A stretch of 64,000 nt of DNA from Antedon mediterranea (GCF_964355755.1 NC_092671.1:5033001-5097000); one strand, 5' to 3'; shown: positions 1 to 64,000, counted from the first letter of the stretch. Numbers and translations are program-made. Notes: a model not told the origin generated them from the sequence alone.

Positions 1-773
1 GAACATTACAGTTCATCGCACATATCCAACAGCTCAATTAATTAACTAGTGAAACTTTGACCCCCGTTGCTAACAATGTAGACAACATGGTTGTGATATT
101 AAGGGCTTTTGATACTGCTTGATGGATTGAATTGACCCTTAAGTCCTGTTTCTATGAGTAGAAGGATACTGCTTTTTAAGGGTCTACACAAAAAAAAGCA
201 ATCTTAAAAAACATTTTTAAAGATCCCAAATTGATTGAATATTCGTAAAATTATATGTATCAGTACAACCACTCCTTTAGGCATACAGTACCTACTGTAT
301 TCAGTGAAAACTTTCCCATGAAGTGAAAGAAGAAAATTATGTTTTAGTTCTACAATCCCTATTCAGGGGACACCCCTATTATTACTATTAAGGATATAAT
401 TTGTTGGGTTCCCGAAGGTGTCCCCTTGATAAAGGTTTTTTTTTTTCGTTATTTTATATTTTATGACACTGACAGTATCAAAACAAAAACAGGACCGACG
501 CAGCGATAACACACACAGAAACAAAAAAACAGATTCGGCAATAAACAATTCAAGTGCAATTTGATAGTTGATAGAGGTTTTACTGAATGCTATAGATACC
601 ATATTTCAAATACCTATGAATATTTCTTTATTTTATATCTCTATATTAATAATAAATATGTATTATGTGGCTGTGATGAGTCTATTGAGTAAGAGATACA
701 CGTACAATAGTGTGAATCGGTTGTTATGCTTTATTGTCGTTTATTTGTACAATTTATTTTTTATATTTTTCAG
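1..773 (+). other. Intron of the UBE2E gene, with repeat fragments
   Basis: No coding exon is recognisable. The stretch ends in a pyrimidine-rich tract and the AG acceptor at 772-773. Positions 240-440 hold GGGGACACC/GGTGTCCCC words of the AACCCC-type inverted-repeat element seen elsewhere in the window (clearest copy at 20930-22962). I infer it is intron sequence because the UBE2E reading frame enters exon 774 in mid-codon. Confidence 0.6.
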
Positions 774-12352
<11,579 letters not shown>

Positions 12353-12415
12353 CATTTTATTGCGGAGATAAAACTCTCAAATATATTGATTAAAAAAGAC
12401 ATTTTAACTTTTAAA

Positions 12416-12421
12416 AATAAA
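12416..12421 (+). promoter_or_regulatory. Candidate poly(A) signal AATAAA of UBE2E
   Basis: AATAAA lies 64 bp after the UBE2E stop codon. It is the first canonical signal downstream, but the 3' UTR is AT-rich and other AATAAA words follow, so use of this site is an inference. Confidence 0.4.
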
Positions 12422-14769
12422 TCTTACTTGCCAAGCTTATAAAAGTGAAGTTGCGAGGAAAGTGGGATATAAGAAACAATGTTAAGATTAAAAACGCATG
12501 GATTTACGCAAGTTGTTTTATTACGTGGTGTTATTTATCGAGGTACGTCAACTCACATGGAACAGGCGGTTATGTTTTGACAATGCCATGAAGTTAAATC
12601 GCAATTAACCCAGCCATATAAACAGATAATTATTGGTTGAGGTTTGTCGTTCATTTTGATGTTGTACGCAACGCCATGGAGTCAACTCACAATTTTTACA
12701 ATGTTCGTGTTATGCGTAGCAATATGAAGTAATTGCTATCATCAACTCATATGGAACAGATAATTATTGGTTTTATCGTGCGTATCTTCATCACCTACAT
12801 TGCAAAAAACGAAAGAAGATTGTATTGCGATATTGCACAGTTCTATGGTAACATAGGTTTACTTGGTCGTTAAGTTTAATCAATGTGCTAATTTCATATG
12901 TAAATAAACACTTGCTTCTTACTTTATAAATACTTAATAATCTACAGTAGATGTTAACACAATATAATACGATTTATGTCTTTCTGTGTGGTAATTCCTT
13001 ATAATACTAAAACTGGACTCCAGAAGCAAAATTGTTTTTATATGTTTTTGAATGACTAGAAAAAAATACCAAAATATCTATTAGGATTATCCAAGTTTGA
13101 TGGTAACCAGAATGTTATTATTTTCAAATGAGGATGTTTAATTAAATTGTTTTTCATACAGAAATTGGTTGTTTATATTAAAGGGGAAAAGTGCATGTTC
13201 AATATATTTGAGACTGATTTTAAAACCCTCAAGACAAAACATATTTCTTTATCTGTAATCTTGCTTTAATATTTTTTGGTAATAATTCATTTTAAATCTG
13301 AAAAAAAAGTGGATAATATTGTAATTAAAATGAAGTAAATATGATCAATAACTTTATAATAAACTAATGGAACAATCTCTCATTTACGGTAGTAAATTTA
13401 AAGCTAATTTTAATAGGTATTTTAAAACACTGAGATGTTTGATACATTAAATAGTGGTTTTATAACATAATATATACATATAACTGCTTTTTATCTTTGC
13501 TATCCTTTATACCTCTCAAAAGAAAAAAAAAGAACCTGAAAGAAAAAAAAAGAACCTGGGAAGCAGAATTCATTTAACAATAATGTTAAAATGATTTCAA
13601 TCTAAATTTCAATCTAAATTTCAATCTTGTGTATAGAATAGACGTACAGATTTTAATTTGTTTTATTTATGGTAATGTAAAGCCTCCGCAAAACAAGAAA
13701 ACAGTAATCAATATTATTTCTTTAAAAAATGTGTGTAATATTTGTTAGAAATAATATTCTGAATTTATTATAGGCTAATGATTAACTCTCAGTTACTGGA
13801 AGTGAATCAATTACATTGTTAAATTTCTTTTTTTGTCATATTATGTCAAGTTCAGTAGATTTTAAAATTTATTTCACTATAAAGAGCAGTAAACACTTAT
13901 CTTGTATTATACACCAACTACCATTTTCCTAGTAATAACATAATTTATGTCAAAATATTTAATCATGATGATGCTATTTCATTGCTTAAAGTATGTACTT
14001 TTAATGTTGATTGGTAGATTTTTCAGTTTTTTGTACACCGTAACAAGAGATACCTTTACTTAGAAAGATTTTGGTCATTTTACAGCAAAAGTTTGAGGTC
14101 ATTTTTCTTTGTGTAAATTGGCTAGAAACCAATATAATTTTTGTAGGTAAGCGATACAAAAAAAAACATGATTATTCATTATATTCCTCTATATTATTGA
14201 ATGCATTCGATCGTACGTAAGAATTAACCTAAAATTGGCTAATGAAAATGCTTTCCATCTAGTTGTCTGTGTACATAGGCAAATGGTTTGTACTCTATGC
14301 TTTGTATGTGATTTACAGAGTTCCAAGCAACGCTTTTTTTCTCCATAGTGAAAGATAGGTTTTATTATGATGGTTAGGTTTAATATATAACATTATGCTC
14401 ATGGTCACCGGATACAAATAATGAATAAATCATGATTTCTGCGTCGCTTATCTACAAACAAAATTGGAAATGTCTGAAAGCTTTTTTGCACATTTCCCAC
14501 AATGCAACGTGCTAAAATGAATTCCTCATTTAACCAAATGAAAGGTTGGTAGTTAAAAAATGTGAGAATTGATGAAAACTTTTTTTTTTAACCAGGTAGT
14601 ATTATTAATCAAGTATAATATTGTTTTATTTACATTTTTTATATTGTTATGAAAATGTAATCACTTTGTAATTATAAAGAAGGCGGTGTAACTTTGTGTA
14701 ATTAATCGTGCTTCCATCCACACTGCTTAGATCATTATGTACCTTAATTACGTTCCATTTTCTGGTGCT

Positions 14770-14912
14770 AAAGCTCTGTCTACACTATCAACTTTATGTG
14801 ACAAAAGTATGTGATGTGCCCATATATGGACACGATAATGTCATATCACTACCATATTTGGGCACATCACACTTTTTTTGTCAAAATAGTTTGATAGTGT
14901 AGACAGAGCTTT
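14770..14912. mobile_element. MITE family A, near-perfect hairpin copy
   Basis: AAGCTCTGTCTACACTATCA at the left and its exact complement at the right enclose mirrored GTGATGTGCCCATATATGG / ATATTTGGGCACATCAC words. It is one of the best preserved copies in the window. Confidence 0.88.
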
Positions 14913-15606
14913 AGCTATTTAGGAATTGACCAGAACCCAGGACTTGTTCAAATAAGGCAATCAAATTCTCAAAGCAAATATTTCTAATAAACCCATGTAT
15001 AAGCCCACCTGGATGTAATATAATCCAATCCCTAAATTTGAAACCAAATTTTATGGTAAACAAGTGTGTGCATATATGGAAACTACAACCAAATTGTAGG
15101 AGTATTTGAACCATATTTAATTTTTCATGAAAACAAACACACACACACACAAATGAGATGAGCAAATATACATGATATGACTATAATTTTTGTTTTGCAA
15201 AATTGAGTCCTATTTCATGACCCAAAATTCCGCCATTGTGCACAATGGTGATACAAGTTCAGTTTGATGTAATGGGAAAAATTGAAAATGATCGTAGACC
15301 AAAATATACCCTGCTGTCTCTCTTTATGTAGAAATAATGAATGCATGGTTAGAAAATAGTGCTGCACGTAGAGACAGGCATTCATGTATTTGTCACTTGT
15401 TTTGTTTATTCATTTTTTAAAATAATTTTTTACATTGCAAGAGTCAGTGTTGGTTAATAAAGCAATCAATATTGTTATTGAAAAGAATAAAGCAAACAAA
15501 AATAAAATTGATGAAATTTATTTTATGAGTGGTAAAGTTATGCAACATAAGTTCAACATGATACCTACCAAATGTAATGTTCTGTTGGTAAGTAGTATTA
15601 TAGAAT

Positions 15607-15676
15607 TGCAGGATTTGAACTCGTGACCTCTTAACCTCAAAGTCCGTGTCTTTACCATTTCACCATTTCTCGTAAC
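15607..15676 (-). repeat. tRNA-Gln-like SINE head or tRNA pseudogene
   Basis: Read on the minus strand it shows an A-box-like ATGGTGAAATGGTAAAGAC, the word GGACTTTGA as in tRNA-Gln(UUG), and a B-box-like GAGTTCAAATCC. The stems are not closed well enough for a functional tRNA: the anticodon 3' arm and the acceptor are degraded. It is most likely a tRNA-derived retroposon remnant. Confidence 0.5.
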
Positions 15677-17273
15677 TTGTATTATATCAGTAATATGACA
15701 AAGAAACAAACCCATTGTTTTTAATAACAGAATTATATAAAATATAAATGTCATTTTGTGTATGTAGATAAATGTCCATACATTTGATAATAGGTTGCAT
15801 TTTCTGGCACGATGCCAAAAAAAGACACCTGTTTTACATATTATGTAAATTTAGTTTCCAGGGATTGTAAATGCTGTATGTAAATCAGTTGAATACACAT
15901 TTGATGGCCTACCTATAGTAGCCTACTGCTTTAGTAGTTGGTATAGAAGAAGTGAATTTGAAAGACACATGGAACTATCTAGGAATATCAGATGATAGGG
16001 ACTTCATTTTAGGTTATTTTACACAGCAGATACCTGAACTGTGGTGAGTACAGCATGAATTCAATTTCTACATATGATTTTGTATTGTCATCATCAGGCA
16101 GCAGCTACTCTAGCAGTTATTATTAGGTATGGATGTATGTTCTGTGTACAAATGTATAATATCCTAGGGGGTGAGATTACTATGTTCCTAATAAAGGGAT
16201 ACAATTAATGCATGACTATATTATTATTTTGTCGGAATTGAGGTAAGCCTTCAAACTGACTGGCTGGCAATGTTTCCAAGCATGGGGAGATGCTTCTCAC
16301 CCTGCTATGCACGAATATGCTGTTCAAACATATTAATGTTTGTAGCTTTGTGGTTGAAATACTTGCTTACCAATCCCATGGTAAGCATCATAGTCCCAGG
16401 GTTGTTAAGGTTTCTTCTGGCCAATACATTACCACTACCTATGCTATATATTAGACTTGATATAAGAAAGCATCCTGGTAATTGGGTCATGTATTTAAAC
16501 TGTTAAGATGATGTGAAAATACAAAAAACAAGTAGTCCTATAGGATTATTTTGCTATAAATGAACATCCATTACAGGTAGAACTTTCTAGGTAGAAGTAA
16601 CAATGATCTTAATCCTCCTGGTCACAATCTTAATCATAGTTAATTACACGGAAAACAAAGTACAGATTAGATCGATTTATTCAACCACATGAAAACATCC
16701 AAATTTACATTTTACTGAGAAACATTGACTAGTGGTTAAGTATTTATAATAAAATAACATTATTTATGTGCCACAAAAAAGAAATCAACAAATTTTGCGA
16801 TGGGTTTAAATGTATTCACAGCGAAGGCAGTTGGGTAAAAGAGGTGAAATTACAAATAGAACCATTTTCAGTTTTGAATATGGTAGTGGAGAGGGCTAAC
16901 AAATTTAGTGAAATTATAATTCCTTCCAAATGATCTACCCTTTTCACCCACCTTACACTATCATCCATATACAGTACAAGTTTCAATAAACAATATAGAT
17001 ATTATACAGTTATCTATATGAGTTAACATTGACAACATTTTATTGACAAAACACAAATTAAAGACAACGGTATACAACATCTTGAAAAAATCAAATGATT
17101 CTAAAGGTGAACAAATTCATAGGCACTAATAGGGGGAGGGGGGAATTAGGGGGTGAAAACTACCCCATAACATTAAAATCAAATTGGATGAAAAGAATAT
17201 TAGAATACAAAGAAAAAGCAAAGTCAAATAAACAATTTTGTTCTATTAGATTAGGGGGAGCAAACTACGCCAT

Positions 17274-17386
17274 AAAGCTCTGTCTACACTATCAAAGTAG
17301 TTTCTGATGTGCCCAAATATGGTATTGATATGACATCACGTCCATATATGGGCACATCATAAAGTTTGATAGTGTAGACAGAGCTT
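17274..17386. mobile_element. MITE family A, short copy
   Basis: AAAGCTCTGTCTACACTATC and its complement bound a 113-bp hairpin. The subterminal GTTTGACAAAAA segment seen in longer copies is missing. It sits inside a diverged direct repeat containing AAATAAACAATTTTGTTCTATT on both sides. Confidence 0.85.
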
Positions 17387-18850
17387 AAGATTCAGGTCAA
17401 ATTGGATAAAAAGAATATTAGAATACATAGGAAAACCAATTCAAATAAACAATTTTGTTCTATTGCATGCATGCTATTACAGTACGTTTGTTAGAAACCC
17501 CAGCTCAATAAGTCCTACAGATTGCATTGACATCTTCCAGAAATCCCTACAACACCCATATAAAGGCTAACCTAGCCCTGTTCAATTTACCTGGGAAGAT
17601 TCATCTTACTACACTTTATTTTATATAATTTATAATTCAATTACAAATATCTAAAATCTAATATTAACCAATTATTTACGATTTATAATGTATGATTATT
17701 ATAATATTTCCAATTTTATTATATAATTAAATTTGGAAAATTTCTTTCTGAACTTGAAATAACAGTGTTTACTAAATACAAATTGATAAATAAAAAAGAA
17801 ATTTTCCAAACCTGTACATTGTAAATAGAAAACAACTATTTAAAATAGAGAAATAAAACCATCGCACAAATGATAATATGGTAACTGTATTGTAAGCCCA
17901 TCTTTCGGTTTTAGACCTACACCATACCTTAGGAGTCAATTCGGACACAGAGAATAACATGTAGATTGTGTAAGTTTTCATGTTAGTCTTCATTCTACAT
18001 CTTTCTTTATCAGAACTTTCCACATAATCAAATAATATACAGTACAGTACAACCACTCCTTTAGGACACTTCATTGGGTCCTGAAGGTGTCAAGTTATCA
18101 AATAATTGACACAAATGACAACATTTTAGCAAGTACATTTTGTCAAGGGAAATGTTCAGTTTACAACCTCAATAGTAAATTTTTTCTGTTTCTATAAAAA
18201 TATCAAGTTCATTTTTTTTTTTTACAAATTGGCACCAATTGTTAGTGTAACAGTTTTGTAGATTTAATGCGGATTCACACAGAATTTGTTTTGTGTAAAA
18301 GCATAAATAACTGTATGGTACAATACAGTATAAACAAGTATATTAACCAACCCCTTAATTTAGATTTCAGAGTAATTTAGATATGCTTTGAGTTAAAATG
18401 TTTGATCTGTTTAGTCAACTAGGCCTTGGTTTACCACTACAGCAGTCGCAAGGGGTCTAGCGGGACACGCTCCCCACTTTTGAAAGCTAAAACTGACGAC
18501 TGTTAATATAAGCAGCCCCAGTCCTTATTAGTGTTCCCTAGAAATCCTCGTATCATATCAAGTCAATATAAACCGTAGACTCTACAGTCCAAAATCAAGT
18601 ATATTTTAACATCCATAAATGTTGTGGTCAGGCCCAACAAATTAGAAAAACAAATATTGTTGATGTCACTTTAGCTAGCTTCAGCTGCATATTTTATTTG
18701 TACTAATAAAAAAAAAGGAATATGCATATTTGTGTAGGTGTCAACTGTGTTATTTGGCAAAATAATTAAATAAAAACATATTTGAATAGTTTTAGTAGTT
18801 AGTTTTACATTATTAAGGATATAAAAACATAATTAAGCAGGGTATGTTGG

Positions 18851-18963
18851 AAGCCCATAGCCAGGTTCTTTTTTCCACAAAAGGTGCAAAAATCATTAAT
18901 ATGATCTCTAGGGCACTTCAGGACAAGGGGAGTTTATAGTTTAAATTTCCTGGCTACGGGCTT
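18851..18963. mobile_element. Small inverted-repeat element (AAGCCCATAGCCAGG ends)
   Basis: AAGCCCATAGCCAGG at 18851 faces CCTGGCTACGGGCTT ending at 18963. This is a 15-bp terminal inverted repeat with one or two mismatches around a 113-bp body. No coding capacity. A target duplication was not identified. Confidence 0.55.
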
Positions 18964-19761
18964 GCATTGTTAATTAAGTGTTAATAATTGGACACCCATG
19001 CACGCCATTATTTAAGACTCCCCAAAATATAAACAAATGTAATTTTAGTCACCCTTCCTAAAGGCAGTGGCTTGTTGGATAGGATTAGCGGACATTAAAG
19101 AATCTTCCCCACCCGATTCCCACCAACCCACCCCACCCTTTTTTTTCTATTTTACTACTTTTAAAGCAAACATAGTGTCTTATTAATAACTTAAAACTTT
19201 TTTCAAACCTCAATCATCTTCTTTTCCCAACCATTAAAAACGTAAGTTTTTTTTTTTTATCTTACTTAACTTCTTTGCACAACCCAGACACCTTTGGTCA
19301 CCGCACAGTATCTGGTTTTCAAAGTGGTAATACATTTTTACCACTTACTATGTTGAATATTATATTCTAGGCATAGGAATTACAATTGTATGTCCATCTG
19401 CCCTGTGAGGGTGAAGGCATTTACTGTGGCAGGAAGTTCTTTCAAACAGGGTACTGTATTCAGGCCGTAGTAGACACGTGTTTGTATATCACGCATGTAA
19501 TGATAAAATCACATATCCAGTATCTCTTGCAGCATTTACATTACATCTCCAAACGAAATGATTATTCCTTATAACATAACATTGTGAAATAATGATACTT
19601 TTAGATTTAACTTTAAACTTGTGGTCCTTGCATTTATATTCCATTCCAATCGCACCTTCTGTCAAAAATGACCTTCTCTCTTATTTACACCTGTGAGCAC
19701 CAACTCAAGTGGTCAGACAGGTACCGGATAAAATCCCTGAGTGCTTTGCCCATGGAAGCTG

Positions 19762-22700
19762 TTAACCAAACTGGAATGAGAATCCGTGAGGAAAGGAATG
19801 GCCATGATGATGATGGCTATGACCGCCTCCACCACTGAAAAACGCTTGGAAAAGATTATTGGCATCAAAATCTGTAAGAAATAGGATAAAATTTAATTTA
19901 GTAACTGATTTGATTTGTTTTAATATTACTACTAATTAGCTTTGTTCATTGTCCAACCTAATGCCTGCAAAAACAAATTCAAATTTCATCCATAAGATAC
20001 GAACCCATGACTATTTAAACACAGGTCATACCACTAGACCACTGAACTTACTGCTGTTGACAAGCCAAAATTAGCAGGGGTATTATTATACCATGTACTG
20101 ATTCGGTTATAAGCCCGCCCACAACTCTGTAATAATTTTCATGTAAAACCAGCACATTTTGGTACTCGGGAATAAGCTCACACTGCCAAATTAAATGTAA
20201 AAATCCAATTGTGTAGATTAAACTTTTGAATATTTTTCATTAACGTACCTGCAAACCCATTGGACATATCTTCCAAATCTTGGCCTGAATCATAGCGATA
20301 TTTTTTCTTAGCGTCTGATAATATATTATACGCTTCACCGACTTCCTTAAACTTTACCTCCTCCTCTTTTCGTTCCTCTACTGATTTGCTAGCATGACGA
20401 TCTTTAAAAAAAAAACCAAAACATGGTTTTCAGAACACACTTTGAATACTTATATACTTTCAATATTTGTTTAATACCTACTGTATCTCTACTAAAGTAA
20501 ACTTCTTGTAAATTAATTAGCATCTTTCACCTTAAAATATATATAATATGTGTAAGAGATAGGCTTCTTCAACATAATAAATATTATATAACATTAATTT
20601 TGTAAATAAAAATGTTTAACTGACCTGGGTGGTGGAGTAGAGCATGTTTCCTGTATGCTTTCTTGATTTCGTCCTCATTTGCATTTTTACTAACCGACAG
20701 AATCTTGTAATAATCCTTGCGTTTACTTTTTTTAAGTTCTAATTTTGCGTCTTGAAGCAACATCCGGTGTTCTAAAAAATTAAGTAATGTTTAAAGGCTG
20801 GCCTGATAATGGTAATTTGTAAGCATATGCTTAAAAAGATGGTTAGAACATCGTGGTACATTTTATTATACAGCAAATAGTTAAAATGGTTTTAGACTTT
20901 TATAGAAGCTTATAAAATAGTACCACAGTAGAACCCCTATTAAGGGGACACCTTTATATGGATGCACCCAAAATAGCGGTTGACTCTATATTGGTCATTT
21001 TTTATTTCAGTGTCCCCTTAATAGTGGTGTTCCCTAAATAAGAGTTGACTCTATATTGGTCATTTTTTATTTCAGTGTCCCCTTAATAGTGGTGTTCCCT
21101 AAATAGGAGTTGACTCTATATTGGTCATTTTTTATTTCAGTGTCCCCTTAATAGTGGTGTTCCCTAAATAGGAGTTGACTCTATATTTCCCTTTGTTTAT
21201 TTTATAGAAAAGCATCCCTTTAATAAGTGTGTCCCAAAGGAGGGTTCAGGCCTCGAATTTTACCGCGGCCAGTGCCGTCGGTGCCCTCCCAGTTGGCCTC
21301 AATGCCCACTACTGGCCTGCCCTTTTTTTTGCGTTGGCCGCGAGTGCCCTTCCCGAGTTTTACCACAATAAAAACCACTGAATTAGATAGAAAATAATGT
21401 CAAGAAGATTTGTTTACACGACTCGGACGAGACGCAAAACTATCGCCTGTCTTCGTTGCAAGGGGATTTCCCTAAACGCATTTATTAATACACAACAAAC
21501 AGTAAACAAAACCTCGAACATTGCAATAGGGTAACCAAAACAATATCATCCCGGCCGCCGTGCGTGGTAAATCATGGTATAGATAGTACATTAAAATACA
21601 GGGGTGTAAACTTTTAATAATCAAGCTAAAAACGTTCCTCGATCGGAGGTTACTGAAAGTAATAATCGAGCTAGTCGCCTTCGATGAAAAAAATATTACA
21701 CGCACTCCTAGCTAGCCTAGCCTATCCTCCCGCCGCTCGCCGATCCGGTCGAAACACACGCAATTCAATGCATTGGGAAAACAATTCTATTTGACGCACA
21801 CGCACCCTCTGATAAGAAATTTCACACACAAAAAACGTCGTGTGGTGAGAGTACCACGTACGCGCGAAGGATCGGTGGTGGTGGTGGATCGTTGGAAAAA
21901 CAATTCCTTTTGACGTACACGCACCCTCTGAGAAGAAAATACCATGTGCGTTCCTGCATGGTGTAGTCCATTATACGTGTAAAATTAGGGGTGATTACCT
22001 TTAGCACCAAAGTTAAACCTGCACCTCAACCCGAAGATCGTTGGAAGTATATCATATTTATATTTTATCGCACCCACCTCAATAATCCAGCAGACAGATC
22101 ATCGAAAAATCTTGTTTAACAACGTCGTACACTAAATTACCAAACGCGTTTTTACCGAATTCAAGGAAATGGTATAGTCCAGAATACACGTGCCGAAGGC
22201 TAAACAGAGAGAGAAAGGGGTTGGTGTCCGTCCGTGTTTTGAATTCTTATAAATATGGGTTATACTATTGTAACAAAAAAGCTTCAGAAATCGAGACTCG
22301 GAAAATAACTATAATTTATATTCTACTACATAATGTAATTGGCTTGATTTTTACCGTGGTTAACACTCTGTGTATGAATAGTTGTAGGTAAGGCCTACAA
22401 ACAAATTGTTTTTGTATCATGTTTTCTCCGTCGGCTGCTAGCTAAGTAAGGCTGAGTAGCTTGCTGTTGGAAGGGTTTTTATACCTGTTCCGGGCCTTAC
22501 TTGGTTGGCTTCACATGCCTTTTTATCGCATTATTTGAAACTAAACGAAACATTCAACACAGGACGGTAAACTATAAACGCTGAACATCGTACCTATTTA
22601 TTATTTATATAGATCGTAAATACACGTAATATTTATATGAAATACAAAAAGATGTATTGTAGACAGTCCTACTCCTACTACTCCGCGATCTGATGAATAG

Positions 22701-25700
22701 GGGGAAATCCCAAAACATTTTGCGGGTAGAATTTTTTTTTTGGAAAAAAATTCCACCCTCAACCGGAAACAAGCTATTTTTAAATTTTGGCCTAGTTATT
22801 AAAATATTTTTTAATTTTGGCCTTGGTGCCCCTTTGATTTAAAACAAATGGCCTTGGTGCCCTCCCATTTGGCCTTGGTGCCCCTAAAATCAATGAAAAC
22901 CGGAGGCCAAATGGCCTTGCCCCTAAAATCCCCAAATTCGAGGCCTGAGGGTTCTATTATAAACTAGAAACAGTAGTAATGACTATAATTTTTATATGTT
23001 TAAATTTTAAATGTAAATATGTATATGTTTGTATGATGTAGTATGTTTAAGCGGATATTAGCCCTTGATGGAATTTGCAGCAATAAAAAAATTGAATTGA
23101 ATAGAAGGGCACTCAGGGAGCGCAAACCTCTGCCAAGGCATATGAAGACTTAATGACGTGTTCCCATACAGCTAGGAAACCATCCTTTAAAATCTTATGA
23201 AAATTGGGCAATAACTTTTTGAGTAATTCTGCTAGCAAATATAGAAAGAAAGAAACACATACACCCGATTGACCTCGTAACCTCTCGCCATTATGAGTTT
23301 GTAATACAACATAGTATGGTCCTAATATGAACGTTACTTATCGATCAATATTCTCACCTTTTGTTTTCTGCATTTCATACACCTTTTCATAATCACGTAC
23401 AGCTTCTTCAAATAATTCTGTTTCCATGAAGCTAAAAAAAAAATTATATTGACCTTACAAGTACAATTTATTTGAATAAAGTAATATATAATTACCGTAC
23501 TGATGCGGGTATAAGCCCACCCCTCTCGAACATGAAATCACGTCAAGTTTGGGGGGTGGGCTTATACCCGAGGATCCAAAAATGCAGATCGTCAAAAACA
23601 GCACATGTACACTGTGTATTCCACCATGCGAGCGAGTGCCCTCACGTGTACGACGTTGCCTCTAAATATACACGAGGTGTAGAGTGTCGGAAAATTAAGT
23701 TTATAGTTCGTGTAATTTATCGTAGAATATCTTATTTTAAACATCAATTTAACAAGAATTTATCAAGCAGAAAAGCAAGTATACAATGTTTGTTAAATAG
23801 AAATGTACCAAAGAAATTTAATAAGCTTGTTTATGGCAGCCGATACCAAATAGTGGTTTTCCCGTTTTGCCGACTTGTAGCGTCGTGTGTGAAGCGATCT
23901 TCGACCGCGATGGAGTGTAAACAAAACAGGACCGCTAGGCCTCATATGGCCTAGCGTATATTAGCCTAGCTTGGTTATGATCAAAGGTAGGTGTATTCGG
24001 TGTATGGACGTCGCCAAATACAAAATAATGTATTACGACACGCATTGTAGATCTTCGAATTAATGGGTGGGCTTATACCCGAGTGCCTCATTTTTCATGA
24101 AAATTAGTCAAAAGTCGGGGGTGGGCTTATACCCGAGTATGGGCTTATACCCGCGTCAGTACGGTAGTGTTGTAGGTTTTAAATTATCAAAATAAAATCA
24201 GCGTATGTATTACTAGTACTTACCATTTTGCACGTTTCAAATATGCTTTTGTATATTTTGGATCTAGTTCTATAGCTTTTGAACAGTCTTCTATGGCTTG
24301 TTCCGTTTTCCCAAGCTGAAAATGATTGACACATAAAACTTTTAAAATATAAACTAGTTTGCTTGACAGTATATATTTCTATTTTTAAATCATTATTATT
24401 ATTATTATTAGTATTAGTATTGCAATAAATTCACAATTTTAAAGTGGTTGATTTCAGGAATAATAAATGAAGAATAACAAATGAGGATCAAGCTATCTAG
24501 ACAAGTGTCTATAGCAAGAAAAGAATAGAAGATAGCATGAAGATGATCAAAGTGTCTATAGCAAGAAGATTATCAAAATGTCTATAGCAAAACAATCAAA
24601 GTGTCAATAGCATTAAGATTATCAAAGTTTCTATAGCAAGAAGATTACAGTATCTATAGCAAGAAGATGAACAAGTTTATATATCAACATTTTTTATAGC
24701 ATGTAGATTATCAATACAGCGTTTCTATAACAAGAAAATGATTTGAAGTTTCTATAGCAAAAAGATATAACTATTGATCACAGATTAGACCATGATTCTT
24801 TGCAAGGTATGTAGAGGCCATTTAGTGATAAACTTGTCTTACACTACTAATTATGTCATAAACATTACTTAGCAAATTACTACTAAAAGAAACTAATACC
24901 CCTTTCACACCAAAACTCCGGAGTGTCTCCGGAGACACCCCGGGGTTTATGACCATTCAAAACGTCGAGAAACTCCGGAGATACCCCTTTCACACCAACC
25001 TAGCAACACCGGGGTTTATAAAATAAAATTGTAAATGTCGCCCTCTATTTTGTTTGTTTACATAGCGACGATCATTAGAATCATTTTAATTAATAATATT
25101 TTAAATTTAATAATTACTTTCAAAAGTCTCAGAAGTAATATAATGTTTTATTTATACTACTTATTATTTTCTAGACCCGCTATATATTTTTTACAAATAT
25201 TTATAGTGTTTTAAAATAAAACTAAATAAATAATTGATTGCGCGAGGATAACCTTTTGACCCGAAACACTCCGGAGTTTGATGTTGGTACCTTTCACACC
25301 AAAACACCGGGGTGTCCCCGCAGTTCATTCTCCGGAGAATGTTCAGCTGTTCAACCCCGCAGTTTTAAACTCCGGAGTTGCTTGATTTTACCTTTCAGCG
25401 GGGCGTCAACTCCGGGGTGTCTCCGGAGTTTTGCTTTTGGTGTGAAAGGGGTATAAAATAATTATATTGTGCTTCCTTTTAAATAAAATTTTGTAATAAA
25501 AAAAACCATAAAATTAGTAAAACACAAGTATGAACTAACCCTTGTTCCAACAATTGCTCTATTCAAATATATTTTAGCATTCGTGAAAACATTGAGGGGG
25601 TCGATCTGTAGTGCTTCCGTGTAAAGGTCATAGGCCAACTGGTTTTTCCCCGACTTGAAAGCAGTGTTCCCTTCCTCCTTCTTTACCTTTAACGATTTAC

Positions 25701-28700
25701 ATTTCTGAAGAAAAAAAGTTTTATAAACTAAATTTTCGATTTATAGAATTTTGTAAGCCGAACATAATACTGTATCCCAAATTAATTTTAAAAAAAAGTA
25801 AAAATAAAAAAATTAAATACACTACAGTATATAAATGTTTAAAATATGTTTAACGTACCTTAAATGCTAACCTGGACTTGGTGTGATCTGGCGCGAGTCG
25901 TAACGTTTGTTGGAAGTGTTGTATTGCTTTGTCTATTATATCTTCGTAATAAAAACACAAACCCCTAACATAGATGGCATCGGCATTCATCCCATCTCGT
26001 TGTAATAACTCACTAAAATAAAGGAAAAAATAGGACTCTTTTTTTATTTAGTTTGATTTTGGAGTTCTCATTTGAATTCTAAAAAAACACTAGTTTAAAA
26101 ATTAAACACTTCGGTGTCAATTAAGGTTTACGAAAGTTGGAAAAGCACTCGAAAAAATCCGTAAAAGCAGAGGCTGATATAACTACTTAAAAAATTGTGA
26201 AACATTCGGCGTATTTCCAAAATGTAAAAACTAATTGTAAGCAGTAGGCTGTTGAAACTAATTTTTTAAACTTGAAAAATGTTTAACTCACTTCAAGGCA
26301 ACCTGTGCTTCCCCGTAACGTTTTAATAACACTAGAGACTCCGCCCTTTGAACTTTGAACCTAGAACATGCTGGAGCCAGACTTATTGCACGTTCCATAC
26401 AAAACAAAACCTGGCAGAAAAATAGACAAATATTAATGTACGGTACATTTTATTAAGCCACATATTGATCGAGCCTAGGTCTAAGAAAATAAACTAAATT
26501 GAACAAATGTTAATCAGTGTTCAATATGTTACTAGCTCATGTACATTGCTTTAGAAATCCCTTCAGATTTAAAGTAGAAATTCTCCTTTGGGACATTTTT
26601 CTAGGCACAAAATGAACAACGCGTAAGGCCCCTTCATACTACTACTGTCGCTCTAAATGAATTAGTGGAAAAACAAGTCTTAAAGTGGTGACATCCCAGC
26701 TCATTCTCCCCACCTAAAATTTCTAATATTTATTTAATAACCACAACTTAATACGCTTATAGTCCAGGAGTATTAGACAAAAAAAGGGCCAAAGGTAGAA
26801 ATAAATATGCTAAAGCTGAATTTTTTAGGATAGGTCCCCAATGTTGTCTGGAACAACATACTAAAATTCCCCAGGTTTCCCCGTTGTGCTTCAACCTGAT
26901 TGGGCCATTTTTCAAAATGGCGGCCATCTTAACATTATTTACCATATTTTGACAACCAGTAGGTGTAAGTAAACAATTTTGGTGTCAAAATACTCAGAAG
27001 ACCAATATTTATATTCACTGTAATGGAGAAGTTTTTAAAAAAATGACCAGAAATGCCTGTTTTGACCTTTGACCATAAATTTGGATTATCTCAATATCTC
27101 ATCAACGACTGGCCGTAGAGAGTTCAAAATTGTCCCAAATTATTCAGAATGCCCAACTTTCTATTCACTCTAATGAAAGAAAAATACTAAATTCCTTTAG
27201 AAACCTTCTATTCTGACCTTTGAACTATTGACCTAAGCATATTTTGATTTTATAGACATCTTGGTGATCGATAGGAGTACATAAGCGAAATTGGTGTCAA
27301 AATACTCAGAAGACCCATATTTATATTCATTATAATGGAAAAGTTTTTTAAAAAATGACCGGAAATGCATGTTTTGAACTTTGACCCTAAATTTGGATTA
27401 TCTCAATATCTCATCAACGACTGGTCGTAGAGACTTCAAAGTTGTCCCAAATTATTCGGAATGCCCAACTTTCTATTTACTTTAATGAAAGAAAAATACC
27501 AAAAACCTTTAGAAACCTTCTAATTTGACCTTTGAACTATTGACGTAGGCATATTTATTTTTATAGACATCTTGGTGATCGATAGGATACGAAATTGGTT
27601 TCAAAATTTATAACTTTGACCCTAAATTTGGGTTATCTCAATACCGCATCAACTACTGGCCGTAGAGACTTCAAATTTCCTAAATTAAGCAGTGTGCCCA
27701 ACTCTCTATTCACTGTAGTTAAAGAAAAATACTAAAAGCCTTTAGAAACCACCTATTTTGCCATTTGAACTATTGATCTGGCCAATACAATATTTTATAT
27801 CATAATTATATAGAAATCTTGGTGATCGATAGGAATACATAAGCGAATAATTTGTTGTCAAAATATTCCAAAACACCCATGCTTTTTTTACCTTTGACTT
27901 TAATCACTACATTATAATTTAATAATTTAAGTCCCAAATAGCATGATGGACATATCATACCATTCATCATGCCATGAGATGTCAAATTTATCTTAAACAG
28001 CCTAGAAAAAATGTCCAATGGACGAATAATAATATTCATCAATATAGATATGAGGCCATAATTTCAGGTATCAAAGGGTCACAATGTGTCATTTGACAAA
28101 TCACCTAAAAAATAAAATACAATATGAAACTCTTACAATTCTATCAAGATGGATTATAAAGAAATTGTCACTGTAAAGTTGTTATGGTCTTCAACAGATT
28201 TTCATGCCCTTATTTTATTAACCATCATATAGTCCTGAAGTATTTTCGATTTTTAGAAAATGTTCACATCTTAAAGATAAATACAATAATTCTTTTAAAA
28301 TTAAATTGCATCATATCAGATAAGAATCGGAGGTATGACTAGAGCCTAAAATGAGACTTAGACTAATAATAACTGATAAATGGTTGGGTGGGTGACTACA
28401 GTATGTACAGTGTGCAGTTTTAGACAATTTAAAAAATGTTATAAGATAAATTATGTACTCCAGACCTATATACACAAAGAAATGTAATAGTGCAGCTCAA
28501 TTGAAAAAAAAAACAATTTTACCAATAAGTGTGTGTCAAATCAACCAGTAGTGGTCTCTGCTATATATTAAATGGCACTGCCGAAGAGGAAACATTTCAG
28601 AATTGGTGTAGCTCCAAAGTTTAAACATGGACATTAGCCATAGAGAAGGCGTGGCATTTTTTGGAGGACTAATTTCTAACCTTAATATTTCAAGAATAAA

Positions 28701-31700
28701 TCAATAATAAAATTTGTTTGGTTACTAATGAATAAAAGAAGTGAAAACAGGCTAAAGCCCAAACAGACAGTAAAATGTATCATATATATATAGTTTAAAA
28801 TTGGGGCTTGGTTTGTCTGTTTAGCATCTGAGCAATTTGGAATGAATTTTACCTCTCATGGCAATGGCCATACTGATGAATTGTTAGATTCTGTCTATCT
28901 TTATGTCAACTTAAATTTAACTTTTTGCATCTAAGCCCTCCCTCTGGAGCACGGGCTATTGTCGGTTTATACAGGTAAGCTAGGCACGAAATAAGACTAA
29001 TTCTCATTAAAATGTAATGATTAAGGTCAAAGGTCAAAACACTTTCAATCGCATTTAGTACATTAATTTCTATAAGAGTAAACAGAAACATGGGTGTTTT
29101 GGAATATTTGACACCAAATTCCCTTATGTATTCCTATCGATCACCAAGATTTCTATACAATTTTGGTATAAAATATGACCAGATCAAGGGTTCAAAGGTC
29201 AAAATAGAAGGTTTCTAAAGGAATTTGGTATTTTTCTTTCATTAAAGTGAATAGAAAGTTAGGCATTCCGCATAATTTGGGACAACTTTGAAGTCTCTAC
29301 GGCCAGTCGTTGATGAGATATTGAGATAATCCAAATTTAGGGTCAAAGTTCAAAACATGCATTTCCGGTCATTTAAAAAAAAAACAATTTCGCTTGTGTA
29401 CTCCTATCGATCACCAAAATGTCTATAAAATTAAAATATGTCTAGGTCAATAGTTCAAAGGTCAAAATAGAAGTTTTCTAAAGGAATTTGGTATTTTTCT
29501 TTCATTAAAGTGAATAGAAAGTTGGGCATTCTGAATAATTTGGGACAACTTTGAAGTCTCTACGGCCAGTCGTTGATGAGATATTGAGATAATCCAAATT
29601 TAGGGTCAAAGGTCAAAACAGGCATTTCTGACCATTTTTTGTTAAACTTTTTTATTACAGTGAATATAAATATGGGTTTTCTGAGTGTTTTGACACCAAG
29701 ATTGTTTACTTACACCTACTGGTTGTCAGCATATGGTAAATAATTTTAAAATGGCCGCCATTTTGAAAAATGGCCCAATCGGGTTGAAGCACAACGGGGA
29801 AACCCGGGGACTTTTAGTATGTTGGTTCAGACAACATTAGGGACCTATCCTGAAAAATTCAGCTTTAGCATATTTATTTCTACCTCAAAGTCTAATACTC
29901 CTGGACTATTAGTCAAATTTTGTAACAAACCAAAGAATTGTTAACTAAAGCTTGGTTTCCACTAGGACACAACACAAGGACGTAAGCACAACGCAAGTAA
30001 TTTCACCAATTGCAACGCAATGGATGATGATTTATGGCATCATGATTGGTCAAATTCCTTGCATAGTGTCTTAGTGGGAACCTAGCTTAAATAATAATCC
30101 TAAAATAAAGCTTTACTTATAATATTAAATACCTTTCTAAAGTCTTCTTTTTCATATGCCTTCTTGCCTTCTGATATAAACTTAAAACAAGCTCTAGCCG
30201 TCACAAGCTGAAAATAAAAATAAAATAAATAACATAAACACTAAACTGATATTTTCTTGTACCCTTAATATAATAGAATATTTACTGTTAATTGTTTGTT
30301 CCAATTGGTGTTATCTTAGTAAAGTTCGATTTGCTTTATGCCGTGTGCTTCCAACATGATATTGTAGTTTAAAACAATTCTCGACTTTACTTCATTTTGG
30401 AATCGCACGGTGTACCGCATCACAGTACTTTACATCACAGTACTTTGCATCACAGTACTTTACTGGTGTTTATACACAAGGCAACCCTTTAAACAATATC
30501 ATTCATTAAAAAATGTATTCTCTTTAGGAGGACTATGTTTGATAAATGGCCAAATTGTTGCTGTGGAATGGTTTTTTGTTAAAAATCCATGCTTACCTCA
30601 TTTTTTGCTTGTTTGTTATTTGAATCTAACCTCATGACCTCCTCTAGCGATCGTATTGAGCCATCAACCTCGCCCAATGCTAGGTGACACTTGGCTTCTC
30701 GCAAATGACCCTAATTTAAGGAATACAAACTTATCACATTTAGAAAAGCCCCTTTAAATCCCATAAAAGTAAAATGTAGAGTTACATTTGCAATGATAAG
30801 CAATACTCCTCCTCTAATACTGTACTTTAAAATCATGGACTATTGAAATCGACCAGAGATTTTTCGCTGTTTTTAATGCAAATGTACCCTTACAATATTA
30901 AAAACTTATTTTTATTATTGATAGTTGAACTCATTAATACGACGTAATATGGAAAAAATCAATATTAATCACTCAACTTCCTTGAACTATGGGAAATTCC
31001 TGGATTGACTTCATAATTTGTAAGACAATGTAATATTAAGCACCTTTAAAAAACTAGGATCCAATCTAACTGCAGTCCTTGCGTCTTCCAACCCGTCTTT
31101 AAATTTATCCAGCATAATATAACAAGCAGCTCTGTTTCCATAGTAACTGGCACATTTCGGACACAAATCTAAAATGTAAATATGCAATGACTGCTATTAC
31201 GTATTGGTAAAGAGAATTCATTATTGAATATTAAATTTGGTAAGAAATTGTAGATAAATTAGGGATATGAATATGAATTGACAAGTTTTGTTTTTCTTGG
31301 ACTGAAGAATTGATTGTGGTGAGTGGATTTTTTTTTTTAGTAATTGAACACCTTACTGATAGCTTCTGTGTAAAGGTCTATTGCCTTTAAATATTCTTTC
31401 TGAACATAAAATGAGTTTCCCTCTTTCTTCATATCTTCAGCTTTTCTATAAAAAAAAATCAGAATGAAATAAATTAAGTTTGTCAAGTATTTTATTTTAT
31501 TTTTTTGTTATTAACCTGTGGAATACAAAGTAGGGTTTACTCGGCATGCGGAAATTACTCTGACCATAAATCTATTTTTACAGGTCCACGTTCTGACCAT
31601 TAATCCTATTTGATTTTAAATAAAAACACTGAATGAGGGTACTATCAGTACATGAATAGATTATAATTAATACAACTACACACACATTCACAACACAACC

Positions 31701-32166
31701 TAGGCAAACACCGGTTGAATTAAAGTCAACAAAATTTACAATGAATATTAATAATACCGAATAACACACATAGCCCTATATAAATGTATTATCCTTGGTT
31801 ATTGATCGGTTATCATCCAATGTGAGTCACTTAATGTGTTTCTTATATTTTCTATTTTTGAGTATTTTAGGCATTTTTTTACGATTCATTAGGCTTACTC
31901 ATTCAATGAGTCCCGTCTACTTTCTATATAGCCTCGATATTTTGACAACGAAATTTGGAATCTTCCAGAAGGTACGTCTTTTGTTACATAAAAAAAACCA
32001 CACATATTCTGAATTTTAAAATAATTTTTGAAACCTACTCTTCGGGGGTTCTTTCGTCTTCTTCTTCTTGTTCTTCTTCCATTGGTTCTTCTTCATTTTC
32101 TTCCATTTCAATGGTGATCTCTTCGGTCGTTTCTTCAATTTCTACCTCCTTGTCCATCGTCGCCAT
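19762..32166 (-). CDS. DNAJC7: DNAJC7 (TPR2) co-chaperone, complete, 13 coding exons
   Basis: Exons in transcript order: 32166-32039, 31445-31357, 31168-31044, 30710-30597, 30207-30133, 26410-26292, 26012-25859, 25704-25540, 24315-24224, 23431-23358, 20771-20625, 20401-20249, 19871-19762. They sum to 1545 nt, 514 codons plus stop, with every phase consistent. An acidic N-terminus is followed by tandem TPR repeats (for example [34 protein letters not shown]). A J domain starts near residue 398 ([10 protein letters not shown]) with the HPD motif at 426-428. The tail has a His cluster (HSHHHHGH) and ends FQFG, as I recall for human DNAJC7 (494 aa). The TPRs bind Hsp70 and Hsp90 and the J domain stimulates Hsp70 ATPase, so it passes clients between them in the cytosol. 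Start chosen at MATMDKE; a second in-frame ATG lies three codons on. HPD is intact. Confidence 0.95.
19990..20050 (-). repeat. tRNA-like remnant (SINE head) in a DNAJC7 intron
   Basis: On the minus strand, AGTGGTCTAGTGGTATGAC resembles an A box and ATGGGTTCGTATC a B box, about 30 bp apart. There is no complete cloverleaf. It lies in the last DNAJC7 intron (20248-19872). Confidence 0.4.
20980..21190. repeat. 65-bp tandem repeat, about three units
   Basis: TTGACTCTATATTGGTCATT starts at 20980, 21045 and 21110, with a fourth partial unit at 21175. Each unit also contains GTGTCCCCTTAATAGTGGTG. It is internal to the AGAACCCC element in DNAJC7 intron 10. Confidence 0.9.
21248..22946. mobile_element. 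Non-autonomous hAT-type transposon with exact 8-bp target duplication
   Basis: The element begins AGGCCTCGAATTT and ends AAATTCGAGGCCT, a perfect 13-bp terminal inverted repeat. It is flanked on both sides by GAGGGTTC (21240-21247 and 22947-22954). An 8-bp duplication is diagnostic of the hAT superfamily. Its 1.7 kb is far richer in GC and CpG than the surroundings near the left end. GTGCCC and CTTGGTGCCC words recur subterminally. No transposase-length ORF is present, so it needs a partner in trans. It lies in DNAJC7 intron 10. Confidence 0.88.
23493..24166. mobile_element. TA-flanked inverted-repeat element (GGGTATAAGCCCA repeats)
   Basis: The left end ACCGTACTGATGCGGGTATA faces TACCCGCGTCAGTACGGT at the right, each next to TA. 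The subterminal module GGGTATAAGCCCACCC is repeated in both orientations. A 160-codon open frame inside has no recognisable domain and crosses the terminal repeat, so I do not call it a gene. It lies in DNAJC7 intron 9 (24223-23432). A decayed relative (GGTTATAAGCCCGCCC) sits at about 20095-20190. Confidence 0.75.
24500..24770. repeat. Imperfect ~25-30 bp minisatellite
   Basis: The words TCTATAGCAAGAAGAT and TATCAAAGTGTCTATAGC recur roughly ten times with variable spacing inside DNAJC7 intron 8. Confidence 0.7.
24899..25451. mobile_element. TA-flanked MITE with CCGGAG palindromes
   Basis: CCCCTTTCACACCAAAACTC at the left faces GGTGTGAAAGGGG at the right; TA dinucleotides at 24897-24898 and 25452-25453 are the presumed target duplication. 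The subterminal CTCCGGAGTGTCTCCGGAG words form further small hairpins. The 553-bp body has no plausible protein. It lies in DNAJC7 intron 8, between exons 25704-25540 and 24315-24224. Confidence 0.8.
26758..29909. mobile_element. 3.2-kb foldback element with ~1-kb arms
   Basis: The left arm (26758 to about 27915) and right arm (about 29010 to 29909) are inverted copies. ATAGTCCAGGAGTATTAGAC at the left matches GTCTAATACTCCTGGACTAT at the right, and ATGGCGGCCAT-type words, GTTGTGCTTCAACC and GATAATCCAAATTT match inward. Each arm is itself built of ~270-280 bp direct repeats (about three on the left, fewer on the right) with TCATCAACGACTGGCCGTAG. The central ~1.1 kb is non-coding. It occupies most of DNAJC7 intron 5. 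Confidence 0.85.
29945..30089. mobile_element. Small MITE (TAAAGCTTGGTTTCCACTAG ends)
   Basis: TAAAGCTTGGTTTCCACTAG at the left and TTAGTGGGAACCTAGCTTA at the right form an imperfect terminal inverted repeat around 145 bp. It sits just beyond the large foldback element and close to DNAJC7 exon 30207-30133. Confidence 0.7.
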
Positions 32167-33720
32167 GTTTACTCTCTCTGCGCCGAATAATTTCCTCAAC
32201 CGTGGAAGAGGGCAGTGTCGCTATTTTTTTTCTTCACACAACACGACACGTACGTACGTACACACACACACACAAACAAGAAGAAGTACGATTTTATTAC
32301 GGTGAGAAAATCCACCACAAACTTTATTTTATAAATGATTTAATTTGTATTAGACACTAAATATATAATCTGAAATTTCTAAGTTTAGTCTTGCCTACTC
32401 ACTTAAATAGAATTAAAAAAAATTAAAATGGTAAATTAATGTAGGCTATAAAAGGGGATCTAGCCTAAAGACAGGCTAGCTAGGCCTAGGCTAGACCTTC
32501 CTTAACTACTCCTAGCTAGGATAGGCCTAGTAGTAGTAGTCTAGGTAGCTCTAGTAGTAGTAGGGGGATAAGGGGATATGACCGGTTGGGCCGCCGACAA
32601 GTTGAGCCGCCGGTGATTTCTATGAAACGCCCAGTGCATGCGTCTTTTACGACATTTCGCGTAGTGATTAGGATGGTGTCCAGAGTACAAGTTCATGGTC
32701 TTGGTTTATTGTGTCATGAAAATAAATAATATATAATTACATATAGGCCTATTACAATTAACACAGCAAGCAAAGGAAAGTAGTAATTAATAACTAATAT
32801 TTAATAATTTAATTGTTTTTAATCTTTCGAGGAAAGAATTCAGTGCACTCATAATTTTTCTCGCGTGTAGGAGGCCTACCACGTAAAGTCACGTTGTCTC
32901 TCAGGACTAATTACTAATACTTAGAGTATTAACATTTGTTCGAATGAGGTTAAATACATATTGTTTTTTATTTACTAATCTTTTAATATCATATTTTATT
33001 GAATTTTAAAATGTTAATACACAAAATATTTTACTAAAAAACGTGATTTTATGTAATTATTTTACCGAAAAATGGAGTAGGCCTAGCCTAGTTCATACAA
33101 ACAACTGCCGACTGAATGAGGGGCAACATGTTTACATCATTTTTGGCTAAAAACATCACTGTATTTTGGAATCTACAAGCCAGATTTTCATAATTATTTC
33201 TTTAATTATAATATTTAATAATATACTGTATATACTAAAAACCATGATATATAAACGTTTGAATGTACATCGTTATCCCTAACATAAATTGACCGAGCAC
33301 CGGCGAAAGTTAGCATTTGGCGTTCCATAGAAAATAAAGTTTTTCTGGCGGCGGCTCAACTTGTCGGCGGCTCAACTTGGCCTAATCCGTAGTAGGCCGG
33401 GCCGCGCCTGCTGCTGCTGGGTGGGCACTGGGTTGACCTGGCCCTCAACTCCACACCATAGCCCAACAAACAAGAAATTGAAATCATTGAGATGAGAGTG
33501 CTAGCCTTGATGTTAATTATTTTTTAAATACAGTATTAAAATATCCATCATAAAATGCTTCTAAAGATCTAATATTTTAATAATGTAATTTTAGTTAGCT
33601 TTTATTCAATCAATTATTGTTGATATTAAATTTAACCAAATAAAGCTTTTTTTTACACTACAGTACAGGTAGAGAATAAGATTTTCAACAAAAAGCCATC
33701 AATAACAACGAAACAAAAAC
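32167..33720. promoter_or_regulatory. Divergent promoter interval shared by DNAJC7 and YJU2
   Basis: The two start codons face away from each other 1.55 kb apart, so the interval must hold both 5' UTRs and promoters. I see no convincing TATA box. AGGCCTAG and CTAGTAGTAG words cluster at 32460-32570. A ~0.8-kb inverted-repeat element (32585-33381) fills half the interval. Transcription start positions cannot be read from the sequence. Confidence 0.45.
32585..33381. mobile_element. Inverted-repeat element with GTTGAGCCGCC ends
   Basis: The left end GCCGCCGACAAGTTGAGCCG and the right end GGCGGCTCAACTTGTCGGCG are complementary. The right end carries the CGGCTCAACTTG module twice. The interior words TTTCTATGAAACGCC and GGCGTTCCATAGAAA are also complementary, so the arm is about 50 bp. 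No ORF. Confidence 0.75.
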
Positions 33721-36139
33721 ATGTCTGAAAGAAAAGTGTTAAATGTAAGTATATTCATTCTTTTTTAAAGAAGGTATTTCAGAAAAAAACTGATTGTAAA
33801 AATTATCATCTAAAACATATCATGACCATTCAATTATTAATGATGATTTTTTTATTTTAGAAATACTATCCGCCTGATTTTGATCCGTCAAAAATACCAA
33901 AAGTTAAAGCTGAAAAAAACAAGAAGTTTGTTGTCCGTCTCATGGCTCCATGTCACATGAGGTGTGTAAAGGCTATTTTTTTATTTTTACATTAATATTC
34001 CATAAACATTATCATTATTATTAATAATCTTGAAATCCACAGGGCTTCGTTTCAAGATAGTATTGGTTTCTTTTTGAGATAAACCGAATTTAAATGTCAA
34101 AGGAATAGAAATGTATGATTGTGTATCATACAGTGTCAATAACCCTCAACATATTTATTCTACAATTTATTGTTTTCCAAATGGTACTTTTATTGCATCT
34201 TGTATCTTCTTCTTGTCTGCTTTCTTGGAAAAAAATCACATTATTTAGTTTGCAAAAAGAATCTTGAAGAAAAGTCATCGCGAAGAGAGTCTTAAAAAAA
34301 AAAGCAGCTCATGGTATATAATTATCTGAATTGTCATTTTGACACAGATGTAAAACATGTGGTGAATATATCTACCAAGGAAAGAAGTTCAATGCAAGGA
34401 AAGAAGATGTTTTGGATATGAACTATCTAGGACTTAGAATGTACAGATTCTACATCAAATGTCCTAAATGTGTAGCTGAAATCTCATTCAGAGTAAGTAC
34501 AATTTAGTACATTTATATTATAATGTAAAAATGTGGTTGAGGCAGACAATGAAAATCAAAGGCAAGCAATTTGAGTATTGCCATCTAATGTTTGCCAAAT
34601 GTTGTAGCCTGGGATTATTACTTATATTCTTACCTATTAAGAAATGTTTAATTCTATTGAATCTATAACCTATTCAAAGTTTTAAATTCTTTCAGACAGA
34701 CCCTGAAAGTCAGGACTATGTCGTAGAAGCAGGGGCAACCAGGAATTTTGAGGCTGTGAAATTATTGGATGAAGAGGAAAAGAGAATAAAGAAACAACGG
34801 GAAGATGAAGAAGCAAACAATCCAATGAAGGTGCTAGAGAACCGAACCAAAGACTCCAAACAAGAGATGGACATTATGGAAAATATAGAAGAACTGCGAG
34901 AACTGAACACGAGACAAGCGGATGTTGATCACATCGGAATCATAAAGGAAAAGGAGGAAGAAATGAGGAAACGACAGGAGGAAGAGGACGAAGCTGAGAT
35001 TAGGTTTGTACATTTGTCGTACAGTTTGAAGTTAATACATAATTCGTTTTCCATTATTTTAAAACTAGCCTGTTTCATAATAGCAACTTTTTGTTATCAT
35101 GCAGCGACAGGTGAATACGTAGCTGTTGAGTCAAAAAGTCAATCTCCACATATGTAGGATGACTTTTAGACTCATTAAACATATTTGCAACCAGTTCAGA
35201 CTTTATTTTCTAGTTATCAGACTTTTTGGAAGTCTCTACTTTCAATGCCTATTTAATTATAATTTCAGGAAAATCTTTGGAAAATCATCAGAAATAATAA
35301 TGAAACGTCTAGATGATAGTGGAAGTGAAGAAGACGAAGAGAAACCATTGTTTCAGACTAAATTAACTAAAGGCAAAAGACCAACAGATTTTATTCATGA
35401 GGTAATTGTTCTTACAAACTTAAATTTAGAGAGTTAAGAGAACTACACACATCTATCTGGTTATGCCAGAATCACGATAAGAAAAGCGCATTTTGAACTT
35501 AAGCTCTGTCTACACTATCAAACTAGTTTGACAAAAAAGTGGAATGTGCCCAAATATGGTAGTGATATGGTCAATTTTTCTTTACAGGATGTAGAGGCTG
35601 TATCGAGTCAAAAGAAGCAGAAAGTCTGGGACCGGAGTGTAGGCCAGTTAAAGTCTTCATTATCATCTCTAGTCAAGACCAAGAAGGCACCAAAACACAA
35701 AGATTCTGTCACACCCATAATCAAAACCAAAAGAAATCTTTCTGAAACAAGTTTGATTAATGATGAAGAAAAAGTAGTGGAAACAAAAGCTGTAGAGGGC
35801 AGTAGTAGGACTGTTGAGCCTTCATCAGTTAACAGTAACCAAAATACTGTTCAGCCTTCATCAGTTACCGGTAAACAAAATACTGTTGATGCTTCATCAG
35901 CTAACAGTAAACAAAATACTGTTGACCCTTCGTCGTCTGGTGACGTTGAAAGTGATCTTACTATTGGTCAACAGTCAACAGAAGAGACAAGCGGTATTTC
36001 AAGTTTACCGGTCATGGCACATATCAAAGAGGGTATGGTAAAAAAAAAGGAATTAAAGGTCAAATCTTGTGGCCTTGGACTTGACCTCCTAGGAGGGTAC
36101 TCGGACAGTGATGATTCAAATTCTGATGTATCTGAATGA
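33721..36139 (+). CDS. YJU2: YJU2 / CCDC94 spliceosome factor, complete, six coding exons
   Basis: Exons 33721-33744, 33861-33961, 34348-34492, 34696-35003, 35269-35401 and 35588-36139 join to 420 codons plus stop. The start is [20 protein letters not shown], as I recall for human CCDC94. Four cysteines in CKTC (43-46) and CPKC (80-83) form the zinc site of the CWC16 family. [18 protein letters not shown] and [15 protein letters not shown] are conserved. A Glu/Lys-rich helical stretch follows. The C-terminus [17 protein letters not shown] matches the conserved acidic end. Yju2 joins the spliceosome at the catalytic activation step and helps dock the branch helix for step one. The protein is about 100 residues longer than human (323), largely from a Ser/Thr/Asn-rich region with a 12-residue repeat in exon 6. 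It is convergent with MRPL21. Confidence 0.95.
35500..35575. mobile_element. Half copy of MITE family A beside a YJU2 splice acceptor
   Basis: AAGCTCTGTCTACACTATCA, AACTAGTTTGACAAAAAAGT and GCCCAAATATGGTAGTGATA match the left half of the family. The right half is absent. The fragment runs to within about 12 bp of the acceptor of YJU2 exon 6 (35588). Confidence 0.8.
35816..35935 (+). repeat. 36-bp coding minisatellite in YJU2 exon 6
   Basis: Three 12-codon units of the form (E/Q/D)(P/A)SS(V/A)(N/T)(S/G)(N/K)QNTV are followed by a partial fourth. The unit length is a multiple of three, so it changes protein length without breaking the frame. Confidence 0.9.
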
Positions 36140-36848
36140 GGTGGGTTTTTATTATAACCTGCAAAAAAATTATTGTTTGCGAGATCATTTATGGTACATA
36201 ATGCATCAAATTGTAAAAGATGCTTGCCACTCCCAGTGTCCCTGGTTCAAATCCTGTAAGATGTCAGAAGTCCAGGAAACTTCCAAAGATTCAATAAGAC
36301 AGGGTGTGATATAAATAACTATTGGCAACATGGCTAAATAAAGAAGACAGAATACAGTAGAATTCATATTGATGACACCTTCAGTACCAAACAAAGTTTC
36401 TTCTTAACAGTGGTTGGCAAAGAAACCACATAGTATTTATCTTTACATTAAATGTAGTGACCTTAAATGTAGTGACCTTAAATTAGATCTAAAAGGGTTC
36501 TACTTTATAGCTAAATAAAAACAACAGATCCAGCATACTTTTATATCATGATTTTATTGATAATACAGGTAATTGACAATAAATTCTGTTTATATTGTAC
36601 AGTGTAAAATAATTCAAATGTGTTTTTAATTAATGAAATTCAGAACATCCAACATATTCATTTGCCTTATATGGATGCAGGTCTGATGATTATGAAGATT
36701 TGGTAAAAAAAAATTTTATATGCGATCTGATACTGCGGTTCTAAAAAAAATCCCTATAAACAAGCTATGAACATTTCAACGTTTTGTTTGTAAAACAGTG
36801 ATTTGAAACATATTATTTAACAAATTTTATTGAGTGGTGAGGCGATGT
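36140..36848. other. Convergent 3' ends of YJU2 and MRPL21
   Basis: No gene is seen. For YJU2 an AATAAA at 36337-36342 is a candidate poly(A) signal. For MRPL21 (minus strand) AATAAA is at 36826-36831. A short AGTGACCTTAAAT duplication is near 36455-36483. Confidence 0.55.
36826..36831 (-). promoter_or_regulatory. Candidate poly(A) signal AATAAA of MRPL21
   Basis: TTTATT on the plus strand reads AATAAA on the minus strand, 18 bp after the MRPL21 stop codon (36849-36851). Confidence 0.55.
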
Positions 36849-39800
36849 CTACGATACCGGTGCAACTTCAATACTGTTAATTCTTAACACTGTGTGGTTG
36901 GGTTTCTTTTCTGAAAAAAAAAATTAAACAAATTATGAAACACTCTATAGCAAGCAGAGGTGGATCCCTTTTTAACGGGGAAGTGCATACATAATAATAT
37001 TTTGTAAATAGTAGTTAATTTAATTTTAACTGTCAAAAGGACAGTTTTGCTGAATTTAAACTTTTATTACGATTTTTTATATTTTGATTCATTATGCTTT
37101 GCTTAACTTAACTATGTAGCTGTCAAATAAAAAAAATGGAAAATGGGTTCAGTGGTAAAGCATAGGATTGTTGACACAAAATTGGTACGATTTGAATCCA
37201 TACAGTAGCGATAGATCAAGAAGCTATTTGTTTTCTGAAATTGTATGATTTTTGTCTCATCCAATCAGCAGTGAGCATGAATGATCTCGCTTGACAACGG
37301 ATAACCAAATTTGTGCTCAATGTAAAAGCATGCTCAATACTCCTGGGCGCAATGTGAAAGTAGCTTAACACAACAATTCAAACATCTATATATGAAAAAA
37401 ATATGATGTAACAAACCTTTGTATTTTTTGTGCCTCTTCCTCCTATGGAAACGGAATATTACAATAGTTGGACCCTTAGTTTTCTCAATCACTGTGGCTT
37501 CTACTTTCACAACATCTAACCTAATAAAAAGTTATTATTTATATTTATTTTAGGTAAGTACTTTCTCAATTTTGTATGCGGAGCCAACACAAAATCAAAC
37601 TCAGAATTCCCTCATGTAGAATGACAAATACAATGGTTGTTTGCTGAGAATCTAATAGGTTTACTGCAACCATGAAATGCATTGACATAATATAATATCA
37701 TTGGAATATACACTATTTTTGCAATAGACTCATGGCAGCCATGAAATCAATTGATACACTATTTTTGCAATAGACTCATGGCAGCCATGAAATCAATTGA
37801 TACACTATTTTTGCAATAGACTCATGGCAGCCATGAAATCAATTGATACACTATTTTTGCAATAGACTCATGGCAGCCATGAAATCAATTGATACACTAT
37901 TTTTGCAATAGACTCTTGGCAGCCATGAAATCAATTGATACACTATTTTTGCAATAGACTCATGGCAGCCATGAAATCAATTGATACACTATTTTTGCAA
38001 TAGACTCATGGCAGCCATGAAATCAATTGATACACTATTTTTGCAATAGACTCATGGCAGCCATGAAATCAATTGATACACTATTTTTGCAATAGACTCA
38101 TGGCAGCCATGAAATCAATTGATACACTATTTTTGCAATAGTCTCATGGCAGCCATGAAATCAATTGTCATGATAAATTATCATTGCAATAGATTCATTG
38201 CAACCATGAAATCCATTGACATAATATAATATCATTGGAATATACACATTGCAGCCATGAAATCCATTGTCATGAGAAACTATCAGTGCAATAGACTCAT
38301 TGCAGCCATGAAGTCCATTGTCATGAGAAACTATCATTGCAATAGACTCATTGCAGCCATGAAATCCATTGGCATAATAAAATATGATTTTAAAGAAAAG
38401 ATTGTTAGTGAAAATTTGTGGATGAACATACTTAATGAGAGGCTTTCCTGTAATTGTGAAGTTTTCACCTCCTACCATTAGGACCTGTAAAATAAAAATG
38501 GTAGGCAATGATATATCATTACTAAGTTCAAGTGAAAATGTGTACACAAGATGCTCTCCACAAACAAAAGTCTAAAGCTATTAGGATAGTGTACAATATC
38601 CTGTCCATCTGAGGACCAGTTGCTTAAGTCACCTCCAACCTCCAAACAGTGGCAATCTGGGAGCTTGCAAACACACGTTTGCTAGTTAAGAATAGGCTAA
38701 GTCTTTGTGAGGGTAGGAAGTTGTACTGTCACGTCAAAATTGGATCGATTTTGGTCGTAATCAAGCGCCAAAACTGGTCCGGTCGGATCGATTTTGGCGT
38801 TGAAACAGCCACTAAAACAGGTCCTGCTAGGCCAAAACTGGTCCGGCATTTAAAATCGCTTATTTATTCTTTAAAATGTGTTAAGAAGCCTGCAAAGAGT
38901 TCAAATGGTTAAAGTAAACTATGCTTAAAGTAAAATACTAAATATTACTGTACAAACGAAAAGAAATTATCGAAACACTAATTAAAGAAACTCTAATCGG
39001 CTTTTGGGATATTCTATTGTTCAGTTCGTTTAAAACTAATAGAGCCCCCTAGTAATTTTATATTATGCCTAAGAACCGAACGCCGATTTATTCTTGCACA
39101 TTTTTAATCTCTCCGTTTCGATAATTCCTTTTTGATTTACTCTAAGCATAGTTTAACTTCAACCATTTAGACTTTTTAAAAGATAAATAAGCGATTTTGA
39201 AGGCCGGATCAGTTTTGGTCTAGCCGGACCTGTTTTAGGGGCTGTTTCAACGCCAAAATCGATCCGACCGGACCAAATTTCGCGTTACAGTACAACTCAC
39301 TGAGTCAGGGATACTACAGTATAGACACAAAATGCCCTTTGCTTAATTCCAGGCGACACATTTCTGTTTATAAGTTACTGCTTAACAATTACCTTTTCAA
39401 GCCGTATCCTATCGCCGACATCGGCATCAATGTGCGAAAGAGTTTGGATTAGGTCATTTGTTGTTACTTTAAATTGTTTACCAGATATATATAAAATTGC
39501 AAACAGACGGCCATTGTTGGAATTTATCTCACTGTTTACGTTTTGCAATACTGAATAATCTGTAATAAAAAAATTTTTTTTTTTAATTTTCATGTTATAC
39601 TTTTTCATTTTCATGCCACCTTATTAACTGGCCCTGCAGTAACGTTTAGACCACTGGGTTCATTGACATTATCCTATAATTGTCTAAAGCTCAGTTTACA
39701 CTATCAAACTTTATGTAACAAAGCAATACAAACCATATATGGACATGATGACATCATATCACTACCATATTTATGGCTACATCACACCTTTTTTCAGAGC

Positions 39801-42800
39801 TTAAGAGTTAATTCTACTGTTAAGTTTGATGCTGGAAGAAATACACTTAATTGAACGCAAACTGCTCCAATTTATGCTAAAGTAAGTTCTGTCTACACTA
39901 TGAAACTACAGTCGACCTTCTCATTTACACACTTCTCAATTACGAACCTTCTATTTTACGAACGCCGTTCGAACGATGACGTCATCAGTAATATAATAAA
40001 ACTTTTACGTACCTACTAATTTATTATCTTCTTAATTTATTAAACTACCCCAAAACAATTATTTCATAAATAAAGCAAAGCTTATTAAAAACGATCCACG
40101 ATTTATTTATAGTTTAAAAGTTGTCTATTCTTAGGCCGTTAGCTAGGCCGTTTAGCTAGGCCTAGGCCGTTTAGTCTAGGCTTAAGCTAGAGATCATCAT
40201 CCCCACTGCTGGAGTGCATGGAGAGCACCCTGCACGTGTTTTTGAAAAAAACAAAAGTTGATCGCGAACTGCAAAAAAGGCTAGCTACGATGACCATACT
40301 ATCAATTTAGTTTGGTTTGTGCATGTGTTTACGATATAAAAAAACACTTGACTCTTATTTATTAACATTTTAAAACTTTAATGTCAGTCGTCGCGTAGCC
40401 ATTTTTCTGGGAATTCCATTTTACAAACACCACACATACATAGTAGCTTAAAAATGTAAATATTTGCGGTCCAGAACGGATTTTATATTATTACTTTAGG
40501 AACAAGTTCGTAAATTACAGTTTGTGTCAAAATATGCATAATAAACAGGAAAGTAAACGATTGAATTTTGGTACAGAGAATGTGTGTAACATAACAAAAA
40601 GCAGAAATATCAATCTTTTTGGCATTTAAGGTGTTAATTTACATGTTAAATTTAATTGTTTTATACTGTATTAATATTTTTAATACTGTTTGTTCTTTAT
40701 AGTGTACTATACACAGTAAGTTTTACATAGGGCATTTTGTTTGGACATGTTTTTACCACTGATTTAATAGAGGGCGCTTTTTTCCGAACCTTCTCATTTA
40801 CGAACTTTTTCATTTACGAACGCCTCTCAGACCAAGGGGTACGTAAATGAGAAGGTCGACTGTAGTTTGAAAAAAAAGTTTGATGCCCAAATATGGTATG
40901 TTGCATGTATAAAGAGTGATATCGCCCTCTATCCGGGGCAGAGGCAACATGGTGGATATATTGTAGAGAACATGTGTTGATATCTGAATAAAGAATGTTG
41001 TTAATAATCATTTTCGTATGAAGTCTTCAATCATAAAAACAATACATAAAACAGTAGTGATATGACATCATCATGTCCATATATGTGCATATTTTTTGGT
41101 CACATAAGTTTGATAGTGTAGACAGAGCTTAAGATTTAACAGTGTACTTTGTAAACATTATATATGTTTTCTATTATTTTTTTGTTATCATAAAGATCTT
41201 CAATGATTCGAGGAGAAGACCATTTCCTCTCCCGTCAACTTTACCTGAAGAAATCCACTTTGAACCAGTTCAGGGTAACCCATCTATTGTATTCATGATC
41301 AATGAGTTGGATACTGCTTTGGTGGAAGTGGAAAGAGGAAACAAAGTAAGCCATACTACTACCACCACATCACATTTATTAAAACAACATTTTAAAGATC
41401 ATTACCATTAGATAGAGAAAAATCAGTGTTTAAAGATGTTGGTAGCGTTGACGATGGTTGGAATCTATGTAACTGTGGCAATACCATGCGATGTGCTTGA
41501 GTTCTAATAAAAAAAGATTTTATTAACAATTATTAAATTTATAGTTATACATATTGTATTTACTTGATTTGTCTTTTTTCCAAGAAAAGGAAGTAGGGAC
41601 ACTCCTTGGCATGCTGACTGTTGTGGAGAATTACCATGCTGCTGCTTAGTGTCATTCTGTGCTCATAAATAAATATGTTTTCGAGAAGGCATTAGAATGA
41701 CTTTTAGACTCAAAAGGTACATATTGGCATTTCGACTAAAAAACGATGCATTATTATTAATCATCGAGGTATAATATATATAGGCCTAGCTAGGCCTATA
41801 TATCATATACCGCCATGCATTAATCTAGGTAGTGGCAAGAAAACAAAATGTAAAGGTAAAAATGGAGAACTTACCCGACTAAATTAAAACTATTATTTAC
41901 TTCAATTTGAAAGCCTATGTAAAACAGAATATAATAAATGGAAACAAGTTTTTATAAAATTTAGTAATACTATGCTAATTCCTAAATTAAAAATAAACAA
42001 GCACGAATGTGCAATACTCGGGGTACAGCGAAAGAAGCTGTATACAGACGTATATAGTTAGAAAGTTAAAGAAAAATAGGTTTCGCCAGGGCTCGAACCG
42101 GGACCTTCTGCGTGTTAAGCAGACTTGACAACCACTACACTACGAAAACCACTTACACTAAAAATGTGGGTTACAGAAAGTTTTTTAATCCATTTAAATT
42201 ACAAATAAATATGGTAATAAGCACAAAGAAAAATAAACATGTGTAAAAGTGATAATTACCGATTACACAAAATAAGTATTTAAAGACCCCTTCCCTGCAA
42301 TTTTGGACGTTTTTTGGAAAATAATACATATATATCACTTTAAAAACATTAAACCATGTCATTCCTTGTCTTAAATGTACGTTTTATGGTAAATTATGAT
42401 AAAAAGTGAGAAACAATGCACTACCTAAGTAGCTCGCGGCGATCGACCTCTCGTGGACGGTCTTAGGCCTAGCCTAGCTAGGCTTAGTTTTGTAGGCCTA
42501 GCTGGTAAACATCGGTAACGTACGAACATCGTAAGCGAGCTATATACCTAGCCTGACGTTGTATAGTTGCTGCATTAATTGTCTTTCTATTTTTGCCAGA
42601 CTCCGTTGATACAAATTGGGGAAAACCCGGTATTTTCGCTGAAAAGTTAGGAGTCTTCCATTTGTTTTGGTCTCACGATCGATCGAAAAGTGGGCGAATT
42701 ACAGGTGAAAAACAAAAATATCAATCCGCGCGCAATGCATTTTGGGATTTATAGCGGGCCGCTATAATGATTAGAATCGACTTATTTTTCACATTTTTAA

Positions 42801-43732
42801 CCGTTTAAAGACGAAAAAAGTTATCGCAATAGGACCATATAGTATTATTTTTACATTAAATATAGTTTTTGATCTTAAATGAGATCTAAAAAACGTAGGG
42901 AATGGGGCTTTAAAAAAATAATAAAAATAAGATATACTGTGTATAATTATCATATTGCGTATACAGTACTTTTCACCATAAAGTTTAAAAAATAGGTTTC
43001 GTCCGGGCTCGAACCAGGTACCTTCTGCGTGTTAAGCAAACGTGATAACCACTACGCCAAGAATCCGCATATAACCATATAACTACATAACGCTGTGGTG
43101 TGTGTCACACATTGTGGCTTCTTAATTAAACAAATTAATTAACAAAAAATTAAAAATCCGGCTCTATGTCCCTGTAGTATGTTCATGCCAAATCCCAGCT
43201 CAATACTACAACGAATAAGGGAGGATTAGTACTTTAAAAATCGCACTTTTTACTCAATAGTGTCCAGATGGAGGAAGAGGAGAAAATGAGCAAGTCCTAG
43301 ACTCGGGTACCCCGAGTAAAAAGATGACATAAGGGAACTTTTTCACAGATTGGGCCTTCCTTGGTTTTGACCGACTTCTCAGACCGTGTTTATAGAAAAC
43401 ACAACCTTAAGGATCGTTAAGCAGTATTCCAAAGAAGAAGAAGAAGTGTGGGTGCTACTCAACTGTACTTTCGCACCTAGCTAGGCTAAAATAACCACAT
43501 TTAAAAACGCTCACTCGAGCTGCCCGGTGCCGGCAATTTTCAATTGTCACGTGTAGGTGCAAAAGTACAGTAGCACCCATAAGGCTTAAGAAGGAAATTA
43601 GAATAAAAGGTAATTTATATATGCAATAACACATTTCATGAATCTCTAATAAGAAAGAGAGAGCCAACCTGGTTTCCGCAACGACCGCGTAAGCCTTCCT
43701 CCACAAGACAACCATCTCATGGGGGCAGCCAT
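36849..43732 (-). CDS. MRPL21: MRPL21, mitochondrial large-subunit ribosomal protein L21 (bL21m)
   Basis: Exons in transcript order: 43732-43669, 39559-39393, 38484-38432, 37520-37417, 36910-36849; 450 nt including the stop, phases consistent. Exon 1 encodes MAAPMRWLSCGGRLTRSLRK, an Arg-rich, acid-free stretch typical of a mitochondrial targeting presequence. The rest is the L21 fold: NGRLFAILYISGKQFKV, DADVGDRIRLEKVLMVGG, GKPLI, VKVEATVIEKTKGPTI, RRKRHKKYKEKKP and the end VLRINSIEVAPVS. bL21m binds 16S-type rRNA in the mitochondrial ribosome. The 149-residue product is shorter than human (about 205, from memory). The missing part lies between presequence and L21 domain, so a phase 1-1 exon may be unrecognised in the 4.1-kb first intron, or the linker is truly short. 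The exon 1 donor CCAG/GTTGGC is moderate. Confidence 0.88.
37705..38380. repeat. 46-bp minisatellite with palindromic units, in MRPL21 intron
   Basis: From about 37715 to 38165 some ten near-identical 46-bp units read CACTATTTTTGCAATAGACT CATGGCAGCCATGAAATCAA TTGATA. From 38170 to 38380 related but longer units (about 51 bp, TCATTGCAGCCATGAAATCC) follow. ATGGCAGCCAT and ATCAATTGAT are near-palindromes. Array units are nearly identical, pointing to recent expansion. Open frames here on both strands are repeat artefacts. Confidence 0.92.
38720..39296. mobile_element. Foldback MITE with ~150-bp arms (GATCGATTTTGGCG)
   Basis: GTTGTACTGTCACG at the left faces CGTTACAGTACAAC at the right. Inward, GGTCGGATCGATTTTGGCGT pairs with ACGCCAAAATCGATCCGACC and AAATCGCTTATTT with AAATAAGCGATTT. 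Its 577 bp lie in an MRPL21 intron between exons 39559-39393 and 38484-38432. Confidence 0.85.
39686..39804. mobile_element. MITE family A, diverged copy
   Basis: AAAGCTCAGTTTACACTATC begins it and CAGAGCTTAAG ends it. The right arm has lost the TTTGATAGTGTAGA segment. Confidence 0.7.
39909..40862. mobile_element. pogo/Tigger-like non-autonomous element with TA duplication
   Basis: CAGTCGACCTTCTCATTTAC at the left faces GTAAATGAGAAGGTCGACTG at the right, a ~20-bp perfect terminal repeat flanked by TA (39907-39908, 40863-40864). TTACGAAC words repeat subterminally on both sides. CAGT ends and TA targets are typical of Tc1/mariner and pogo families. No transposase ORF. Confidence 0.85.
40899..41053. 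mobile_element. Possible short solo LTR (TG...CA, 155 bp)
   Basis: The segment starts TGTTGCATG and ends CATAAAACA, contains AATAAAG, and interrupts a family-A MITE with GTA on both sides (40896-40898, 41054-41056). A 3-bp duplication is short for an LTR element, so the assignment is tentative. Confidence 0.4.
41196..41345 (+). CDS. Orphan exon-like open stretch, unknown product
   Basis: A TTTTTTTGTTATCATAAAG acceptor-like tract precedes 150 bp that are open in phase 0, and a GTAAGC donor follows. The 50 encoded residues (for example RRPFPLPSTLPEEIHFEPVQ and PSIVFMINELDTALVEVERG) have ordinary amino-acid composition, unlike the AT-driven frames around. It lies antisense inside the first intron of MRPL21. 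I do not recognise the protein, and no companion exon was found on either side, where TEs and satellites dominate. It could be an exon of an unrecognised plus-strand gene, a pseudogene fragment or exon captured by a transposon. Confidence 0.4.
42079..42150 (-). tRNA. tRNA-Val(AAC)-like sequence, probably pseudogene
   Basis: On the minus strand, TAGTGTAGTGGTTGTCAAGT matches the D-arm region of eukaryotic tRNA-Val, the anticodon arm CTGCTTAACACGCAG presents AAC, and GGTTCGAGCCC is the T loop. A D-stem pair (G-A) and a T-stem pair are broken and the acceptor 3' strand is one base short. It is thus likely a tRNA pseudogene or SINE head. It sits in MRPL21 intron 1. Confidence 0.45.
42280..42913. 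mobile_element. TTAA-flanked inverted-repeat element (piggyBac-type MITE), copy 1
   Basis: TTAA at both borders, with ends AGACCCCTTCCCT and AGGGAATGGGGCT (imperfect complement). The interior (TTAAATGTACGTTTTATGGT, GTGGACGGTCTTAGGCCTAG, GCGCGCAATGCAT, AGCGGGCCGCTATAAT) is shared with 63029-63618 along almost its full length. TTAA targets are typical of piggyBac elements. No transposase. Confidence 0.8.
42995..43066 (-). tRNA. Second tRNA-Val(AAC)-like sequence, degenerate
   Basis: Minus strand: GCGTAGTGGTTATCACGT, TTTGCTTAACACGCAGA (anticodon AAC) and GGTTCGAGCCC. Acceptor and T stems have mismatches. It lies 0.9 kb from the first copy and shares the unusual CTTAACACGCAGAAGGT and CGAAACCTATTTTT words with it, so the two are related copies. 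Confidence 0.4.
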
Positions 43733-44199
43733 CTTGACAATATCTTGCTGCCAAAATATCAATATGTAGAGGGCGGCGTATACAATTAATTAATTAAAGT
43801 ATCGAGCTATATATCCAATACCAAATTGGCGAGTAAATCATGTTTTACTTTAAATTAAATTTATACGCTCTTCCACAAGGTCAATTGTTAGTTATACATA
43901 CAGACTATATTAAAACAATGATTTTGAACACGTAGGGCATTTCTTTGAATTCATTCCTATCGTCTTTTTGTGGTAATTTACAGCTTTTTATATGTTTAAA
44001 AAACGTACATAATCAATTGCGTCTGAATCATGCTAGACTACAACTTCCGGTAGTGACGTAATCAGCATATTTTTGGTAATAAAACTTTTTTACTAAGCTA
44101 GGGAATCTTCTGATATCAATATTCATTAGACCGTACTTTATTTAGCCAATCAAAATAAACGTATAAACAATTTTGCGGCGATGTTATACATGTTGCTGA

Positions 44200-47100
44200 G
44201 TTAAAATATACTGTCTTTTACTATAACCAATTTGGTAAACACAATGATAAAGAATAGGAAACATTTAATAATATGATAAATGACATTTACATAGCAATTT
44301 AGCACTGTGTTTTACTATAACCAATTTGGTTATAGTAAAACACAATGATATAGAATAGGAAACATTTAATAATATGATAAATGACATTACATATCAATGT
44401 ATCACTGTGTTTTACTATAACCAATTTGGTTAGAGTAAAACACAATTATATAGAATACGAAACGTTTAGTAATTTGATAAATTACATAGCAATTTAGCAC
44501 TGTGTTTTACTATAACCAATTTGGAAAGTAAAACACAATGAAAAAGAATAGGAAACATTTAATAATTTGATAAATGACATTTACATAGCAATTTAGCACT
44601 GTGTTTTACTATAACCAATTTGGTTAAAGTAAAACACAATGATAAAGAATAGGAAACATTTAATAACATGATAAATGACATTACATAGCAATTTAGCACT
44701 GTGTTTTACTATAACCAATTTGGTTAGAGTAAAACACAATGATAAAGAATAGGAAACATTTAATAATATGATAAATGACATTAACATAGCAATTTATCAC
44801 TGTGTTTTACTATAACCAATTTGGTTAAAGTAAAACATAATGATAAAGAATAGGAAACATTTAATAACATGATAAATGACATTACATAGCAATTTAGCAC
44901 TGTGTTTTACTATAACCAATTTGGTTAGAGTAAAACACAATGATAAAGAATAGGAAACATTTAATAATATGATAAATGACATTCACATAGCAATTTATCA
45001 CTGTGTTTTACTATAACCAATTTGGTTAAAGTAAAACACAATGATAAAGAATAGGAAACATTTAATAACATGATAAATGACATTTACATAGCAATTTAGC
45101 ACTGTGTTTTACTATAACCAATTTGGTTAGAGTAAAACACAATGATAAAGAATAGGAAACATTTAATAATATGATAAATGACATTCACATAGCAATTTAT
45201 CACTGTGTTTTACTATAACCAATTTGGTTAAAGTAAAACACAATGATAAAGAATAGGAAACATTTAATAACATGATAAATGACATTACATAGCAATTTAG
45301 CACTGTGTTTTACTATAACCAATTTGGTTAGAGTAAAACACAATGATAAAGAATAGGAAACATTTAATAATATGATAAATGACATTCACATAGCAATTTA
45401 TCACTGTGTTTTACTATAACCAATTTGGTTAAAGTAAAACACAATGATAAAGAATAGGAAACATTTAATAACATGATAAATGACATTTACATAGCAATTT
45501 AGCACTGTGTTTTACTATAACCAATTTGGTTAGAGTAAAACACAATGATAAAGAATAGGAAACATTTAATAATATGATAAATGACATTCACATAGCAATT
45601 TATCACTGTGTTTTACTATAACCAATTTGGTTAGAGTAAAACACAATGATAAAGAATAGGAAACATTTAATAACATGATAAATGACATTTACATAGCAAT
45701 TTAGCACTGTGTTTTACTATAACCAATTTGGTTATAGTAAAACACAATGATATAGAATAGGAAACATTTAATAATATGATAAATGACATTACATATCAAT
45801 GTATCACTGTGTTTTACTATAACCAATTTGGTTAGAGTAAAATACAATTATATAGAATACGAAACGTTTAGTAATTTGATAAATTACATAGCAATTTAGC
45901 ACTGTGTTTTACTATAACCAATTTGGAAAGTAAAACACAATGAAAAAGAATAGGAAACATTTAATAACATGATAAATGACATTTACATAGCAATTTAGCA
46001 CTGTGTTTTACTATAACCAATTTGGTTAGAGTAAAACACAATGATAAAGAATAGGAAACATTTAATAATATGATAAATGACATTCACATAGCAATTTATC
46101 ACTGTGTTTTACTATAACCAATTTGGTTAAAGTAAAACACAATGATAAAGAATAGGAAACATTTAATAACATGATAAATGACATTACATAGCAATTTAGC
46201 ACTGTGTTTTACTATAACCAATTTGGTTAGAGTAAAACACAATGATAAAGAATAGGAAACATTTAATAATATGATAAATGACATTCACATAGCAATTTAT
46301 CACTGTGTTTTACTATAACCAATTTGGTTAAAGTAAAACACAATGATAAAGAATAGGAAACATTTAATAACATGATAAATGACATTTACATAGCAATTTA
46401 GCACTGTGTTTTACTATAACCAATTTGGTTAGAGTAAAACACAATGATAAAGAATAGGAAACATTTAATAATATGATAAATGACATTCACATAGCAATTT
46501 ATCACTGTGTTTTACTATAACCAATTTGGTTAGAGTAAAACACAATGATAAAGAATAGGAAACATTTAATAACATGATAAATGACATTTACATAGCAATT
46601 TAGCACTGTGTTTTACTATAACCAATTTGGTTATAGTAAAACACAATGATATAGAATAGGAAACATTTAATAATATGATAAATGACATTACATATCAATG
46701 TATCACTGTGTTTTACTATAACCAATTTGGTTAGAGTAAAATACAATTATATAGAATACGAAACGTTTAGTAATTTGATAAATTACATAGCAATTTAGCA
46801 CTGTGTTTTACTATAACCAATTTGGAAAGTAAAACACAATGAAAAAGAATAGGAAACATTTAATAATTTGATAAATGACATTTACATAGCAATTTAGCAC
46901 TGTGTTTTACTATAACCAATTTGGTTAGAGTAAAACACAATGATAAAGAATAGGAAACATTTAATAATATGATAAATGACATTCACATAGCAATTTATCA
47001 CTGTGTTTTACTATAACCAATTTGGTTAAAGTAAAACACAATGATAAAGAATAGGAAACATTTAATAACATGATAAATGACATTACATAGCAATTTAGCA

Positions 47101-48460
47101 CTGTGTTTTACTATAACCAATTTGGTTAGAGTAAAACACAATGATAAAGAATAGGAAACATTTGATAATATGATAAATGACATTCACATAGCAATTTATC
47201 ACTGTGTTTTACTATAACCAATTTGGTTAAAGTAAAACATAATGATAAAGAATAGGAAACATTTAATAACATGATAAATGACATTACATAGCAATTTAGC
47301 ACTGTGTTTTACTATAATCAATTTGGTTAGAGTAAAACACAATGATAAAGAATAGGAAACATTTAATAATATGATAAATGACATTCACATAGCAATTTAT
47401 CACTGTGTTTTACTATAACCAATTTGGTTAAAGTAAAACACAATGATAAAGAATAGGAAACATTTAATAACATGATAAATGACATTTACATAGCAATTTA
47501 GCACTGTGTTTTACTATAACCAATTTGGTTAGAGTAAAACACAATGATAAAGAATAGGAAACATTTAATAATATGATAAATGACATTCACATAGCAATTT
47601 ATCACTGTGTTTTACTATAACCAATTTGGTTAAAGTAAAACACAATGATAAAGAATAGGAAACATTTAATAACATGATAAATGACATTCACATAGCAATT
47701 TATCACTGTGTTTTACTATAACCAATTTGGTTAGAGTAAAACACAATGATAAAGAATAGGAAACATTTAATAACATGATAAATGACATTTACATAGCAAT
47801 TTAGCACTGTGTTTTACTATAACCAATTTGATTAGAGTAAAACACAATGACATAGAATAGGAAACATTTAATAATATGATATATGACATTTACATAGCAA
47901 TTTAGCACAATGTTTTACTATAACCAATTTGATTAGAGTAAAACACAATGATATAGAATAGGAACATTTAATAATATGATAAATGACATTCACATAGCAA
48001 TTTAGCACTGTGTTTTACTATAACCAATTTGGTTAAAGTAAAACACAATGATAAAGAATAGGAAACATTTAATAATATGATAAATTACATTTACATAGCA
48101 ATTTAGCACAATGTTTTACTATAACCAATTTGGTTAGAGTAAAACACAATGATAAAGAATAGGAAACATTTAATAATATGACAAAATGACATTTACATAG
48201 TAATTTATCACTGTGTTTTACTATAACCAATTTGGTTAGAGTAAAACATTTAAACTATGATAAATGATATTTAGCACTGTGTTGGATACAGTAAAACACA
48301 AATAAAGAATAGGAAACATATAATAATATGATACATTTACATACAAATTTAGTATTGTGTTTTACTATAGCCAATTTGGTTACAGTAAAACACAATGATA
48401 ATGAAACATTTATTATATGATGTTATTTACATAGCAAAATATTATATTAAACATATCTTA
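44200..48460. repeat. ~100-bp satellite array with 899-bp higher-order repeat
   Basis: About 42 monomers of ~100 bp carry CACTGTGTTTTACTATAACC, AATTTGGTTAGAGTAAAACA, GATAAAGAATAGGAAACATT and GATAAATGACATTCACATAG. Variant monomers alternate (for example TAGCAATTTAGCACTG versus TAGCAATTTATCACTG). A rare variant (GAATACGAAACGTTTAGTAA) recurs at about 44450, 45855 and 46754; identical 61-codon frames recur at 45200, 46099 and 46998, giving an exact 899-bp spacing. The first interval is 1402 bp, i.e. 899 plus about five monomers. Each monomer has a palindrome of two 18-bp arms around one base. Confidence 0.93.
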
Positions 48461-48603
48461 TTATCTAAACGTTATGATAAAGAATAGGATACATATAATG
48501 TAATAATATAATAAATACAAGTTACATAGTTTATCATCTTGTTTTACAGAACCAATTTGGTGACACAGTTAAACACAGTGATAAAGAATAGATACTGTTT
48601 TAG

Positions 48604-49015
48604 GTTATATAACCCTAACCCTAGTTTGAAGCGACATAATAAATTCATCGCGAAAAAGTACGTAACGTATTCAGAAACTTTTGAAATTTGTTAGATATGT
48701 TTAATAAGTTCTTACGTCTATAAAACAAACAAAAAATATAAATTTCACGAAAAATTCGTGATTTTAATAATTTGCATTTCTAAAAATGTACACTTATGAA
48801 ATACCATACATTTTCCAACACATTTTTACGTCATTGATGATTCCCAGAAATCAAAATAAAACAAATTATGATATTTCTTTTACATTATAGATGTAAGAAC
48901 CTATATTGAACATATCTATCAAATTTCAAACGTTTTTTAAGACCATACGTATTTTTATCGATGAATTAAGTATGTGATTGCTTCAAACTAGGGTTAGGGT
49001 TAACCTAACAGTTCC
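48604..49015. repeat. Foldback unit with CCCTAACCCTAG tips, copy 1
   Basis: AACCCTAACCCTAGTTTGAA at the left faces TTCAAACTAGGGTTAGGGTT at the right. The arms continue with CGCGAAAAAGTACGTA-type and TACGTATTTTTATCG words. The block is embedded in satellite flanks (CACAGTGATAAAGAATAGA). Confidence 0.8.
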
Positions 49016-49225
49016 ATTCTTTAACACTGTGTTTAACTTTTAACCAAATTGGTTTTAGTACAACACAATGATAAACTATGTACATTTTATTTTTCATATT
49101 ACATTATAGGATACAACATATAATGTAATATAATAAATACAAGTTACATAGTTTATCATCTTGTTTTACAGAACCAATTATTTGGTTACACAGTTAAACA
49201 CAGTGATAAAGAATAGACACTGTTT

Positions 49226-49642
49226 TAGGTTATATAACTCTAACCCTAGTTTGAAGCGATCACATACTTAATTCATCGCGAAAAATTAAATACGTATCGT
49301 AATCAGAAACATTTGAAATTTGGTAAATTATTATGTTCAATAGGTTCTTACGTCTATAAAACAAACAAAAAATAAAAGTTTCAAGACAAATTCGTGATTT
49401 TAATAATTTGCATTTCTAAACATTTACACTTATGAAAGACCATACATTTCCAACACATTTTTACTTCATTGATGATTCCCAGAAATCAAAATAAAACTAT
49501 TAGGATATTTCTTTTGCATTATAGATGTAAGAACCTATATTGAACATATCTACCAAATATCAAACGTTTTTCAAGACGATACGTATTTTTAGCGATAAAT
49601 ATTAAATATGTGATCGCTTCAAACTAGGGTTAGGGTTAAATA
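49226..49642. repeat. Foldback unit with CTAACCCTAG tips, copy 2
   Basis: TCTAACCCTAGTTTGAAGCG faces CGCTTCAAACTAGGGTTAGG. The interior is about 90 percent like copy 1 by eye. A third, half copy in the same orientation ends at about 50280 (GTCGCTTCAAACTAGAGGGT). Confidence 0.8.
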
Positions 49643-50969
49643 AACTAAAACAGTTCTATTCTTTATCACTCACTGTGTTTAACTTTTAACCAAAATGGTT
49701 ATAGTAAAACACAATGATAAACTTATATGTAAATTTTATTTTTCATAACATAAAATGTTTGATATTCTTTGTAATATTTAATATTATATTTTAGGCCTAC
49801 TATTAATGATTATTAATTTTCTACTTCATTGGCGATTCTTACCCAAAAAAAAGGACTAATTTTGTTATGTATATATAAGAGCAACCTATTATAACATGTC
49901 TTGTATGATTTTTATCTCGTTTCAATGACATTTTATACTACAATTCAAATGAAAAAGCATCACAAAAAAATACGTCTGGTATTCAAAAAGTTTCTAAACT
50001 CGGTACACAGAAAAAATGATGATATTCTAATGGTTTTATTGTATACTTTTGTGAGAATCATCAATGAAGTAAAACGAATATGTTGAAAATGTATGGTCTT
50101 TCATAAGTGTGAATTTTTAGAAATGCAAATTATTGAAATCATCGATTTGTCTTGAAATTTATAATTTGTTTTGTCTTTTTGAACATATCTATACAAAATG
50201 TCAAACGTTTCTGAATACGATACGTTTTTTTTTGCGATGAATTTATAATGTCGCTTCAAACTAGAGGGTAGGGTAGTAACCTAACAAGTATCTATTCTTT
50301 ATCACTATGTTTAACTGTGTAACCATATTGGTTCTAATAAAAATGTTCTATATATATATATAAACCAAAGGTGCTATATATACCCACCTTATTACAGATG
50401 AGAGATATTTGACTGCAAACACCAAATAATATATCAGTACCAGACTTAAGTTAGAATACTTAAATACATGTTACTACATTCAACTTAAAGCAATCCTGTC
50501 AGATGTTCTAATAAAAAACAGTGATAAACTATGTAAATTGTATGTTTCATATATTACATTTTTGCCAAAAAAAATTATTGGGAATGTCAAATTTCTTTTT
50601 CATGACATATATCTACAAATTTCAGAAGCTTTTGAATACGAGTATTTTACGCGATGTTTTTTTATCCTCATTTTAATATGTTGGTAATGTAATTCACATG
50701 CACAAAGTTTTGTATCCAAAATATTGTTTATTTTTGGTAGAAATGAGGAAATAAATAGTATTCCTGTATAATATAATAATCAATAATAAAGTATAACAAA
50801 AAGTGTTGTGTAAACGAACGTTTTTTACGCTTCGAATTTTCTGTTACATTATGTTTGAATTGAAGCTACATATATTGAATCATGGACCTATAAATTAGTA
50901 ATTTATAGGTCCATGATTGAACATATCGTCACTCACCACACTAATTATGGAACGCCGTTTTACACAAGT

Positions 50970-51195
50970 TTTTGGCGATGATAAAAATTGCGTCGATGAT
51001 GAAATTGCGTCGATGAAAATTGCATGACGCAATGTAGATTGCGTCGATGCAATGTAGATTGCGTCGATGCAATGTAAATTGCGTCGATGAAAATTGCATC
51101 GACGAAAATTGCGTCGATGAAAATTGCGTTGATGAAAACTGCATCGATGAAAATTGCGTCGATGAAAACTGCATCGATGAAAATTGATGTGACGA
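50970..51195. repeat. 15-bp minisatellite GCGTCGATGAAAATT
   Basis: About 14 units alternate GCGTCGATGAAAATT, GCATCGACGAAAATT and GCGTCGATGCAATGTAGATT. The open frame across it (FSSTQFSSMQ) is a repeat artefact. Confidence 0.9.
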
Positions 51196-51599
51196 ATTTA
51201 ATTGATTATGAAAATTCCAAATGGTTTTAATTCAATCAATGATGAAAATTACTACTAGTAAAGTAAATGATGATGTTAATAATGATGTTAATAATGTTAT
51301 TATGTTGCTAAAAATTGACGGTTTCTGAATATTTTGATATGATAAACATGTTTACCGCTTGCGCTAGCGCGCGTTATAGACAAGCGCACAGTGAGCGCGC
51401 ACTAAAACAATGTTGAAATATATGCACTGATTAACATTTTAGTGATTTATTGTCAACACATTTTAGCAATGGATCCATTATTGTCCTTTCGGAAACATTA
51501 TATCTTCTAGCTAATTGCTTCCGTTAATCCACCAGTACAGTACATAAAATTCAGATGTCCAGCATCCATGACATCATATTCAAATCAAACCGGCAGGGA

Positions 51600-51815
51600 G
51601 ATCGCAATTTTCATCGATGAAAACTGCATCGATGAAAATATTTTTTTTTTTTCATCGATGCAGTTTTCATTGATGCAGTTTTCATCGACGCAATTTTCAT
51701 CGACGCAATGTTCATCACATCGACTTAAATTTTCATTACATCAATACTATATTCATCGACGCAATTTTCATCACATCGACGCAATTTTCATTGCATCATC
51801 GACGCGATTTTATCA
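51600..51815. repeat. 15-bp minisatellite, mostly opposite orientation
   Basis: AATTTTCATCGACGC and AGTTTTCATCGATGC units are the complement of the array at 50970-51195. Two units at the left edge (GATGAAAACTGCATCGATGA) keep the first orientation, so the turn is at about 51640. Confidence 0.88.
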
Positions 51816-52149
51816 TCGCCTAAACTGGCATTCCATACTTATTGCGTGTGATCTGATTGGTGTATTAATAAATTCATCGCGATGAATTTTTCAGTAGATG
51901 TAATGAGACAGTTCAGTAGATGCAATGACAGTTAATTTAATTGTTCTGCTCTTTTTGTACAAATCTATACTACTTTATATTATGGATGTTGTAGTACTGT
52001 TAAAATTATTAAATCTCTGGAAGTGTGTTTTACGCAAATTTATGCGTTTACGGTTTTAAAATGCACTACGCACGCAGTATTCCAAAATGTCTTACTAATC
52101 ATAGAAAATCATATTGTATCATATCATATTATATCCATTCTTTAAATTC

Positions 52150-53190
52150 ATATTCTTTATCCAAAACTAAATTGGTATAGTAAAACACAGTGCTAGCAAT
52201 TTATCATATTATTAAATGTTTCCTATTCTTTATCATTGTGTTTTACTCTAACCAAATTGGTTGTAGTAAAACACAGTGATAAATTGCTATGTAATGACAT
52301 TTATCATGTTATTAAATGTTTCCTATTCTTTATCGTTGTGTTTTACTCTAACCAAATTGGTTATAGTAAAACACAGTGCTAAATTACTATGTAAATGTCA
52401 TTTATCATGTTATTAAATGTTTCCTATTCTTTATCGTTGTGTTTTACTCTAACCAAATTGGTTATAGTAAAACACAGTGATAAATTACTATGTAAATGTA
52501 ATTTATCATATTATTAAATGTTTCCTATTCTTTATCATTGTGTTTTACTCTAACCAAATTGGTTATAGTAAAACACAGTGATAAATTGCTATGTAAATGT
52601 AATTTATCATGTTATTAAATGTTTCCTATTCTTTATCGTTGTGTTTTACTCTAACCAAATTGGTTATAGTAAAACACAGTGCTAAATTGCTATGTAAATG
52701 TCATTTATCATGTTATTAAATGTTTCCTATTCTATATCATTGTGTTTTACCATAATCAAATTGGTTATAGTAAAACACAGTACTAAATTGCTATGTGAAT
52801 GTCATTTATCATGTTATTAAATGTTTCCTATTCTTTATCATTGTGCTTTACTCTAACCAAATTGGTTATAGTAAAACACAGTGATAAATTGCTATGTAAA
52901 TGTCATTTATCATATTATTAAATGTTTCTTATTCTTTATCATTGTGTTTTACTCTAACCAAATTGGTTATAGTAAAACACAGTGCTAAATTGCTATGTAA
53001 ATGTAATTTATCATATTATTAAATGTTTCCTATTCTTTATCATTGTGTTTTACTCTAACCAAATTGGTTATAATTTATTTAATTTCATTTCAAAAGACAT
53101 TTACCTAAATTGCTATTTCAATGTCATTTATCAAATTATTAAATGTTTCCTATTATTTATCTGGTTATATAGTAAAACACTGTGCTAAAT
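52150..53190. repeat. Satellite array in inverted orientation, about ten monomers
   Basis: TGTTTCCTATTCTTTATCAT, TGTTTTACTCTAACCAAATT, GGTTATAGTAAAACACAGTG and CTATGTAAATGTCATTTATC are the complement of the 44200-48460 monomer. Units are ~105 bp. The last two are truncated or diverged. Confidence 0.92.
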
Positions 53191-53214
53191 TGCTATTGTA
53201 TTAAGGACGAGTTC

Positions 53215-53470
53215 CGAGAAGATGTATTCAAAGCTACAACCAATCAGAACAGTGTTAATCAATATAGTCCATGGCTACAACCAATCAGAAACGTCCAAAT
53301 CGCAATAACCCCTAGGCTAATAGAAAATATTGGTCCAAGTAGCCTTTTCAACCAGACGTTGCGAGGTTTAAAAAGTAAAACATGATTTACTCGCCAGTTT
53401 GGTATAGTTTATATACCTGAAGTATCATGTTGCATGCTCCTCTCTCTTTCTGCTGGGGATTTTCCAAGTT
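53215..53470 (+). promoter_or_regulatory. Possible promoter with duplicated CCAAT boxes
   Basis: GCTACAACCAATCAGAA occurs twice, about 45 bp apart (near 53235 and 53272), with a reversed ATTGG at about 53328. It lies about 2.8 kb before the SETX-like start codon and at the right edge of the satellite block. CCAAT boxes suit a housekeeping promoter, but no transcript start is visible, so this is a suggestion only. Confidence 0.25.
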
Positions 53471-53935
53471 TTCAAATCACAACACCGATTTCAAAAAGAC
53501 AAATACATTATATTAGCCTTTCTAGAAATAGCCCAGGGCGTTTTTTTAAACAAAGATGATTAAAGAATAAGGTAAAGTATACAGTACAGGCCTAACAAAC
53601 ATGTTTGGATCCATCGAACATAACACATGATGATGCAAACAAAAGAGTGACCGGTGGTGTGCCTAGGCCTAGGTCTGCAGTTGAGTTTGTACGTGACCAA
53701 AGATCGTATATAGAGCGCCACGCAGTGGTGGCGCTATTATAGTATCTTTGGTAGTGACCGTGGGGATTCTCTAGGCCTAGCCTACCTAGTACCCCTTTTA
53801 CACCGCAGAGCTTATAACAAGCCTGTGTCGTATCCAGATTAATTTCCTTTTCACACCTGATTCATTAAACCGGGAATGACACGGTACATGTATTAACACT
53901 GCAAAATATCAACCCGTGTAAAATGTTATACTACT

Positions 53936-54750
53936 GTTATATATGTTATGCGCGATTTGAACGATTTGCGCAATTTGAAATTGCGCAAAAAAATCCTTGC
54001 GCAATTTTAAATTGCGCAAAGAATTCTTGCGCAATTTTAAATTGCGCAAGGATTTTTTTGCGCAATTTCAAATTGCGCAATCAACTTGCGCAATTTCAAA
54101 TTGCGCAAGAAAATCTTTGCGCAATTTTAAATTGCGCTGCACAATTTGTAAATTGCGCAAGATAGTTCTTGCGCAATATGACACCTTTGCGCAATTTGAA
54201 AACGAACTGTAAATTTTCCCATACATGGCTAGGCTAGGCCTAGGCAGAGGAGTTTAAAATTTAGTATTTTATTATATAAATAAGACCATTTCAATGAAGA
54301 TAATGTTTAATACTCACTTTTTAAGTTTTTAATATTAGTTTAAGCTAGGCCATGTAACCTAGTCAGTATCAGTAGTCCAGACCCTAGCTAGGCTAGAGTA
54401 GTATTGCCGGCCGCCCGCGCCGCGCCCGCCTGGTGGAACACCACCGCTTCGTTTTCCTTCGTCGGTTCTTCGACGGTATGCTAACTTATAACAATATTTG
54501 CACTACTAAAATAAGGAAATGCGATATTTATCTTTAATTTTGAATCATTCTTAGAAATTACTATAAAAATATGGGTGTGCATGATTTCACAATCTGTCGA
54601 AAAACCTTGCGCAATTTGCAGATTACTTGCGCAATTTAATACGTTGCTTGCGCAATTTGAAACACATGTTTCAATTCAAATTGCGCAAGGATTTTTTTTG
54701 CGCAATTTCAAATTGCGCAAATCGTTCAAATCGCGCATAACATATATATT
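53936..54750. mobile_element. Foldback element made of TTGCGCAATTT palindromes
   Basis: Left end ATATGTTATGCGCGATTTGA and right end TCAAATCGCGCATAACATAT are exact complements, and the identity continues for about 70 bp. Subterminal TTGCGCAATTTTAAATTGCG palindromes are repeated five or more times on the left, fewer on the right. The central 400 bp is unrelated, including a GC-rich stretch near 54405-54440. Confidence 0.85.
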
Positions 54751-54889
54751 AAGTGCATAGGCTAGATGAATCGAAATATCACCCCCCTCACGCATGAAAG
54801 TCTAGAGACACCCTCTAGTAAAGGTCTGCTCATTACACCTCCTACAATTTTGCGTCCCGGGTTAACTTGACGTTGAATACATTCCTTTG

Positions 54890-55200
54890 TTACTATTTAA
54901 AATGTATTGTCTCCAAAAAACATGAAAAATTAATTAAATAGGTAATTTCACAGTTTTAATCAAGTTAATCACTTCCGTAGTAGGAAAACAAAAATCTTTT
55001 CACTTATAAAAAGACAAAATATATGGTTAAATTCAACCAAAAACCCATTGACTTCCAGTCAATTTGACTATTTTTTTTGGCGTTAAATTAAAGTTTATTC
55101 AGGTAAAAAAATTGTTTTTATCCAATTTTTTATGAATGATTATTATATGACATTAAAATGGTATATTCAACAGTATAGTATAGTACAGCAGTATCATAGA
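54890..55200. mobile_element. Diverged copy of the TGTATTGTCCCCC element
   Basis: AATGTATTGTCTCC, TTTCACAGTTTTAATCAAGT, CACTTATAAAAAGACAAAAT and TTGACTTCCAGTCAATTTGA match the element at 55664-56016 in order. The right end is lost. Confidence 0.65.
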
Positions 55201-55329
55201 TTGATATCCTTCTTGACTCTTTACTTACATACAAGAAAACAATGTATATAAATATTTCTTTAATTCTTTCTTAAATTGCACAAAATTGATCTATTATTCC
55301 TAGAATTATTGACTAGAAGAGAACAATCT

Positions 55330-55489
55330 AAAGCTCTATCTGTGACATTTTATGTGACAAAAAATGTGATGTGCCCATATATGGACATAATGATGTCATA
55401 TCACTACCATATTTGGCAATATCATGACCATATTTAAGCATATTACAATTTTTTGTCAAACTACTGTAGTTTGATTGTGTAGACAGTAG
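55330..55489. mobile_element. MITE family A copy
   Basis: AAAGCTCTATCTGTGACATT, ATGTGCCCATATATGGACAT and TTTGATTGTGTAGACAG keep the family order with moderate decay. Confidence 0.75.
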
Positions 55490-55663
55490 GTATCTCAATA
55501 GAGTTCATTGATGCTTTAGGTCCATTGTATTGGTTAAAATTGAATTTGTTTGTCTACCCTGATCTTCTATCTATCTAGTGTTAAAAAAATTGGCTTTGAC
55601 ATCAAAATCCAGTCAATTGATGGTGCATTGATCACTCTTCTAGAACTCTTTTCCAGTAATACA

Positions 55664-56016
55664 TTAAAGATGTATTGTCCCCCAAAATAATGAAAAATAA
55701 AGATTTTTAAAATCGGACTTTGAATAGGCCATTTTGCAGTTTTAATGAAGTTGTTCACTTCCATAAGAAAAAAAAACGGGGGGAAAAAATTATTTCACCT
55801 ATAAAAAGACAAAATAAACAGTTAAATTACCCAAAAACTCATTGTCTTCCAGACAATTTGACCATTTTTTGCTTTAAATTAAATTTTTCTCAGGTAAATA
55901 AATTTTTTTCAGACCCAATTTTTTGTGAGAGTGAATAACTATTATGTGACATTAAAATAACATATTCAACAAAAAATTTAAAAAATATTTTTTTAGGGGG
56001 ACAATATATCTTTAAA
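55664..56016. mobile_element. TTAA-flanked MITE (AGATGTATTGTCCCCC ends)
   Basis: TTAAAGATGTATTGTCCCCC at the left faces GGGGGACAATATATCTTTAA at the right. About 350 bp, no ORF. TTAA borders suggest a piggyBac-type target. Confidence 0.82.
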
Positions 56017-56281
56017 GGCTATGATAGGAGTTCAAGATTTTTATACTACATCCTCGAAATGTGGGCTCACAGCCAAATTTCAGTATCCAATAAACTCTAG
56101 ATGCTTATGTTGGTTTGATAGATTTGACTGCTCTATGTGTTTTATTTATTTTTAAAGAGGGTAACCCTTCCACTTTAGCAACCAGTGGGGCAATTCTTTT
56201 TTTAAAACAAAGTGTGACTTTGATTTGATTTTTTGATAAACATTTTGTCTTTGTCACTGTAAACAGATCTCACCAGATGTC

Positions 56282-59200
56282 ATGGATTCTTCAGATTCTG
56301 AAGACTGTTTTTGGTGCCATTTAAATTCAGAAGATATTTTCGAAGAATATATTAGAATACCTGACTGGCTGAACAAAGCAAATAATAGTTTAAAGCACTG
56401 CATAGAATGTGTTAAGAGTTACCACAAAGGAAGATATGAATTTGTAGCTCGTATACCTGATGGAGAACAGGTACTATTTTTTCTTGACATTTAACCTTTA
56501 CATGGTCCAACTCTAAAGGCTAGGGATGACCGATCACATACTAATTTTTGTGCTGTCAAAAAGTATGTATATACAGTACAATAATTAAAAAATAAAATAA
56601 GACGATGTATGACCATATTAATTAACCTTACAATTATTCCTCTGTGGGATAATGAACGTCCATTCGTATAATACCATTCAAACAATTATGGTCAAGGTGC
56701 TGTGGACTGAATGTTTTACTTTTCAACTATGTGCTTCTTCACTAATGGCTGTGCCATGTCAAAGAAGTGAACATATTTTTAAATATAAAATTTTATACTA
56801 TAGTATAGTACACAAATAATGAATAATTTATGATTTGAATGGTAGAATATTTTCATTGGTTGAAAGATTGACTGCTTTCCAATTGTTTATTAGACACACC
56901 TTTATTGAGGATTATAAGGAAACATTTTTGAGTAAATTTTTGCTTTGTTATAGGCTCTTTTTGCAATTGAGGTAGAGCGACTGTTAAACTCCTTTGATGG
57001 ACTAATAACAAGACATGAGCAAAGTCTAAATGACAACCAAGTTAACAGTAATGATAACCAGACTAACAGTGATGATAACCAGGTTAACAGTAATGATAAC
57101 CAGGTTAACAGTGATGATAACCAGGTTAACAGTAATGAAAAGATGAACTTCGAGTGGTGTCGATCACAATCCCAATATGATTTCCCTCTACCAATCCCGG
57201 TACAAGAAATCCTTATGTTTCCATTTTATCTTCAAGATATAGAAGTTGGTAAGTTAATGCTTAAAGTGTCTCGATTGATTCAAATTTTAAATCCGAGTGA
57301 CGGCAAACGTTTCAGACATTTAATCCGTCTATATGTCTCTCCTCTCAGAAGCTAATTTTTTTTAAAGATGAAAATGTGTATGTTTTAACGCAGTAGTATT
57401 TTATAAATATTTTAAGGTTTTTAATATAATTGTTTATACAGTTTTCAACACTCATGCTTTTTATCTATTTTTTATTTTTTTATATTTTAATGTATTTTAT
57501 TGTATAATAACCAAAGGAAATTTCCATTTTATGAACGAATATATAATCTTATAATAATATAATATTATATCATATTTGATACAGTAAACCAAAGGCAGAA
57601 CTTATTTTATAGGGATGTACAACAAGTTTTATGTTATTGAGTATGAATGTAATGCAATTTAATAATGTATGTTTTTTATTGTATGTTACAGATAGGAAGT
57701 TTTGTCGCCTAATGACAGTTCTTCAGAAAGTTGAACAGCTGCCTGTTATGCCTCAAGATCAACCTTACTGTGGATTGTTCTTGCTTTTAATTCATCCCTG
57801 TCATTTGGTAAGACTAAGATAATAAATTAATAGATCCTCTATTAAGGGGACACCTTCGTGACCCAAGTTTCCACTTAAGCTTTTTTTCCCTTCCACTAAT
57901 ATGCATTGCAAGAACATAAGAGGGTTTGCAGCAGTGTTGCATGTATTGACCTTCGTTTCTTTCACTATAAAGTATAAAATGTCCCATTAATAGGGACGTC
58001 ACCAGACTATTTAATTATTTATTATGGTTCAAAAACATCTGTTACACCAGCAGCAAAAGCTGAAAAGGATGGATTACAATAAAAAAAAAACACAAGAAAT
58101 CAACATACTATACAAATATATATGATTTAAAAAAAAAACTAGTTGCAAGAAGTTAACCTACAAATTACATCTAGATAAGTATACACCTATACCTCTCAAA
58201 ACTATTGTACCACTTCTGTGAGATTTAGTACTGGGTCAGATTTATATGGCTGTAATCTAGTAGAAGCCAAACACCTTTACCAAATGCTAGGATAAGGTTT
58301 TCTTTACAATACTCAAAGCAGGTAACCCAACATTATCAACCTGGGCCAGACCATGGGCTCTCTTTTGTATTCTTTCAATTTGATTAGATTGTTGGGTAGG
58401 GTGGGTGTTCCAACGAGATGAGTTATATATTGTAAGGAGTTAAGTACTCTGAATGAAATACTTGGCAAAATGCACAGAAGGACAGAGGGTGTGCTAATAA
58501 TATTAATAATAATAATAATAATTTTGATAAGCTTTTATCAATCAAACTTCTATAATACAAAAAAAACAAAGCAAGTAATATATAGTACTTGAAAAATGTA
58601 CTGTAGAACTGTGCATTACAGTATTTAGATTAGATTAGATTTTTGACACTAAAATGTCTCTTTTAAGGTTGCAAAATATGCAAAGGATTCACTATCATTT
58701 TATAAAAATATGGAAATGGAGACTTCTGATGAATTGGCAGTTGTTATCAATTTAATTTTGTCCGTCATAAGTTTTGATTTGTTTGAAAATCCTGTTTTGG
58801 AAAACCGTGTCTCGGATGACCCTCCAAGCGCTCTTCAGTTTTTATCCGAACATTTGTTTCCTAGGCAACAATTGTGTTACTGGAAAGGTATGTATGTAGA
58901 CATGTAGTCATAAATTGTTTATATTTTTTAAAAAATTTCATACGCATCCAACAGCGAGTAACTCGCCAATTACAGGGTGGATAAACGATTTTACAATTTA
59001 CCATGCTTATAAACTAAGTTTGAGGCTTAGTGAGTGGAGTTGAAAGAGTTACAACCTTGCACTAAGGTCAGGATTGAACAATGGACTTTTTTTTCTGGCA
59101 AGGTATACAATGTAGATATGTACATCTTCTCCATATGACGCTTAGAAAGTATATACCGAATATTATCATGCAATGTGGTTTTTCTGTAATTCAATGCATT

Positions 59201-62200
59201 TTTTGTCTTATTATTTTATTATTCAAAATATGTTCAATTACGTAAACAAATTTAAACACGAGTGGGTTGTGCATCATTGATGCTCTTGTTAGTTACTTAA
59301 ATGAACTAGTCTTGTTTAGTTACCTAAACTAGTTAGTCTAACTTAACTAGTCTTGTTTAGTTACCTAAACTAGTTAGTCTAACTTAACTAGTCTTATATT
59401 ACAGGTTGTGATTGAAATTGAAATAATTAACTGTAGACAACATTTTGTTATTACATAAATAAGAATTACCGGTACTTGTAAAAATCAGATCACTGTAAAG
59501 AAATTATTTTAAAAATGTAGGCTTATGTTGTCTGCTACAAGTGCTTGGCAATGACAGCTTAAATGACCTTGGCAGCAGAGTGCATGAAGAAATGACCCGC
59601 ATTATTTACTCTTCTCTTGGTAAGTACTGTGTTGATGCAATTCATGAATTTTAAAAGAGAAAAAAAAGTGAAAAATTCTATTTAAAACAAGGCCATATAC
59701 ATGGCTGCAGTCGCGTGCTCAAGTTAGTGTTTACCGACCGACCGACATAGTGAGCTGTAGAGTCGCGTTGCATGCAACTAAAAATAAAAAATTAATATCG
59801 TAAATGCTCTGGTATGATCCCACTCACTAGAACTCAACATTTTTCCGACTTTGGTGGGTGGAACTATACCCAGGGAAACCCTGAATTGGTAAGCATTTCT
59901 TGTGAATAAATTACCCCCAATTTCTTGGCAGCAGAAATAGGATTTTTGGTAATATTACCGTTTTTGTCAATGATAAACCACTAATGTAATGGTTATTTGG
60001 GAGCACAAATTTAGCAGAAATGCAGCTGGTTTTAGTTATGCAGCAGAAACATACCCATTGTGAGTTGTATACTGTACACTTGTAGAAACAGTCTTGAAAT
60101 GAAGAAGTCACCCAGTATAAATCTATTAAATAATTAATATAATTTTCGGACAAAATTTCATTGTTTATTTTTACAGAATCCTCTAACGATGAGACATTTT
60201 GGCCAAAACTCGAAGGTTTCCACCAACTTCTGGATAAATTAGGATTTCGTGTTTGGCAGTATTTGTCTGCTTCCATTCAAGATGTTTTTGAATGTATTTT
60301 TGACCATGGTTGCATTCAAGAAGCCATAAACCATCTGAAAGAGTAAGATTAACATTCTACCTTTTTATCTAAAACTAATAGCAAAGTATTCAGTGAAAAT
60401 AGAAATAAAAAAAATTGTTTGTTTAAAAAGCTTGTGGTTGAAATATATATGTACATTTTGTTTGCCAACATTTATTATGAAAAATCTGTATTTTGAACAA
60501 ACACTTTTGTTCAAAAATATTGATTAACCAATCAGTAGGTCTATGATTATTTGATTTTATTAATAAGATAATTAAACTGGTTTTTCAGTCAATGCCCTTC
60601 AGTTGAATTTTTACTGAACTGTTTTCTGTTTCTTCTTCTTCTGAAGAAAGAAAGAAGTCCACAATGCAATTTTTAAAAAGCTGAGAGCTACTGACTATGA
60701 CAAAATTGCATCTATTTTATTTTATGTGTTGATGTTATTTTTCTATATTTATTATAGCCCAATGTGCTAATTGTATCTGGTAACATTTTAAAAAACTATA
60801 TTTTTTTGCCCATTTTTTTTCAGCAATAATCAGGAAAGAAGCGAAAATCAAAGAAAAGACCAATTTTCAAAAAAAGAATGTGATAAATACACCCCATATA
60901 CTTGGGTGAAAGCTTTTGTATCATCATTGTTGGATTCAATAGAATTGAGCAATCAATTTATCATCACAGTGCTTGACAAATTGGTTACAATGATAAATGA
61001 TGAGTTGTTCAGGAATATCTTTCTGAGTGTATCAAACCGAAAACCAAATCTGTTCTTAAAACACATGATAGAGTGTTTGGTTGAGGTATTGGAATGTCTG
61101 AAGAGCGTCCATTTCCATGGTATAGCATTCATTCATTTTTCTGAAAGTTTTGGAGTTATCACCCGCTTTCTAACGAAGTATCCCCAAGAAATAACTGATC
61201 AGATCTCTGAAAATTGGCAGGACACACCAGTAACATTTTTCAAAAAGATGCTCCAATTAAGTGTGGAACATGTATATGTGAAGGAATCAAAGGCCTTGGT
61301 TATTGAATTGGATAAGGTTTTGTCGAGAAAAATAGTTTTTGAGGTTATTAATTCAGATGTTCTAAAAACACTGTTAGAAAAAGCTGTTGAAAAGCTAAGC
61401 TCTATTCCAATTGGAGAAATGACTGTGGAAGACTATGAAGAGTGTGATTATCCATTCATACCATTTGAAATCAAAATAGAGCCTCCAGATGATTCTGATT
61501 CCAATTCTAGTCAACACCATGTTTTTAATAAAGAAGACATGGATCAACTAGTAGCAGAAGAAAACGACAAAAGAGAGGTTGGGGAAACAGTTGAAAAAGA
61601 GGTTGAGGAAGTGGTCGCAAAAGGGGTTGAAGAAATGGTCAAGAAAGAGGTTGATGAAATGGTCGAAGAAGGGTTTGAGAAAATGGTCAAAACCAAAGGA
61701 AATGATGAGTATATCTGGATAAGTTCTGATGATGAAGATCAAATTTCAGGTCAGTAATAATTGTGCTATATAATTAGTTTTATACTATTGATGATAACCA
61801 GAGATAATGCTAGACAATTACAGTATAGAAGGTCGGTGTCAAAGGGTTAGTGGTGGGAAAAAACATTCTTATCTAAATGTTTCTTGGGTGTGGGTGTTTC
61901 TAGGCTGTGTAGAATTCTTCAAAGAAGGTGAGTTCCCCAACCCATCTCTGAGCAGCACATATATCCTTCAGAAGTTTTTAGAAATTAAGTCTGCTAGCAG
62001 ATTCTCTGCCTATACTGTAAGTAAAGTATTAAATCATCCAATTAAAAGTTAACCTGCTGATAAAATGCATTATCACTTTTTGCACATTTACAATATATTT
62101 GCCATTAAATTAAATGTCAACCATTTTTTAAATCAATATTTCTGTTATGCCCAGTAAGCAGTATCTGCTGACCATGTTTTGTTTTTCCTTTCTGGCAACA

Positions 62201-64000
62201 ATTTAAAATGCTACTAGTTGACAACTCTGATTTCCTCCATGACTGGTAACACCTCCCATTTATGTGTTTTCACAAATTGGGGTCAAAATCACATAAGGGT
62301 CAGGAAGGGTAAATTTTAATTTAAAACTTTGCACATATGTATTTTTAGGATAAACCTTTTGTGAAAGAAAGATTGTCTAATGGTGTTTTTAATTACAAAT
62401 TTATTTAGCTGATGAAGTAGGAGAAATAGATGTGTTTAAGTTTGGATGTAGTAGGAAATTGGTTGTCAGTCTTAAGAAATTAAAGTTTGAAGGTAAGACA
62501 AACACAGCTGTAGGAATTAACAATAGCATTGTTAAAAGTGTGCATGATGTCAATACAGCAGTGACAGTAGTGTTTTGCACAGACAGCAGCCCTAAGTTCT
62601 CTCTTAAGACTTGTGTAAAAGGGAATCACATTTTTGTTAAAGCATTTTATTTTGCACCGTTGAACATTAATTAAAGATGTATTGTCCCCCTGAAAAAATT
62701 ATTCTTAAAACATTTTTTTTTAATATTCCATTTTAATGTACTGTAACATAATATTTATCCCCTTTGACCAAAAATTTGATTGAAAAAAAAAATGTATTTA
62801 CCTGAAAAATGTAATTTAAAGCAAAAAATGGTCAAAGTGGCTGCCACAATGGATTTTTGGTTGAATTTAACCATTTATTTTCTCATTGATTGAAAACATT
62901 TTTTTTCCCCGTTTTTTTGTCTATGGAAGTTATTAACTTTATTAAAACTACAAAATAACAATAGCATATTCAAAGTCTGATTAAATTAATCTTCATTTTC
63001 ATGTTTTTGGGGGACAATACATCTTTAATTAAAGATACTAGACCTACAATTGTTGACGTTTGTAAAAGTAGGGCATATATCTTACTTTAAAAATATTAAA
63101 CCAGGTCATTCCTTTTCTTAAATGTACGTTTTATGGTAAATTATGATAAAAAGAGAGAAACAATGCATTACCTAAGTGGCTCGCGTCGAATGTCCTCTAG
63201 TGGACGGTCTTAGGCCTAGTTTATATAGAATCATTTTTGTAAGGCTAACTGCTAAATAGCGGTAATGTACGAACATCGTACACTATCTTTAGGCCTAGCC
63301 TGACATTTTCTTGTTACTAATTCAATTGTCTTTCATTTTTTGGCAAAATCTGTTAATAATAATTGGGAAAGACCTGGTATTTTCGCTAAAAAGTTATGGT
63401 TCTTTTATTTGGTTATCTTTCACACAATCGATCGAATTGAGTGCATCACAATGAAGATCAATCTGCGCGCAATGCATGTTGGGATTAATAGCGGGCCGCT
63501 ATAATTACTAGAGTTCCCTTAATTTTCTACCGTTTAAAGATTATTATTATTATTGCAATAGGTTCATATAGTATTTATGTTTACATAAAGCAAAAAAATG
63601 TAGGTCTAGTGTCTTTAAGTTTCCACAGCAAGTTTTCTTACCCAGTGTAAAAAAAAAACATTTTTTAACATGTTGTTGTATATGAATAAACAATAATACT
63701 ATTTGTATTCTTGAATCTTGGCCATACTAAAATAATTGACATCATCAAACCACACTATTAAATCATCTGGGATATACTGTACTAATAACTATACTATAGT
63801 AGACTGGGATAGAGGTGTTCATATTTCCAAGTAGTATTTGAAACTGAGACGCTCTACTTGGATGTAAAACAAAAAGTTATATGTCTTTTTACAGTTTTTC
63901 TACCAAACTGGTAGTAAGAATTATTAAAAGGAATGAAGTTGAAACCTTTACAACACCACGTTCAATTATTTTACAGATATAGAGTCATATTCTGAACAAA
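56282..64000 (+). CDS. SETX: Senataxin-like protein, N-terminal exons (continues past window)
   Basis: Exons 56282-56470, 56954-57248, 57692-57807, 58668-58887, 59521-59619, 60177-60342, 60824-61749, 62409-62492 and 63977 to the window end keep phase throughout, about 700 codons. Segments resembling the senataxin N-terminal domain as I recall it are HCIECVKSYHKGRYEF, VQEILMFPFYLQDIEV, GLFLLLIHPCHLVR, YWKGLCCLLQVLGNDSL and FWPKLEGFHQLLDKLGFRVW. The long seventh exon adds a helical region, an acidic EPPDDSDSNSS stretch, Glu/Lys/Val repeats and a SUMO-site-like ISSDDED end. Senataxin is a nuclear SF1 helicase that resolves R-loops and aids transcription termination; this N-terminal region mediates protein contacts. 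The helicase motifs would lie right of the window, so helicase identity is inferred from the N-terminus only. The start has an upstream acceptor at 56265-56266, implying a non-coding first exon. Confidence 0.75.
57044..57138 (+). repeat. 21-bp coding minisatellite in the SETX-like exon 2
   Basis: AACAGT(A/G)ATGATAACCAG(G/A)(T/C)T is repeated about 4.5 times, alternating N and D codons, and encodes NS(N/D)DNQV units. The frame is kept. It falls between the N-terminal ECV region and the FPLPIPVQEIL segment, where a spacer is expected. Confidence 0.92.
58170..58480 (-). mobile_element. LINE remnant, C-terminal end of a reverse transcriptase ORF
   Basis: Read on the minus strand a broken frame gives QSNQIERIQKRAHGLAQVDN and GLPALSIVKKTLS. 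The IERIQKRA word is typical of the region after the reverse transcriptase in non-LTR elements. Stops and frameshifts are present. A (TAA)n microsatellite lies at 58498-58530. It sits in an intron of the SETX-like gene. Confidence 0.5.
61576..61710 (+). repeat. Coding repeat of V-E-E/M-V-K units in the SETX-like exon 7
   Basis: GAGGTTGAGGAAGTGGTC-like units of about 24-33 bp encode VEEVVAKGVEEMVKKEVDEM, a highly charged probable coiled coil. The antisense frame (FDHFFNPFCDHF) is its shadow. Confidence 0.8.
61904..61927 (+). other. Possible 24-bp microexon of the SETX-like gene
   Basis: GTTTCTAG precedes and GTGAGT follows a 24-bp open segment encoding CVEFFKEG in the phase left by exon 7. 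Including or skipping it keeps the frame. The acceptor tract is only moderate. Confidence 0.25.
62671..63028. mobile_element. TTAA-flanked MITE (AGATGTATTGTCCCCC ends), second good copy
   Basis: TTAAAGATGTATTGTCCCCC at the left and GGGGGACAATACATCTTTAA at the right; interior words match 55664-56016 in inverted order. The left TTAA is doubled (62667-62674) and the right TTAA (63025-63028) abuts the TTAA of the next element. Confidence 0.85.
63029..63618. mobile_element. TTAA-flanked inverted-repeat element, copy 2 of the 42280 family
   Basis: TTAAAGATACTAGACCTACA faces TGTAGGTCTAGTGTCTTTAA. The interior matches 42280-42913 in order (GTACGTTTTATGGTAAATTA, GTGGACGGTCTTAGGCCTAG, GCGCGCAATGCAT, AGCGGGCCGCTATAAT). 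The ends are better preserved here than in copy 1. Confidence 0.85.

Follow-up and report, generated by a model that had tools for sequence, protein, structure and literature searches.

The window (the whole stretch of 64,000 nucleotides of Antedon mediterranea DNA analysed here) contains, between positions 43804 and 53419, a copy of a DNA transposon that is foldback-like and non-autonomous and has satellite DNA of its own. This copy belongs to a new family of transposons with terminal inverted repeats (TIRs) and internal tandem repeats, the nearest known elements being Galileo and Tetris. The family comprises about 60 copies, most of them of 5–11 kb, and is young; insertion is of the DNA-transposon type, with 7-bp duplications, and whole blocks, including their arrays, have been copied to new chromosomes. 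We propose, with a probability of about 0.6, that this satellite-bearing element is moved by a transposase probably belonging to the P superfamily, which would bind the arrays as well as the ends.

A sequence-only reading of the window had described a block at 43799–53426, enclosed by inverted copies of a segment of about 55–60 bp, with satellite and 15-bp layers arranged inside as mirror images. This description proved accurate. Each strand of the window contains the core of the terminal segment (GGCGAGTAAATCATGTTTTA) exactly once, at 43828 on the plus strand and at 53376 on the minus strand, and the left and right termini align in inverted orientation over 53–56 bp, giving a TIR of about 50 bp. 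Both Tandem Repeats Finder and a repeat finder recovered the 101-bp array with its inverted form and the 15-bp array with its complement (Table 1). The arms of the element contain a 681-bp inverted repeat (95% identity), in register, within the mirrored 101-bp arrays, and the centre (48.5–49.8 kb) is occupied by a directly repeated module of about 630 bp. The proposed limits were correct to within the 7-bp target duplication, a perfect copy of which was found at both borders, where that reading had advised looking for one; the borders of the element proper were set by end homologies stopping at the identical base in many genome copies.

Table 1. Features of the element in the window, and sequences located within other copies of the family
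Feature	Position	Strand	Remarks
Left target-site duplication, AAGTATC	43797..43803	.	7-bp rule holds at 15/15 sites
Whole element, 9,616 bp, non-coding	43804..53419	+	Junctions common to many copies
Left terminal inverted repeat, GAGCTATATATCCAATACCAAATTGGCGAGTAAATCATGTTTTACTTTAAA...	43804..43860	+	36-mer: 57 genome matches, <=3 mismatches
Left subterminal unique segment	43861..44236	+	Well conserved; including left TIR, mean p-distance 0.0095
Left 101-bp satellite array, ~40 units	44237..48248	+	Higher-order periods of 899 and 1302 bp
~630-bp module, two direct copies, 88–96% alike	48484..49775	+	
15-bp array, unit GATGAAAATTGCGTC	50980..51186	+	
Spacer of inner 15-bp foldback	51187..51648	+	
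15-bp array, inverted counterpart (GACGCAATTTTCATC)	51649..51817	-	
Right 101-bp satellite array, inverted, ~9 units	52199..53072	-	
Right subterminal segment, two CTACAACCAATCAGAA motifs	53168..53365	+	Most conserved part; including right TIR, mean p-distance 0.0064
Right terminal inverted repeat, CAGGTATATAAACTATACCAAACTGGCGAGTAAATCATGTTTTACTTT...	53366..53419	-	36-mer: 58 genome matches, <=3 mismatches
Right target-site duplication, AAGTATC	53420..53426	.	
Element ends, search form			GAGCTATATATCC... (one end) / CAGGTATATAAAC... (other end)
Retrotransposon stretches	7217-9190 and 2126-4178 of two segments read from C10:8095789-8115337		
Second giant foldback element	About 1518-8700 of copy C7:22800567-22816987; twice in C4:31171059-31193850		

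The surroundings of the element in the window include, a little way beyond it (53966–54137), an array whose units of about 31 bp consist of the palindrome TTGCGCAATTTNAAATTGCGCAA, a 46-bp tandem array of 14 copies (37708–38371), two minus-strand tRNA-Val (AAC) genes a short distance ahead of it (42077–42150 and 42994–43066), and an open frame (34669–35157), probably an exon, that matches the Saf4/Yju2 family of splicing factors.

The genome searched comprises 354.4 Mb in 18 contigs, 11 of which account for nearly all of the sequence; the window corresponds to C2:5033001–5097000. The 22-bp TIR core gave 60 forward and 59 reverse matches (119, versus 0 for the reversed control), and this result, with the 681-bp inverted repeat, places the mirrored structure beyond chance. 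Among the 100 core matches listed, all but one (C7:6825656) formed inward-facing pairs, and the full 36-bp ends yielded 53 left/right pairs spanning 1,437 to 22,792 bp (median 8,821 bp), which together cover 0.50 Mb and are present on all 11 large contigs. In several further copies, one end is truncated or changed. A genome-wide abundance of solitary terminal segments lacking satellite, which would have spoken against a mobile unit, was not observed. At C7:6825632, a diverged right end is accompanied by no left end in 17 kb, and a search for a second subfamily with diverged copies as queries found none. A miniature of 553 bp (C10:7470327–7470879) consists of two left ends of the element, face to face, and three copies of about 10.85 kb (C8:7072726, C10:17309641 and C4:20380539) have the central 630-bp module inverted, as the result of an internal inversion.

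A perfect 7-bp duplication was present in all nine complete copies compared first, and at every one of the 15 sites with both junctions read, with a different sequence at each. The family combines TIRs at both ends, target duplications that have the same length at every independent insertion read and many dispersed, near-identical copies without a transposase gene in the interiors read, as is expected of non-autonomous TIR (class II) transposons. Its long, internally repetitive inverted arms, with both array orientations in nine of the nine copies examined, are those of a foldback-like element. Two copies, C4:2999213–3007340 and C2:36833509–36841636, are both of 8,128 bp and show no differences, but their duplications differ (GGCCAGG vs CCATTTG). 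Identical copies on different chromosomes indicate that whole satellite blocks have transposed recently, and the suggestion that the block is a giant foldback element in which satellite DNA moves as one unit was borne out by these copies, the paired termini and the duplications. The ends are better conserved than the interior: the mean pairwise distance among nine copies was 0.6% for the right end and 1.0% for the left end (p-distance 0.006–0.010), versus 1.7–1.9% (0.017–0.019) for the interior. Older copies are few (C2:5381595–5383031, with 76–88% identity by segments; C4:12685819; and C6:4880757).

The genome was also searched for the 101-bp satellite. Of its 107 listed and mapped genome matches, 106 lie inside element copies, and the remaining one (C1:58766) belongs to a right-end fragment of 634 bp with 96% identity. 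Among the sampled matches, the satellite therefore occurs only within copies or fragments of the family, although only the best candidates were scored and free arrays outside the family are thus not strictly excluded. The inner spacer (51200–51600) and the 630-bp module gave the same picture, with 40/40 scored genome matches each inside family copies. As it resides in a family of jumping elements, the satellite spreads here by transposition rather than being fixed in one place. Across the nine copies, the forward units number 4 to 52 (the maximum belongs to a copy with two blocks) and the reverse units 8 to 14, figures that may not be exact since tandem arrays are hard to assemble. This variation in unit number accounts for much of the variation in length among copies, whereas the longest copies owe their length to nested insertions.

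The satellite and the TIR have motifs in common. The sequence ACCAAWTTGG has 95 matches in the element (both strands counted) and 0 in the remaining 54 kb of the window; in both the TIR and the 101-bp unit it is followed, in the same order, by AGTAAA, and GTTTTACT is also present in both. The TIR and the monomer share 8 7-mers versus 2.7 expected, a value reached in 36 of 1000 shuffles and therefore only moderately significant, both sequences being AT-rich. Local alignment of the TIR with the monomer was not significant (scores of 12–15, versus a shuffle mean of 11.9 and maximum of 18). The suggestion that the element amplified its own subterminal repeats is plausible; the common motifs are what suggests it.

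The longest open frames in the element encode 124, 100 and 96 aa, the long interior frames resulting from the 15-bp array, with a period that is a multiple of three. No Pfam family matched the interior ORFs scanned, and no transposase-carrying copy with these ends was found among the long copies read. In the absence of genes inside the element, its movement must occur in trans. Four long copies were considered as autonomous candidates and rejected. The 19.5-kb copy owes its length to a Ty3/gypsy-like LTR retrotransposon with a gag-protease-RT frame and an integrase frame (C10:8095789–8115337); the 16.4-kb and 22.8-kb copies both hold another giant foldback element, and the 14.9-kb copy is nested or duplicated. 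This second giant foldback element is of 7.2 kb, with two 3.5-kb arms 96.4% alike and ends TATGGCAAGCCTCAGCTGTCTGAAG; it has an apparent 6-bp duplication (AGGAAA) and is inserted in the satellite of the family described here.

P-type RNase H-like transposase domains gave 35 matches in the genome, some of them in ORFs of 590–794 aa, and hAT domains with long ORFs are also present; comparison of coordinates placed none of the hAT or P-type matches inside any element copy. Three 794-aa P-type frames (C1:2823415, C3:37950354 and C8:6208861) have identical scores and probably represent a young P-element family. In the 2.5 kb read of the flanks of one of these loci, no matching TIR was found.

The length of the duplication, the symmetry of the target and the architecture of the element suggest that it belongs to the P superfamily, an assignment by analogy of which homology is not part of the basis. 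The P superfamily (Galileo group) is characterized by duplications of 7–8 bp and a palindromic target preference. Both were observed here; as to the target, the base 6 bp beyond the duplication on either side was a pyrimidine in 47 of 51 flanks (binomial p 2e-10, uncorrected for the positions inspected). However, P-type ends are expected to begin with CA, and the left end begins with GAG, which counts against this assignment. Mobilisation may instead depend on a transposase from a different superfamily (hAT, MuDR-like, KDZ or an undescribed one), with the satellite as a passenger without a binding role, a doubtful but serious alternative. No transposase has been tied to these ends, the long hAT ORFs provide a potential source, and the case for binding sites consists of motif sharing. 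However, hAT transposases usually generate 8-bp duplications, as opposed to the 7 bp found consistently here, and neither hAT nor P-type matches lie within the element copies. Dada elements generate duplications of 6–7 bp, but they lack TIRs and target small-RNA genes (PMC3706591), whereas this element has TIRs and its 15 target sites all differ in sequence.

Under the preferred reading of a P-type mobilisation, a transposase encoded elsewhere, most likely THAP-domain and Galileo-like, would bind both the ends of the element and, as putative sites, the ACCAAWTTGG / AGTAAAAC motifs that recur in the 101-bp units. Tandem amplification of a subterminal binding site could have produced the two inverted arrays, which would recruit transposase and help the element to compete for a shared enzyme; thereafter, the length of the arrays would vary by unequal exchange. 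We tentatively suggest, at less than even odds, that the 101-bp satellite may be an amplified transposase-binding platform, built and kept by selection for mobility rather than by chance. If so, the satellite would exist because it helps a parasitic element to win its transposase, and every array of it would be inside the mobile family.

The other explanations fared far worse. Local duplication of an ordinary satellite array in inverted orientation could by itself have produced mirrored arrays at this site, and an origin by inverted duplication had been offered in the sequence-only reading, but as a single event it is unsupported and very improbable, given that the same ends and structure recur at some 60 loci, with a distinct 7-bp duplication wherever both ends were read. 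A rolling-circle element of the Helentron/HINE type, such as those of oysters with tandem repeats at their centre, is equally improbable: such elements do spread satellite-like arrays through the genome (PMC7492417), but this element has long TIRs and clean 7-bp target duplications. Neither is a feature of rolling-circle insertion. That the inversion is an assembly artefact is scarcely credible, despite the difficulty of assembling tandem arrays, since one mis-join cannot give paired termini genome-wide, flanking duplications that match at each of 15 independent sites, and arrays that differ among copies.

The origin and spread of satellite DNAs is an old question, and a satellite is shown here moving as a unit. 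The carrier set is young and nearly complete, with about 60 copies and readable duplications, so that the growth of arrays can be followed copy by copy and is visible before the arrays escape into heterochromatin, a step proposed for Tetris.

Galileo (P superfamily, Drosophila) generates 7-bp duplications at a palindromic target motif and has TIRs with tandem repeats, its longest copy being of 9 kb (PMC4168063); THAP binding sites lie within these tandem repeats (PMC3688188). The element resembles Galileo in its 7-bp duplications, palindromic target preference, foldback-like build and tandem repeats in the arms (PMC4168063, PMC3573991, PMC3688188), and the longest Galileo copies, of up to 9 kb, are likewise non-coding. 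However, transposase copies can be recognised in Galileo, whose TIRs are long, whereas no coding copy was found here; large arrays are exceptional in Galileo (one copy, in D. willistoni) but were present in 9/9 large copies examined here, and the terminal sequence of the element is not recognisably the same as that of Galileo. Tetris, a foldback element of Drosophila virilis (PMC4079207), is also non-coding, with AT-rich internal tandem repeats of about 220 bp in its arms, and the mover of neither element is known. Of Tetris, which has been proposed to feed satellite arrays (PMC4079207), only three copies are structurally complete and free satellite arrays are many; the family described here has 53 paired copies, and the satellite matches sampled included no free array. 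In Cg_HINE / Helentron of oyster, mobile elements that are non-autonomous have likewise spread satellite-like arrays, which form their core (PMC7492417), and our element may be seen as a functional parallel to these satellite-bearing elements, which are, however, of the rolling-circle class and lack long TIRs, 7-bp duplications and a mirrored double array. What distinguishes the present family is that many of its copies are intact and young, that it combines two mirrored repeat systems unrelated to each other, and that its satellite was not observed elsewhere in the matches sampled.
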